Part shown: piece by piece, positions 1 through 64,000 of the stretch | How the letters are laid out: each line of letters begins with the position of its first letter | Numbering within the stretch: the first letter of the stretch is position 1 | Origin: Lachnospiraceae bacterium | GTDB lineage: Bacteria > Bacillota > Clostridia > Lachnospirales > Lachnospiraceae | Assembly: GCA_024692955.1 (NCBI GenBank) | Contig: JAILLW010000019.1 | Location: 27,807 to 91,806 of the forward strand | Direction: 5' to 3' | DNA: 64,000 nucleotides | Notes under the pieces: model-generated | The model's database searches: none | Told to the model about the DNA's origin: nothing | Seen by the model: the letters and a program-made list of their open reading frames with translations, nothing else | Translations under genes and position numbers: made by a program

Positions 1-68
1 GCTTTGACAGGTTTATGGAAAAGTACGTCAGGGGACTTCCCGCCGAAAAAGCGGCACTTGATATGTAA
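1..68 (+). CDS. C-terminal fragment of an upstream CDS truncated by the window start, possibly an FGGY-type sugar kinase
   Basis: Open frame from nt 3 (FDRFMEKYVRGLPAEKAALDM*) immediately upstream of araD; kinase call rests on position and a weak C-terminal resemblance. Confidence 0.4.
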   Translation, partial: FDRFMEKYVRGLPAEKAALDM

Positions 69-121
69 TTCTCTAAAGAGGCTGCCTGCTCTTACCGGAT
101 TTTCAAAAAGGAGGAGATGAA

Positions 122-823
122 ATGCTGGAAGAATTAAAGAAACAGGTCTATGAAGCGAATATGCTGCTCCCGAAGTACGGCCTTGTGACCTTCACCTGGG
201 GAAATGTCAGCGGGATCGACAAGGATCAGGGACTTTTCGTGATCAAGCCTTCCGGAGTGGATTATGACAAACTCCGCCCGGAGGATATGGTGGTGATGGA
301 TCTCGAGGGAAACCGCGTGGAAGGAAGGCTGAATCCCTCCTCCGATACCCCGACGCATCTCGAACTTTATAAGGCATTTCCGGAGATCGGCGGGATCGTG
401 CACACCCATTCCTCCTACGCCACCAGCTGGGCACAGGCGGGCAGATCCATTCCCTGCTACGGAACGACGCACGCGGATTATATTTACGGGGAGGTACCCT
501 GCTTAAGGTGTCTGACCAAAGATGAGATCGATGAGGCCTATGAGGAGAATACGGGGCATCTCATCGTAAACGAATTTACCAGAATGGGGAAGGAGATCAT
601 GGCGGTACCGGCGGTCCTTTGCAAAAACCACGGGCCCTTCGCCTGGGGCAAAGATGCTCATGATGCCGTACATAACGCGGTGGTCCTCGAGGAAGTCGCG
701 AAGATGGCATATCGCGCCGAAACGATCAATCCCTCTATCAAGCCGGCGCCCCAGGAGCTCCAGGACAAGCATTATTACCGGAAGCACGGAGCCAATGCCT
801 ATTACGGGCAGAGCGGAAACTGA
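122..823 (+). CDS. araD: L-ribulose-5-phosphate 4-epimerase (class II aldolase family)
   Basis: [29 protein letters not shown] and [31 protein letters not shown] are AraD hallmarks; RBS aaggaggag upstream. Confidence 0.95.
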
Positions 824-827
824 CGGA

Positions 828-1412
828 TCAGGACCGTTTCTGCGAATACTCTTCGAACCGCTCTTTTATATCCGGGCGGGAAGCAAAGAATGCCTCCTTC
901 AGGGCCCGGTTCCAGAGGGAAAACTCTTCCCCGGCACGGAACTGTCCGCAGAAGCCGTCGGTCATTTCAAAGAGGTCCCGGGCGATCCTTGATCTTTTCG
1001 TATCGTCGCCGGCCTTCATGATACCGAAATAAGAAGCATAATCACTGTCCTCACAGGTCTTAAGATAGGTGAGGGCAGTGTTTTTATATTCCTGATAAAG
1101 GAACGGTTCCATGAACGGATCGGCAGGCTCTTCAAGCATCAGCTCCCTTTTCGCTTCGCGGATCTTTCTTTTGGCAAAGAGGGAAACCGGCGAAAGGCTC
1201 CGGTTAAGGTAGATCAGATTCAGACACTGCCCGAGGAAACGATCGAGGGCTTTCTTTCCTGTTCCGTACCGGAAGCCGGATATGTTCCGGATTACGGAAA
1301 GCTCCCGGGGATCGCATTCCGGATCTTCCGACAATTCCTTAAGGATATCCGCACGCTTTTTCGCGTCGGTTTCCCTGTAATAGGGCAGATAGATCGCTTT
1401 GATTTCGCTCAT
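828..1412 (-). CDS. Uncharacterised protein, resembles DUF6553-type Lachnospiraceae proteins
   Basis: 194-aa ORF, divergent from the ABC transporter operon; family call tentative. Confidence 0.6.
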   Translation of the reverse strand: MSEIKAIYLPYYRETDAKKRADILKELSEDPECDPRELSVIRNISGFRYGTGKKALDRFLGQCLNLIYLNRSLSPVSLFAKRKIREAKRELMLEEPADPFMEPFLYQEYKNTALTYLKTCEDSDYASYFGIMKAGDDTKRSRIARDLFEMTDGFCGQFRAGEEFSLWNRALKEAFFASRPDIKERFEEYSQKRS

Positions 1413-1501
1413 AAAAACCTCCGGTCCGAACCGAAAATAAGGGCTTTCGGCTCAATACTTCCGGTTCATCATAACGTAGTTTCACAAAAAAAGGCAATAC
1501 G

Positions 1502-1511
1502 AAAACGTTTT
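1502..1511. promoter_or_regulatory. AAAACGTTTT perfect palindrome upstream of the SBP promoter
   Basis: Direct reading; same core as sites at 1603 and 8447. Confidence 0.4.
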
Positions 1512-1523
1512 TTATTGTACAAC

Positions 1524-1552
1524 TTGACACAAAAGATAATCAATGATAACAT
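1524..1552 (+). promoter_or_regulatory. Putative sigma-A promoter for the ABC transporter operon
   Basis: TTGACA (1524-1529), 17-nt spacer, TAACAT (1547-1552). Confidence 0.55.
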
Positions 1553-1602
1553 AAAAAACGGTCAAGTGCTGATGAGGCGCCGTCGGCAGGATGACTGGAC
1601 AT

Positions 1603-1618
1603 GGTAAAACGTTATACC
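1603..1618. promoter_or_regulatory. Putative LacI-type operator GGTAAAACGTTATACC
   Basis: 16-bp palindrome with one mismatch, matches site 8447-8462. Confidence 0.5.
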
Positions 1619-1729
1619 GAGTCCGCTATGCTTTCCGTATGTTTTCGGAAAAACAGCTATTTTGTTTTTTGGGAGGATTGGGAGGAAAAGCAAAACTACA
1701 TCTACATTGTGAAAGGAGATGTGAAAGAA

Positions 1730-3298
1730 ATGAAGTTATTTATCAAAAAGGCAGCAGCTATTTCACTTTCTGCTCTGATGGTTGCGGGGTTAGCAGCATG
1801 TGGAGGCGGAAGCAGTAACGGCGGCGGCAGCGCCAGCGCTGATAACGGCGGCGGCGACACGACTGCGGCTACCACCACGACCGATACCGCCAGCACGGAT
1901 TCCGGTTCCGATGCCGCGGCATCCGGCGATTATGTAAAACTTGTTCTGTGGGGCAACGGTTCTGCCGATACCGCGGACTGCGCTGAGGTAGCGGAAGCTG
2001 TCAGCAAGATCACTCGTGAGAAGATCGGTTGCGAAATCGAACTCGTTCGTGGACAGGACGGTGAGCAGATCAACCTCGCTCTTACCACCGGCGAACCTAT
2101 CGACCTTCTTTGCTACAACAATATCAACGGTCAGTTCAATACCGTAGTTAACAACAACTGGGCATATCCGCTTGACGAACTGCTTGAGAAGTACGGCCAG
2201 GGCGCAAAGGAAGTTATCAACCAGTACGACCTTGACGCCTGCAAATACAACGGCGTTCTCTATGCTCTTCCGAACCAGAAGGATACTTCCCGTGCAGCAG
2301 GTTTCGCAATGCGTAAGGACATCTGCGACGAGCTCGGCATCACGGTTCCCGAGATGGGTACCTACGAAGAGATGCACGACATCCTTGTAAAGGTTCATGA
2401 AGCATATCCGGATATGTATCCCCTTGTTCCTACATGGGCAGGCGGCGGAATGCAGACGACTCTTCCTGCAGATCCTCTTGGCGACAGCCTTGGTATTCTT
2501 GAGGATGCACGTGAGTCCAGCACGACCGTTGTTGACCAGGCCGAGACCAAGTCTTTCCAGGACTTCTGCAAGATGATGTGGCAGTGGAACCGGGAAGGCC
2601 TGATCATGCCCGATGCTACGACGACCACAGAGAACGCTCTTCTTTCCAGCAACGGATTCGCAATGTTTGAGAACTGGAAGCCGGGCAAAGAGCTCGAAGT
2701 TTACAAGGGTAATGGTAAAGAAGTTTACTTCATGAAGATACATGGTCCTATCAAGCATACGGCTATCCCGAACGGAAACTCCTGGATCATCCCTTACAGC
2801 ACCAAGCATCCTGAGGAAGCTATGAAGATGTGGGATCTTATGTACACCGATCCTGATGTTTCCAACCTTCTTATCAACGGTATCGAAGGCAAGCACTGGG
2901 TATACACGGATGACACCCACAAGATGATCAAGTCTCCTGAAGGTGTTGACCCGAACGCATCCGGTTACTCTTCGATGGACTGGGCATGGCCGAATCAGCA
3001 GATCACCCCTGTATGGGAAGGTGCTGAGGATCCCGATCTCTGGACCAAGCTCAACGAGTTCAACAACAGTGGTGTTCCGAGTCCTGCAATGGGCTTTGTA
3101 TGGGACAGCAGCTCCGTTATGAACCAGGTTACCGCCTGCAATAACGTTACCGCTACCTACAGAACCGCTCTTATGTGGGGTTCGATCGATCCCGAAGAGA
3201 ATCTTCCGAAGTTCATCGACGAACTTAAGGCTGCCGGCATTGACGAGATCATCGCTGAGAAGCAGAAACAGCTTGATGCATTTCTTGCAAGTAAGTAA
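1730..3298 (+). CDS. Sugar ABC transporter substrate-binding lipoprotein (LplA-like)
   Basis: Lipobox signal MKLFIKKAAAISLSALMVAGLAACGGG; start 1730 preferred over ORF start 1601 because aaaggag RBS and signal peptide begin there; followed by two permeases. Confidence 0.92.
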   Translation: MKLFIKKAAAISLSALMVAGLAACGGGSSNGGGSASADNGGGDTTAATTTTDTASTDSGSDAAASGDYVKLVLWGNGSADTADCAEVAEAVSKITREKIGCEIELVRGQDGEQINLALTTGEPIDLLCYNNINGQFNTVVNNNWAYPLDELLEKYGQGAKEVINQYDLDACKYNGVLYALPNQKDTSRAAGFAMRKDICDELGITVPEMGTYEEMHDILVKVHEAYPDMYPLVPTWAGGGMQTTLPADPLGDSLGILEDARESSTTVVDQAETKSFQDFCKMMWQWNREGLIMPDATTTTENALLSSNGFAMFENWKPGKELEVYKGNGKEVYFMKIHGPIKHTAIPNGNSWIIPYSTKHPEEAMKMWDLMYTDPDVSNLLINGIEGKHWVYTDDTHKMIKSPEGVDPNASGYSSMDWAWPNQQITPVWEGAEDPDLWTKLNEFNNSGVPSPAMGFVWDSSSVMNQVTACNNVTATYRTALMWGSIDPEENLPKFIDELKAAGIDEIIAEKQKQLDAFLASK

Positions 3299-3411
3299 TT
3301 CTGTCTGACAGACAACATTAACACGTAGTAAAATGCAGGTGTCAGAAGCTATCAGTTAATACTTTTGGCACCTGCATAATGATTTGACGTGAATATTGGG
3401 AGGGGTTACAC

Positions 3412-4329
3412 TTGAAGAAATTCAAAAAAGCAATAAAGCATTTCTGGCCGATGTATTTGATGTTCTTACCCGGCGTGATATATCTTTTTATCAATTCATA
3501 TATCCCGATGTTTGGCGTGCAGATCGCTTTCAGAAAGTACAATGCGCGCGAGGGCGTATATGGAAGTCCCTGGTGCGGATGGCAGAACTTCGAGTTCCTC
3601 ACCCGGACCAAAGACGCGTGGATCATGATCAGAAACACCGTACTCTATAATCTCGTATTTATCTTTCTGGGTACGATCCTGGCTGTAACGACGGCGATCA
3701 TTCTGAATGAAATCCGCCGGAAAACGGCAAAGCAGTTTTATCAGACGATTATCCTGATTCCGTTCCTGATCTCGATGGTCATCGTCAGCTATCTTGCTTA
3801 CGCTTTCCTGAGCACCAGCAACGGATATATCAACAACTCATTGGTAAAGTTGTTTGGCATAACTGCCATAGACTGGTACAACCAGCCGAAATACTGGCCG
3901 GTTATCCTTGTGATCATTAATATCTGGAAGGGCCTCGGATATAATATGATCCTCTATTATGCTACCATCTGCGGTATTGACAGTACACTGTACGAAGCCG
4001 CGGTTGTGGATGGAGCTACCCGGTGGCAGAAAGTGGTGCATGTCACCCTGCCCGGTCTGAAATCCACCATCATCATCCTGACACTAATGGCACTCGGCGG
4101 AATCTTCCGCTCGGATTTCGGTCTTTTCTATCAGGTTCCTCAGAACTCCGGTCCGTTGGTCAATGTAACGCAGACGATCGATACCTATGTATATCGCGGA
4201 CTGATGCAGAACAACAATATTGGAATGTCTTCAGCAGCGGGTCTTTATCAGTCTGTTGTCGGATTTGTGCTGGTAGTTACCGCAAATGCGATAGTCAGAA
4301 AGATCGACAACGACAGTTCGCTGTTTTAA
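3412..4329 (+). CDS. Sugar ABC transporter permease (LplB-like)
   Basis: Six-TM MetF-like permease with EAAVVDGATRWQKVVHVTLPGL EAA loop. Confidence 0.93.
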   Translation: MKKFKKAIKHFWPMYLMFLPGVIYLFINSYIPMFGVQIAFRKYNAREGVYGSPWCGWQNFEFLTRTKDAWIMIRNTVLYNLVFIFLGTILAVTTAIILNEIRRKTAKQFYQTIILIPFLISMVIVSYLAYAFLSTSNGYINNSLVKLFGITAIDWYNQPKYWPVILVIINIWKGLGYNMILYYATICGIDSTLYEAAVVDGATRWQKVVHVTLPGLKSTIIILTLMALGGIFRSDFGLFYQVPQNSGPLVNVTQTIDTYVYRGLMQNNNIGMSSAAGLYQSVVGFVLVVTANAIVRKIDNDSSLF

Positions 4330-4344
4330 GAGGAGGAGCAAAAC

Positions 4345-5232
4345 ATGGTACAAAAAGACAGGGGATTTCAGATATTCGCAAATGCGCTGATGATTTTTCT
4401 GGTTATCTGTGTGCTTGCACCTTTTTTCCTGATGCTGATGTCATCGCTTACCGATGAACAGACACTGATCGCGAACGGATACAGCTTTTTCCCGAAAAAA
4501 TTCAGCACCTACGCTTACAGGTATCTGCTGGTTCAGTCCGGCTCTGTGGCGCGCGGCTATTTCATTTCGGTAATGATCACGGCGATCGGAACTTTCAGCA
4601 ATCTGTTTATCACATTGCTGTTTGCATACCCGCTTTCGAGAAAAGAGCTTCCCGGAAGAAACTTCTTTGCTTTTTATCTCTTCTTCACGATGCTCTTCTC
4701 GGGAGGTCTGGTTCCTGCATACCTGATGTGGACTCAGACGTTCCATATCCGCAACACCATTTACGCGCTGCTGATTCCGGGTCTGCTCATGAGCCCGTTC
4801 AACGTAATTATGATGCGTACATACTTCACAACGAATATTCCGGATGAAGTTATCGACGCGGCAAGAGTTGACGGAGCGGGTGAGTTCAAGATCCTCTTCG
4901 GGGTGGTTTTCCCTATGGCCGTACCGATCACGGCTACGATCGGACTTCTGGTCGGTCTTGCATACTGGAACGACTGGATGAACGGTCTGTATTATATCAA
5001 TGATGACAAACTGTACAGTATTCAGGTTCTGCTTATGAAGATCCAGAGAAACCTGGACCAGCTGAGACAGCAGGCTCAGAACGGAAGCGGTAACGTAAAC
5101 CTTGCGGAACTTCCGTCGACTTCCGTTCGAATGGCACTGACGGTTATGGGTATCCTTCCCGTAATGATCATCTATCCTTTCCTTCAGAGGTACTTTGTAA
5201 AGGGTATTACGATCGGTGCCGTAAAGGGATAA
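4345..5232 (+). CDS. Carbohydrate ABC transporter permease (YtcP/MalG-like)
   Basis: EAA-type loop DEVIDAARVDGAGEFKILFGVVFPMAVP, C-terminal QRYFVKGITIGAVKG. Confidence 0.93.
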   Translation: MVQKDRGFQIFANALMIFLVICVLAPFFLMLMSSLTDEQTLIANGYSFFPKKFSTYAYRYLLVQSGSVARGYFISVMITAIGTFSNLFITLLFAYPLSRKELPGRNFFAFYLFFTMLFSGGLVPAYLMWTQTFHIRNTIYALLIPGLLMSPFNVIMMRTYFTTNIPDEVIDAARVDGAGEFKILFGVVFPMAVPITATIGLLVGLAYWNDWMNGLYYINDDKLYSIQVLLMKIQRNLDQLRQQAQNGSGNVNLAELPSTSVRMALTVMGILPVMIIYPFLQRYFVKGITIGAVKG

Positions 5233-5282
5233 TAAGTGCAGCATAAGGATTGATCGGAAATTCAGATCAATGAAGTAATGAA

Positions 5283-5320
5283 GTGACCGCCGGTCTTATG
5301 GACTGAGGCGGTCACTTTTT
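5283..5320 (+). terminator. Rho-independent terminator
   Basis: GTGACCGCC/GGCGGTCAC stem followed by T-run. Confidence 0.85.
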
Positions 5321-5461
5321 TGCTGCAGGAATACCGGGAATGATAATAATATAACAAAGTTCGCCGTTCCCGCGGAATTTCGGGTGAAAACAGTTGAAAA
5401 GTATCTTGAAAAAGGGGTAAAATTATCTTGTATTTCCAAAAATTTCAGGAGGTCAAACAAG

Positions 5462-6052
5462 GTGGAAGCAAAAGAAAAACAGCCGGTGGCGCGCCAGATT
5501 GCGATCACGGCAATCCTGCTTGCGGTCTGCATCGCAAGTCAGTTTTTCAAGAATCTCAGTGTTTATATCACAGGTCCCATCGTTAATCTCTGCCTGATCC
5601 TGGCGACTATGACGGCAGGGCTTTTCTGGGGGATCGCTCTTTCCGTTATTACGCCGGTCACGGCTTTCCTCATTACCGGTAATCCGATGATGGCGGCTGT
5701 TCCGGCGGTCATACCCCTTATTATGCTTGGAAATGCCGTTCTGGTGGTCATGGTGCATTATCTGTTCCGTCCCGCCATATCGGGCGGAAAGCCTCTGGTC
5801 AGTGTACGCGCCGTGATCATAGCGGTTCTTTCCTGTCTGGCCAAGGGATGCTTTATGGGGCTTACAATTTCGCTCTGGCTCCTGCCCGCCTTCCTTCCGG
5901 AGAAGATGCAGCCGAAGCTTCCGGTATTTCAGATGACATTTTCGGTCACTCAGTTCGTAACCGCGGTCATCGGGTTTGTATATTTCCATATAGTTTGGAT
6001 GCCTGTAAGTAAGATCATCGAAGGAAACGGATCATCGAAGGAGGCGGATTGA
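5462..6052 (+). CDS. ECF transporter S-component-like membrane protein
   Basis: Small polytopic protein; GTG start 5462 preferred (caggagg RBS just upstream) over ORF start 5384. Confidence 0.65.
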
Positions 6053-6054
6053 CT

Positions 6055-7986
6055 ATGGGTTTGGTGAAGACGAATGACAAATGTGTCGGATGCAACCGCT
6101 GTATCAGTGCCTGCAGCAGTATGGGAGCAAATGTGGCCGTTGAGAGGGGAAGAGTCAACGCGATCGATGTCGATCCCGAGCGCTGTATCGCCTGCGGAGC
6201 ATGTCTCGATGTCTGCGAGCATAAGGCAAGAGAGTATGTGGATGATGTGGAAAGGTTCTTTGAAGACCTGAAAAAAGGCGTGAGGATCTCCGTTCTGATC
6301 GCGCCCGCATTTCTTGCCAATTACCCGAGAGAATACGAAAAATATCTTGGAATGCTCAAAAAACTGGGCGTGAACCGCTTCATCAGCGTATCCTTCGGAG
6401 CGGATATCACGACATGGGGATATATCAAATACATCACGGAGCATAAATTCTACGGCGGGATCTCCCAGCCCTGCCCTGCGGTAGTGGGATATATCGAGCG
6501 CTACACGCCGGAGCTGCTCCCGAAGCTCATGCCGGTTCAGTCTCCCATGATGTGTGCCGCGATCTATGTGAATAAATATATGAAGGTGAGCGACAAACTC
6601 GCGTTCATCAGTCCCTGCATCGCGAAGAAGAATGAGATCGACGATCCGAACAATAAGGGCTATGTTTCCTACAACCTTACCTTTAAGCATTTGGTGAACT
6701 ATCTGAAGGAGCATCCCGTGAGCGGAGCGACTCCCTACAAAGATGAGATCGAATACGGACTCGGCTCGATCTATCCGATGCCCGGCGGCCTGAAGGAGAA
6801 TGTTTACTGGCTCCTCGGTGAGGACGCGCTGGTTCGTCAGATGGAAGGCGAGCATCATATGTATGAATACTTAAAGAGAAACAGCGAGATCATCAAGTGC
6901 GGAAGGACTCCTTATCTGTTCGTGGATGCCCTGAACTGCACGAGCGGCTGCCTCTACGGGCCGGGTACGGAAGCCCGTGCCGAGATGGACGAAAACGTAT
7001 TCATGGCGATCCAGAAGATCAAGGCGGAGAGCAAAAATGCTTCAAAGAAATCCGCCTGGGGCAGGGATATTACCCCGGCGAAGAGACTTGAGGCGCTGAA
7101 TAAGCAGTTTGCGGATCTGAACCTGAATGATTTCCTGAGAAAATATACGGACAGGAGCGCGAACTGTCAGGTAAAGATACCTGACAACAGGCAGCTTAAT
7201 GAGATCTTTATGTCCATGAAAAAGGATACCGAAGAGAAGCGCAGGATCGACTGCGGCTGTTGCGGCTATGAATCCTGCCATGATATGGCTGTGGCGATCT
7301 TTAACGGATTCAATCATATCCATAACTGCGTACATTACATCAAGGACCGTGCCTATGAAGAGAAGGACAAGGCAGTGGAGCTGTCGGATGAGATCACAAG
7401 AACGCAGGATGAGATGAGGGAGAAGAAGATGTCGATCGCGGAAGAGATCACCGAGAACTTCACGACCCTCAAGGAATCCATTGCGCAGATCGAAGAAGCC
7501 AGCGCGGATAATGCGCATCAGACAGCCGGAATCTCCGATGAAATGGTAGAAGTGGACGGATTCGCGAACGAACTGATGAAGGTTCTCGGCACGATTGAAG
7601 CGGATCTGAACAAGCTGGAAGCGAACAATACCGCCGTAATCGCGATCTCCTCCCAGACGAATCTGCTGGCCCTGAACGCTTCCATCGAAGCGGCGCGCGC
7701 GGGAGAAGCGGGCAGAGGCTTTGCTGTCGTTGCGGATGAGATCAAAAAGCTGGCGGAGGATTCCAAGGCGACCGCGGACGACAGCAACGCGAACAATAAG
7801 GATATCAAGGAGACCATCGAGCATCTGATCGAGGAATCCGGAAAACTGAGTGAGATCGTAGGCAGGGTGAACGGCAGAGCCACCAGTCTCGTCGCCTCCT
7901 CGGAGGAAGCCACGGCTTCCATCGGTGTAGTGAAGGAAATGACGCAGAATGTGGAAAACTCTCTGACCCAGATTCTGGCACACTGA
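6055..7986 (+). CDS. [FeFe]-hydrogenase-like sensor: 2x[4Fe4S] ferredoxin, H-cluster domain, FeS domain, methyl-accepting chemotaxis signalling domain
   Basis: [51 protein letters not shown], and MCP tip [40 protein letters not shown] 6055 with aaggaggc RBS. Confidence 0.92.
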
Positions 7987-7999
7987 TCACGTTTCGTTT

Positions 8000-8356
8000 A
8001 TGAAAGAATACTTTACGAACGCAACCAAAACAGCAGCTACCCTCCGGCTTGTAGTCGGAGGATATCTGCTTTATCTGGATTATTCCGTCTTTGATTACGC
8101 GATACACAAAACCGGCATCGAGAGGATCATCCTGCTTTTGATCCTGCTGCTCTTCCTCATTGCGGGGGGAGGGCTTATCATCTTTTCGATCATGGCGCTT
8201 GTGAAAGGTTTTCTGGCCGAAAGAAGGCCGGAAGATCCCGGGAAAGACCCTGAGGAAAATCCCGGGGAAGAGAAGACAGAGGAAGCATCGGAACCGGAAG
8301 AAACCGTGGATACTTCAAAAGAAGAGAAAGATGATGAAGAACCACGGTCCGAATGA
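8000..8356 (+). CDS. Small two-TM protein with highly acidic C-terminal tail
   Basis: Hydrophobic N-terminal half, E/D/P-rich tail; no family recognised. Confidence 0.5.
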   Translation: MKEYFTNATKTAATLRLVVGGYLLYLDYSVFDYAIHKTGIERIILLLILLLFLIAGGGLIIFSIMALVKGFLAERRPEDPGKDPEENPGEEKTEEASEPEETVDTSKEEKDDEEPRSE

Positions 8357-8409
8357 AGAAGAACCACATCCCGGATCGTAAAAGTCATAAAAACAATGCA
8401 TAATTTTGA

Positions 8410-8438
8410 TTGCCATTCATAGCGATGTTTGCTATACT
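8410..8438 (+). promoter_or_regulatory. Putative promoter of GH51 gene
   Basis: TTGCCA (8410-8415), 17 nt, TATACT (8433-8438). Confidence 0.6.
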
Positions 8439-8446
8439 TCACTTTA

Positions 8447-8462
8447 GGTAAAACGTTTGACC
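8447..8462. promoter_or_regulatory. Putative operator GGTAAAACGTTTGACC overlapping the predicted TSS
   Basis: 16-bp palindrome with one mismatch; shares GGTAAAACGTT with 1603-1618. Confidence 0.55.
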
Positions 8463-8503
8463 CCCGAAAGGGGTTTCAGGGGTCGGGTTACGCAGGAGGG
8501 AGT

Positions 8504-10018
8504 ATGGCAAAACTATTTATCAACAATGAAAGCAGGAAAAGCACCATCGCGCCCGAAATCTACGGGCACTTTTCCGAGCATCTGGGGCGATGCATCTATG
8601 AAGGTCTCTATGTCGGCGAAAACTCCGACATCCCGAATACGAACGGAATGCGCAATGATGTGGTATCGGCGCTGAAGGAAATGAAGATCCCGGTACTCCG
8701 CTGGCCCGGCGGCTGCTTTGCGGACGAGTATCACTGGATGGACGGCATCGGACCGAAGGCCGGCCGGAAAAAGATGATCAATACCCACTGGGGCGGAGTT
8801 GTCGAAGACAACAGCTTCGGTACTCATGAATTCTTTGAACTCTGCAGTCAGCTCGGCTGCAAGACCTATGTAAATATGAATGTCGGAAGCGGTTCGGTCC
8901 GCGAGATGAGCGAATGGGTGGAATATATCACCTTTAAGGGGGTATCCCCCATGGCGGATCTTCGAAAGGAAAACGGCCGCGAAGAGCCCTGGACGGTGGA
9001 TTATGTCGGCGTCGGCAATGAGAACTGGGGCTGCGGAGGAAATATGCGTCCGGTATATTACGCGGACGAATACCGCCGTTATCAGACTTATATCCGTAAT
9101 TACGCGGGAAACACTCCCATTCAGAAGATCTGCTGCGGAGCGAATGCCGGTGACTATGACTGGACAAGGAAGGTGCTCGAGACCTGCTTTGACCACAGTG
9201 ACCCGAAACAGCACGGCTATATGGACGGATATTCCCTCCATTATTATACGATCCCGGAGGGCAACTGGGAGCATAAAGGCTCGGCTACGGACTTCACGGA
9301 AGAGACCTTCTACAAGACCCTGAAAGCCGGCTATCATATGGAGGAACTGGTGACCAGACATTCCCATATCATGGACGAATTCGATCCCGAAAAGAAGATC
9401 GGCCTGATGGTTGATGAATGGGGGATCTGGACGGACGTGGAGCCGGGAACGAATCCGGGATTCCTTTATCAGCAGAGCACCATGAGGGATGCGCTTCTTG
9501 CGGGAATGACACTCAACATCTTCAACAAGCATTCCGACCGCGTGCGCATGGCGAACATCGCCCAGCTCATCAACGTGCTTCAGTCCGTAATACTTACGGA
9601 AGGCGAGAAGATGATCAAGACCCCGACCTATTTCGTATTCCGCATGTACGCTGCTCATCAGGGCGGGACCCTGCTTTCGAGCGAACTGCTTGAGAGCGGT
9701 ACGGTCGGAAAGGATCAGAACGAACTTCCTAAGGTATTCGAATCCGTATCGGAGAATTCCGACGGCGTGATCACCATCACCCTTACGAACAATTCACTGG
9801 AATCCGGTGAGGAAGTATCCGTGAACCTTTCGAAGGACGGCGGAGCCTACAGTGTCTGCGAAGCTTCGGTGATCACGAATAAGATGAATGCTCATAACAC
9901 GTTTGATGCTCCCGGGACCGTGAAGGAAGAGAAATTTACGGGCTGCGAGAAGACTTCGGACGGCGTCAGGATCACGCTTCCGAAATGCAGCGTGGTATGC
10001 GTAAGGCTTAAGAAATAA
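8504..10018 (+). CDS. abfA: Alpha-N-arabinofuranosidase, GH51
   Basis: IYGHFSEHLGRCIYEGLYVG, PVLRWPGGCFADEYHWMDGIGP, VGVGNENWGCGG; start ATG 8504 with caggagg RBS. Confidence 0.95.
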   Translation: MAKLFINNESRKSTIAPEIYGHFSEHLGRCIYEGLYVGENSDIPNTNGMRNDVVSALKEMKIPVLRWPGGCFADEYHWMDGIGPKAGRKKMINTHWGGVVEDNSFGTHEFFELCSQLGCKTYVNMNVGSGSVREMSEWVEYITFKGVSPMADLRKENGREEPWTVDYVGVGNENWGCGGNMRPVYYADEYRRYQTYIRNYAGNTPIQKICCGANAGDYDWTRKVLETCFDHSDPKQHGYMDGYSLHYYTIPEGNWEHKGSATDFTEETFYKTLKAGYHMEELVTRHSHIMDEFDPEKKIGLMVDEWGIWTDVEPGTNPGFLYQQSTMRDALLAGMTLNIFNKHSDRVRMANIAQLINVLQSVILTEGEKMIKTPTYFVFRMYAAHQGGTLLSSELLESGTVGKDQNELPKVFESVSENSDGVITITLTNNSLESGEEVSVNLSKDGGAYSVCEASVITNKMNAHNTFDAPGTVKEEKFTGCEKTSDGVRITLPKCSVVCVRLKK

Positions 10019-10056
10019 GATCCTGAACACGATCGATTCGTAAAACGGTATAAAGG

Positions 10057-10097
10057 CGGTGCGGTTTCTGCTTATGACGGAGGCCGTGCCGTTTTTT
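10057..10097 (+). terminator. Rho-independent terminator
   Basis: CGGTGCGG/CCGTGCCG stem (two G-U pairs) then TTTTTT. Confidence 0.75.
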
Positions 10098-10186
10098 CAT
10101 CCCGTCTGCGTTTATAGTTTTTTTATCTTTTTTCACGGATTCTTTCGAGCAACGGGCTCCTGTTCTATGCTATACTTTTTTCAGTT

Positions 10187-11353
10187 ATGAAACTCAGGAC
10201 AAAGCTTCGAATCGCATATCTTACGGTACTGCTGATGCCCATGCTCCTCACGGGGCTTGCTTTTATCACCATCGGCACCCTGCTTTCGAGAGGACCGGGT
10301 CCGAAGCCTGTCGGCGAAAGATTCGATACGCTCTTTACCCCGCCGGTGGCGCGTCCGCTGTTTTTCTATATGACGCTCGCCATCATACTGATCCTTGTGA
10401 TCACCAGCGTGTTTCTGGCGGCCTGGATCTCGAAGAACATCGTAAGTCCGGTAAACGAACTGAATACCGCGATGAACCATATAGCGGACGGAGATCTGGA
10501 ATATGTACTCCCCAATGATCTTGAAGGCGATATCGGTGATCTCTACCGGAATTATGAAGACATGCGCCTGAGACTGAAGGAATCCACCGGTGAAAAGCTC
10601 CAGACGGAGACCCTGAACAAGGAGCTCATAAGCAACATCTCCCATGACCTGAAGACCCCGATCACCTCGATCAAGGGTTATGTCGAAGGAATCATGGACG
10701 GCGTGGCCGATACGCCGGAGAAGATGAACAAATATATCCGCACCATCTACAACAAGGCCAATGACATGGACAGGCTCATCAACGAGCTGACCGTTTATTC
10801 CGGGATCGACAACAACCGCATCCCCTATAATTTCCACCGGATCAATGTGGCGGATTACTTCGGGGACTGCATTGAAGAAGTGGGTCTGGATCTTGAATCA
10901 AAGGGGATCATTCTGGATTATTCGAATCTGACACCTCCGGATACCCAGATCATCGCGGATCCCGAACAGCTGAAGCGCGTGATCAACAACATCATAAGCA
11001 ACAGCGTAAAATACATCGACAAGACGAGAGAAGCGAGGATCGACATCCGGATCCTGGATGAAACCGATTCCGTCCGCATCGAGATCGAGGACAACGGACG
11101 GGGGATCGCGGCCAAGGATCTTCCGAATATCTTTGAACGCTTCTACCGCTCGGATTCTTCGCGCAATTCCTCACGGGGAGGGAGCGGCATCGGACTTTCG
11201 ATCGTAAAGAAGATCATTGAAGACCACGGAGGCTATATCTGGGCCACTTCAAAAGAAGGAGAAGGCACCTGTATGCACTTCGTCTTTCGGAAATATGAAC
11301 AGCTGACTGAAGGAAAGGAAGAAGAGATTTATGAGCAGAATTCTGATCATTGA
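10187..11353 (+). CDS. Sensor histidine kinase (HAMP, HisKA, HATPase)
   Basis: NISHDLKTPITSIKGYVEGI H-box; DNGRGIAAKDLPNIFERFYR; GGSGIGLSIVKKI. Confidence 0.95.
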   Translation: MKLRTKLRIAYLTVLLMPMLLTGLAFITIGTLLSRGPGPKPVGERFDTLFTPPVARPLFFYMTLAIILILVITSVFLAAWISKNIVSPVNELNTAMNHIADGDLEYVLPNDLEGDIGDLYRNYEDMRLRLKESTGEKLQTETLNKELISNISHDLKTPITSIKGYVEGIMDGVADTPEKMNKYIRTIYNKANDMDRLINELTVYSGIDNNRIPYNFHRINVADYFGDCIEEVGLDLESKGIILDYSNLTPPDTQIIADPEQLKRVINNIISNSVKYIDKTREARIDIRILDETDSVRIEIEDNGRGIAAKDLPNIFERFYRSDSSRNSSRGGSGIGLSIVKKIIEDHGGYIWATSKEGEGTCMHFVFRKYEQLTEGKEEEIYEQNSDH

Positions 11354-12020
11354 AGATGAAGAAGCCATCGCCGACCTGGAAAAGGATTATCTGGAACTCA
11401 GCGATTTTGAGGTGGAGATCCGAAACAACGGGGACGACGGCCTGAAAGCGGGACTGAACGGGGATTATGACCTCATTGTTCTGGATCTTATGCTGCCGGG
11501 GATCGACGGCTTCGAGATCTGTAAGGAGATACGGGAAAAGAAGAACATTCCCATCATCATGGTTTCCGCGAAAAAGGAGGACATCGACAAGATCCGCGGT
11601 CTCGGCCTCGGGGCGGACGATTATATTACGAAGCCCTTTTCGCCGAGCGAGCTTGTTGCGAGGGTAAAGGCGCATCTTGCAAGGTATGAGAGGCTCACCA
11701 GCTCCCAGGCGGAACAGAATGACATCATCGAGATCCGCGGGATAAAGATCGACAAGACCGCACGCCGCGTCTGGATCGACGGGGAGGAAAAGGCCTTTAC
11801 CGGAAAAGAGTTCGATCTTCTCACGTTTCTCGCGGAACACCCGAACCATGTTTATTCCAAGGATGAACTTTTCCGGGAGATCTGGGATATGGATTCTATC
11901 GGCGATATCGCAACGGTCACCGTACATATCAAAAAGATCCGGGAAAAGATCGAATACGACAGCGCGAATCCTCAGTACATCGAGACGATCTGGGGTGTGG
12001 GATACAGGTTTAAGATCTGA
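11331..12020 (+). CDS. OmpR/PhoB-family response regulator
   Basis: Receiver DLIVLDLMLPGIDGFE, winged-helix VYSKDELFREIWDMDS; overlaps HK stop by 23 nt. Confidence 0.95.
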   Translation: MSRILIIEDEEAIADLEKDYLELSDFEVEIRNNGDDGLKAGLNGDYDLIVLDLMLPGIDGFEICKEIREKKNIPIIMVSAKKEDIDKIRGLGLGADDYITKPFSPSELVARVKAHLARYERLTSSQAEQNDIIEIRGIKIDKTARRVWIDGEEKAFTGKEFDLLTFLAEHPNHVYSKDELFREIWDMDSIGDIATVTVHIKKIREKIEYDSANPQYIETIWGVGYRFKI

Positions 12021-12727
12021 TGAACATATTATACGAAGACGATCAGATCCTTGTGGTGTTCAAGCCGGCGGGGATCGCCACACAGACATCAAGGACCGCT
12101 CAGGTGGACATGGTCTCGGAGATCAAGAATCATCTGGCCGGAAAGGATGACCGGAAGGAAAGGAATGAGCCTTATCTGGGACTCGTTCACCGCCTCGATC
12201 AGCCGGTCAGCGGACTTCTTGTATTTGCGAAGACCCGCTCCGCGGCGGCTTCCCTTTCCCATCAGCTGACAAACGGACAGCTTCAGAAGTACTACTACGC
12301 CATCGTCCTCGGAAAGCCGGAGAACGAGACGGATGTGCTTGTGGACTTTCTTTATAAGGACGGCCACAACAACCGGTCCTATGTGGTGGATGAGACTTTT
12401 CCGGAAGCGAAGAAGGCGGTTCTCGAATACCGGACCGTAAAGACCCTGATCGCTCTTGAGAACAATACGGAAGCTTCACTTCTCGAGATCAAGCTGATGA
12501 CGGGGCGGCATCACCAGATCAGGGTGCAGCTGTCCGCAGCCGGGATCCCGATCCTCGGGGACGGCAAATACGGAAGCGAACGCTCCAAGGATATGAGCCG
12601 TGAATCGGCCTGCAGATACCCTGCGCTCTGCGCTTATAAACTCCGGTTCGTTCATCCGATGACGGGAAAGGAGCTGACCTTTGAGGAACCACCCAAAGAT
12701 GAGATCTTTGAAGCGTTTCTTTCCTGA
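12020..12727 (+). CDS. RluA-family pseudouridine synthase
   Basis: YLGLVHRLDQPVSGLLVFAKT; LMTGRHHQIRVQLSAAGIPILGD. Confidence 0.93.
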   Translation: MNILYEDDQILVVFKPAGIATQTSRTAQVDMVSEIKNHLAGKDDRKERNEPYLGLVHRLDQPVSGLLVFAKTRSAAASLSHQLTNGQLQKYYYAIVLGKPENETDVLVDFLYKDGHNNRSYVVDETFPEAKKAVLEYRTVKTLIALENNTEASLLEIKLMTGRHHQIRVQLSAAGIPILGDGKYGSERSKDMSRESACRYPALCAYKLRFVHPMTGKELTFEEPPKDEIFEAFLS

Positions 12728-14300
12728 GATACCTGCCGCCGTTTTTCTTTTATTTCTTTTCTGTGTTTATCCCCTTTTCATGAAAAGCGGTTATACGGAT
12801 ATCTGTGCGGACAAGTTTCTTTTCTTCTCCCGCCTGTCGTCTGCCGCCGTTCTCATTCTAATCCTTACGGGAGGAGTCGGATTCTTTCATGGCGCAATGA
12901 CGGAGCGTTCCTGCCGGACGGATCTTTTTGTTCTGCTCTGGATGGCGGAAACGGTGATCTCCTTCCTTTTTTCCATCGACCGGAAGACCGCTCTTTTCGG
13001 GACCGACGGCTGGTACATGGGTCTCTTTACCCTGGGAATCCTGGGAGCGCTGTATTTTCTGATCTCGAGGCTGTGGAAGTATTCTCCGATGATCCTGTAT
13101 ACTGCTCTTGCCTTTTCCGTTCCCGTATATCTTCTTGGGATCCTTGACCGGTTTTCCATACATCTTATCCAGCTTGAACTTCGGGATCCTTCCTTTATCT
13201 CCACCCTAGGAAACATCAACTGGTTCATGGGTTATTACTCCGTGCTTACGGCGGCCGGCGCGGGGCTTCTGATCGCGGAATCAAAAAGGAACGGCTCCGG
13301 GAAAGGAACCGGATTAAAAACCGTATTGCTGTCCGCCTGGATGGTGATCGCCTTTGCCGCCGGCTTTGCCCAGGGCTCCGACAGTGTGCTCCTTTTTTTC
13401 GGAGCGCTTTTTGCGGGATCGGTGCTCTTTTATCCCGAAGGGGCGGGAGAAGAAGGGACATTTTCCGGGAAGATCCGGGCCTTCTTACTGCTCTTTCTGC
13501 TCTTTTGCACGGGAGCTTCGATCATCCGGCTCATGAGACTGCTCCTTCCGGGTTATAATTACGACTCATCGGGACTGCTTTCCCGGATCACGGAAGGGCC
13601 CCTGCCCTTTATCCTGCTGCTATCGGGACTGATCCTTTTTATCCTTTCGCGCTTCCTCTCAGGGAAGACCGGAGAAAAGATGAAAACAGACAGACGGCTC
13701 TTTTTGATCCTTCTGATCCTTCCTTTTTTCTTCTGGCTTGCCACGGCGCTCCTTCATACAAAAGCAGGGCTTTTTCCGAATCTGCCGGATGATCTTTTCC
13801 TGCTTGATCCGCATTTCGGCTCCGGCCGGGGAGAAGCGTTCCGGGCTGCACTCCTTACCTGGTGGAACCTTCCGCTTGTAAACCGGCTCTTCGGTGCGGG
13901 TCCGGACTGCTTTATGACGGCAGCTTATTCGACGGTACCGCTCGCCGGGGAGCTTACCGTATTCTGGCCGGATGACCTTTTGACGAATGCCCACTGTGAA
14001 CCGCTTACCGTGCTTGTTAACGGGGGGATCGCCGGGCTGATCTGTTTTTACGGGATGCTCTTTTCGGTCTTCTTTCGGGATGATCCGGCCGGGGACGATT
14101 CCGTTCGGGAGGATCCTGACGGGGATGATACCGGGAGCGTGCTTCGCCTTGCGGTTTTTTGCTATATGATCCATAATCTGATTTCCTTTGCGACGATCCT
14201 GAATCTCCCGTTTCTTATGATGCTTATGGCGATGTACCGGAGCGGGAAGACAGGGCGGCATACGCAGGAAATCCGAAATTCAGGCCATCCGCTTTTTTAG
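12681..14300 (+). CDS. O-antigen ligase/polymerase-like polytopic membrane protein
   Basis: Multiple TM segments with large loop, GNINWFMGYYSV, GAGPDCFMTAAY; overlaps rluA-type gene. Confidence 0.65.
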   Translation: MRNHPKMRSLKRFFPEIPAAVFLLFLFCVYPLFMKSGYTDICADKFLFFSRLSSAAVLILILTGGVGFFHGAMTERSCRTDLFVLLWMAETVISFLFSIDRKTALFGTDGWYMGLFTLGILGALYFLISRLWKYSPMILYTALAFSVPVYLLGILDRFSIHLIQLELRDPSFISTLGNINWFMGYYSVLTAAGAGLLIAESKRNGSGKGTGLKTVLLSAWMVIAFAAGFAQGSDSVLLFFGALFAGSVLFYPEGAGEEGTFSGKIRAFLLLFLLFCTGASIIRLMRLLLPGYNYDSSGLLSRITEGPLPFILLLSGLILFILSRFLSGKTGEKMKTDRRLFLILLILPFFFWLATALLHTKAGLFPNLPDDLFLLDPHFGSGRGEAFRAALLTWWNLPLVNRLFGAGPDCFMTAAYSTVPLAGELTVFWPDDLLTNAHCEPLTVLVNGGIAGLICFYGMLFSVFFRDDPAGDDSVREDPDGDDTGSVLRLAVFCYMIHNLISFATILNLPFLMMLMAMYRSGKTGRHTQEIRNSGHPLF

Positions 14301-14313
14301 GTGGCGGATTTTT
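14287..14313 (+). terminator. Terminator overlapping the stop codon of 12681-14300
   Basis: ATCCGC/GCGGAT stem then TTTTT. Confidence 0.55.
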
Positions 14314-14399
14314 GCGCATTCTGATAGAATGGGTGATAATAAAGTCAGTATTTGAAATCGGAACCGGAAGAACCGGGAACCGTAAGGGAGGAGATAAAA

Positions 14400-15836
14400 A
14401 TGGCAGAGAAAAAACTGGTGGAAGCCATCACCTCAATGAATGAGGATTTCGCGAAATGGTACACGGACGTTGTGACCAAGGCGGAGCTTATCGCTTATTC
14501 CAATGTCAAGGGCTGCATGGTCATCAAGCCCGCGGGATACGCGATTTGGGAAAACATCCAGAGAGAGCTTGACCGCCGTTTCAAGGAAACCGGTGTGGAA
14601 AATGTATATATGCCCATGTTCATTCCGGAGGGGCTTCTTCAGAAGGAGAAGGACCATGTGGAGGGCTTTGCTCCCGAGGTAGCCTGGGTGACTCACGGAG
14701 GACTTGCGCCACTTCAGGAGCGGATGTGCGTACGCCCGACTTCCGAGACGCTCTTCTGCGATTTCTATAAGGATGACATTCAGTCCTACCGTGATCTGCC
14801 GAAGGTTTATAACCAGTGGTGCAGCGTGGTCCGCTGGGAAAAGGAGACCCGTCCGTTCCTTCGCTCGAGGGAATTCCTCTGGCAGGAAGGCCATACCGCC
14901 CATGCCACCGAGGAGGAAGCACAGGCAAGAACCGAGCAGATGCTTGATGTCTATGCGGATTTCTGCCGTGAAGTGCTCGCAATCCCCGTTGTAAAGGGAC
15001 GGAAGACGGAAAAGGAAAAATTCGCGGGAGCGGTGGCAACCTATACCATCGAGGCGCTCATGCATGACGGCAAGGCACTCCAGTCCGGCACCTCCCATAA
15101 TTTCGGAACGGGCTTCGCGGAAGCCTTCGGAATCCAGTATACGGATAAGGACAATCATCTTCAGTATGTTCATCAGACCTCCTGGGGCCTGTCCACGAGG
15201 ATCATCGGCGCGATCATCATGGTCCACGGCGATGATTCGGGCTTAAAGCTTCCGCCCGCCATCGCACCCGTGCAGGTAGCGGTGATCCCGATCCGGCAGC
15301 AGGCGGAGGGAGTCCTCGAAAAGGCCTCCTCGATCGCCGATGAGCTCCGGAAGGCCGGGATCCGCGTGAAGCTTGACGATACGGACAAGTCCCCCGGCTT
15401 CAAGTTCAGCGAGCAGGAGATGCGAGGGATCCCGCTTCGGATCGAGATCGGCCCGAAGGATATCGAAAACGGAAAATGCGTGATCTGCCGCAGAGACACG
15501 GGAGAAAAGATCGAGGTATCCCTTGATGAGGTGAATGCGAAGATCCCCGAGCTCCTTGATTCGATCCAGAAGGATATGCTCTCCCGGGCGGAAGAGCATC
15601 TTAAGACCCACACGTATGAAGCGCATGACAGGGAGGAATTCGTAAAGCTCTTCAATGAGAAAGCCGGATTCGTAAAGGCCATGTGGTGCGGAGAGACGGC
15701 CTGTGAGGAAAAGATCAAGGAAGATATGGCGGTAACGAGCCGCTGCATGCCCTATAAGCAGGAACATCTTTCCGATACCTGCGTTTACTGCGGAAAGAAA
15801 GCACAGAAGATGGTTTACTGGGGACGTGCCTATTAA
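14400..15836 (+). CDS. proS: Prolyl-tRNA synthetase, archaeal/eukaryote-like type
   Basis: [66 protein letters not shown]; start ATG 14400 with gggaggag RBS. Confidence 0.95.
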
Positions 15837-17177
15837 GTGAAGACAATGATCCGACTGCCGCAGGATGTGCGGTTCATTATTCAGAAACTCGAAGAGGCCG
15901 GCTACGAAGCTTATGCTGTAGGCGGCTGTATTCGTGACTGCCTTCTTTCCCGCACTCCGGGTGATTATGATGTCACCACTTCGGCGGTCCCTGCCGAAGT
16001 AAAAAGGATATTCCGCCGTACCTTTGACACGGGGATCGAACACGGGACCGTGACGGTACTTCTGAAAGGCGGAGCCTATGAAGTCACGACCTTCCGGATC
16101 GACGGGAAATACGAGGATTCCAGGCATCCGAGCGGGGTGAGCTTTACGACTTCCCTGGAGGAGGACCTTCTTCGGCGGGATTTTACGATCAATGCGATGG
16201 CCTTTAATGAGAAGAACGGGCTGGCCGATCCTTTTGACGGACAGAAAGACCTGAAGGACGGGATCATCCGCTGTGTCGGGGATCCTTATCAGCGGTTTTC
16301 GGAAGACGCGCTCAGGATGATGCGGGCGGTCCGGTTTGCGGCGCAGCTCGGGTTTACCATTGAGGAGAATACGAAAGCAGCGATCCGGGAACTTTCGCCG
16401 ACGCTTCGGAAAGTCAGCGCGGAAAGGATCCAGACAGAGCTTGTCAAGCTCATCACGTCCGATCACCCGGAGGAGCTTGCAACTGCTTATGAACTGGGGC
16501 TTACTGCCGTATTCATGCCGGAATTTGACAGACTTATGGGATGCCCCCAGAATAACCCGCATCACTGCTATGATGTGGGAACGCATACGATCGAGACCCT
16601 GAAACAGGTTGAGAATGACAGGATCCTCAGGCTCGGCGCCCTCTTCCATGATTTCGGAAAGCCCCATACGAAAACCACGGACAAAGACGGGATCGACCAT
16701 TTTCACGGGCATCCGGCGGTGTCCGGAAAACTGGCAAAAGAGATCCTCCGCAGGCTTAAGTTTGACAATGCGACCATCGACCTTGTGAGCCGCCTTGCCC
16801 TTTATCATGACAATCATATCGAGAGAGGCAAAAAGAACATGAGAAGAGCGATGGCAGCGATGGGAGAAGACCTCTTTCCCCTTGTTCTCCGGCTGCAGCG
16901 GGCGGATGTGCTGGCCCAGAGCGATTATAAGCGGGAGAGGAAGCTTGACAGGCTTGATGAGAACGAAAAGGATTACGCCGGGGTGCTGAAGGAAGGAGAA
17001 TGCTTTTCTCTGAAGGACCTTGCGGTAAAAGGAAAGGATCTTATGGAGATCGGATATCAGGCGGGGCCGGGGCTCGGAAAGGAGCTTTCGGTACTTCTTG
17101 ATCTTGTGATCGAGGAACCTTCTTTCAATGAAAGGGAAACTCTGCTACAATTGGCTAAGAAACACCTTTTACGTTAG
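15837..17177 (+). CDS. cca: CCA tRNA nucleotidyltransferase
   Basis: YAVGGCIRDCLLSRTPGDYDVTTSA; RDFTINAMAFN; HD domain LFHDFGKP. Confidence 0.95.
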   Translation: MKTMIRLPQDVRFIIQKLEEAGYEAYAVGGCIRDCLLSRTPGDYDVTTSAVPAEVKRIFRRTFDTGIEHGTVTVLLKGGAYEVTTFRIDGKYEDSRHPSGVSFTTSLEEDLLRRDFTINAMAFNEKNGLADPFDGQKDLKDGIIRCVGDPYQRFSEDALRMMRAVRFAAQLGFTIEENTKAAIRELSPTLRKVSAERIQTELVKLITSDHPEELATAYELGLTAVFMPEFDRLMGCPQNNPHHCYDVGTHTIETLKQVENDRILRLGALFHDFGKPHTKTTDKDGIDHFHGHPAVSGKLAKEILRRLKFDNATIDLVSRLALYHDNHIERGKKNMRRAMAAMGEDLFPLVLRLQRADVLAQSDYKRERKLDRLDENEKDYAGVLKEGECFSLKDLAVKGKDLMEIGYQAGPGLGKELSVLLDLVIEEPSFNERETLLQLAKKHLLR

Positions 17178-17190
17178 AAACATACGGCTG

Positions 17191-18783
17191 ATGAGAAAAA
17201 ACAAAATTGCGAATTTCACAGCGATCCTTGCTGCCGTGGTGCTTCTTTCCGGCTGCGGATCCATCGGACTTGCCCGGGAAGAGACCTTTGAGAGCAATTA
17301 CGAAAACGGCGAAGAAACCGGGGAGGATATCTATGTGTCCGCTACCGATGTGATCGTCCGGAACATCGACACCGAAGCCCAGATCATGGACTTTTACGTG
17401 ACCGGCTCTTCGGATCAGAAAAGCCTTTACTATGACGGGGCAACGATCATCACGGACCGGTACGGACAGCCCATGGTAGCTTCCCAGCTTCAGCCGGGAG
17501 ATATGGTCAAGGTGGCCTACAACAGCGGGATCGGAAAGGCCGGCGTGGTACAGCTCAATCCGGAGGTCTTTACCCTTTCGGATATTTCCCGCTATACCGT
17601 GGAGGACGGAGGACGGGCGCTTGTGATCGGGGACGATGTCTATAATATCGATGAGCATGCGCGCGTATTCTCAAACGGTGAGGAGATCGATCTTCAGAGG
17701 CTGGTGATCCATGATGTGCTCACCGTGCAGGGCAAGGACCGGACGGTGATGAGCATCCGTGTCGACGAAGGACACGGCTATCTTGAACTGAAACATGAAA
17801 AGGCACTGATCGGGGGCTGGATCGAGGTAGGGCAGGCCGTGATCTCGCAGGTCGCGGACGATATGCTTTTTACGGTTCCGGAGGGGGACTACAGGGTTCG
17901 CCTTACGAATACCGGGATCGAGGAATACCGGGATATATCCATACGCAGGAACGAGATCACGGAGCTTGACCTTTCGGATATCCGGTCCGCCGAACCGGAG
18001 AAGGGACGGGTATCCTTTGAGATCACGCCGGAGGACGCGAAGGTGGAGGTGGATGATAATGAGATCCGTACCGCCTACGCGGTAAAGCTTCCGATCGGAA
18101 TGCACAGGATCACCGTCAGTGCCCAGGGCTACGCCACCGTTACCCAGTATTTTGAAGTTGACGGGCTGAACCAGACGGTAAAGATCGATCTGGAGTCCAT
18201 TACGGCATCCACCGTTTCCGCGAACCGCCTGACTTCTCCTTCCGCATCGCCCGAGCCCGAAAAGAACGATCCTTACCTTTACGCATCGATCACGGTCGAG
18301 GTGCCGGAAGGAGCCGATCTATACGAGGACAATCTCTATAAGGGCATTATACCGGTCACCTATCAGAAGACACCGGGTACGCATATCCTGACCATCCGGA
18401 AGAACGGCTATGAGACGACGAGCTACACGATCATCATTGACAATGACGGGCAGGATGTGACCTACAGGCTGCCGGATATGGAACCGGAGGACGGAAACGG
18501 GGATTCCGCTTCCGGGAAAAACTCCACCGTGAGCGGAAACCGGCTTGGCGCGACACCGTCACCCTCCCCGACACCGAGGCCGGATATGTTCCCGAAGGCG
18601 GATCAGGATCTCCTCTGGGAGGAGGATCTTGACGTGCTCAGTGAAGAGGGTTTAAGACAGGCTCTTTCACAGCTTGAAAAATACGTGGATACCGACCGGG
18701 AAACCGCGATCTTAAGAGAGAATATCATCCGCATCAAAAAGCAGCTGAGGGAGAAGCACGGAGTCGTATTTGAAGACGACTGA
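17191..18783 (+). CDS. PEGA-domain lipoprotein
   Basis: Lipobox VVLLSGCGS; two PEGA-like repeats (EVPEGADLYEDNLYKGIIPVTYQKTPGTHILTIRKNGY); start 17191. Confidence 0.85.
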   Translation: MRKNKIANFTAILAAVVLLSGCGSIGLAREETFESNYENGEETGEDIYVSATDVIVRNIDTEAQIMDFYVTGSSDQKSLYYDGATIITDRYGQPMVASQLQPGDMVKVAYNSGIGKAGVVQLNPEVFTLSDISRYTVEDGGRALVIGDDVYNIDEHARVFSNGEEIDLQRLVIHDVLTVQGKDRTVMSIRVDEGHGYLELKHEKALIGGWIEVGQAVISQVADDMLFTVPEGDYRVRLTNTGIEEYRDISIRRNEITELDLSDIRSAEPEKGRVSFEITPEDAKVEVDDNEIRTAYAVKLPIGMHRITVSAQGYATVTQYFEVDGLNQTVKIDLESITASTVSANRLTSPSASPEPEKNDPYLYASITVEVPEGADLYEDNLYKGIIPVTYQKTPGTHILTIRKNGYETTSYTIIIDNDGQDVTYRLPDMEPEDGNGDSASGKNSTVSGNRLGATPSPSPTPRPDMFPKADQDLLWEEDLDVLSEEGLRQALSQLEKYVDTDRETAILRENIIRIKKQLREKHGVVFEDD

Positions 18784-18888
18784 TCCGGCATTTGGTTTAC
18801 CATAATTACCAAAGGCACCCGGTTTTGATTTACATAACATAAATATCCCGAAAAGCCTTTAAAATCAAGGGAAAATGGCATTTTATGC

Positions 18889-18917
18889 TTGACTTTTCCG
18901 CATAAAACGGATATAAG
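18889..18917 (+). promoter_or_regulatory. Putative sigma-A promoter of the HU gene
   Basis: TTGACT (18889-18894), 17 nt, TATAAG (18912-18917). Confidence 0.7.
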
Positions 18918-18978
18918 TATTTATAGACATTTTCAACAATGTCTGGTACAAAAACAGTTTTTACAGGAGGAGTTCAAC

Positions 18979-19251
18979 ATGAACAAGACAGAATTAGTTG
19001 AAGCTATTGCAAAAGAGTCCGGACTTAAAAAGACGGAAGCTGAGAAGGCTTTAAAGGCTTTCATCGACACGGTTGGTAAGGCTTTAAAGAAGGGCGACAA
19101 GGTTCAGCTCGTTGGCTTCGGTACTTTCGAAGTTACCAAGAGAGCAGCTCGTGAAGGCAGAAATCCCCGCACGAACGAGAAGATGAAGATTAAGGCTTCG
19201 AAGGCTCCTAAGTTCAAGGCTGGTAAGGCTTTAAAGGATCTTGTAAACTAG
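18979..19251 (+). CDS. hup: HU-family DNA-binding protein
   Basis: MNKTELVEAIAKESGLKKTEAEKALKAFIDTVGKALKKGDKVQLVGFGTFEV; start 18979. Confidence 0.97.
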   Translation: MNKTELVEAIAKESGLKKTEAEKALKAFIDTVGKALKKGDKVQLVGFGTFEVTKRAAREGRNPRTNEKMKIKASKAPKFKAGKALKDLVN

Positions 19252-19272
19252 TTTGAATTTATAAGATACGAG

Positions 19273-19301
19273 AAGGACCTGCGAAAGCAGGTCCTTTTTT
19301 T
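19273..19301 (+). terminator. Rho-independent terminator
   Basis: AAGGACCTGC/GCAGGTCCTT stem, T-run. Confidence 0.9.
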
Positions 19302-19322
19302 CGGGAAGATCGGAGGACCTGA

Positions 19323-19562
19323 ATGAGACTGGATAAATATCTGAAGGTGTCGCGCCTTATCAAGAGGCGTACGGTGGCCAACGAAGCCTGCGACGCGGGC
19401 CGGGTATCCGTGAACGGAACGGTGGCGAAAGCCTCCACGAATGTTAAGGCCGGGGATGAGATCACCATAAGCTTCGGCAACAAGGAGGTCAGAGTCCGCG
19501 TACTGGACGTGCAGGAGACCGTGAAAAAGGAGGAAGCAAAGGAGCTTTTCACGTATATTTAG
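19323..19562 (+). CDS. rqcP: S4-domain RNA-binding protein RqcP (YabO)
   Basis: MRLDKYLKVSRLIKRRTVANEACDAGRVSVNG S4 domain; HU-rqcP-divIC order. Confidence 0.92.
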   Translation: MRLDKYLKVSRLIKRRTVANEACDAGRVSVNGTVAKASTNVKAGDEITISFGNKEVRVRVLDVQETVKKEEAKELFTYI

Positions 19563-19685
19563 GTATTTTTACCATAGGAAAAACTATATCTTGTATAGCC
19601 GACCATAGAATAACACAAGATATTGAATTTTTATGTAAACCCTGACAAAAAGTCGAAAAGTGGCGTAAATTCAACGTTCCCCGTA

Positions 19686-19714
19686 TTGACGGTTTTCATA
19701 ATATTATATAGAAT
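19686..19714 (+). promoter_or_regulatory. Putative promoter for divIC
   Basis: TTGACG (19686-19691), 17 nt, TAGAAT (19709-19714). Confidence 0.6.
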
Positions 19715-19732
19715 AATGTTATGTTACCCGTT

Positions 19733-20020
19733 ATGAGACAAAGCAAACAGAATAAGACCGCTATGTTTCTGATCGGCTTTGTCGTTGTGATGCTGGTCTG
19801 CGTGGTCCTTTACAAGAGCGCGGAGCTTCGCGAGAAGCGTGATTATTACAGCGACCGGATGGAGCAGCTTAAGACCGAGATCGCAAAGGAAGAAAAGCGG
19901 GCGGAAGAGATCGCCGAATACGAAACCTATACACAGACAAAAGCCTACGTGGAGGAAGTTGCGCGAAACAAACTGGGTCTTGTGTATGAAGGCGAGATCC
20001 TCTTTAAGGATGAGAACTGA
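19733..20020 (+). CDS. divIC: Septum formation initiator (FtsB/DivIC family)
   Basis: Single TM plus coiled coil, ARNKLGLVYEGEILFK; ORF starts 19721, ATG 19733 also possible. Confidence 0.88.
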   Translation: MRQSKQNKTAMFLIGFVVVMLVCVVLYKSAELREKRDYYSDRMEQLKTEIAKEEKRAEEIAEYETYTQTKAYVEEVARNKLGLVYEGEILFKDEN

Positions 20021-20037
20021 GTTTCACTGATGTATAC

Positions 20038-20064
20038 GGGGGACAGGTGCGTGACCTGTCCCCC
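20038..20064. repeat. 11-bp perfect inverted repeat between divIC and tilS
   Basis: GGGGGACAGGT-gcgtg-ACCTGTCCCCC. Confidence 0.8.
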
Positions 20065-20076
20065 CTTTCTTTGACT

Positions 20077-21465
20077 ATGGATAACCTGACAGAAGCTTTC
20101 CGGAAGAAGATATCGGAATACAATATGATAAGTCCCAAAGACACGGTGATCGCCGGAGTTTCCGGCGGTGCCGATTCAGTCTGCCTCCTTACACTTCTTT
20201 CGGAGCTTAGCCGTGATGCCGCGGCCGGACTGCGGGGAGGGGTGCCCTTCACGCTGGAAGCCGTTCACGTACATCACGGGATCCGGAAAGATACGGCGGA
20301 CCGGGACGCGGAGTTTGTAAGGGACCTTTGTAAAAAACTGGATGTCCCCTTCCGCATCTTCTATGAAGACATTCCGGCTGTCAGCAAAGAACTGGGACAG
20401 ACCGAGGAAGAAGCCGGGAGGAACCGGCGATATGCCGACTTTCGCGAAGCTTTTGCCGGGAGGAAGGGCGTGATTGCCGTTGCCCATAATGCGGACGATC
20501 AGGCGGAGACCGTTCTTTTTAATCTCATGCGGGGTTCTTCTCTGAAGGGGCTTTCCGGAATGAGCCCGGTCAGCGGGGACATTATCCGTCCCCTGCTCTT
20601 TTTTACCCGGGAAGAGATCGAAAACTTCCTTTCGGAGCGGAATATCCCCTTTTGTACCGACGAAACGAATCTGACGGATGAGCATACGAGGAACCGGATC
20701 CGCCATCATATCCTGTCCTACATGAAAAAGGAGATCTCCCCGAAGGCCGTGGAAAACATCTGCCGCGCCGCAGATACGATCCGCGAGACCGGGGAATATC
20801 TGGAAAAAAAAGCGGAGGAGCTCGGCACGATAACGACCCGGGATGACGGAGCCCTCTGCCTTACCATTCCGGAGGCGGAACCTCTTCTTTTGAGAAAACT
20901 GATCTATCGTGCGATCACACAAGCCGCAGGATGCAGGAAGGATATCGGAAGCGTTCATGTGGAGGCGGTGCTCGATCTTGCAAAAAAGAAAGAGGGCGGC
21001 TTTGCGGATCTTCCCTGCGGCATAAGAGCCCGGGTCCGGGACGGAACAGTCACTTTTTTCAAAAAAGAGGAAAAAACGGAGCCGGACGGGAACGTAAAGA
21101 TCCCGGAGGGCGCCATAACACAAAGGATCCTTACGGAATTTGATACGGATAAAATCCCGCGGTCTCTCTATACGAAATGGTTTGATTATGATAAAATAGT
21201 TAACGCTTTGTGTGTCCGTACGAGACAGCCGGGGGATTATCTTTTCATTGATGACCGGGGGAACGGAAAGTCCCTGAAAAAGTATCTGATCGATGAGAAG
21301 ATTCCGAAAGAGGAAAGAGATGCCCTGCTGCTGGTGGCGGACGGAAATCATATCCTCTGGGTCATCGGACACAGGATCAGCGCGTATTATAAAGTAGGCG
21401 AAACCACGAAAAGGGTTTTGGAGATCAAAGCAGATAAGGAGATGCTCTATGGCGGAACGGATTGA
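20077..21465 (+). CDS. tilS: tRNA(Ile)-lysidine synthetase
   Basis: VIAGVSGGADSVCLLTLL PP-loop, VHVHHGIR, AHNADDQAETVLFNLMRGS; start ATG 20077. Confidence 0.95.
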   Translation: MDNLTEAFRKKISEYNMISPKDTVIAGVSGGADSVCLLTLLSELSRDAAAGLRGGVPFTLEAVHVHHGIRKDTADRDAEFVRDLCKKLDVPFRIFYEDIPAVSKELGQTEEEAGRNRRYADFREAFAGRKGVIAVAHNADDQAETVLFNLMRGSSLKGLSGMSPVSGDIIRPLLFFTREEIENFLSERNIPFCTDETNLTDEHTRNRIRHHILSYMKKEISPKAVENICRAADTIRETGEYLEKKAEELGTITTRDDGALCLTIPEAEPLLLRKLIYRAITQAAGCRKDIGSVHVEAVLDLAKKKEGGFADLPCGIRARVRDGTVTFFKKEEKTEPDGNVKIPEGAITQRILTEFDTDKIPRSLYTKWFDYDKIVNALCVRTRQPGDYLFIDDRGNGKSLKKYLIDEKIPKEERDALLLVADGNHILWVIGHRISAYYKVGETTKRVLEIKADKEMLYGGTD

Positions 21466-21973
21466 GGTTTTGATACCTGAAGAAGAAGTGGACGAGCGGA
21501 TCCGGCAGCTCGGAGAAGAGATCAGCCGGGATTATGAGGGGAAAGAGGTTCATCTGATCAGCGTTCTTAAGGGCGGTGCCTTTGTAACGGTGGAACTGGC
21601 CAAAAGGATCACGGTGCCGGTCACTCTTGATTTTATGTATGTGTCCAGCTACAGCGGGACAGAATCCACCGGGATCGTTAAGATCGTAAAGGATCTTGAC
21701 CAGGCGATCGCCGGGAAGAATGTGATCGTGGTGGAAGACATCCTGGATACGGGACGGACGCTTTCCTATCTGCTTTCGCTTCTCAATGACCGGCATCCCG
21801 CAAGCCTCAGGCTCTGCACCCTTCTCGATAAGCCGGAACGGCGCGTGACGGAGGTAAAGGCGGATTATACCGGATTTACGGTGCCGGATAAATTCATCGT
21901 CGGCTACGGCCTTGACTATGATCAGAAATACAGGAATCTTCCCTATGTGGGAGTCCTTAGTTTTGAGGAATAA
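21449..21973 (+). CDS. hpt: Hypoxanthine phosphoribosyltransferase
   Basis: [41 protein letters not shown]. Confidence 0.96.
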
Positions 21974-21978
21974 ATGAT

Positions 21979-23802
21979 ATGAACACAAGTCCGAAAAGGG
22001 GCTTCGGCCTCTACTTTATCCTGGTCCTGATCGTCGGCGCGATCCTCCTCATTCCGAGTCTTCTGAATAATAATCAGATCAGTTACGCGCGGACGGAATT
22101 CGAAAAGGACCTTAAGGAAGGAAACGTCCTTGACGTGACGATCGCGCCGGGCAAGATCTCGCCGACCGGTGAGGCCAGCGTGGTCCTTAACAACAATCAG
22201 CGAAGATCCCTCTATCTGACGGATGTGTCGGAATTTGAGCGGTATCTCATCGAAAGCAACGTCAAGACGGTCCGGGTAAACAAAGCCCGGGAGGACAGTT
22301 ATCTGATGACCACCGTGCTTCCCATCGTGATCTGTGCGGTGATCGTATTTCTGATGTTCTCCATTATGAACGGCGGAGCAGGCGGGGGAGCGAATTCGCG
22401 GATGATGAATTTCGGCCGCTCCAGAGCCAAAATGTCGACGGACAATCAGATCACGTTGGCCGATGTGGCGGGACTGCAGGAGGAAAAGGAAGAATTAAAC
22501 GAGATCGTCGAATTCCTGAAGGCCCCCGAAAAATTCACGAAGGTCGGTGCCAGGATCCCCAAGGGCGTGCTTCTTGAGGGAGCTCCGGGTACGGGAAAGA
22601 CCCTTCTTGCAAAGGCGATCGCCGGAGAGGCCCATGTTCCGTTCTTTACGATCTCCGGTTCGGATTTCGTTGAAATGTTCGTCGGTGTCGGCGCAAGCCG
22701 CGTAAGAGACCTCTTCGAGGACGCGAAGCACCATTCCCCCTGTATCGTATTTATCGATGAGATCGATGCCGTGGCCAGAAGGCGCGGAACCGGAATGGGC
22801 GGCGGCCATGACGAGAGGGAGCAGACCCTGAATCAGCTGCTGGTGGAAATGGACGGCTTTTCGGAAAACAGCGGGATCATCGTACTTGCGGCGACGAACC
22901 GTGTGGATATTCTGGACCCGGCGATCATGCGTCCGGGGCGTTTCGACCGGAAGATCGCGGTAAACAGACCGGATGTGGCGGGCCGTGAAGATATTCTGAA
23001 GATCCACGCGAGGAACAAGCCTCTTGCCGAGGATGTGGACCTTAAGAAAGTGGCTCAGACGACGGCGGGCTTTACCGGCGCGGATCTGGAGAATCTGATG
23101 AACGAATCGGCGATCCTTGCGGCGAAGTCGGACCGGGCATTCCTTAAGCAGGAAGACATCGACCGTTCCTTTATTAAGGTGGGAATGGGCGTTGAGAAGA
23201 AAAGCCGCGTGATCTCGGAGAAGGAAAAGAAGATCACAGCCTATCATGAAGCGGGCCACGCGATCCTCTTCCATGTGCTTCCGGATGTGGATCCCGTGCA
23301 TATGATCTCCATTATCCCCACGGGACTGGGGGCCGGCGGCTTTACGATGCCGCTTCCGGAGAAGGATGAAATGTATGTGACCCGTTCCCGTCTTATGCAG
23401 AGCATCATGGTATCCCTGGGCGGACAGATCGCGGAAAAGCTGATCTTCAATGACATTACGACCGGAGCTTCCAGCGATATCCAGAAAGCCACCAAGACGG
23501 CCAGGAATATGGTGACGCGCTACGGTATGAGTGAGACTCTCGGGATGATTAATTATGAGAGCGATGATGACGAGGTATTCATCGGCCGGGATCTTGCGCA
23601 CGCGAAGAATCACAGCGAACTGGTGGCCGGCCAGATCGATCAGGAAGTCAAGAAGATCATAGATGAATGCTATGATAAGGCGAAAGGGATCATTGAGGAG
23701 CATATGGATGTTCTCCATGCCTGCGCAGCGCTTCTTCTCGAGAAGGAAAAGATCGGCCGCGAAGAATTCGAACAGCTATTTAGTGAATATGCACAAAAAT
23801 AA
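21979..23802 (+). CDS. ftsH: ATP-dependent zinc metalloprotease FtsH
   Basis: [21 protein letters not shown] region, HEAGHAI. Confidence 0.97.
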
Positions 23803-23928
23803 CAGGCGTTGTTTAGTAATTTTGTGAATTAAGGGTATTGTGAATAAGGGGCCGGGGTGCTAATATACTACTTGTAACCCCCCAATACTTTATAGTTTTT
23901 GCTATACCCCATAAGAAATACCTTCTCT

Positions 23929-23963
23929 AAAACAGACAGCGGCTTGCCTCTGTCTGTTTTACC
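23929..23963 (+). terminator. Hairpin between ftsH and map, terminator-like
   Basis: AAAACAGACAG/CTGTCTGTTTT perfect 11-bp stem; short, interrupted T-tract; 15 nt upstream of map start. Confidence 0.5.
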
Positions 23964-23977
23964 TTTAAGGAGACAAT

Positions 23978-24895
23978 ATGGCCAATCGAAGAATCTTAAG
24001 AGGACAACCGGTGGTAAGGATCGAGCCGAAGCTTGACAGGAATGAACCCTGCTGGTGCGGCTCGGGAAGGAAGTACAAGACCTGCCATATGACGATCGAC
24101 GCGAAGATCCGGCAGTTCGCGCTGAAAGGGGACATCGTACCCACGAGAGATCTCCTCAAAACGGAAAAGGATCTTGAAGGGATCCGTAAAAGCTCCGAAC
24201 TGAATGTTGCGATCCTTGACGCGGTGGGTGATATGATCCGGGAGGGCATCAGCACTCAGGAGATCGATGATCTGGTAGTAAAGATGACGAAGGAGGGCGG
24301 CGGCATCGCGGCGCCTCTTAATTATGAGGGATATCCGAAGAGTGTCTGCACCTCCGTCAATGAGGTGGTCTGTCACGGAATTCCGGATCCGGACCGGATC
24401 CTTCAAAACGGCGACATCATAAATGTGGATGTTTCCACGATCCTTGACGGGTATTTTTCCGATTCCTCGAGGATGTATATCATCGGTGAGACGACACCGG
24501 AAAAGAAAAAGCTCGTTGAAGTCACAAAGGAATGCGTGGAGCTCGGGCTTGAACAGGTGAAACCCTGGAATTACCTCGGGGATATGGCGGATGTGATCAA
24601 TACTCACGCGAAGGAAAACGGCTACAGTGTCGTGGTCGAGATCGGAGGTCACGGCGTCGGAAAGGAATTCCATGAGGAACCCTTTGTAAGCTATATCACA
24701 AAGCCCGGCACCGAGATGCTGATGGTACCCGGGATGGTCTTCACGATCGAACCGATGATCAATATGGGATCCGCGGACATCTATGTGGATGATACCGACG
24801 GATGGACCGTTTACACGGAGGACGGACTTCCCTCGGCACAGTGGGAGATCACGGTGGCGGTTAAGGAAGACGGTCATGAAGTGCTTACCTGGTAG
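23978..24895 (+). CDS. map: Type I methionyl aminopeptidase with N-terminal SEC-C zinc motif
   Basis: NEPCWCGSGRKYKTCH; NEVVCHGIPD; GHGVGKEFHEEPFV. Confidence 0.95.
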   Translation: MANRRILRGQPVVRIEPKLDRNEPCWCGSGRKYKTCHMTIDAKIRQFALKGDIVPTRDLLKTEKDLEGIRKSSELNVAILDAVGDMIREGISTQEIDDLVVKMTKEGGGIAAPLNYEGYPKSVCTSVNEVVCHGIPDPDRILQNGDIINVDVSTILDGYFSDSSRMYIIGETTPEKKKLVEVTKECVELGLEQVKPWNYLGDMADVINTHAKENGYSVVVEIGGHGVGKEFHEEPFVSYITKPGTEMLMVPGMVFTIEPMINMGSADIYVDDTDGWTVYTEDGLPSAQWEITVAVKEDGHEVLTW

Positions 24896-24905
24896 AGGAG
24901 ATAAA

Positions 24906-25625
24906 ATGTATAAAGCAGCGATTTTCGATATGGACGGAACGATCCTGAATACCATCGGGGACATCACGGATTCCCTGAATTATGCTCTGGGAAAGCTCGG
25001 CTATAAGGACGATTTTACGGACGAACTCGTAACGGAATTCGTGGGAAGCGGGATCAATATTGAGATCAAGCGGTGCATCGCCTATCAGAAGGGACTCTCC
25101 AAAGAAGACCTGATCCTGGTCGGAACGGAGAACGATCCCGCGGACAAACTGGTATCCGATGAGGAGATTGAGCGGGTAAAAGAGGTTTTGGAGCCCTATT
25201 ATGCAAAACACTGCAACGATAAAACGGGACCCTATGACGGGATCCTGGAACTTCTCTCAAAGCTTCGCGAACTGGGGATCGTGACGGTGGTGGTTTCCAA
25301 CAAACCGGATGCCGCGGTACAGACCCTGAGCGAGGAAGTCTTTACGGGACTTTTTGACCTCTCCGTGGGTGAACAGCCCGGGATCCGCAGAAAACCCGCG
25401 CCGGATATGACGGATCATGTTCTTGAAAAACTGGGACTTAAGCCCGAAGAGGCCGTATATATCGGGGATTCCGAGATCGATATCGAGACGGGAGAAAACG
25501 CCGGGATGGACTGTATCCTTGTGGCGTGGGGATTTCGGGGCGAAAAATTCCTCAGGGAGCACGGCGCAGGGATCATTGTCAGGGAGCCTTCGGAGATTCT
25601 CGGCTATTTTCGCGAAAAAAGCTAA
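24906..25625 (+). CDS. HAD-family hydrolase, phosphoglycolate phosphatase-like
   Basis: IFDMDGTILNTIGDI; VYIGDSEIDIETGENAGMDCILVAWGFR; start 24906. Confidence 0.92.
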   Translation: MYKAAIFDMDGTILNTIGDITDSLNYALGKLGYKDDFTDELVTEFVGSGINIEIKRCIAYQKGLSKEDLILVGTENDPADKLVSDEEIERVKEVLEPYYAKHCNDKTGPYDGILELLSKLRELGIVTVVVSNKPDAAVQTLSEEVFTGLFDLSVGEQPGIRRKPAPDMTDHVLEKLGLKPEEAVYIGDSEIDIETGENAGMDCILVAWGFRGEKFLREHGAGIIVREPSEILGYFREKS

Positions 25626-25686
25626 AAACTGTTGACAATTGAGGTACTCATCTTTATAATACACTTTGTTTGTAGATAAACGGTAT

Positions 25687-25759
25687 GCACCGTTAGCTCA
25701 GCTGGTAGAGCACCTGACTCTTAATCAGGGTGTCCAGGGTTCGAGCCCCTGACGGTGTA
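25687..25759 (+). tRNA. tRNA-Lys (CTT anticodon)
   Basis: 73-nt cloverleaf; anticodon stem CCTGA/TCAGG with loop CTCTTAA; T-arm CCAGGGTTCGAGCCCCTG; no encoded CCA. Confidence 0.95.
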
Positions 25760-25763
25760 CGAG

Positions 25764-25804
25764 AGCTCGGAGCCTTTAGCTGATAAGGGTTTCGGGCTTT
25801 TTTT
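25764..25804 (+). terminator. Terminator downstream of tRNA-Lys
   Basis: 14-bp stem AGCTCGGAGCCTTT/AAGGGTTTCGGGCT (including G-U pairs) then T7. Confidence 0.8.
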
Positions 25805-25830
25805 CTACTATTTTCGGGAGTATTTGAGAT

Positions 25831-26628
25831 TTGGAACTGATCTTCGATACGCATGCGCATTATGACGATCCGGCCTTTGACCGGGACAGGGACGAGCTGC
25901 TCCGGGGGCTTAAGGAACGGGGGATCGGATCTGTGGTCGATGTCGGCGCGGAATTCGACACTCTGCCGGTGATCCTTTCCCTTACGGAACAGTATCCTTT
26001 TGTTTATGGCGCCCTCGGGGTTCATCCTTCGGAAGTATCCGGAATGAATGAGAAAAAGCTTGAATGGATCCAGAAGACCTGTGAGGAGAACAGGGCGGAC
26101 AAAGGAGGAAAGATCGTGGCCGTGGGCGAGATCGGCCTCGATTATCATTATCCGGATACGGATAAAAAGCTGCAGAAGATCTGGTTTGAAGCCGAGATCG
26201 AGACGGCGAGGAGTCTTTCCATGCCGATGATCATCCACTCCCGGGATGCCGCGGCGGATACCATGGATATTATGAGAAGCCTTCATACGGAAGAGATCGG
26301 CGGGATCGTGCATTGCTATTCCTATGCCGTCGAGCAGGCAAAGACCTACCTTTCCATGGGCTTCTGCTTCGGGATCGGGGGAGTGCTCACCTATAAGAAC
26401 GCGAAGAAGCTTTCGGAGGTGGTAACCTTTCTCCCCATGGAAGCCATCGTACTTGAGACGGATGCTCCCTACCTTTCACCGGAGCCGTGGCGGGGAAAGC
26501 GTAATGATTCCGGAAACCTGCCGGAAGTTGTTAAAAAGATCTCTGAGATCAAAGGGATCCCGGAAGAGGAAGTGATCCGGATCACGCGTAAAAACGCATA
26601 CCGGGTATACCGGATCCCGGAGGAATAG
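25831..26628 (+). CDS. TatD-family hydrolase
   Basis: LIFDTHAHYDDPAFDRDRDEL; GEIGLDYHYPDTDKK; LETDAPYLSPEPWRGKRN; TTG start. Confidence 0.93.
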   Translation: MELIFDTHAHYDDPAFDRDRDELLRGLKERGIGSVVDVGAEFDTLPVILSLTEQYPFVYGALGVHPSEVSGMNEKKLEWIQKTCEENRADKGGKIVAVGEIGLDYHYPDTDKKLQKIWFEAEIETARSLSMPMIIHSRDAAADTMDIMRSLHTEEIGGIVHCYSYAVEQAKTYLSMGFCFGIGGVLTYKNAKKLSEVVTFLPMEAIVLETDAPYLSPEPWRGKRNDSGNLPEVVKKISEIKGIPEEEVIRITRKNAYRVYRIPEE

Positions 26629-26631
26629 GCT

Positions 26632-27519
26632 ATGGGCGGATACCGGCTTTCATCCCCGGGCGCGACCCTGGCGGTAATGGAAAAATACAATCTGACCGCC
26701 AGAAAACGGTACGGGCAGAATTTTCTCATTGATGCGAACATCCTCCGGAAGATCGCGGAGGGCTCCGGCGCCGGAAAAGAAGACACGATCCTGGAGATCG
26801 GACCCGGGATCGGGACACTGACACAGGTCCTTGCGGAAACGGCGGGATCCGTGGTCGCGGTGGAGATCGACAGGGATCTGATCCCGGTGCTTGAGGATAC
26901 GCTTTCGGATCATCCGAACGTAACGGTGATCAATGAAGACATCCTGAAGGCGGATCTTTCGGAGCTTTCGGTCAGATACGCGGGGGGAAGGCCCTTCCGG
27001 GTAGTGGCGAATCTTCCGTACTATATTACGACACCGATCATAATGGAACTGCTCAGGAAGGAGGCACCGGTATCCTCGATCACGGTCATGATCCAGAAGG
27101 AAGTGGCCGAAAGGATGCAGGCTCAGCCCGGTACGAAGGATTACGGGGCACTTTCTCTGGCGGTACAGTATTATTCCGAAGCGAGGATCCTTACGGAGGT
27201 TTCGAAGGAGTGCTTTCTTCCGAGACCGAAGGTCGATTCCTCCGTGATCCGGCTCGACCGGTACGGGGCTTTGCGCCGGGAGGACTTTTCTCTGACGGAG
27301 GATACGGAAAATCTTATGTTCGGCCTTATCCGCGCGGCATTCAACCAGCGGAGAAAGACGCTTGCGAACGCAGTATCAAATGACGCTTCACTCCCTTTTT
27401 CGAGGGAGGAGACCGGGGAGGCGCTGACCGGAATGGGGCTTTCGGAAATGATCCGCGGGGAGAAGCTTTCGCTCGCCGAATTTGCGGCGCTTGCCATAGT
27501 GCTTTCAAAGAAACGATAA
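26632..27519 (+). CDS. rsmA: 16S rRNA dimethyladenosine transferase
   Basis: KRYGQNFLIDANILRKIA; LEIGPGIGTLTQVLAE; VANLPYYITTPI. Confidence 0.96.
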   Translation: MGGYRLSSPGATLAVMEKYNLTARKRYGQNFLIDANILRKIAEGSGAGKEDTILEIGPGIGTLTQVLAETAGSVVAVEIDRDLIPVLEDTLSDHPNVTVINEDILKADLSELSVRYAGGRPFRVVANLPYYITTPIIMELLRKEAPVSSITVMIQKEVAERMQAQPGTKDYGALSLAVQYYSEARILTEVSKECFLPRPKVDSSVIRLDRYGALRREDFSLTEDTENLMFGLIRAAFNQRRKTLANAVSNDASLPFSREETGEALTGMGLSEMIRGEKLSLAEFAALAIVLSKKR

Positions 27520-27584
27520 AGTAAAGGAATCGCGGATCTTACGCGGAACAGGGCAGGATCCGGTGAAAAGAAAGGAGAACCGGT

Positions 27585-29783
27585 ATGTCGATCAAACATA
27601 TGGAAGGAATCTCAAAGGAGATCAGACATGTATTTAAACTGGATACCCCGAATTCCACATATCTTATCGGGATCGTGGATGAGGAGGGATTTGTCTCTCA
27701 TCTCTATTACGGCGACCGGATGAAGGAGGACAACTATTCCGGACTCCTCCGGATCTTCGACTATCCGTTCCTGCCTTCCCACAATAACCGTGACAGGGCG
27801 GCGTTTCTGGATTCTTTTCCGATGGAATATCCGACCCACGGGACCGGAGACTTCCGGAAGGACTGCTTCCGCATTGAGACAGAGGGCGGAAACAGTGCGG
27901 TTTCGCTGGTATTTCGCGATTTTGAGATAAAAAAGGGGAAACCGGCCCTTGCGGGACTTCCGGCCACCTTCGGAAAGGATGAGGAGGTAAGCACCCTTAC
28001 CCTGATCTGCGAAGATATTCCCACCGGGATCGAATACCGGCTGAACTACAGTGTATTTGAGGATCTTGATGTGGTCACGAGAAACGTTGAGATCCGCAAC
28101 CGTGGATCGAAGAACATCTTTCTTACAAGGGCATATTCCGCCTGCCTTGATATGGATAATGAGGATTTTTGCGCGATCACGCTTCACGGCTCATGGGCAA
28201 GGGAAAGAAAGATCACGGAAACACCGATCGGAAGCCCGATGATTACCGTGGAGTCAAAACGGGGGGCTTCCTCTCATCAGGACAATCCCTTCATAGCGAT
28301 AAAGGACCGGAACGCGACCACGGACAGCGGCCGGGTGTACGGGATGAATTTTGTTTATTCCGGAAACTTTATGATCACGGCGAAGGAGGATCAGTTCGGG
28401 ATGCTCCGGGTGACCATGGGGATCTCCGAAGAGGATTTCCGGTGGAAGCTTGCCCCGGAGGAAAGCTTCCGGACGCCGGAGGCGGTGCTCGTCTATTCGA
28501 ACGAAGGAACGGGAAAGATGACCCGGACCTTCCACGATCTGTACAGGAAACATCTCATACGAAGCCCGTATAAGGACAGAAAACGGCCGATCCTGATCAA
28601 CAACTGGGAAGCGACCTATTTCGAATTCAATACGGAAAAGCTGATTGCCATCGCGAAGGAAGCCTCCTCCCTCGGGATCGAGATGCTGGTCATGGACGAC
28701 GGCTGGTTCGGAAAAAGAAATGATGATACGACCTCTCTCGGTGACTGGAACGTCAACGAGGAAAAGCTCCCGGGCGGTCTTAAATATCTGGTGGACGAAG
28801 TAAACAAACTGGGGATGAAATTCGGTATCTGGTTTGAGCCGGAGATGATAAGTCCCGATTCCGATCTTTACAGGGCGCATCCGGACTGGGCCATCGCGAT
28901 ACCCGGACGGGATGCGACGCGCTCAAGGAACCAGTTTGTTCTTGATCTTTCCAGGCAGGATGTGCTGGATCATACCTATGAGAGCATAGCCTCGATCTTA
29001 AGAAGTGCAAACATTGAATATGTGAAATGGGACATGAACCGCCAGCTTACGGATCTCGGATCCGCGTACCTTCCCGCTGACAGGATGGGAGAACTTATGC
29101 ACCGTTATGTGCTCGGTGTCTATTCACTGCAGGAAAGACTCCTTCGGGAGTTTCCTGACCTGCTTCTTGAAAACTGCTCCGGGGGCGGCGCACGCTTTGA
29201 TCCCGGAATGCTCTATTACAGCCCCCAGATCTGGTGCTCGGATGATACGGATGCCATCGAACGGCTCTCCATTCAGGAGGGGACGGCGCTTGTCTACCCG
29301 CTGTCGACAATGGGTGCTCATGTATCCGACTGCCCGAACCATATGACAGGACGGATCACGCCGTTTGAGACCCGGGGACATGTGGCCCTCGCGGGAACCT
29401 TCGGCTACGAACTTGACGTGACGAGGATCCCCGAAGCGGACCGGAAGATGATCCCTTCACAGGTCGGGACCTACCATAAGTATAACGACCTTGTCCGGGA
29501 GGGTGATTACTACAGGATCGCTTCCTTCCGCGAGAACGGATCCCATGACTGCTGGGGCGTGGTTGCCAAAGACCGTTCGGAGGCGCTCTTTACTTATGTG
29601 AAGGTGAAAGCGGGAGCCAATGAAAGAAGACGGAGGATCCGTTTCGCGGGGCTTGATCCGGACAGGATCTACCGGATCGAAGGGGAGGAAGGAGAGTATT
29701 CCGGAGATCTTCTGATGAAGGCAGGGTATCTCGTTCCGAACATGAACGGGGACTTCCGAAGCAGACTGATCCACCTGAGCTAG
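27585..29783 (+). CDS. Alpha-galactosidase, GH36
   Basis: DDGWFGKRNDDTTSLGDWNVNEEKLPGGL; EYVKWDMNRQLTD; LENCSGGGARFDPGMLYYSPQIWCSDDTDAIERLSIQ. Confidence 0.96.
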   Translation: MSIKHMEGISKEIRHVFKLDTPNSTYLIGIVDEEGFVSHLYYGDRMKEDNYSGLLRIFDYPFLPSHNNRDRAAFLDSFPMEYPTHGTGDFRKDCFRIETEGGNSAVSLVFRDFEIKKGKPALAGLPATFGKDEEVSTLTLICEDIPTGIEYRLNYSVFEDLDVVTRNVEIRNRGSKNIFLTRAYSACLDMDNEDFCAITLHGSWARERKITETPIGSPMITVESKRGASSHQDNPFIAIKDRNATTDSGRVYGMNFVYSGNFMITAKEDQFGMLRVTMGISEEDFRWKLAPEESFRTPEAVLVYSNEGTGKMTRTFHDLYRKHLIRSPYKDRKRPILINNWEATYFEFNTEKLIAIAKEASSLGIEMLVMDDGWFGKRNDDTTSLGDWNVNEEKLPGGLKYLVDEVNKLGMKFGIWFEPEMISPDSDLYRAHPDWAIAIPGRDATRSRNQFVLDLSRQDVLDHTYESIASILRSANIEYVKWDMNRQLTDLGSAYLPADRMGELMHRYVLGVYSLQERLLREFPDLLLENCSGGGARFDPGMLYYSPQIWCSDDTDAIERLSIQEGTALVYPLSTMGAHVSDCPNHMTGRITPFETRGHVALAGTFGYELDVTRIPEADRKMIPSQVGTYHKYNDLVREGDYYRIASFRENGSHDCWGVVAKDRSEALFTYVKVKAGANERRRRIRFAGLDPDRIYRIEGEEGEYSGDLLMKAGYLVPNMNGDFRSRLIHLS

Positions 29784-29815
29784 AGGCGGCACCGGCGGGC
29801 GAACCCGGAATATGG

Positions 29816-29887
29816 ACCGCTGACCCCGTCCCCGGAGACCATTTTGGGAAAACGAACCGCTGACCCCGTTCCCGGGGGCCATTATGG
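29816..29887. repeat. Two direct repeats, 32 bp each, 40-bp period
   Basis: ACCGCTGACCCCGTCCCCGGAGACCATTTTGG (29816-29847) vs ACCGCTGACCCCGTTCCCGGGGGCCATTATGG (29856-29887), 28/32 identical. Confidence 0.85.
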
Positions 29888-29897
29888 AGTACACGGA

Positions 29898-30893
29898 ATG
29901 TATAAAAATGACATTGATAACAGTGATAAGATCCTGTTCTTTGAACCCAGGATCATGGAGCGGCCCTGGGGCGGAACCGGGCTGAAAGAAAAATGGGGCT
30001 ATGAAACGGGAGGAATCCGTGCCGGGGAGTGCTGGGGCATCTCCGCGCATCCCAACGGGGACCTTAAGATCAAGGAAGGCTCCTATCGTGGAGAGACCCT
30101 CTCCGGTCTCTGGAAAAAGGCACCGGAGCTGTTCGGAAACCGGAACGAGGACGGAACGCTTCGAAAAGACCGTTTTCCGCTCCTTGTAAAGATCATCGAT
30201 GCGGGAGAAGATCTCAGCATCCAGGTACATCCCGACGATGCCTACGCAAAGAAATATGAGAACGGATCCCTCGGAAAGACGGAATGCTGGTATGTGCTCG
30301 AGGCTCCGGAGGGAGCATCCGTGGTGATCGGACATAACGCTTCCGACAAAGAGGAGCTTGCGGATATGATCCGGAACGGGCGCTGGAAGGAATTCATCCG
30401 GGAAGTCCCCGTGGAAAAAGGAGACCTGATCCGGATCGATCCCGGGACGGTCCACGCGATCAAAGGCGGGATCGAGGTTCTGGAAACTCAGGAAAACTCC
30501 GACATCACTTATCGCGTCTACGATTATGACAGGGTGGTGGACGGAAAAAAGCGGGAACTGATGATCGACAGAAGCCTTGACGTGATCAGGGTGCCCGCCG
30601 AAGATATCGCTCTTTCCCTGAAGAAGGCTTCGGACTATGAAGGACGGGAGCCGGACAACGGAATGATCGAACTAATGAACTGTGACTATTTCATCCTCTG
30701 GAAGATCAGGGTGGAAGATTCGCTGACGATCCGGCAGGAATACGGGTTTATGGCCATGACCGTGATCGAGGGGAAGGGCCTTGCTGAGGGCAGGGAGATA
30801 CAAAAGGGCGATCATTTTCTGCTGCTCTGCGGGATCGGGGAAGTCCGTTTTTCCGGCAATATGATCATCATCGCGTCGGCGCCTTCCTGCTGA
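29898..30893 (+). CDS. manA: Mannose-6-phosphate isomerase, class I
   Basis: MERPWGGTGLKEKWGYE; SIQVHPDDAYAKKYENGSLGKTECWYVL; DPGTVHAIKGGIEVLETQENSDITYRVYDYDR; start ATG 29898 with GGAG RBS. Confidence 0.93.
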   Translation: MYKNDIDNSDKILFFEPRIMERPWGGTGLKEKWGYETGGIRAGECWGISAHPNGDLKIKEGSYRGETLSGLWKKAPELFGNRNEDGTLRKDRFPLLVKIIDAGEDLSIQVHPDDAYAKKYENGSLGKTECWYVLEAPEGASVVIGHNASDKEELADMIRNGRWKEFIREVPVEKGDLIRIDPGTVHAIKGGIEVLETQENSDITYRVYDYDRVVDGKKRELMIDRSLDVIRVPAEDIALSLKKASDYEGREPDNGMIELMNCDYFILWKIRVEDSLTIRQEYGFMAMTVIEGKGLAEGREIQKGDHFLLLCGIGEVRFSGNMIIIASAPSC

Positions 30894-30964
30894 TCCGTTT
30901 TTTGCTTTCCGGTTGCTTTTAAGGCGCAATAATGTTTTAATGGTATTGGGGTATGTAAAACTAT

Positions 30965-32917
30965 ATGGAGAGTGTAGTCTTTTATCTGTGCGCCTTTTTG
31001 ATGATGGTATGCTGCTTCCTCTTTATCAGAGGAAAAAAGATCGTCCGCAGAAGGCACAGCAACATTTTCATATTTCTGATACTGAATATGGCGATCACCG
31101 CGGTCTGCGGCATGATCAGCAACTACCTGGAAGCGATCGGCCCCGTGGAGGATTCGCTGTTTTTCGTACAGTATCTGACCCAGATCATATGGTGGGTATG
31201 CCATAATACCCTGGCCATGGGCTTCGCGCTCTATACCATGATGGCGAGCGGCGGCGGGATCCGCAAGAGCAGGACGTTCTTTATGATGTTCTATATGCCG
31301 ACGATCCTGATCGAGATCCTGGTCCTTTTAAATCCCCTGACGGAATGGCTCTTCCGGTATGATGCCGAAATGAATTACCGGCGCGGGCCGCTGGTGGCGG
31401 TAGGCTATGCCATCGCGTTCCTTTACCTGATCTTCGGCCTCTATTATATGATCCACTACCGGAAATCCTTCTCAAAATCCGGGAATCTGGCCTTATGGGT
31501 ATTCTGCAGTTTCACCGCTCTGGGAGTCCTGATCCAGTATGTACTCCCGCAGTTCAAGGTGGAAGTGTTCGCGGAAGCCTTTTCCCTCCTCGGCATTATG
31601 CTTACGATCGAAAATGATGACGATATGGTGGATTCCACGGTCCGAGCCTATAACCGCCGCGGATTTTTAAGGGATCACGCGGGATGCTTCGGCTCCGGTG
31701 CGAAATATGCTCTTGTGATCGCGGACTTTACGAATTTCGGTGTTTATGAACGGATGATGGATACGGCCTCGATCAACAAGGTCTATGTGCACATCGTCAA
31801 CTTCTTCCGGAAACTCAATGACAGGCTCTATGTCTACAGGATCGCGGAGCACCGCTTCGTTCTGATCGTGTTGTACCGGGAGGAGGCAGAGCTTGACAGG
31901 GTATGGGGAAGGATCCGGAACAAATACTCGGAGCCTCTGGACTATGACAATAACCGCCTTTATCTGAACCTGAACCTTTATGTTGCGAGGATCCCCGAGG
32001 ACTTTCACGATGAGGAAAAGATCCTTACGCTGATCGACTGCCCGCTTGACGTGGAAACACCCGGCGTTCGTGTGATCAAGGGAGAAGAACTGAAGTATGT
32101 GGACCGTTATATGAATATCGTGAACGCGCTGAAGCGGGCCATCGACGAAGACCGTTTCGAGATTTACTACCAGCCTGTCTGGAGCGCGGAAACGGATCGC
32201 ATGATATCCGCGGAAGCACTGCTTCGTCTGAACGATCCCGTGATCGGACGGATCTCGCCGGCGGAATTCATTCCCATCGCCGAAAAGAGCGGACTCATTA
32301 TACAGATCGGAAACATCGTATTCGAAAAAGTCTGCCGGTTCATAAGCGGAGAGGATTTCCCCACGCTTAATCTCTGGGATGTGGACATCAATCTCAGCCT
32401 GAACCAGCTCCTTGACGGCAACTGCATCGAGGAACTGGAGAAGATGCTGAAGAAATACAGGATCGATCCTTCCCTCATCGTTCTGGAACTGAAGATCCAG
32501 AACCTCCGTACCGGACTTCAGGGAGTGGAGGACAGGATGTGGGAAATGATGAATATGGGGATCAAATTCCTGCTTGATGACTGCAATATCGGTTTCTCGG
32601 AACTGGAATACCTGATCGGTCATCATTACCGGAGCATTAAGGCGGATATGCGGCTTTTATGGAATGCGGACCTCAGCGAGAGCGCAAAGATCATTCTCGA
32701 GGACTCCATCAGCATGATCCGGGAGCTTCATATCGATATCGGTCAGAAGGGTGTCGAGACCAGAGAACAGCTCGAGCGCGTGCTCAATGCCGGCGCCGGC
32801 TTCATTCAGGGTTTCTATTTCTCGGAGGCCCTTCCCGAAAAGGAATTCGTGGAGTATGTCAGGAATTTCCGCGGAAACTATGTAAGGGATGACATCAAAG
32901 ACGAAGAAAACGAGTAA
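30965..32917 (+). CDS. Membrane protein with degenerate GGDEF-like region and EAL domain
   Basis: N-terminal TM helices; FEIYYQPVWSAETDRMISAEALLRLND; INLSLNQLL; GVETREQLERVLNAGAGFIQGFYFSEAL. Confidence 0.85.
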   Translation: MESVVFYLCAFLMMVCCFLFIRGKKIVRRRHSNIFIFLILNMAITAVCGMISNYLEAIGPVEDSLFFVQYLTQIIWWVCHNTLAMGFALYTMMASGGGIRKSRTFFMMFYMPTILIEILVLLNPLTEWLFRYDAEMNYRRGPLVAVGYAIAFLYLIFGLYYMIHYRKSFSKSGNLALWVFCSFTALGVLIQYVLPQFKVEVFAEAFSLLGIMLTIENDDDMVDSTVRAYNRRGFLRDHAGCFGSGAKYALVIADFTNFGVYERMMDTASINKVYVHIVNFFRKLNDRLYVYRIAEHRFVLIVLYREEAELDRVWGRIRNKYSEPLDYDNNRLYLNLNLYVARIPEDFHDEEKILTLIDCPLDVETPGVRVIKGEELKYVDRYMNIVNALKRAIDEDRFEIYYQPVWSAETDRMISAEALLRLNDPVIGRISPAEFIPIAEKSGLIIQIGNIVFEKVCRFISGEDFPTLNLWDVDINLSLNQLLDGNCIEELEKMLKKYRIDPSLIVLELKIQNLRTGLQGVEDRMWEMMNMGIKFLLDDCNIGFSELEYLIGHHYRSIKADMRLLWNADLSESAKIILEDSISMIRELHIDIGQKGVETREQLERVLNAGAGFIQGFYFSEALPEKEFVEYVRNFRGNYVRDDIKDEENE

Positions 32918-32922
32918 TAAAG

Positions 32923-35328
32923 TTGAATAAAAGAGTTCTTCATACACTTGAATTTGATAAGATCACGAAACTGCTCTCCGAAGAGGCAACTTCTTCCTGT
33001 GGAAGGGCGCTCTGTGAAAGCCTCGAACCGGTAACGGACCGGAACGCCATAGAGGAAGCGCAGCAGGAAACATCCGACGCATTGGGAATGCTCCTTCGAG
33101 AAGGGAGCATTTCTTTCGGAGATAACCGGGAGCTTTCAAGGGAGATCGCGGCCTTAAAGATCGGTTCGCCCTTATCCGCGGCCGAGCTTCTCGGGATCGC
33201 GAAGCTTCTCAATAATGCGGACAGAGCAAGGCACTACGGAGGGGAACTTCCGGAAGAGAATTCCCTTAAGCCTCTGTTCGACGGGATCATGCCGATGACC
33301 CAGATCGCGAAAGAGATCGAACGGTGCATCCTTTCGGAAAATGAGATCGCGGATGACGCGAGTCCCGAATTGAAGTCGATCCGGCGCGCCATCATCCATA
33401 CCGGGGAGAAGATCCACAGCCAGCTGAATAAGATGGTGAACGGATCCTTAAGGACCTGCCTTCAGGATGCCGTGATCACGCAGCGGGACGGAAGATACTG
33501 TATCCCGGTAAAGGCAGAATACAAATCCGGCGTGAAGGGAATGATCCACGATCAGTCCTCCACCGGATCAACCTATTTTATCGAGCCCGAGGCCATTGTA
33601 AACCTGAACAATGAGCTGAAGGAGCTCCGGATCCGGGAGAAGGAGGAGATCGCGGCCATCCTCAGAAACCTTTCGGCTTCCCTCGGCGAACATACGGATG
33701 AGATTATTGAGAATCAGAAGATCCTTACGAAACTGGATTTTATCTTTGCAAAAGGATCACTGGCACTTTCCATGAACGCCACCCGGCCGGTCTATAATAA
33801 AAAACGGAGGATCCTCCTTCGAAAGGCCAGGCACCCTCTGATCGATAAGGAGAAGGTCGTTCCGATCGATGTGGGACTCGGCGACAGCTTTGATCTCCTT
33901 GTGATCACGGGACCGAATACCGGCGGAAAGACCGTGACTTTAAAGACCATCGGACTCCTTACCCTGATGGGACAGGCGGGGCTCCACATCCCGACCCTTG
34001 ACCGGTCGGAACTTTCCGTATTTACAAAGGTTTTCGCGGATATCGGGGATGAACAGAGCATCGAACAGAGCCTCAGTACCTTCTCATCCCATATGAAAAA
34101 TATCGTGACGGTCTTAAGATATGCGGATGAGCAGTCTTTATGCCTCTTTGACGAACTGGGGGCAGGCACGGATCCTACCGAGGGAGCGGCGCTTGCGATC
34201 TCGATCCTGGATCATCTGCACCAAAGAGGGATAAGAACGATCGCCACCACACATTACGCGGAGCTCAAGATCTACGCACTGGAAACACCCGAGGTTGAGA
34301 ACGCGAGCTGCGAATTTGATGTGGCCACCCTTTCTCCGACTTACCGGCTGCTGGTCGGGATCCCGGGAAAGAGCAACGCGTTCGCGATCTCCGAGAAACT
34401 CGGACTGTCAAAGAAGATCATCGAGAGCGCGAAGGCAAGGATCGGGACTTCGGAAAAGAGCTTTGAGGAACTGATCTCAAGTCTTGAGGCGGAACGTCAG
34501 AAAGCCGAAAAGGAACGGCTTGAACTCGAGGAATACAAGGCAAGGATCCGGGAGCATGAGGAACATCTTCATGACAAAAAGGAAAAGATCGATAACCGGA
34601 GAGACAATATCCTGAGGCAGGCGAATGCCGAAGCAAAGGAGATCCTTGAAGAAGCGAAACGGACAGCGGACGAGACGATCCGGATCTTTCAGAAGGCAGG
34701 TCCCGGAGCTTCCATGAAGGAACTTGAAAAGGAGCGGGAGAAGTTGCGGGGCGCGATCCGGGGAAGAGAAGAAAAGCTCGCGATGAAGGCGGAGACTGTC
34801 CGGAACGGGCAGCAGGTAAAGGCTGAGGAACTTAAGGCCGGCGACGCGGTAAGGATCGCTTCCATGGGGATGGACGGGACGGTGGAAACACTTCCCGATC
34901 AGAAAGGAAATCTCTATGTCCGCTGCGGAGCCTTAAGGACCAGGACCAATGTATCGAACCTTATGAGGATCGACGAAGAGACTCTGGAGAAAAAGGATAA
35001 GGAGCGGGAGAAGGAAAGGATTCATGAAGAAAACTTCAGCCGGAAGGCTTCCGCTTCGAAAGGACCTGCGGCCTCCATGATCCGCGCCGAACTTAATCTC
35101 ATCGGGAAAACCGTGGATGAGGCGGTTCCGGAGCTTGACAAGTATCTTGACAGCGCATATCTGTCCCACCTTTCCACCGTGCGGATCGTACACGGAAAGG
35201 GGACCGGGGCGCTCCGACAGGCGATTCAGAGGCATTTGAGACAGGTTAAATATGTAAAGGAATTCCGTCTCGGGGAATACGGTGAAGGGGATGCCGGAGT
35301 CACGATCGTGACATTCCGGGAGAATTAG
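32923..35328 (+). CDS. mutS2: MutS2 (MutS-like ATPase with Smr domain)
   Basis: TGPNTGGKTVTLKTIGLL Walker A; LFDELGAGTDPTEGAALA; C-terminal Smr VRIVHGKGTGALRQAIQRHL. Confidence 0.96.
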   Translation: MNKRVLHTLEFDKITKLLSEEATSSCGRALCESLEPVTDRNAIEEAQQETSDALGMLLREGSISFGDNRELSREIAALKIGSPLSAAELLGIAKLLNNADRARHYGGELPEENSLKPLFDGIMPMTQIAKEIERCILSENEIADDASPELKSIRRAIIHTGEKIHSQLNKMVNGSLRTCLQDAVITQRDGRYCIPVKAEYKSGVKGMIHDQSSTGSTYFIEPEAIVNLNNELKELRIREKEEIAAILRNLSASLGEHTDEIIENQKILTKLDFIFAKGSLALSMNATRPVYNKKRRILLRKARHPLIDKEKVVPIDVGLGDSFDLLVITGPNTGGKTVTLKTIGLLTLMGQAGLHIPTLDRSELSVFTKVFADIGDEQSIEQSLSTFSSHMKNIVTVLRYADEQSLCLFDELGAGTDPTEGAALAISILDHLHQRGIRTIATTHYAELKIYALETPEVENASCEFDVATLSPTYRLLVGIPGKSNAFAISEKLGLSKKIIESAKARIGTSEKSFEELISSLEAERQKAEKERLELEEYKARIREHEEHLHDKKEKIDNRRDNILRQANAEAKEILEEAKRTADETIRIFQKAGPGASMKELEKEREKLRGAIRGREEKLAMKAETVRNGQQVKAEELKAGDAVRIASMGMDGTVETLPDQKGNLYVRCGALRTRTNVSNLMRIDEETLEKKDKEREKERIHEENFSRKASASKGPAASMIRAELNLIGKTVDEAVPELDKYLDSAYLSHLSTVRIVHGKGTGALRQAIQRHLRQVKYVKEFRLGEYGEGDAGVTIVTFREN

Positions 35329-35362
35329 GTGTTTTGAAGGAACAGACAGAAAGGCAGAAACC

Positions 35363-36064
35363 ATGGCAACGAAACAGAAGGTCCTGATCGTGGACGATGA
35401 TGAGAATATCGCGGATCTGATCTCACTCTACCTGAAAAAGGAGTGCTTCGATACGATGATCGCGCCGGACGGCGAGACGGCGATACGCCTGCATAAGGAA
35501 TTCGAACCGAATCTGATCCTGCTGGATCTGATGCTGCCCGGGATCGACGGTTATGAGGTATGCAGAAGGGTAAGAGCCGCATCCCAGACGCCGATCATCA
35601 TGCTCTCCGCAAAAGGTGAGGTATTTGACAAGGTCCTCGGACTTGAGCTCGGCGCGGATGACTATATGGAAAAGCCGTTTGACACGAAGGAGCTTGTGGC
35701 CAGGGTGAAGGCGGTGCTCCGTCGTTACAAACAGGCTCCGGAGCCGAAGGAGAACGAACCCGATCTTCAGCAGGTGGAATACCCGGATCTTAAGATCAAC
35801 CTCACGAATTATTCCGTCGAATATATGGGAAAACCTCTCGAGATGCCGCCGAAGGAACTGGAACTCCTTTACTTTATGGCTTCTCAGCCGAACAGGGTAT
35901 TTACGAGAGAGCAGCTCCTGGACAAGCTCTGGGGCTACGAATATGTCGGTGATACGCGCACGGTGGACGTACACATCAAGCGCCTTCGCGAAAAGATCAG
36001 TGACAATGAGCACTGGGAGATCCGGACGATCTGGAGCGTCGGTTACAAATTTGAAACGAAATGA
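35363..36064 (+). CDS. OmpR-family response regulator
   Basis: LILLDLMLPGIDGYEVCRRVR; winged-helix VFTREQLLDKLWGYEYVGDTRTVDVHIKRLREK. Confidence 0.95.
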   Translation: MATKQKVLIVDDDENIADLISLYLKKECFDTMIAPDGETAIRLHKEFEPNLILLDLMLPGIDGYEVCRRVRAASQTPIIMLSAKGEVFDKVLGLELGADDYMEKPFDTKELVARVKAVLRRYKQAPEPKENEPDLQQVEYPDLKINLTNYSVEYMGKPLEMPPKELELLYFMASQPNRVFTREQLLDKLWGYEYVGDTRTVDVHIKRLREKISDNEHWEIRTIWSVGYKFETK

Positions 36065-37497
36065 GAAGGACACTCTACTTAAAATTTCTGCTTGCCTATC
36101 TGATCTTCGGGATTTTCGGATTTGTGATCGTCGCGACCTTCGTAAGCCGGATGACCCAGGATTATCTTATCCGGACGGAATCGGACAGACTCTACAGTGA
36201 AGCCACTCAGGTGGCCAATACCTTTGCCGCGGATCTTTATAACAATGAGACCTCTCTTGACAGCGCGAAAAAGCAGCTGGACGCACTGAGAGTCTATACG
36301 AATGCGCATCTCTGGATCATCAACCCTTCCGGACGAATGATCTTAAGTACGGAACAGCCGGTGGATGTGGAAAAGGAAACCATTGTGGAGGGCTTTGACC
36401 CGACGGCGGCCGGAAATTCGCACTATGTCATAGGCCGGTTTTTCAACTATTTCGACAGCGATCATCTGAGCGTTCTCTCACCGATCACTTCCGACTTCAA
36501 ACTGAAGGGTTATGTGGTGATCCATTATCCGATGCGGAATATCGAGACCGAGAGGGAGAGCCTGCTTGCCATCGACTATCTGATGCTGGTCATCCTCTTT
36601 CTTCTGTCACTTATCATCCTGATCTTTTTTACGGATATCGTTTATATCCCCATCAACAAGATCACGAAGGCGACGGAACAATATGCGGCGGGGAATTTCC
36701 ATTACGAACTGCAGATGGACTCCGACGACGAGATCGGCTATCTTGGCGTGATGGCGGCCTATATGGCACAGGAGATCGCGCGGCAGGAGGATGATCAGAA
36801 GAGATTCGTCGCCAATGTTTCCCATGACTTCCGCTCTCCGCTGACCTCCATCAAGGGCTATCTCGAAGCCATGATGGACGGAACGATCCCCCCGGAGGAT
36901 CACGAAAAGTATCTCGGGATCGTACTGAATGAGACGGAACGCTTAAGAAAGCTTACGAACGGGCTGCTTACCCTGAACAATTTAAATACCGCCGGTATGC
37001 TGCTCGATATCACCGTATTTGACATCAACGAGGTGATCCGGAGCGTGGCCGCCGCATTTGAAGGGACCTGCCGTTCGAAAAAGATCGCGATCGAGCTGAT
37101 CCTTACGGATGAGAAATTCTATGTCAGCGCCGATGTGGAAAAGATCAAACAGGTGCTGTATAATCTTGTTGACAATGCGATCAAGTTTTCACACAATGAT
37201 TCCGTGATAAGGATCGAGACCTCGGAGAAAAAGAGCAAGGTCTTCGTATCGGTAAAGGACAGCGGGATCGGTATTCCGAAGGATGCGCTGAATCAGATCT
37301 TTGATCGCTTCTACAAGTCGGATCTTTCAAGAGGAAAAGATAAAAAGGGAACGGGGCTCGGACTCGCAATTACGAGGGAGATCATCCGTGCCCACGGCGA
37401 GAACATCAACGTGATCAGCACGGAAGGCATCGGGAGTGAGTTTATCTTTTCACTGCCGGTGGCGGATGTGAACGACCCGGATGAAGAAGAAGTATGA
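36061..37497 (+). CDS. Sensor histidine kinase
   Basis: NVSHDFRSPLTSIKGYLEAMMDG; KDSGIGIPKDALNQIFDRFYK; GTGLGLAITREI; overlaps RR stop. Confidence 0.95.
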   Translation: MRRTLYLKFLLAYLIFGIFGFVIVATFVSRMTQDYLIRTESDRLYSEATQVANTFAADLYNNETSLDSAKKQLDALRVYTNAHLWIINPSGRMILSTEQPVDVEKETIVEGFDPTAAGNSHYVIGRFFNYFDSDHLSVLSPITSDFKLKGYVVIHYPMRNIETERESLLAIDYLMLVILFLLSLIILIFFTDIVYIPINKITKATEQYAAGNFHYELQMDSDDEIGYLGVMAAYMAQEIARQEDDQKRFVANVSHDFRSPLTSIKGYLEAMMDGTIPPEDHEKYLGIVLNETERLRKLTNGLLTLNNLNTAGMLLDITVFDINEVIRSVAAAFEGTCRSKKIAIELILTDEKFYVSADVEKIKQVLYNLVDNAIKFSHNDSVIRIETSEKKSKVFVSVKDSGIGIPKDALNQIFDRFYKSDLSRGKDKKGTGLGLAITREIIRAHGENINVISTEGIGSEFIFSLPVADVNDPDEEEV

Positions 37498-38900
37498 GTG
37501 ACGGAACGAAACAATCGAAAAAAGCATTGTTCATCGGGGCCCTGATCCTCGCCTTTTTGAGTGTCGCGCTTTATAATTTTCTGACCCCGTATCTTTCCGA
37601 TGATCTTTTTTATCTTGCGCAGCTCCGGGAGGCGCATTCGCTTACGGATCTTCTCCGCTTTAACGCCAGGGAGTACATTACGAACAACTGCCGCTTCGTC
37701 GATCAGTTTCTGATGCGGCTCATGTTCTGGTTCGGAAACAAAGCATATTCGAACATCATAAACAGTGCCGTATTCGCCGGACTGATCCTGCTCATCTTTC
37801 AGAATGTGCGGACGAAGAAAAAATATGACACATTCGTCATTTTAATGATCTTCCTGCTCCTTTGGAAATACCTCGTGGACTTCGGAGATACCGTCCTGTG
37901 GGTGGCGGGAACGGCAGGATACCTTTACGGGATCATGTGGATCCTCGGCTTTGTGACTTATTACAGGAGCCTTCTGAACCGGCCGCAGTTAAAGCGCCCG
38001 GTGCTTTCCGTGATACTGCTCATCCTGCTCGGCATCGCGGCGGGTATGGCAAACGAGAATACTTCCGGCGGAGGATTTCTTCTGATCCTGATCTTTACCC
38101 TGAATAAGATCGCGAACAACCGGCAGTGCGGCATTAAGATCCGGGACAGTATACGACCGTATATGATCGCGGGACATCTTTCGATCCTGCTTGGGCTCGG
38201 GCTGCTTGTACTGGGGCCCGGCGCGCAGAGCAGGAAAGAAGTCGTGGACAGGGGAACCTATGAGGGGATCACCGCCATCGCTTCCCATATCTACAAGATC
38301 ACTCTCAGCATCAGGGAGCTCTTTTTAAGCCTGCTTGTGATGATCGCGGCGCTCATCCTGATCCTCGCCATACAGAAAAAGTGGAAGAGTTTTTCCGACC
38401 TTCGAAATGATCCGGGGATCGTATTCCTTACGGTGGCGGTCATTGTATGCTACGTGATGGCCGTGATCGAACCGGCATCGAACCGTGTCTATTTCGGAGC
38501 CTCCGTCTTTTTCATCATCGCCTTCGTGAACCTGCTTCAGGAAATGGACCTTTCGGAGCAGTACTGCAGGTTCCTGAAATACCTGCCGGTCACCCTGCTT
38601 GCCCTGTGGTTTGTGTTCGCATATCTTGAAAACGCGGTGAACCTCGCGAGGATCCTCCGGGAGGAAAACGAGCGCTGTGCCATCCTTGAGCAGGCGGCGG
38701 ACGAGAACGATTTCTATCAGGATGTGGTGGTTCCGCAGTACCGTCCCGACTGGGAAAATCCCTATACGACGGCCTACAAAAACGATATGACGAACGATGC
38801 CACCTACTGGATCAATACCTTCTATGAAGGCTACTACGGGATCAACGGGATCAATGCGGTCCCTTATGAAGAGTGGGAGAAAGAGTGGAAGGATAAATAA
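37494..38900 (+). CDS. DUF6056-like polytopic membrane protein
   Basis: FLTPYLSDDLFYLAQLRE near the N-terminus, AGTAGYLYGIMWILGF, GMANENTSGGG, LGPGAQSRKE. Confidence 0.7.
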   Translation: MSDGTKQSKKALFIGALILAFLSVALYNFLTPYLSDDLFYLAQLREAHSLTDLLRFNAREYITNNCRFVDQFLMRLMFWFGNKAYSNIINSAVFAGLILLIFQNVRTKKKYDTFVILMIFLLLWKYLVDFGDTVLWVAGTAGYLYGIMWILGFVTYYRSLLNRPQLKRPVLSVILLILLGIAAGMANENTSGGGFLLILIFTLNKIANNRQCGIKIRDSIRPYMIAGHLSILLGLGLLVLGPGAQSRKEVVDRGTYEGITAIASHIYKITLSIRELFLSLLVMIAALILILAIQKKWKSFSDLRNDPGIVFLTVAVIVCYVMAVIEPASNRVYFGASVFFIIAFVNLLQEMDLSEQYCRFLKYLPVTLLALWFVFAYLENAVNLARILREENERCAILEQAADENDFYQDVVVPQYRPDWENPYTTAYKNDMTNDATYWINTFYEGYYGINGINAVPYEEWEKEWKDK

Positions 38901-38934
38901 GGTTCCGGCCGGAATGGGCCGGAATGCCGGAAGT

Positions 38935-40176
38935 TTATCTCGGCCGGAAGCGCCGAAGCTGCGGGATCAGGGTATGAAGCGCCTCAAGAGTCGTATCGAT
39001 CTCCTCTTTCGTTGTGAAGACCGACATACTGAGGCGAATGGTGGAATCAAGAAGCGGCTTTTCAAGGCCGATGGAGCTTAAGGTATCCGAAAAGGCTTTC
39101 TTATGCGTGGCGCAGGCGGAACCGGAGGATACATAAATACCCTTATCCTCCAGGGCATGGAGAAGTACCTCCGCCCGGACATCCCTTACGGAGAGGGAAA
39201 TGATATGCGGCGCACCGAAAAGCAAGGCGGCCCGGGAAAGGTCCGACGGATCAAAAGGCGTATCTTCCGAAGGAATTTCGGAAGCGTCATTCCCGGAAAG
39301 GCCCGAAAGAGGCACACCGTTTATCCTGATATCTTCGATCTTTTGCACTTCTTCGATGAAGTGCTTTTTTAATTCATAAAGCCTTTTTACATCCTCATCA
39401 AAATGTCCGGAAAGGATCGAGGCGGCAAGGGCAAGAGCCGCGATACCGGGCACGTTCTCGGTGCCGGAGCGGCGGTTGTTCTGCTGACCTCCCCCGTAGA
39501 GTACGGGCTCGATCTTTACACCCTCCGCAACATAGAGGAAGCCGATTCCCTTCGGGCCGTGGATCTTGTGGCCGCTTGCGGAAAGAAGATCCACTTGCGC
39601 CTTTTTCGGATAAAGCCGCACTTTTCCGTAGCCCTGAACGTCATCCGTATGAAAAAGGATGCTCTCCCGGATGCCCTTTACGACGGAAGCGGCTCTGGCG
39701 ACGGGCTGGATTGCGCCGATCTCATTATTCACATGCATGATCGATACAAGGATCGTACGGTCCGTCACCGCATCCTTAAGGCTTTCCGGATCGATGCGCC
39801 CGAACCTGTCGACCGGCAGATAAGTCACCTCGAAGCCTTCCCTCATCAGCTGCTCCATACTCCGGAGCACCGCGGGATGCTCGACCGGTGTCGTTATGAT
39901 ATGATTTCCGGCCCGGCGGTTTGCCCGCGCACAGCCGATGAGCGCGAGATTGTCGGATTCCGTCCCGCAGGAAGTAAAAAGGATCTCTTTCGGATCTGCC
40001 TTCAGGGTCTTCGCAACGGTCTCCCTTGCCTCCCGGATCCGCATTTCCGCTTCCACGCCCTTATGATGCATACTGGAAGGGTTGCCGTACTCTTCGGTCA
40101 TGATCTTTGCCATCAGGGCGGCAGCTTCGGGGAAAACACGGGTCGTGGCTGAATTGTCGAGATAGATTTCGCTCAT
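38935..40176 (-). CDS. Cysteine desulfurase (NifS/IscS-like)
   Basis: MSEIYLDNSATTRVFPEAA; SASGHKIHGPKGIGFLYV PLP-Lys motif; SSGSACATHKKAFSDTL; start 40176. Confidence 0.95.
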   Translation of the reverse strand: MSEIYLDNSATTRVFPEAAALMAKIMTEEYGNPSSMHHKGVEAEMRIREARETVAKTLKADPKEILFTSCGTESDNLALIGCARANRRAGNHIITTPVEHPAVLRSMEQLMREGFEVTYLPVDRFGRIDPESLKDAVTDRTILVSIMHVNNEIGAIQPVARAASVVKGIRESILFHTDDVQGYGKVRLYPKKAQVDLLSASGHKIHGPKGIGFLYVAEGVKIEPVLYGGGQQNNRRSGTENVPGIAALALAASILSGHFDEDVKRLYELKKHFIEEVQKIEDIRINGVPLSGLSGNDASEIPSEDTPFDPSDLSRAALLFGAPHIISLSVRDVRAEVLLHALEDKGIYVSSGSACATHKKAFSDTLSSIGLEKPLLDSTIRLSMSVFTTKEEIDTTLEALHTLIPQLRRFRPR

Positions 40177-40407
40177 AATGCCGCCATTATAAACCGGTAC
40201 CGGGGTTATTCGCAAGGCTTTTTCGAATACCGGGGAACCGGGGCCGGTAAAGAGGCTTTGGCGACCATCGTCAGCAGCCGAATTCGTTTGCGGCAGACTG
40301 AGCTATCTGATATAATAAAATGTCGTGTGCTTTCGACCGGATATCGGGCGATCCTTCTGCCCGGAACAAAGGAGAATGGATCGCGGTTTCCGCAGTAAGA
40401 AGAGGAT

Positions 40408-42006
40408 ATGAAACGACGCCTGACAGCCTGTATGATAGCAGCGATGATCCTTATGGGAGGATGCGCCGGAATGCCGCAGCCCTCCGTTGAAGCGCCGCCT
40501 CCGGATACGGAGCCCGATACACAGACGGCATTTGTCAGTATGGAGAGCGAGCCGGTCCTTTCCTATGAAGTACCCAAGAGTTCCCCGCATATTCTGGTCG
40601 ATGAACTGGGATATGAGCCGGGCCAGGAAAAAAAGGCGTACTTCTTCGGAGGCGAACTGCCTGAGCGGTTTTTTATCACGGAGCTCTCCACGGGAAAGAA
40701 TGTCTATGAAGGAAAGCTGGAAAGCGTCCGCTACAGTGATCTTTATCAGTGCAATATCGCCGTCGGGGAGTTTCATGATCTGACGAAAGAAGGCACCTAC
40801 CGCATATCGGCGGATCTTCTCGGCAATTCCTGTGATTTTGCCATCGGGACGGACCTTTACAGGGAACTTTTCCGGGAGGCCTGCAGAACTTATTACTATA
40901 ACCGTTGCGGAATGACGCTGACGTCGGAACTTGCCGGGGCGAATGCCCACAATGCCTGCCATACGGGGAAAGCGGTACTTAGAAGGGATATGACCGCGGA
41001 ACTTGATGTGACGGGAGGATGGCATCAGGACGGAAGCGGATCGAAGGATTCTGCCGCGGCCGCGAAGAGCCTTATAAATATTCTCCTTTCCTACGAGGTT
41101 TTTCCCGGAGCCTTTACGGATGATACGGGGATTCCCGAGAGCGGAAACGGGATACCGGATATCCTCGATGAGGCAAGATACGAGACGGAGTGGCTCCTTA
41201 AGATGCAGGATCCTTCCACGGGGGGAGTGTATTCCGCTGTGACGGTGGCCGAAAATCCCGACCGGAAAAGTACCGTAAGCTATGTGGAGGACCCCGGGGA
41301 AGACGCTTCCTATGCCTTCGCCGCGGCACTTTCGAAATTCAGCTTTTTCTATCAGGACTTTGACAGGGAGTTCGCGACTTTATGCCTTAAGGCGGCGGAC
41401 CGAGCCTGGAAATACGGGGTATTGAACGCCGGGAGCGCATCTTTCGAAAACGCTCCGGCCTCCGAATGGAAGTTTCCGGCGGCAGCCGAGATCTACCGGG
41501 CGTCGGCATCGAAGGAATGCGAGAGTTTCCTCAACGGATATCTGGCAGAGGATCCCTTTAAGAGCGAACCGCCCGACGGACTGCCGTTTTACGGATGTGT
41601 AACCTATCTGAACACGAAGCAGAAAGTCAATACGAAGTACTGCGGCGAACTGATGAGATCCATGATGCTCCGGGCAGAGAAGATCTCCGAGGGCTCAAGG
41701 AACGCCCCTTTCGGTGTGCCGGCCACCCCGGAACAGAACAACAACGCGGAGCTTCTCAACAATATGATGACCATGACCCTCGTGGATCATATCATCACGA
41801 ATCATGAATATGACACGATCATCGAAGATTATCTGCACTATTTTCTCGGCAGAAATCCGATGTCCGTAGTCTATGTGGACCATGTCGGGACCTTCAGCTA
41901 TATGGATCTTAATGAGAGCCTGGGGCTGATGAAGCAGTTTGATTCCGACGCGAAACTGATCTTTATGCTTAGCAGGATCCTGAGTAAGGACGGCTTTGCC
42001 GGGTAA
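40408..42006 (+). CDS. GH9-like lipoprotein with N-terminal Ig-like domain, catalytic motif degenerate
   Basis: Lipobox MILMGGCAG; HILVDELGYEPGQEKKAYF; IPESGNGIPDILDEARYETEWLLKMQDPSTGGVY; FLGRNPMSVVYVDHVG. Confidence 0.85.
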   Translation: MKRRLTACMIAAMILMGGCAGMPQPSVEAPPPDTEPDTQTAFVSMESEPVLSYEVPKSSPHILVDELGYEPGQEKKAYFFGGELPERFFITELSTGKNVYEGKLESVRYSDLYQCNIAVGEFHDLTKEGTYRISADLLGNSCDFAIGTDLYRELFREACRTYYYNRCGMTLTSELAGANAHNACHTGKAVLRRDMTAELDVTGGWHQDGSGSKDSAAAAKSLINILLSYEVFPGAFTDDTGIPESGNGIPDILDEARYETEWLLKMQDPSTGGVYSAVTVAENPDRKSTVSYVEDPGEDASYAFAAALSKFSFFYQDFDREFATLCLKAADRAWKYGVLNAGSASFENAPASEWKFPAAAEIYRASASKECESFLNGYLAEDPFKSEPPDGLPFYGCVTYLNTKQKVNTKYCGELMRSMMLRAEKISEGSRNAPFGVPATPEQNNNAELLNNMMTMTLVDHIITNHEYDTIIEDYLHYFLGRNPMSVVYVDHVGTFSYMDLNESLGLMKQFDSDAKLIFMLSRILSKDGFAG

Positions 42007-42012
42007 GGAATT

Positions 42013-42771
42013 ATGGTAAGGACGATTATTCTGGCGATCGCGATCATCTTACTTGCGCTGATCACGACTCCCTATTATCTGATCATCTGTTTTGTCGGGC
42101 TCTTCAGTATGAAGGCCAGAGACCGAATGACCTTCGGGATCATGCGGCCTGCCTTCCGCTTCCTTGCTTTTCTATCCGGAGTGAAGGTTCATGTGACCGG
42201 ACTTGAAAATGTGCCGAAGGACGTCCCTGTCCAGTATATCGGAAACCACAGAAGCTTTTATGACATTATTGTCAGTTATTATCTCTATCCCGGAAAGACG
42301 GCCATGATCTCAAAGAAGGAATGGGCGAAGATCCCCTTTCTTTCCTGGTGGATGAAGCTCCTTCACAATCTCTTCCTCGACCGCGATGATATCAAGCAGG
42401 GCCTGAAAACGATCCTTTCCGCCATCGACCTCGTGAAAGAGGGATATTCGATCTGCATTTTTCCGGAGGGGACGAGGAATAAAACGGAGGAGGTCATGCT
42501 CCCCTTCCATGAAGGGAGCTTTAAGATCGCGGACAAGACGGGATGTCCGATCATTCCGGTCACCATGTACAATATGAGCGCTATCTTCGAGGATCATATT
42601 CCGAAGGTGAAAGCAGCGGATGTTTATGTGGACTTCGGAAGTCCGATCAATCCGGGGGAACTGGATAAGGAAGAGCGGAAGCACATCGGAGCCCATACGA
42701 GGAAGATCATGATTGAAACCTATGAAAGGCTTCGGGAAACAGCAGAAAAATCCGCGGCCGGAAAGAAATAA
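42013..42771 (+). CDS. plsC: 1-acyl-sn-glycerol-3-phosphate acyltransferase
   Basis: NHRSFYD (HX4D), FPEGTRNKTEEVMLPFHEGSFKIADKTGCPIIPV. Confidence 0.93.
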   Translation: MVRTIILAIAIILLALITTPYYLIICFVGLFSMKARDRMTFGIMRPAFRFLAFLSGVKVHVTGLENVPKDVPVQYIGNHRSFYDIIVSYYLYPGKTAMISKKEWAKIPFLSWWMKLLHNLFLDRDDIKQGLKTILSAIDLVKEGYSICIFPEGTRNKTEEVMLPFHEGSFKIADKTGCPIIPVTMYNMSAIFEDHIPKVKAADVYVDFGSPINPGELDKEERKHIGAHTRKIMIETYERLRETAEKSAAGKK

Positions 42772-42806
42772 GCAAAGACACGCAAAAAGACGGAAGCGCT
42801 CCGGAG

Positions 42807-43787
42807 ATGACGGAGGAAACAAGGAGAAGAGTTCGGATGGATAAGATCGCGGTACTGATACCCTGCTTCAATGAGGAAAAAACGATCGAGAAGGTGATAC
42901 GGGACAGCCAAAAAGCGCTGCCGGACGCGGTCATCTATGTATATGACAACAATTCCACGGACCGGACGGCCGAAATCGCGGAAAAGGCCGGGGCCGTGGT
43001 GCGCCATGAGTATGTGCAGGGAAAGGGCAATGTGATCCGGCGCATGTTCCGGGAGATCGATGCCCATTGCTATATCATGGTGGACGGGGACGACACCTAT
43101 CCGATGGAATATGCCGGAAAGATGGCGGATCTGGTTCTTAACCACAATGCGGACATGGTGGTGGGAGACCGGCTCTCCTCTACATATTTCACGGAGAACA
43201 AGCGGCCCTTCCACAATTTCGGAAATTCTCTGGTACGGGCAGCGATCAACCGCCTCTTTGACTGCGGGATCAAGGATATCATGACGGGATTCCGGGCTTT
43301 CGGGTACGGCTTCGTAAAGACCTTTCCCGTAATGAGCCGGGGCTTTGAGATCGAGACGGAAATGACGATCTTTGCGGTTTACAACCATATGCAGATCGAT
43401 AATGTGGTGGTGGAGTACCGGGACCGGCCGGAGGGCTCGACCTCGAAGCTGAATACCTATTCGGACGGGTTCAAAGTTTTAAGGACTATCGTAAGGCTTT
43501 ATCGTGATTATAAACCCATGGCGTTTTTCAGTATTCTGGCTCTGCTTCTTGCGGCCTTTTCCGTCGCCTTCCTGATCCCCGTGCTCGTGGATTACTGGGA
43601 GACGGGCCTCGTGGCGAGATTTCCTACGCTGATCGTCTGCGGTTTCGTGTTGATCTCCGCGCTGCAGTCCTTTTTCGCGGGGCTCATTCTTTCGCATATC
43701 GTGAATCAGAACCGTCGGGACTTTGAATACCGCTTTACCAGAATGAACCTGAAGGAAAGAATGGACAGTGAAGACGAAGCAGAATAG
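42807..43787 (+). CDS. GT2-family glycosyltransferase, DPM/GtrB/YkoT-like, with C-terminal TM helices
   Basis: VLIPCFNEEKTIEKVI; DNNSTDRTAEIAEKAGA; DGDDTYP; alternative ATG at 42837. Confidence 0.92.
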   Translation: MTEETRRRVRMDKIAVLIPCFNEEKTIEKVIRDSQKALPDAVIYVYDNNSTDRTAEIAEKAGAVVRHEYVQGKGNVIRRMFREIDAHCYIMVDGDDTYPMEYAGKMADLVLNHNADMVVGDRLSSTYFTENKRPFHNFGNSLVRAAINRLFDCGIKDIMTGFRAFGYGFVKTFPVMSRGFEIETEMTIFAVYNHMQIDNVVVEYRDRPEGSTSKLNTYSDGFKVLRTIVRLYRDYKPMAFFSILALLLAAFSVAFLIPVLVDYWETGLVARFPTLIVCGFVLISALQSFFAGLILSHIVNQNRRDFEYRFTRMNLKERMDSEDEAE

Positions 43788-46700
43788 ATGGTATCTGATC
43801 GTCGTATCGGCGATCTTTATCCTGATGGCGCTGCTGTTCCTTGTGAAGGGAAAAAACAGTGTCGTATCGGTAAGTGACAATCTGGATTCCGTGATCCCGC
43901 GGTTTCGCCTTATGAAAAGCGAAGAACTCTTTTTCACGCAGGATGAGTATGCGGGCTTTCAGGGCGGCACGGAGCGGGATCTTCTTCCTTCCGAGGCAAA
44001 GCTCTATACGCTGCTTTATGCGGCGTTTCCGGCGATCTTCGCCTACTTTTTCGGGAAGCTCCTTTCAATCCTTCTTTCCACGGCGGGAGCGTTCCTTTTC
44101 GTCAGGGAAAAGTACGGAAAAGGCGGTCGCTTTGATGCCTTCGGGATCCTCTTCGGCTTCGGCTTCGGACTCCTTCCCGTTCCGGCGGAGAGCGCGTTCT
44201 GGTTCGCCTCCCTTCCCCTGCTTTGCTTTTTGCTTCTGAAGATCCGGAAGAAACCGCATTTTGTATGGTTCCTTTTGCTCTTTTTCTACCCGGTACTGAG
44301 CGATCTTCTGCATTTCGGATTCTTTATCCTTGCCGGGGTACTTATATACTTTATCGCTGTATGGATCCGTGAAAAGAAGTTTCCCTTAAGGATCCTTCTT
44401 TCCTTTTTCCTTATCGTCGCCGGCTATGCGCTTTCGGAATACCGGCTGATGCGCCAGCTCTTTTTTGAAGATAATGAATATCTTTGGAGAATGGCTTCCG
44501 CGGATCATGCGGGAGGACGGATCTTCCGCTTTCTTTCGGAGCATCTCCCCGCGGCCTTTGACATAAGAGCCGGAGTGCTCCGGCGCTATCCGCTTCTGCT
44601 TATTGCCGCTGCGGTCTTGCTCCTTGCGGGATTTTTCCTTGTGCGCTCCTATAAGGACCTCTACGATCCGGAAACTGGAGTTCCCCGGCCGGACCGTCAG
44701 AAAAAGGGAAATCTGCTTCGCGGGGTCGTGAACGGCTGCCTTTTATTCTATATGGCGTTCAATCTCTTTTTGAATTTTCCGGAAAATGATTTTCTGCATA
44801 CCCTCTTCCCGGCTACCGCGGGTAAGGAACGGACGACCTGGCGCGCCTATTATTCGGAGGGGATCTTTGAGAAGATCCGGGAAGATCTTGACTATGAGGA
44901 GGAATGGACCGTCGCTTACGGGATCGATCCCGGGGTGCTTAACTACAACGGGCTGGTGACTCTTGACGGATATTTCGACAGATATTCGATCAATTACAGG
45001 GATTATTTCCGAAGGGTCATAGCCCCTGCCATCGAGGGGCAGGAGTTCGAGGCGGAGATCGACCGCTATGGCGCGGAACTGAGGATCCCTGCGCCCGGGG
45101 ATCCGGAAACGGAGAAGACGGAACTTAAGATCGACCTTAATGCGCTGAAATATCTTGGCGGACGCTACCTTATCTCCGCTTATGAGATCGGAAACGCAAA
45201 GGAGATCGGGTTGGATGAAGCCGGTGTCTACACGGAGGAAGGGTCTCCCTGCAGGATCCGTGTCTACAAAATGCATTCGCGCTATCCGGAAAAGACGATC
45301 TCCGATATTCCCTTTTCGGAGCGTTCCGAGGATGATTACGATACGGAAAGGATGCATGAACTCGAAGCCGAGATCGGGAAAATGTCGAAAGAGGCAAAGG
45401 ATTATGCGGAAAAGAACGGGATCGATTTTAAAAAGGACGAAGAGTTTATCCTGATGAAGGATGTTCTTGACATGGCCGGGATGGAGGAACTCTATGACAG
45501 CCTGGAGCAGGAGATGATGAAGTTAAGGTCCTGCTACTCGATCCTGAATATCCGTTACAACAGGGATGTGAAAAACGAGGAACTGGCCAAAAAGGAACAG
45601 GAGCTTCATGAAACAGCCGTTGACGAGGGGGATCTTTACGCCCGGACCCTCAGGGACATATGTACGTCGCCGTATTATATGATGATCCGCCGGAAGCTTT
45701 CTTACGGAGCCGCGGAATCCCTTGCGGAATATGAGGATATGACGGAAGAGGAGAAGGAACGGTCCGCGAAGATCAACAGCCTTGAGCAGGAATATGACAA
45801 GGCCGCGCTGGAGGATCAGCCCTTTGAATATAAGGGGGAAAGCTGGACTTACGATCTTCTTTCCGAGCGGGCGGAGGAGCTTGACCAGGATACCTATATC
45901 GAGATCTATATCGGGATCGGAAAGGAACGGGCGAAGGTCCTCGGCGAAATCTATGTGCAGCTCCTTAAGCTCTACCACGAGAACGCTCTGGAAGAGGATT
46001 ATGACAGCTATGCGGATTACGCGTATGAAAAGGCGTACAGCCGCGATTATGATGTAAAAGAAGCGAAGGAAATGCTGAAGGATCTTCGGAAGAAGGGCTC
46101 CGGCTATATCACCAGGATCGGCGAGATCGGGGACGCGACGGAGTCGGATTTCGGGGTAATCACGCCGGACGATACCGAGACCTGGAACCTGCTCCTTCCC
46201 TATATGGAGGATATCGATCCGGAGCTTGGAATCTCGCTTAGACACCTTATCGACTGCGGGCTGTATGATATGAACTACAGCGAAACGAAGGTGGCGAATA
46301 CGGGCTATACCACCCCGCTGAATTATTACGGAGATGCCTTCATCTTTGATGAGCCGATGCAGACGTCGGATGACCTTTTCACCTACGTTCACGAATTCGG
46401 ACATTACAATAATGACTACCATTCGGATGAGAGTCTGCTTATGAGCTTCAACAACCTGGATGTGGCCGAGATCCATTCCCAGGGACTGGAGATGCTCTTT
46501 ACGAAGTATTATCCCGAAATCTACGGCGATGAGATGGGAAAGGCTCTTGAGGTAAGGGAGGTTTCCTCCATGGTGACGAAGCTGCCGGAGATCGCGATCG
46601 TAGCGGAATTCGAGATCTACGCTCATGAACATCCCGAAAGCACAGTTGAGGAGCTCAGCCGGAAATTCTACGATCTGATGAAGGATTACGGATATTATTA

Positions 46701-46992
46701 TCCGCCCGGAGTCGATGCGATCTATACCTGGGTGGAAATCCCGCATATCTTCAATACGCCGAACTATTACATCGCCTATCTGACCTCGGCGCTTACAAGT
46801 GTTGAAATCTACACGCTTTCGCATGAGGACCGCGAAAAAGCGATCGACAAGTATATGGATCTGACGTCCTTCCCGTCCGCCATCCCCTATTCCGGCGCCG
46901 TGGAAAGCGTCGGACTCGGCGACATCTTTGACAAGGGAACCGCCCGGGAGATCCTTAAAAAGACCTACCGGATCCTGCAGTACGGCGACTGA
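43768..46992 (+). CDS. Fusion: DUF6044/YkoS-like polytopic membrane protein plus M3-family oligoendopeptidase
   Basis: Single 1074-aa ORF; N-terminal TM-rich half (GGTERDLLPSEAKLYTLLYAAFPAIFAYFFGKLL, GVLNYNGLVTLDGYFDRYSINYRDYFRRVI); C-terminal HEFGH (46390-46404), AEIHSQGLEML, WVEIPHIFNTPNYYIAYLTSAL. Confidence 0.85.
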   Translation: MKTKQNRWYLIVVSAIFILMALLFLVKGKNSVVSVSDNLDSVIPRFRLMKSEELFFTQDEYAGFQGGTERDLLPSEAKLYTLLYAAFPAIFAYFFGKLLSILLSTAGAFLFVREKYGKGGRFDAFGILFGFGFGLLPVPAESAFWFASLPLLCFLLLKIRKKPHFVWFLLLFFYPVLSDLLHFGFFILAGVLIYFIAVWIREKKFPLRILLSFFLIVAGYALSEYRLMRQLFFEDNEYLWRMASADHAGGRIFRFLSEHLPAAFDIRAGVLRRYPLLLIAAAVLLLAGFFLVRSYKDLYDPETGVPRPDRQKKGNLLRGVVNGCLLFYMAFNLFLNFPENDFLHTLFPATAGKERTTWRAYYSEGIFEKIREDLDYEEEWTVAYGIDPGVLNYNGLVTLDGYFDRYSINYRDYFRRVIAPAIEGQEFEAEIDRYGAELRIPAPGDPETEKTELKIDLNALKYLGGRYLISAYEIGNAKEIGLDEAGVYTEEGSPCRIRVYKMHSRYPEKTISDIPFSERSEDDYDTERMHELEAEIGKMSKEAKDYAEKNGIDFKKDEEFILMKDVLDMAGMEELYDSLEQEMMKLRSCYSILNIRYNRDVKNEELAKKEQELHETAVDEGDLYARTLRDICTSPYYMMIRRKLSYGAAESLAEYEDMTEEEKERSAKINSLEQEYDKAALEDQPFEYKGESWTYDLLSERAEELDQDTYIEIYIGIGKERAKVLGEIYVQLLKLYHENALEEDYDSYADYAYEKAYSRDYDVKEAKEMLKDLRKKGSGYITRIGEIGDATESDFGVITPDDTETWNLLLPYMEDIDPELGISLRHLIDCGLYDMNYSETKVANTGYTTPLNYYGDAFIFDEPMQTSDDLFTYVHEFGHYNNDYHSDESLLMSFNNLDVAEIHSQGLEMLFTKYYPEIYGDEMGKALEVREVSSMVTKLPEIAIVAEFEIYAHEHPESTVEELSRKFYDLMKDYGYYYPPGVDAIYTWVEIPHIFNTPNYYIAYLTSALTSVEIYTLSHEDREKAIDKYMDLTSFPSAIPYSGAVESVGLGDIFDKGTAREILKKTYRILQYGD

Positions 46993-47050
46993 GAAGGCCC
47001 GGATCTGCGGATACGTAAAGACCGGAAACCAGGGAGACTGACCGAAGAAG

Positions 47051-48784
47051 GTGGAAAGCGGCCCAATGAAAGACCGGAAAAGTCTGAACAAAAGCATAAG
47101 CAGGCCCGGAAAGGGAAAGATTCTGATCTTGATGGCGCTCGCCCTGATCTTTGCCGCGGCGGCGGCCTTCGGACTATCCGCAGATCTTTCGGACAGGCTT
47201 CCGGATGAGAAAGGTTCGACGGATCTTTTTGATTTTTATGAAGGGGCATCCGGTGCGGAGTTCGAAGACGGATCCTACCGCGTGACAGAAGATGATCCGT
47301 ATCTTGAGTTTCGCGGGATCAACGGGACTTACGGAGGGGTATTTCTCAGGGCGAAGGGCACTTCCGCTTCCGGAGCGGATATCCCGGTCAGCATCTACTG
47401 GACAAGGTCGGAGGGCGAGCCCTTTGTCGGGGCACTTTCCGCATCCGGCTTCCTGAAAAAGGGAAGAAGCGGTGTCTGCCTTGATCTTCCGGATTATCCG
47501 ATCCATGCCCTTAGACTTGACATTGACGGGGACCTTATCGAGACGGGCGCGGATCTTTTCACTCCGAATACGGTCTTAAAAAGGACTTATGGGGCGGACT
47601 TTTTCAGATCGTTCCTGATAAAAGGGCTCCTCTGCTTTCTGATATTCTTTTCCGCATTTATACGGTTTTCACTCCGGCCGGCCCGGGAAATCCTTACGGG
47701 AAAAGACCGTTCTTCCTACAACGCCGGGATCGACCTTGTGAGGATCCTTGCCACCGTCTTCGTGGTGGCATCCCATCTTCTTAACGATACGCTGATGCCG
47801 ACGGTGCAAAGAGGGGATCAGGGTTATGCCTTTTTCCGGCTGATCCCTTCCTTTACGCTCTGCTGCAATGTGCTTTATGTGATGATAAGCGGGGCCTCGC
47901 TGCTTTCGCCCTCCGAAGAGAGCATCGGAACGTTTTATAAAAAGCGGCTCGGAAGAGTTCTGATCCCGATGATCGCTTATTATGCATTCTATATGCTGCT
48001 CGGATATCCGGAGGAGGTCTTCCGGGAGGGGATCGGACCGGGATTAAGGGCCATAATCGGGGGCCTTTTTGCTGGAAGATCCTCCTATGTTCCGCATTTC
48101 TGGCTGATCTATGTGCTTCTCGGGCTCTATGTCATCGCGCCTTTTTTACGACTCCTTGTGTCCCGGCTTTCGGAAGCGCAGCTCGCTTTGCTGGTGCTTC
48201 TTATCTTCGCGGCGAATGTATTTCTGACCTATCTGCCCGTTTTCGGGTTTTACTTCGGACCCGAGATCGCGTTTTCCGCCTGGACCGGCGTATTCCTTCT
48301 CGGATATTATCTTGGTACGGAGCATGCGAAGAAGCTGAGGATCCCGCTCCTCATCTTTGGAGGATCGGGGATACTCTTTTCCTTCCTTACGCTCTATTTT
48401 CGCCCGGACCTTCTTGAGACGGCGGCAACCAGCGCGCCCCTCATGTGGATGAGCGGGATGTTCTTTTATCTTCTTCTGATGAGGGTTGGGGAATTCCTGC
48501 GGGACCGGGCGGTAAACGGAACTGCCGGAAGTGCGGATGCGGGAAAAGAATATTACGGAAACCCGTTCATCCGCTCTTTTGCGAAATACAGTTACGGGAT
48601 GCTCCTTATCCATATGTACTTTATGACGAAGCTCATTCTTCCCTGCGGATGGAGGTATGAAGCCGAGCACGGACATCTGAAGATCTGTATGCTTCTCATG
48701 CTGATCGCCGCCCTTTTGATCTCCTATCTTTTCGCGCTGATCTTCGATAATGCGGTGGAGACGTGGAGGAGAAGAAGGACATAA
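47051..48784 (+). CDS. Acyltransferase-3 family membrane protein with extracytoplasmic N-terminal beta-rich domain
   Basis: NAGIDLVRILATVFVVASHLLNDT; FWLIYVLLGLYVIAPFLR; about 150-aa soluble domain between TM1 and the AT3 core. Confidence 0.85.
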   Translation: MESGPMKDRKSLNKSISRPGKGKILILMALALIFAAAAAFGLSADLSDRLPDEKGSTDLFDFYEGASGAEFEDGSYRVTEDDPYLEFRGINGTYGGVFLRAKGTSASGADIPVSIYWTRSEGEPFVGALSASGFLKKGRSGVCLDLPDYPIHALRLDIDGDLIETGADLFTPNTVLKRTYGADFFRSFLIKGLLCFLIFFSAFIRFSLRPAREILTGKDRSSYNAGIDLVRILATVFVVASHLLNDTLMPTVQRGDQGYAFFRLIPSFTLCCNVLYVMISGASLLSPSEESIGTFYKKRLGRVLIPMIAYYAFYMLLGYPEEVFREGIGPGLRAIIGGLFAGRSSYVPHFWLIYVLLGLYVIAPFLRLLVSRLSEAQLALLVLLIFAANVFLTYLPVFGFYFGPEIAFSAWTGVFLLGYYLGTEHAKKLRIPLLIFGGSGILFSFLTLYFRPDLLETAATSAPLMWMSGMFFYLLLMRVGEFLRDRAVNGTAGSADAGKEYYGNPFIRSFAKYSYGMLLIHMYFMTKLILPCGWRYEAEHGHLKICMLLMLIAALLISYLFALIFDNAVETWRRRRT

Positions 48785-48810
48785 GAAAAGAAAAGTTCAA
48801 AAACATTTTA

Positions 48811-48872
48811 GCGCAAGTATATGGCGTGGCCTCCTGTCCACCGCCTCATGGAAGACAGGAGACCACTTGCGT
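48811..48872 (+). promoter_or_regulatory. Putative structured RNA element
   Basis: GCGCAAG/CTTGCGT outer stem and TGGCCTCCTGTC/GACAGGAGACCA inner stem; competing GGCGTGG/CCACCGCC pairing; no T-tract. Confidence 0.45.
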
Positions 48873-49105
48873 AAATCTCTTAATACATCGAAGAATGCCG
48901 GTATAACGACCTTGCGAAAGCGAAATATTGTCAATTTTTAAGCAAAGCAGGTGTTATTTTTAAGATAATTGGTATTTTTCGTCAATATTGTTTTATTATC
49001 GCGGAAATTCGGATTGATACTCCCTTGTAATCGGAAGTTTATTATGGTAAAGTAAAAAGGCTATAAATCTGTGCTCAACAACACAGTAGGAAAGGAGAAA
49101 TAAAG

Positions 49106-52100
49106 ATGAACAGAAAGTTTGTCACGAGAATACTCGCAGGAGTATTTTCAGCAATCATGGTTCTGACATCTCTGCCCGCAGGAGCGATCGCTTCCTACGC
49201 GGACGAGATCGAAGAAGAGGCTTCATCGGTCGAAGAGGCTATTGAGATCGATGAAGACAGTTCAGTAGCGCTTAAGGCGGTCGATGAAACTGTGGACGAA
49301 ATCGATACTTCTGAAGAAGAAGTGATCGAGGATGTTTCGGATGAAAGTCTGAATGCCGGTTTAACGATCGAAGCAGCTACAGGAAGTTTTGGAGAAGCAT
49401 TCGGCAATATGACGGCTGAAGCGATCCAAAAAGATATTGTTGTAGGCGATGATGCCATCTCGGGTACCTTGAAGCAGGTTACTGGATGGGATGAGTTTGG
49501 AGCAAATCTCAGTTCCGGCCATTATATCGCGCTTCATATTGATGACAGTAATGCCATCAGTATTATGGCAGGTATTGGAGAAACGGCTGAAGAGAATTGG
49601 CGATTGAAGGATATCACTGATGATCCTGACAGGGTGGTTATCCTCAGAGTCAAGGATAAAGATATTCAGTCTATAAAAGTTGTTGTAAAATACAGCGAAA
49701 AAGTTCAGGTAGAAAGAGTGTTTGCTCTTACGGATCTGGAGTTGGAAGGGTTCGCAGCTACCGCTACATTTGACGAGAACGAGCAGGATCTGTTAGGGAA
49801 GAGTCCTTCCGACCTGCAATGCGACATGGTGATCGATTCCACATCGATCAGCGGGTCGTTGAATTATGTATATGATTATACCGGATTCAGCAGCATTCTT
49901 AATGAACAGCATGGTAATTATTTGGCACTTGATGTGGATATTCCTTATGGCCAGAAACTGGAATATGGAACCAAAGCTGATGCCCTGTATACAACCAGCA
50001 AAACTGCCGCAGAGACTGGAGATCTGTTAGACAGAGAACTGATCATTATTGTCAAGGATACTACCAAGCCGCTGATCCTGAAGGTTACTTATGATGACGG
50101 CTCTGTTGAGACGCGTAAGTATGATATTTCAGGTCTTGTTCTTACAGAGGGTTCAGATCTGATCGAAGTCACAACACCTGAAGAAAAGAGTTTTGGCGAA
50201 GCATTCGGGGATTTGAAACCTTCTAATCTTCAGAGCAATATCGTGATCACGGAACCTGAGGAAGCAGGTGGAGCTGGAACCATCACCGGTACCTTGAAGC
50301 AGATTCACGGGTTTACGGGATTCAGTTCGCCGCTCAGTTCAGGTCATTATCTCTCCGTAAAGGCTGATGCACCGGGAGCAAAAAGCATCAAGGTATCGAC
50401 CGATTCGGATGATGCAGTGGTAGCAGAGCTTATAAGTGATCCCGACAAGACGGCAATCATCAGGATTAAGGATAAGGACACGCAGAAACTGCTGGTTAAG
50501 GTTACATATGTTGATGGGACAGAGGTAACGAGGAAATATGATCTTACCGGTCTCGAGCTGGAAGGGTTCGCAGCTACCGCTACATTTGGCGAGAACGAGC
50601 AGGATCTGTTAGGGAAGAGTCCTTCAGACCTGCAAAGCGGCATGGTGATCGATTCCACATCGATCAGTGGATCGTTGAACTATGTACATGGCTATACCGG
50701 ATTCAGCAGTATTCTCGATGAACAGTATGGTAATTATTTGGCACTTAATGTGGATATTCCTTATGGCCAGAAACTGGAATATGGAACAAATTCCGCTAGC
50801 CTGTATACAACCAGCAGTACTGCTGCAGAACTTGAAAACCATCTGTTAGACAGAGAACTGATCATTATTGTCAAGAATACTGAAAACCCGCTGATCCTGA
50901 AGGTTACTTATGAGGACGGCTCTGTTGAGACGCGTAAGTATGATATTTCAGGTCTTGATCTTGCACAGGACACTTCAGCGTACGATGTTACTCTTTCAGG
51001 TAAAGAGTACGGTGCTAATCTTGGGAAACTGATTAAAGCCGGAACAACCGGTACGATTACGGTTGAAGCTGTTGTTACTGACAGAGCGACACAAAAGGCT
51101 GCATCAGGAAGAACCATAACCTGGGCATCCAGTGATGAGACGATTGCTACGGTTGTAGGTACTACAGCTAAAACTAATGCAGATGGTATCGCTACGGCCA
51201 CGGTTACAGTAAAAGATGTAGACAGAGCTTGTATCGCGGTCATTAGCGCTACTGTAGCAGATGGAGAGAGCGTAGGGACGACCAGATTCGAGATTTACAA
51301 GAAAGCAACTGATCCTAATTTGGTGATCGATATGGCTCTTCCCGAAGAGTATGAAGCAGCACTGGAGCCTACGATCATTCTTCCGGCAGGTACCAATTAC
51401 AGAGTTAAGTGGGAAAAGACAAGTGATAATGATGTCGCAGATGTTGATGAAGATTTTGGTATAGTTTGGGCAAAACAGCGCGGATCTGAGACATTTGCAC
51501 AGGTTGTATATGAGAGTGACGGAAAGACAGTTGCTGTAAAGACTGATGATAATGCTTACACAGTAAATGTTATTACCGCACTTTCGAGAGTAAGTATTAT
51601 TTCCCAAAAGGATGTATTTGCTAACAACTATCCGAATTGTGAAGCGCTTTCCCTTCAATTTGAACCTGAAGGCAATTGGGAATCAGTTTTTGATAATCCG
51701 ATAGTTTGGTCCAGCAGCAATACTGCAGTTGCAACAGTAGATGAATATGGAGCTGTAACCGGTATTTCGAAAGGTGCTACTACTATAAAAGCTGTAGTAT
51801 CCGTAGATGGGAAGCAGTATACAGCATCTATTGCGTTGAAAGTAAGATCTGCAGTCACCAAACTTACGGTAGGCTATGCCGATTTCAGAGCTTCAAGCGA
51901 GGATATTGAAATGCAGAGATTCCCGATTACTGAAATTGGCAGGGATGTAAAGTTCTGGTCAGACGCTGAAGGATCTGATGATGCAGATAAAAGGGTTTCC
52001 TGGAGCAGTTCCAATCCTTTTGTAGCCAAAATAACGGAAGACGGTTATCTGACTGCCTTAAAGAAAGGAACGGCATATATAGTTGCTTCAACACCTGATG

Positions 52101-54634
52101 GAAAATCAGCAGGTTTTGAGGTTGAGGTTATCGATTGCTCAGGTATTGTCGTATCGGCACAGCCGATGACTGTTGTCGTAGCTGAAGGTGCTGATGCCAA
52201 TGCAGTTGTAAACCTTCTGTATAACGATGAGAACCTGAGTGCAGATACTTACTTATCAGATTATCAGCAGTTATTTGTTTCTTCTTCCGATGAGACGATT
52301 GCTACTGCAGCATTTAATAGTGCGGGAAATATGACAATCCGTGGGCTTAAGAGCGGTGAAGCGACTTTGACCGTAAGCTACAAAGTTAATAATGTAGAAT
52401 ATGGTAATACACAGATTAAAGTCAAAGTTGGCGGAGAGTCAGCTCCTGTTACAGATCTTAAGGCTACTGTCACAGAGGCAACACTGAATCCGGGTGATTC
52501 GTATACATTTGCTTATACAACCGTACCGGAGTCGTTTACGGATACTGTATTAAGCTGGAGTTCTGATACGCCTGCTGTAGCTGCTGTAGATACCGTTACA
52601 GGAAAGATTGATGCTTTTACAGCCGGAACCGCAACAATTACTCTTACTGCAAAGAAAGGGAATGCTGTTCTTAAGGAACTTGCATTCAGTGTAACGGTTA
52701 AAGAGCTTCCGTATGCTAAAACGGCATCCATTTCGCCGGAAAATGTAACTCTGCTGGCTCCTTATTCGAATCATCCCGGAGAAAGCGTGACTCTTAAGGC
52801 TTCGCTTTATCCGTATCCTTGCAAGACGCTGGATCACTATGTCTGGGTATCGTCTAATACTGATGTAGTAGGGATTAACGAATTTGGTTTGGAAGCAGAA
52901 ATCTATGCTAAGAAACCCGGAACAGCAACTATTACATTTACTAACATTGATGGTAGTTCGGCTAATGCAACTGACTCTATCACAGTTAATGTAGTTCAGA
53001 CGGTAGCTGATGAGGATTATTGGACAGGAAGATTCAATGAGGATGGTCCGTGGATCGGATTTATTGATGAGTATGTTTATACCGGATCTGCAATTAAGCC
53101 TACTCCCAATGTTTATTATGGCAAGGTGCTTTTGACAGCAGGCAGGGATTATACTTACAGCTATTTGAATAATGTTAATGCGGCAATTCACAAGAATAAA
53201 CCTACTGTAGTTGTGACACTTAAGGGCAATTTTGCCGGCAAGCTTAGCCAGGAATTTGTGATCAGTCCTGCAGGACTTTGGGATGATGGCATTGTGGTTA
53301 ATAATGTTTCTGCTGTTGCCAAAATCAACAAGAGGACCAAGGTGTATGTAGAACAGTTCCTGACACCTACGATCACATTCAATGGTAAGACCCTTAAGGC
53401 AGGTACGGATTTCGAAGCATTCTATTATGATGATTATGAAGGGGCATATGCTGCACCCAATGATCTTCAGGGATCGGACGGACATGGATATTCGATAGAG
53501 ATCAAGGGTATTGGAAACTTTAAGGACGAGACATATGCCGAAGAGTTCCTGACTGACAGCAGTGGTTCCGTGAAGGCAGCTAAGTTGAAAGTAGAGTTGG
53601 CGTTTGCTGACGGAGTAAAGGGCCCGAAGAAGAATCAGGCATATTATCAGGGCGGCGATGAGATCATACCTGAAGTGACCGTTAAGAATGGAAGCGTTGC
53701 ATTGACGGAAGATCAGTATCAGGTTACGATCAGCAATAACAAGAATCTTGGCACCGCGACCGTAACGGTTACCGGAATGGCTCCGTACTACGGGCAGAAG
53801 AAGACCACCTTCAAGATTGTTCCGATGACGGTTGATTTGAGCAAGGCGGGTGCAGACCTTGAGATTCTTGTAAACGGTGAGACGAGTGCCGAGATTCCTT
53901 ACGCGAAGGGTGGAGCCAAGCCTGAAAGCGTAGAAGTCAGCTATAAGGATGTACCTTTGACTTCTGGTGTTGATTATACCTACAGCGTGAAGGTAGACAA
54001 CAAGAAGAGCATTGGAACTGTTACGATCAAGGGTAAAGGCAGCTTCTTTAAGAAGAGTACCAAGACAACTTATAAGATTGTAACGCAGAGCATCGAGAAC
54101 ATGAATTTTGTTGTAGATGACTTTGTGGCCAACGCAAAGACCAAGGCCAATGCTTATAAGAAGAACAAGATTACCGTGATCGATCTGGATGGTAAAGCAC
54201 TTAAGGCTAAGACCGATTACACCGTTACATTTGAACCCGCATCTGGGCTTCCCGCTGTAGGAGATGAAGTAACGGCAATCATTACCGGTAAGGGCAAATA
54301 CGAAGGTACAGCGTATGAAACCTTCCGAATTGTAGAAGCATCTCAGTCCCTCAAGAAGGCAAAATATTCCTTCAAGGTAAATGATGAAGAGATTGCTGCT
54401 TCCAAGTACTATGTGAAGTATAAAGGCGTACCTGTTGTACTCGACAAAGAAGACCTTGTAATTAAGGTTAACCGTAAGGTAGGTCGCACCAATCACTGGG
54501 TGGTTCTTGATGACGATGATTATGAGATCGTATCTTATGCGAAGAACAACAAGGTCGGGATTTCCACAATTACAATTAGGGGCACCGGAGAATATGCCGG
54601 ACTGCTTACCCTTAAGGTTAAGATTAAGAAGTAA
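49106..54634 (+). CDS. Large secreted repeat protein (BIG2 Ig-like domains and C-terminal tandem repeats)
   Basis: Signal peptide MNRKFVTRILAGVFSAIMVLTSLPAGAIASYA; four related N-terminal modules, about six BIG2 (WSSSNTAVATVDEYGAVTGISKGATTI), about six xxxLxxGxDYTxSxxN/GxGxYxGxxxxxFxI repeats. Confidence 0.9.
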   Translation: MNRKFVTRILAGVFSAIMVLTSLPAGAIASYADEIEEEASSVEEAIEIDEDSSVALKAVDETVDEIDTSEEEVIEDVSDESLNAGLTIEAATGSFGEAFGNMTAEAIQKDIVVGDDAISGTLKQVTGWDEFGANLSSGHYIALHIDDSNAISIMAGIGETAEENWRLKDITDDPDRVVILRVKDKDIQSIKVVVKYSEKVQVERVFALTDLELEGFAATATFDENEQDLLGKSPSDLQCDMVIDSTSISGSLNYVYDYTGFSSILNEQHGNYLALDVDIPYGQKLEYGTKADALYTTSKTAAETGDLLDRELIIIVKDTTKPLILKVTYDDGSVETRKYDISGLVLTEGSDLIEVTTPEEKSFGEAFGDLKPSNLQSNIVITEPEEAGGAGTITGTLKQIHGFTGFSSPLSSGHYLSVKADAPGAKSIKVSTDSDDAVVAELISDPDKTAIIRIKDKDTQKLLVKVTYVDGTEVTRKYDLTGLELEGFAATATFGENEQDLLGKSPSDLQSGMVIDSTSISGSLNYVHGYTGFSSILDEQYGNYLALNVDIPYGQKLEYGTNSASLYTTSSTAAELENHLLDRELIIIVKNTENPLILKVTYEDGSVETRKYDISGLDLAQDTSAYDVTLSGKEYGANLGKLIKAGTTGTITVEAVVTDRATQKAASGRTITWASSDETIATVVGTTAKTNADGIATATVTVKDVDRACIAVISATVADGESVGTTRFEIYKKATDPNLVIDMALPEEYEAALEPTIILPAGTNYRVKWEKTSDNDVADVDEDFGIVWAKQRGSETFAQVVYESDGKTVAVKTDDNAYTVNVITALSRVSIISQKDVFANNYPNCEALSLQFEPEGNWESVFDNPIVWSSSNTAVATVDEYGAVTGISKGATTIKAVVSVDGKQYTASIALKVRSAVTKLTVGYADFRASSEDIEMQRFPITEIGRDVKFWSDAEGSDDADKRVSWSSSNPFVAKITEDGYLTALKKGTAYIVASTPDGKSAGFEVEVIDCSGIVVSAQPMTVVVAEGADANAVVNLLYNDENLSADTYLSDYQQLFVSSSDETIATAAFNSAGNMTIRGLKSGEATLTVSYKVNNVEYGNTQIKVKVGGESAPVTDLKATVTEATLNPGDSYTFAYTTVPESFTDTVLSWSSDTPAVAAVDTVTGKIDAFTAGTATITLTAKKGNAVLKELAFSVTVKELPYAKTASISPENVTLLAPYSNHPGESVTLKASLYPYPCKTLDHYVWVSSNTDVVGINEFGLEAEIYAKKPGTATITFTNIDGSSANATDSITVNVVQTVADEDYWTGRFNEDGPWIGFIDEYVYTGSAIKPTPNVYYGKVLLTAGRDYTYSYLNNVNAAIHKNKPTVVVTLKGNFAGKLSQEFVISPAGLWDDGIVVNNVSAVAKINKRTKVYVEQFLTPTITFNGKTLKAGTDFEAFYYDDYEGAYAAPNDLQGSDGHGYSIEIKGIGNFKDETYAEEFLTDSSGSVKAAKLKVELAFADGVKGPKKNQAYYQGGDEIIPEVTVKNGSVALTEDQYQVTISNNKNLGTATVTVTGMAPYYGQKKTTFKIVPMTVDLSKAGADLEILVNGETSAEIPYAKGGAKPESVEVSYKDVPLTSGVDYTYSVKVDNKKSIGTVTIKGKGSFFKKSTKTTYKIVTQSIENMNFVVDDFVANAKTKANAYKKNKITVIDLDGKALKAKTDYTVTFEPASGLPAVGDEVTAIITGKGKYEGTAYETFRIVEASQSLKKAKYSFKVNDEEIAASKYYVKYKGVPVVLDKEDLVIKVNRKVGRTNHWVVLDDDDYEIVSYAKNNKVGISTITIRGTGEYAGLLTLKVKIKK
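49744..50960 (+). repeat. Near-identical internal duplication, offset 816 bp (copy 1 from 49744, copy 2 from 50560)
   Basis: ggaagggttcgcagctaccgctacatttg[a/g]cgagaacgagcaggatctgttagggaagagtcctt[c]... present in both. Confidence 0.9.
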
Positions 54635-54658
54635 CATGGAAGTCTGTTGAAGCTAATG

Positions 54659-54687
54659 AGGCCGTCCGGGAAACCGGGCGGCCTTTG
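54659..54687 (+). terminator. Rho-independent terminator
   Basis: AGGCCGTCCGG-GAAA-CCGGGCGGCCT hairpin. Confidence 0.75.
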
Positions 54688-54726
54688 CTATGCCGTTTAC
54701 TGAGTATAATGAAGTGGAGGTTATGT

Positions 54727-55082
54727 ATGGCTTATCCCAAAACAAAGAGTGGCACTTCTGAACAGAAGTCGATCTGGGCCACTTGTCGGCCCTTTCGAAC
54801 GGTGTTATCATTAGTTTAACACACAAAGTGATGCATAAGATTTCGATGAAGTATTCAAATGTTCAGAAGAAGGCAGGTGATATCATGGGCGGAGAAGTGA
54901 TGTGGGACCTGGAAGTGCTGCAGGCATATCGCAAAGGTGATGCCGAAGGCATGGAGAAAGGTAAGATACTGGCCAGATATGAGGACGGAATGCCTATTGA
55001 AGAGATAGCAGTGAAGATGAATAAGTCGGTGGATTTTATCAGAGAAGTTCTCGATCTTAATCTCGTATCAGAAGGCAGTTGA
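54727..55082 (+). pseudogene. Remnant of an Rpn/YhgA-like PD-(D/E)XK nuclease/transposase
   Basis: C-terminal WDLEVLQAYRKGDAEGMEKGKILARYEDGMPIEEIAVKMNKSVDFIREVL resembles the helical tail of Rpn proteins; separate out-of-frame N-terminal scrap MAYPKTKSGTSEQKS. Confidence 0.45.
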
Positions 55083-55110
55083 GACGTATGATTGACTATT
55101 GAAACACAGG

Positions 55111-55138
55111 CGGAGGCTGAGAGATCAGCCTCCGTTTT
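55111..55138 (+). terminator. Rho-independent terminator
   Basis: CGGAGGCTGA-GAGA-TCAGCCTCCG then TTTT. Confidence 0.85.
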
Positions 55139-55249
55139 GTATGTTCGGATATGAGTATCGAGATGTGCGAAAAATGCTTGACAGATACGAAGAGTCGTAG
55201 TAGCATGTTGATACTAATATACGAAAGGAATACGATATAAAGACAGACA

Positions 55250-55611
55250 ATGATAGAGAACAGGAATATTAGTATTATCTTCGATGCGGATGGTCATAAA
55301 CTGGTGTTGATCAACGATCTGAGATTCAAAGGGAAGCGAAGAATCAATTGGGAAGAAGTCAGAATCTATCGATTCAGATTGCAACAAACCCGCAATTTCA
55401 GGATAACAAGAAAGAGAAGCATGCCAAAACCGCGAAAAAGGGTTGGTACAGATATGAGGTGAGGTTTGGGATTCCTGTATATGAAGGAAATACTTTAATA
55501 AGATATAATATATTTGCTGCGAGATTGATCGTGAATCATGCGGCAAATGGAAGGAAATACCTTTATGATGTTTTGGCAATAAAAAAAGAAACGAGCAGGC
55601 CACAACAATAG
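55250..55611 (+). pseudogene. Internally deleted/frameshifted hypothetical protein (KNGWYRxDxRF...YNxFxARxLxxHAxxGKxYLYDxxxIKKETS family)
   Basis: 5' frame ISIIFDADGHKLVLINDLRFKGKRRINWEEVRIY; 3' frame ATNPQFQDNKKEKHAKTAKKGWYRYEVRFGIPVYEGNTLIRYNIFAARLIVNHAANGRKYLYDVLAIKKETSRPQQ. Confidence 0.6.
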
Positions 55612-55693
55612 GTGCGGTGAAAACCCGTTTCATATAGTAGATGTTACACTGCGACATCGATATTGTCAAGAAAAATAAAAAAATTAAAAAAGT

Positions 55694-55719
55694 TGTAACG
55701 AATTTCGATCTGCTCCGTC
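55694..55719 (+). promoter_or_regulatory. Putative ECF-sigma-dependent autoregulatory promoter
   Basis: TGTAAC (55694-55699), 16 nt, CGTC (55716-55719) directly upstream of the sigma gene. Confidence 0.65.
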
Positions 55720-55725
55720 TAACGT

Positions 55726-56244
55726 ATGAGATCAGAAAAAAGAAAGCTCGAAAGTATGGACAAGGTAACTGCGGAAAAACTGTATGAAGCGTTCTACATG
55801 AAGGTGTTTTCCTATGTGATGACGCTTACCGGAGACCGGGATGAAGCTATGGAGATCACTCAGGAGACCTTCTTCCGGGCAATCTCGACTTCAAAGACCT
55901 TTCGCGGAGAGAGCGACAGCTATACCTGGCTCTGCGCTATCGCGAAGAACCTCTTTGTGGATGAGAAACGCCGGAACGCAAGGCTCGGGGACGAAATACC
56001 CGAGGATCTTCCGGATACGCAAAAGAGTATCGAAAAGAGTCTTCTTGATGCCGACACCTCCATCGCCATTCATCGCATTCTCCATACTCTGGACGAGCCC
56101 TATAAAGAGGTTTTCCAGCTTCGCATCTTCGGCGAGCTGTCCTTCAGGGAGATCGGATCCATCTTCGGGAAAACGGAAACCTGGGCGAGAGTTACCTACC
56201 ATCGGGCAAGAATTATGATCAAAGAAAGGATGGAACAGTCATGA
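55726..56244 (+). CDS. ECF RNA polymerase sigma factor
   Basis: DRDEAMEITQETFFRAI; YTWLCAIAKNLFVDEKRR; region 4 FREIGSIFGKTETWARVTYHRAR; start may be ATG 55756. Confidence 0.93.
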   Translation: MRSEKRKLESMDKVTAEKLYEAFYMKVFSYVMTLTGDRDEAMEITQETFFRAISTSKTFRGESDSYTWLCAIAKNLFVDEKRRNARLGDEIPEDLPDTQKSIEKSLLDADTSIAIHRILHTLDEPYKEVFQLRIFGELSFREIGSIFGKTETWARVTYHRARIMIKERMEQS

Positions 56245-57194
56245 AATATGAATGCAACATGATCAGGGATCTGCTGCCACTTTATAAAGACGGCGCCTGC
56301 AGCCCGGAAAGTACAAAAGCAGTGGAAGAGCATCTTTCGGAATGCCCTTCCTGTAAGGAACTCCTTACGGAACTGAAGGATACCTCCCTGGATGAGATGA
56401 TCGTCCGTGAAAAGGAAGAAGTCATCGATTCCCAGTCCAGATTCTTTAAGAGAAAAACCGCTCTGGCGGGAAGCATTATCGCAGGGATCCTCGCATTGCC
56501 GATCCTGATCTGCTTCATCGTGGATCTTGCGAACGGAAAGGGACTTAGCTGGTTCTTTATCGTACTTGCTGCGATGTTGATCCCGACCTCGCTTTTCGTG
56601 GTGCCGCTTATGGCGCCTGAGAACAGAATGTTCTATACGATGTGCTCCTTCACCGTAACCGTGATCCTGCTGCTTGCGGTGTGCTGTATCTACAGCGGCG
56701 GGAAATGGTTCTTTGTTGCCGCATCCGCGGTATTATTCGGCCTTACGGTATGCTTCTCACCTTTTATCGCCTGCCGCCGGCCGGTAAACAAATATCTTAA
56801 GGATCATAAGGGGCTTGCCGTCATGGCTGCGGATACGGTGACCTTTTTCCTGATGATGCTCTGCATCGGATTACATGTTGCCACTCCCGGATATTTTAAA
56901 ACGGCTTTCGGGATCTCAACTCCCCTCGTGGCAATGGCGTGGATCATGTTCCTTATCATCCGGTATCTGCCTGTCCACGGTCTTGCGAAAGCCGGCATCT
57001 GTGTCGTCGTTCTAAACGTAGCCGCCTGGATTGCGAACAGCATAACCGCGTTCATTATGACAAGGGATATAGGCGATTCGGAGGTCGTGATATCTACGAC
57101 ACCTTCCATCGGCTATACGGTGATCGGGATCGTGATCGGAGCGATCCTTACGGTGATCGGATTTATGATCGGAAAAAAGAAGGAGGCAGCATAA
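56241..57194 (+). CDS. Membrane anti-sigma factor with zinc-finger (HC2-like) N-terminus
   Basis: CNMIRDLLPLYKDGACSPESTKAVEEHLSECPSCKELL; multi-TM; overlaps sigma stop. Confidence 0.88.
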   Translation: MKYECNMIRDLLPLYKDGACSPESTKAVEEHLSECPSCKELLTELKDTSLDEMIVREKEEVIDSQSRFFKRKTALAGSIIAGILALPILICFIVDLANGKGLSWFFIVLAAMLIPTSLFVVPLMAPENRMFYTMCSFTVTVILLLAVCCIYSGGKWFFVAASAVLFGLTVCFSPFIACRRPVNKYLKDHKGLAVMAADTVTFFLMMLCIGLHVATPGYFKTAFGISTPLVAMAWIMFLIIRYLPVHGLAKAGICVVVLNVAAWIANSITAFIMTRDIGDSEVVISTTPSIGYTVIGIVIGAILTVIGFMIGKKKEAA

Positions 57195-57195
57195 A

Positions 57196-58134
57196 ATGAA
57201 GAGAATAAACGGTTTTATCGGAACGGCACTTCTTACGGCAGCTGTGATCTGCCTTGGCGGATGCAGCTTTGGGGGAAGAACGAATTATGAATATGCGAAC
57301 GGTGATAAATACACGGCGGGCGACCGTGATATCACGGACAGGATCGAGAAGATCGATATCAACTATATGTCGGGGGATGTAAAGCTGACCGGAAGTACCT
57401 CGGATCAGGTAACGATCAGGGAAACCTCGCTGAGGCAGCTTGATGAGAAGCAGAAAGTACATACCTGGGTGGACGGGTCGACCCTCTATGTAAGGTACTG
57501 CGCATCCGCCAAAAACCTTGATCTGTTTGATCTGAAAAAGAATCTGGAGATCACGGTACCCTCTTCCGTACGGTTGAGCGATCTGAAGACGGATATGTCC
57601 TCCGGGGACATCGCGTTCTATGGTATCGAGACCGGAAACTTCGATGTATCCGCTTCTTCCGGGAATGTTGCCGCGGATATCGCATCGGACAGCGTGAACA
57701 TTGGGACAAATTCCGGGAATATCGAACTTACGCTTGAAAAAGACTGTGGCACGGTCAGCCTTTCCGCTTCCTCGGGAGATATCCTGGCAGCTGTTAAAAA
57801 TGCGGATAAGATGGACGCTTCCGCAAGCTCCGGAAGCATCAACATACGGGCAGAAAGCATCCGGGATCTCAAAACGAACAATTCCAGCGGCGATCAGAAC
57901 CTGTATTTCGAAAGAGAGCCCGAAGCAGCCGATATCAGTGCTTCCTCCGGGGATGTGACCTGCAATCTTCCCGGGGATGCCGATCTTGCGGCCACGCTTG
58001 AGGTATCAAGCGGAAAGGTTACCTATGATCTTCCTCTTTCGAAATCCGGAGATGACATCTATGTCTGCGGAAACGGAACAAACCGGCTGAAGATCCAAAC
58101 TTCCTCGGGTGATATCAGGCTTTTGAAAAACTGA
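57196..58134 (+). CDS. DUF4097-family beta-strand-repeat lipoprotein
   Basis: Lipobox VICLGGCSF; repeated SSGDI/SSGNV/SSGSI motifs. Confidence 0.92.
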   Translation: MKRINGFIGTALLTAAVICLGGCSFGGRTNYEYANGDKYTAGDRDITDRIEKIDINYMSGDVKLTGSTSDQVTIRETSLRQLDEKQKVHTWVDGSTLYVRYCASAKNLDLFDLKKNLEITVPSSVRLSDLKTDMSSGDIAFYGIETGNFDVSASSGNVAADIASDSVNIGTNSGNIELTLEKDCGTVSLSASSGDILAAVKNADKMDASASSGSINIRAESIRDLKTNNSSGDQNLYFEREPEAADISASSGDVTCNLPGDADLAATLEVSSGKVTYDLPLSKSGDDIYVCGNGTNRLKIQTSSGDIRLLKN

Positions 58135-58187
58135 GCCTGAAAGAGGGGAGCAGTGCTTGTTGCTATAAAGAACGGACTCATATAAAG

Positions 58188-58230
58188 TTCCGGCAGTATA
58201 TCGGATTATGATATGCTGCCGGAATCTTTT
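58188..58230 (+). terminator. Rho-independent terminator
   Basis: TTCCGGCAG...CTGCCGGAA stem then TCTTTT. Confidence 0.75.
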
Positions 58231-58419
58231 CGTTAACTCGGTTATTTTCAAGAATTCCCTTTACCGCATCGGATACATTCATGATATCCTCGTATGGCAG
58301 GATATCGATCCGGGTGCAGCCCCTGACCACCTTACTCCTTTATCATCTCCGGCGGATGTTGTATAATATTATATTAAGGTTTAAAGATCAAAAAGTAGCC
58401 AGGCAATCCGGGAATACAT

Positions 58420-58992
58420 ATGAAGGAGAACGGTTCGATGTTATTTCTGCAAACGCTGTATGAAAAGATGAGAAAACATGTACATGAAGATCCTGCCGAC
58501 AGGCTTCGCAGAGGCGGTGCGACGATCGGAGATACAGGCGTACATATCTTTGATGGGGCTGGAGCTTATATCGACTATGACTTCGCGCATCTTTTTACCT
58601 GCGGGCATCATGTAACGATTTCGCCTTCAAAACTGCTGATGCATGATGCTTCCATGGGATTTATGTTAGGCTGTGCGAGAGCGGGAAGGATTACGATCGG
58701 GGATTATGTGTTCGTCGGTGTTGGCTGCACGCTCCTGCCCGGTGTGACGATCGGAAGCAGGGTGGTGATCGGCGCGGGAAGTGTGGTGACTGGAGATATC
58801 CCGGACAATTCCGTAGCGGTCGGGAGCCCCGCGAAAGTCATCGGAACCTATGACGAATATATCGAGAAATGCCGTCAGGATATGGAAAAGAGCCCTCATT
58901 ATCCGCCCAGGGACAAGTGCTCTCCGGAAGAGGTCCGAAGGATGCAGGAAGAGATCTCAAAGTACGGATATCTTGGGACATTTCAGGTCTGA
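58420..58992 (+). CDS. Left-handed beta-helix acetyltransferase (LbH/hexapeptide)
   Basis: RITIGDYVFVGVGCTLLPGVTIGSRVVIGAGSVVTGDIPDNSVAVGSPAKVIG. Confidence 0.92.
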   Translation: MKENGSMLFLQTLYEKMRKHVHEDPADRLRRGGATIGDTGVHIFDGAGAYIDYDFAHLFTCGHHVTISPSKLLMHDASMGFMLGCARAGRITIGDYVFVGVGCTLLPGVTIGSRVVIGAGSVVTGDIPDNSVAVGSPAKVIGTYDEYIEKCRQDMEKSPHYPPRDKCSPEEVRRMQEEISKYGYLGTFQV

Positions 58993-59033
58993 ATACGAAA
59001 GGACGTCCCTTTTTGTGATAACTGAACTAACCT

Positions 59034-60761
59034 GTGGGAAGTGATTCTAAGGTGAAGAAAAACTCTTTGGAGACAATCAGTAATTATATCGTTTTTGCCT
59101 TGGCGGCTCTGATCCTGCTGTTTCTGGCGGTACTGAGTGTGGGATCTACCGCGATGATCACCCTTAAGAACACGGAACATACCTTCCTTCTGCCGGATGA
59201 TCTTAGAACCCATTTTTGCACGGTTTTTCTGTTTGTTCTGTTTTTGTTTCTTACTTCGAGATTAAAAGCAACGCGCCATTTTGCGGAGCACATCAATACG
59301 GACGAGCGGCATTCCGATAGGATCCGATGGATTACGATTTTGCTCATTGGAGTTCTTTCCGTCGCATTCATTTTCATAGTGAAAAATGAACCCGTCGGAG
59401 ACCCGCTATGGATCTATCGGATCGCGGAGCAGTGGATTCGGAGGGATTATTCTTCCTTTGATCCGGGAAGCTATCTGAATGTCTATCCGCATCAACTTGG
59501 ACTCATTCTTTTTTCAATGATCCTGCAGGCTGTTTTCGGTCTGAAGAATTATCTGGTTTTCCGGCTCATAAATGTGCTTGCCCTTTGCTTCATCTATAAG
59601 AATATGACGGATATCTCGGATCTTGCGGGAAACCGACCGGTATACGGCTTTTTCACGTTACTGTCCGGCGTATTTTTTCTGCCGGGGATCTTTTATACCA
59701 CCTTCGTTTACGGAAATCTGATCGGGCTTTCCCTTTCGCTCGGAGCAGTGAAGAGGGCTGTTTCCTATGCAAAGAAGGAAAGGATTTCGGATGCGGCTCT
59801 TTCTATTCTCTGTATGATTCTTGCATTGATCGCGAAGAGTAATTATCTGATCTTTCTTATCGGAATCGTGCTGTACCTTATCCTTGTCATGATCAGAAAG
59901 CCGAAGATGAAGACCCTTCTTTATCTGATGATCCTGATCGCGGCAGTTTCCGTCCGTAGCCTCATTGTGGAGGCAGCAGTTTATTCCGTGACCGGTCATA
60001 AGACCGGCGAAGGCTCCACTATGTGGTCCTACGTTGCTATGGGGCTTTCGGAAAATGAGATAGGGCTTTATAACGGATGGCATAATGCCTATGATATGAT
60101 TTCCTACAAAGAGCACAACGGAGATGTGGAAGCACAGAAGGAGGAATGCCTTCAAAAGATCCGTGAGAGGATCCTGTGTTTTGCTTCCGAGAAGAAATAT
60201 GCAGTTAAGTTTTTTATCGGAAAAGAAGCATCGCAGTGGAACAATCCGGAGTTTCAGGCTCTCTGGATCAACCGGGTGATGACGGTCTCGGAAAAGGGAC
60301 GTTCGGAGTTTGCAGAAAACCTTCTTACAGAACGGGCACAGTATCTTTTCACGAAGGTTTTCGATGAAATCCAGTTGCTCATTCTTCTGGGCGCTCTGCT
60401 CGGTTTGATCCTGAAGAAGGAGAAGGATGACCTCACATTTCTGTTCGCTACGATCTTTATCGGCGGATTTCTCTTTCATACAATATGGGAAGCGAAGGCA
60501 CAGTACACGTTCATGTATTTCCTGCTTCTTCTGCCGATTTCGGTGGAGGGTTTCGGTTGCCTTATTCAAAAAGAGAACTTTTATGACAGGAAAGAGAAAA
60601 GGCTAAAACTGAAAAATGTGATTCTGTGCGGTTTGCTTCTTACTGTGATGGGTCTGATCCTTATTGCGGGGAAAGAAAAATATGGAAAAATACTTAATCT
60701 GGACAGAGATATTGCGGAGTATGAGGCATATCTTGAAGAGCTTACGGAAGAAGAGAACTAG
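59034..60761 (+). CDS. GT-C/GT39-like polytopic membrane protein
   Basis: About 12 hydrophobic segments; PVGDPLWIYRIAEQW and YPHQLGLILFSMILQAVFG typical of membrane glycosyltransferases. Confidence 0.7.
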   Translation: MGSDSKVKKNSLETISNYIVFALAALILLFLAVLSVGSTAMITLKNTEHTFLLPDDLRTHFCTVFLFVLFLFLTSRLKATRHFAEHINTDERHSDRIRWITILLIGVLSVAFIFIVKNEPVGDPLWIYRIAEQWIRRDYSSFDPGSYLNVYPHQLGLILFSMILQAVFGLKNYLVFRLINVLALCFIYKNMTDISDLAGNRPVYGFFTLLSGVFFLPGIFYTTFVYGNLIGLSLSLGAVKRAVSYAKKERISDAALSILCMILALIAKSNYLIFLIGIVLYLILVMIRKPKMKTLLYLMILIAAVSVRSLIVEAAVYSVTGHKTGEGSTMWSYVAMGLSENEIGLYNGWHNAYDMISYKEHNGDVEAQKEECLQKIRERILCFASEKKYAVKFFIGKEASQWNNPEFQALWINRVMTVSEKGRSEFAENLLTERAQYLFTKVFDEIQLLILLGALLGLILKKEKDDLTFLFATIFIGGFLFHTIWEAKAQYTFMYFLLLLPISVEGFGCLIQKENFYDRKEKRLKLKNVILCGLLLTVMGLILIAGKEKYGKILNLDRDIAEYEAYLEELTEEEN

Positions 60762-60882
60762 CGTAACCTTGGAAAGAGATATCTGACAATGAAATACACA
60801 CGCGGGGCTGAAGCATGGAACGGATACCGTATTTGCCAAGAAAGAAAAAATAAGGTATGCTTACCTGAGCATCATATGAATT

Positions 60883-62379
60883 TTGCTGAGAATAATGGAA
60901 TTTGAAGTATCTGAAAAACTGAAAAAGATTTGTTTTGTGACTGTTTTGATCCTGTTGTACACAGGACTTTTTCTGCCATATCTTATATCGATTCCCTATT
61001 CGCTTCCGGCCAGCGACGATTTTTCCATGGCAGCGGGAATTGAAACCTCAATCCGGCTCCTGTCATCTGTCCGATTCGCAAACTATGCCTATACGGAACT
61101 GGGTGGCGGAATCTGGATAGCAAAAGTGTTTGAATGTCTGCTGAATCCTATCGCGGGACGAAGTGTGGATACGGCAGCGACGGGCATAACACTCTTTCTG
61201 TATTTTCTGATCTTTGTTTTATCGCTTCAGTTTTTTTTCAGAAGTCTTTTTCGATATGAATGGAAAATGAAGACAACACTGCTTCGGGAGATCCTGCTGT
61301 TTATTGCAACGGCTATTCCTCTTAGCGGCGCGGTCTATAACGAGGTTTTCTACTGGTTTTCCGGGGCGACCTATGGAATATTTATGTCCTTATTCTTTTT
61401 GTATGGGGGCTTTCTGTTTTGCTACTACGGTACAAGGGAAAAGAAGTATTTGTGCCTGTTTGTGATAATCGGTACGCTGTGCTGCATGAATCTCCCCTAT
61501 AGTCTGCCCGTGATAATGCTTTATCTGACAGTTATACTGAAGTATTCAAAAGACAGAAAGGAGTTTTTCCGAAAGCTGATCCTGCTTGTCTTATTTATCT
61601 GCGGAGCATCTGTATATCTTTTGTCGCCGGGAGTCAAGAGAAGGAGTGAACTCGTCGGTTCCGCCGATCTTTCTTTGAAAAATCTCTTAATTGCCTGCAG
61701 AAACGATGTCACAGTATTGTTAATGAGAGCGTTTGAAATATTCACCAGGTATCCGATACAGATCTATATGCTGTTGCTTGTATTCCTGATAGGAACAATG
61801 GGCCGATCAAAGGGATCCGCTTCTGAGGAGAAAGCGGCAGGGATAAAGAAGAGCATCCGGCAATTTGTCCTTTATCTTATTTTCGGAGGAGTCGCTGTGT
61901 TCGGAGCAGTCTATCCGGTCGTCCTGGGATATGCTTCTTCCTCACTTCCAAACAGAATCTGCTTTCTTGCCGATACATATCTGATGATTTATCTGATTGG
62001 CGTAATGTACCTGTTGGGATGTCTGCTGAAGCGGACGCTTCATATCAAATGGACCCGCCCGGGATACGTGGCGGCAGCTTTTCTTTTTGTTGTTGAGCTA
62101 TATACCGGAACCGTCGTCAATGAGAGGTTTCTGCTTTCCGCTCCAATCCGGATAGCAGCTGATTTATCAGAAATCAAAGCTGAACACGATGCATGGACAG
62201 GGATACTGCTGGAAGCGGAAAGATCCGGAGAGAGAGATGTTCTGATCCGTCACTCGAGAATAAATGATACCGGAGTTTTGAAATCTCCGGATTTATGGGA
62301 AGATGAGACCTGGTGGGTAAACAGAGCTGTCGGCCGGTATATGGGTAAGGATTCCGTAAAGATCACATGGAGCGAATGA
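60883..62379 (+). CDS. Polytopic membrane protein, DUF6056-like
   Basis: SLPASDDFSMAAGIE, NEVFYWFSGATYGIFMSLFF, LLSPGVKRRSE parallel motifs in 37494-38900. Confidence 0.6.
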   Translation: MLRIMEFEVSEKLKKICFVTVLILLYTGLFLPYLISIPYSLPASDDFSMAAGIETSIRLLSSVRFANYAYTELGGGIWIAKVFECLLNPIAGRSVDTAATGITLFLYFLIFVLSLQFFFRSLFRYEWKMKTTLLREILLFIATAIPLSGAVYNEVFYWFSGATYGIFMSLFFLYGGFLFCYYGTREKKYLCLFVIIGTLCCMNLPYSLPVIMLYLTVILKYSKDRKEFFRKLILLVLFICGASVYLLSPGVKRRSELVGSADLSLKNLLIACRNDVTVLLMRAFEIFTRYPIQIYMLLLVFLIGTMGRSKGSASEEKAAGIKKSIRQFVLYLIFGGVAVFGAVYPVVLGYASSSLPNRICFLADTYLMIYLIGVMYLLGCLLKRTLHIKWTRPGYVAAAFLFVVELYTGTVVNERFLLSAPIRIAADLSEIKAEHDAWTGILLEAERSGERDVLIRHSRINDTGVLKSPDLWEDETWWVNRAVGRYMGKDSVKITWSE

Positions 62380-62442
62380 TATAAGTCCCCTGCAGACACG
62401 GAAACTTATTCACGCAATACGGATTATCAAGATTTAAGTAGC

Positions 62443-63504
62443 ATGAACAATTGTGAAGTAAAGGCCGGAATAGAGACCGGCGAAAAGAGACGGGATCGGG
62501 CAATAGACGGATTAAGAGCAGTTATGATCATGCTCATAGTATTGCTTCACTCCTGCCGGTTTGGAGTACCGTGGCTATCGGGCACTTTGGGTAATTTATT
62601 CTTCTTTTTGATCAGCGGATATCTTCTTACGGATTCGAAGCGATGGAAGAGTTTTGATGAGGGCTCCGCAGATGCGGACAGACCGGGGCTTTTCGTGTTC
62701 CTATGGGACAGGCTGAAGAAGATTTATCCGGCCTATCTTTTGTCAACAGCAGTACTCTTTGTTTTAGGGCATACCAAAAGTCTGATCCTGCTTCTGGCGA
62801 ATGTTGCTTTGATCAGTTCGGGATGGTTCTGGGATGACGAGACGATTAACGGCCCCGCCTGGTTTCTTTGCGTACTTCTCATAGATTATATTCTTTTTTA
62901 CGTACTGAATCGTTTTGTCTCCAGAAAATTCCGTCCATATGTGGTTCTTATACTTTTTCTTGTCTCTTTTGGGCTTGGCAGAATAAACCTTGATCTTCCG
63001 TTTCTGTATGGAAGGACTATGAGCGGTATATCGGAATTTATGCTTGGATGTCTATTGAAGTACGGCATGAATCGAATCCCGTCAAAGCTGCGCTATCCGA
63101 TCGCAGCGGCATCCGGTGTGATCTGGGCAGCTGCACTTACGGCGGCTGTCATCTTTGGGGCTGACAGAGCATTGATAGACGGCGGAGTTTTTTATGCAGT
63201 TATTCTTGTTCCGCTGCTGGTCATAAGTACTGTATACGGACGGTTTATTCCGAAATGCTTTTCGCTATATCCGCTTGCACTGTTAGGAGAAAAGAGCATG
63301 TATCTTTTTATCTGGCATGTAGCGGTACAGCAGGTTCTGAATATTGTCATCGGCAACAAGGGTAACTGGTTTGAGAATATATGGACAGAACTCTTATATT
63401 TGATCGTGCTGATCGCTTTCTGCTTCGGATATTCCCGGGTGGAAGGATATGTGAGAAGAAAGGTAAAGGCAATGTCTCATAGCGATAATGAAAAATCCGC
63501 ATGA
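62443..63504 (+). CDS. Acyltransferase-3 family membrane protein
   Basis: RDRAIDGLRAVMIMLIVLLHSCRFGVPWLSGTLGNLFFFLISGYLLT; NGPAWFLCVLLIDYILFYVLNRF. Confidence 0.9.
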   Translation: MNNCEVKAGIETGEKRRDRAIDGLRAVMIMLIVLLHSCRFGVPWLSGTLGNLFFFLISGYLLTDSKRWKSFDEGSADADRPGLFVFLWDRLKKIYPAYLLSTAVLFVLGHTKSLILLLANVALISSGWFWDDETINGPAWFLCVLLIDYILFYVLNRFVSRKFRPYVVLILFLVSFGLGRINLDLPFLYGRTMSGISEFMLGCLLKYGMNRIPSKLRYPIAAASGVIWAAALTAAVIFGADRALIDGGVFYAVILVPLLVISTVYGRFIPKCFSLYPLALLGEKSMYLFIWHVAVQQVLNIVIGNKGNWFENIWTELLYLIVLIAFCFGYSRVEGYVRRKVKAMSHSDNEKSA

Positions 63505-63505
63505 A

Positions 63506-63823
63506 AGATTGACAAAACAAATGCATGAAAATCCTGAGGAAAGACCTTGCAGAAGCGGTTCAAAGATTTTGCTAAAAAGTGCATATTATGATTGAGCAGG
63601 GGCGTGTCTTGATTACGATTTTGCGCATCTTTTGGATTATGGGTATCACATAACCATTTCTCTCTCAAAGCTTCTTATGTATGATGCGGCAATGGAGTTT
63701 ATGCCGTGATACAACAGAACTGGGATGGAAAGATCACGATCGGAGATGGGAGAGGATCTGCATTACCTATCGAGAGTCAACTGCTCAGAGAAAGAGCTCC
63801 AAAGGATGCGAAAGGAACTTTTA
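63506..63823 (+). pseudogene. Decayed copy of the LbH acetyltransferase at 58420-58992
   Basis: Split frames: RLTKQMHENPEERPCRSGSKI; LDYDFAHLLDYGYHITISLSKLLMYDAAMEFMP*; DGKITIGDG; SEKELQRMRKELLM align in order to the intact gene. Confidence 0.85.
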
Positions 63824-64000
63824 ATGAATAAAAAAGAAAAGATAAAGCATACTGTTCTGAAAAAGGTACTGTTCATCTTGATAGCGATAGGTACTGTTTA
63901 TGCTGTGATTCGCCCTATGACATTGAATGAGGTTTGGAACAATACACTTCATGATTACAGGACGGATCATATGTATCAATATCAGGAATTAACAACCTCC
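63824..64000 (+). CDS. N-terminus of a signal-anchored/exported protein, truncated by the window end
   Basis: ATG 63824: MNKKEKIKHTVLKKVLFILIAIGTVYAVIRPMTLNEVWNNTLHDYRTDHMYQYQELTTS... Confidence 0.7.
   Translation, partial: MNKKEKIKHTVLKKVLFILIAIGTVYAVIRPMTLNEVWNNTLHDYRTDHMYQYQELTTS

Follow-up and report, generated by a model that had tools for sequence, protein, structure and literature searches.

A lipoprotein family with a GH9 fold and an eroded active site is encoded among cell-wall synthesis genes in Lachnospiraceae

Introduction

The closest described relatives of the protein family considered here, which we call GH9L, are GH9 endoglucanases with an N-terminal Ig domain, such as CelD of Clostridium thermocellum (1clc), AaCel9A (5e2j) and the metagenomic enzyme 3x17. 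The proton donor of CelD is Glu555, and its Asp198 and Asp201 matter for catalysis (PMC4019568). The same GH9 fold is found in the exo-glucosaminidases of Vibrionaceae, VC0615 (6gdt) and PBPRA0520 (5dgr), which have a base Asp and an acid Glu (PMC6096475). Our search of the open literature, outside which most subscription papers lie, returned no description of GH9L-like proteins or of relevant GH9 pseudoenzymes. The Klotho proteins are GH1-fold pseudoglycosidases, in which a non-catalytic glycosidase fold is reused as partner or co-receptor; unlike GH9L they belong to another GH family, are animal proteins and span the membrane. EnvC and the degenerate M23 proteins of the SpoIIQ type use a dead wall-hydrolase fold as envelope scaffold or regulator. 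Their fold is unrelated to that of GH9L, but a SpoIIQ-like protein is encoded in GH9L loci.

The window, a stretch of 64,000 nucleotides from a Lachnospiraceae genome, encodes one GH9L protein. A sequence-only reading had proposed that this GH9-fold lipoprotein has lost the catalytic DAGD motif, and had suggested either a carbohydrate-binding pseudoenzyme or a changed activity. Here we compare the protein with orthologs, canonical paralogs and solved structures, and its locus with those of related genomes.

Results

The window protein has 532 amino acids and is encoded on the forward strand (40408..42006, +), as seen from the ORF and its translation, the Pfam domains CelD_N and Glyco_hydro_9, and an AlphaFold2 model. 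It begins with a lipoprotein signal peptide that ends in the lipobox MGGC (40408..40464, +), recognised from the sequence and from the ortholog alignment, in which C19 of the lipobox is invariant. Between lipobox and Ig domain, at about residues 44-56, lies a linker motif, SMExEPxLSYEVP (40537..40575, +), which is conserved in the same alignment with Y53, V55 and P56 invariant; by a simple pattern, only 8 of the 26 shortened GH9L forms match it. A CelD_N Ig-like domain follows at residues 58-137 (40579..40818, +; PF02927, E 6.3e-14), and then the GH9 (alpha/alpha)6 domain at residues 151-495 (40858..41892, +), assigned by Pfam and Foldseek. The Glyco_hydro_9 match (PF00759) has an E of 1.3e-39 and 137 bits, against a cut-off of 27.7, and spans positions 1-379 of the 444 in the profile. 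The AlphaFold2 model, made from an alignment of 23 sequences, has a pTM of 0.76, and its best PDB matches in Foldseek are the GH9 endoglucanases 3x17 (E 6e-24), 6dht and 1clc, with TM about 0.7; GH9 endoglucanases are also the nearest solved relatives by sequence.

Both the profile and the (alpha/alpha)6 fold place the protein in family GH9, and the CelD_N domain and a Cys-Cys-His-His site are traits of the CelD-type subgroup. Domain order and fold are as in CelD, AaCel9A and 3x17, and the fold is also shared with the Vibrionaceae exo-glucosaminidases. The four residues of the site, C167, C184, H185 and H206 (40906..41025, +), are invariant or nearly so in the clade, and we take them to correspond to the structural zinc ligands C155, C173, H174 and H197 of CelD. 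These ligands, together with the landmarks IPESGNGIPDILDE and LGRNP, are common to Ig-containing GH9 endoglucanases and GH9L, and the claim that the landmarks flanking the altered motif are intact agrees with our alignments.

The segment DVTGGWHQDGSGSKDS lies in frame at residues 200-215 (nucleotides 41005-41052 of ORF 40408-42006, +). Within it, GGWHQDGSGSK (41014..41046, +) is the eroded DAGD motif: the alignments confirm that Q207-D208-G209-S210 stands in its place, Q207 and S210 occupying the positions of D198 and D201 of CelD. The ortholog comparison that the sequence-only reading had recommended shows that the replacement is conserved, GGWHQD being present in nearly all close orthologs (Q207 in 27/28 and D208 in 27/28). 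The HHR motif near the C-terminus is absent, as had been claimed. What that reading missed is that the proton-donor segment, TNEITIYWN, is deleted; in the alignment to canonical paralogs, the C-terminal region (41875..41970, +) is without the HxR loop and the acid-Glu strand, about 50 residues. The proton-donor motif (Y/F)S(T/C)NE(V/I)TIYWN, which holds E555 of CelD, is deleted in the GH9L family and kept in most canonical paralogs. A relocated acid in the LNES sequence of the window protein was considered and ruled out, as it is not conserved in orthologs.

The erosion extends beyond the acid and base residues. The columns of H276 and K277 (VYHK) and the Arg column 504 (HxR) are altered in all 28 close orthologs, and three Trp columns (357, 389 and 443), which are invariant in canonical paralogs and presumably line the GH9 cleft, are replaced. 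When the clade with GGWHxD was compared with 13 active-type Lachnospiraceae paralogs, one of them from the window genome, 50 of the 122 columns that are invariant or nearly so in those paralogs were kept and 50 were lost; the losses include both DAGD Asp, the His and Lys of VYHK, the three Trp, the HxR Arg, the acid Glu and the YWN stretch. A canonical GH9 protein with DAGD, HNR and TNEITIYWN is encoded elsewhere in the window genome. Since the base, the proton donor and the sugar-positioning residues are gone, GH9L almost certainly has no GH9 hydrolase function, as judged from its sequence. It differs in this from CelD-type enzymes, with their catalytic Asp pair, proton-donor Glu, HxR, VYHK and cleft Trp, and also from the Vibrionaceae exo-glucosaminidases, neither of whose catalytic acids it has.

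Orthologs at 42-54% identity were found in the window's genus and at 24 further loci, almost all of which carry the label Lachnospiraceae. Among 250 sampled Lachnospiraceae genomes, about 34 have GH9L, a lower bound counted from the fetched loci, and the same search yielded shorter relatives. In an order-wide sample, no GH9L was recognised outside Lachnospiraceae, all the matches checked there having an intact DAGD. Among 67 GH9L sequences, none has DAGD and none has HPHxR; GGW(H/N)x(D/N) is present in 41/67, and in the other 26 the whole segment is deleted. The sole match to the acid-motif pattern, in the protein of locus L087, is not where the motif belongs. A lipobox pattern was found in 63/67. 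One protein (L100, genome G210) is the lone GH9L with an Asp at the position of CelD D201 (GGWHTDKD), and has lost zinc Cys and the acid segment. At the syntenic locus in the window's genus, the deleted form occurs in one species (G002, L104) and GGWHQD is kept in the other five. Beside Ddl-MurF in another locus, a 957-aa ORF (L107:7307-10180) combines a multi-spanning membrane protein with an eroded GH9L that contains a lipobox-like LCGC internally, and is possibly a GH9L fusion.

For close pairs, dN/dS of GH9L is about 0.08-0.16, near the 0.04-0.11 of the Ddl and MurF encoded beside it. The conserved loss across orthologs, together with this purifying selection, characterises GH9L as a pseudoenzyme family. 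In the tree, the proteins with DAGD lie on one side of a branch with an SH-aLRT of 98, and segment loss is scattered; parsimony requires several independent losses, although the supported branches force only one.

GH9L, unlike the Ig-containing endoglucanases, is a lipoprotein encoded in an envelope gene cluster. In the window it is followed, 6 bp downstream, by a PlsC-type acyltransferase (42013..42771, +), then by a GT2 glycosyltransferase (42807..43787, +) and by a DUF6044 membrane protein fused to an M3-type peptidase domain with HEFGHY (43768..46992, +), all conserved neighbours. Such DUF6044-M3 forms of about 1,100 aa occur in at least eight loci, and the DUF6044 part of 577 aa stands alone in others. 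The usual order is aconitase, an UndP translocase-like protein, an EF-hand-like protein, SpoIID-like, SpoIIQ-like M23, amidohydrolase, GH9L, Ddl, MurF, PlsC, GT2 and DUF6044; the window's genus has GH9L, PlsC, (MurF, Ddl), GT2 and DUF6044. Across 24 loci (L016-L039), the gene after GH9L is Ddl, MurF or PlsC in every case, and the same holds for most further loci. In the window the MurF-Ddl pair is missing from its place beside GH9L. The window genome has no close MurF; its best match (C12, L166) is a divergent Mur ligase of 32% identity in a 537-aa frame. In loci of other genera (L092, L098 and L099), a divergent Mur ligase and an ATP-grasp protein replace MurF-Ddl downstream of GH9L. Just downstream of the window's cluster lies an 1842-aa protein with Big_2 Ig-like repeats (49106-54634). 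A role in fibre utilisation was considered and rejected: the conserved neighbours are wall-synthesis genes, and genes for CBMs, transporters or further GHs are missing from the conserved clusters.

Of the 24 loci L016-L039, 23 carry a SpoIIQ-like gene and 20 a SpoIID-like gene. The pair at L018:6708-7709 and L018:7705-8718 has homologs in 20-plus loci and is dead at the active site on comparison with 5i1t and 3uz0: the position of the catalytic Glu in the SpoIID-like neighbours is S, T, C, V or N in 29/29, and the M23 zinc motifs of the SpoIIQ-like neighbours are replaced in 38/38. Several of these genomes additionally encode a longer SpoIID-domain protein in which the Glu is retained. In C. 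difficile SpoIID the catalytic Glu (E101) is needed for activity and for sporulation (PMC6221140). A published survey has SpoIID and SpoIIQ missing from some Lachnospiraceae (PMC7924749), perhaps owing to the strong divergence of these neighbours.

The window genome (G000), which is 99.4% complete, and genome G001 lack SpoIVA; both retain GH9L with GGWHxD and have dropped the SpoIID/SpoIIQ genes. A hand tally of the fetched loci that could be judged gave SpoIID/SpoIIQ-like genes in 14/15 SpoIVA-positive and 1/17 SpoIVA-negative genomes (Fisher p 7e-7); as all these genomes were chosen by the presence of GH9L, all that the test demonstrates is the persistence of GH9L after loss of the sporulation genes. 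GH9L is thus kept in SpoIVA-negative genomes and not confined to the sporulation gene set, and so is not sporulation-specific.

Discussion

The gene context points to cell-envelope assembly and not to glucan metabolism, and synteny, the lipid anchor and selection together make a role in the envelope probable. This context is guilt by association, and in the window genome GH9L no longer has MurF and Ddl next to it. The reading that we favour as a whole, with better than even confidence, is that GH9L is a membrane-anchored GH9-fold pseudoenzyme that acts as a structural component or interaction partner during envelope (peptidoglycan) assembly. The CelD-type GH9 scaffold, braced by zinc, has been kept and selected; the lipid-anchored protein would sit on the outside of the cytoplasmic membrane and serve as a non-catalytic subunit for the assembly of peptidoglycan and associated glycopolymer. 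Its partners may be the products of the neighbouring genes Ddl, MurF and PlsC and, where present, the dead SpoIID- and SpoIIQ-like proteins. As GH9L outlives sporulation, the role would be vegetative. Two observations speak against this reading: the conserved Q207 and D208 of the 520-aa form may belong to a ligand site or to some residual activity of a different kind, and the L100 protein has an Asp at the position of CelD D201.

GH9L might instead be a lectin whose cleft, though no longer catalytic, has kept its binding of a beta-1,4 glycan, such as a wall polysaccharide or nascent peptidoglycan, which it presents to envelope enzymes. This would suit the peptidoglycan synthesis genes around it and the conservation of GGWHxD and the zinc site in the longer forms, and GH9 clefts can accept amino-sugars, as in the exo-glucosaminidase VC0615 (PMC6096475), whose structure 6gdt is among the fold matches. 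We nevertheless consider a lectin unlikely, with VYHK, the HxR Arg and the cleft Trp lost and the segment wholly deleted in 26 of the 67 members. The lost aromatics, as read from the alignments, argue against simple retained glucan binding; of the original proposal of a carbohydrate-binding pseudoenzyme, the pseudoenzyme part is strongly supported by the consistent loss of base pair, proton donor, HxR and VYHK His across a conserved family that purifying selection maintains, and the carbohydrate-binding part is not supported. Given the loss of the cleft aromatics and the existence of syntenic relatives that lack the segment, we lean to a protein scaffold over a glycan lectin, with a confidence that we would set at about even.

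The other original proposal, a changed activity, would have GH9L work as a hydrolase or transferase through D208 and another acid, or through zinc-dependent chemistry. The near-invariance of D208 in close orthologs, GGW(H/N)x(D/N) in 41/67 and the retained zinc ligands speak for it. The proposal can apply only to the form with GGWHxD, in which no acid/base pair is left for hydrolysis; moreover, no new conserved acidic partner appears at the site of the deleted acid segment, and members at the same locus lack the segment with D208. We regard it as improbable. A sporulation or engulfment factor lingering in non-spore formers, suggested by the frequent SpoIIQ- and SpoIID-like neighbours, is more doubtful again, and we reject it on the persistence of GH9L with GGWHxD in the SpoIVA-less G000 and G001 after SpoIID/SpoIIQ were dropped. 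A functionless, decaying remnant, with which progressive erosion and segment loss would agree, is hardly credible given intact frames, a lipobox pattern in nearly all members and a dN/dS that contradicts a pseudogene.

Beyond the pseudoenzyme reading, we tentatively suggest a dedicated Lachnospiraceae envelope module, possible though not the likelier case, which would be made up of three dead hydrolase-fold proteins (SpoIID-like, SpoIIQ-like M23 and GH9L) whose genes lie with Ddl and MurF. GH9L would be its vegetative core, a cellulase fold converted to a scaffold coupling precursor supply to wall assembly, whose old active site was repeatedly removed in different genera.

GH9L proteins score as GH9 and are probably tallied as cellulases in carbohydrate surveys of gut metagenomes, and such tallies would inflate the fibre-degrading capacity. 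If the envelope role is true, the family offers a clear natural series, in which active sites range from intact over point-mutated to wholly deleted and an enzyme fold has been reused in the cell-wall assembly of a major gut family.
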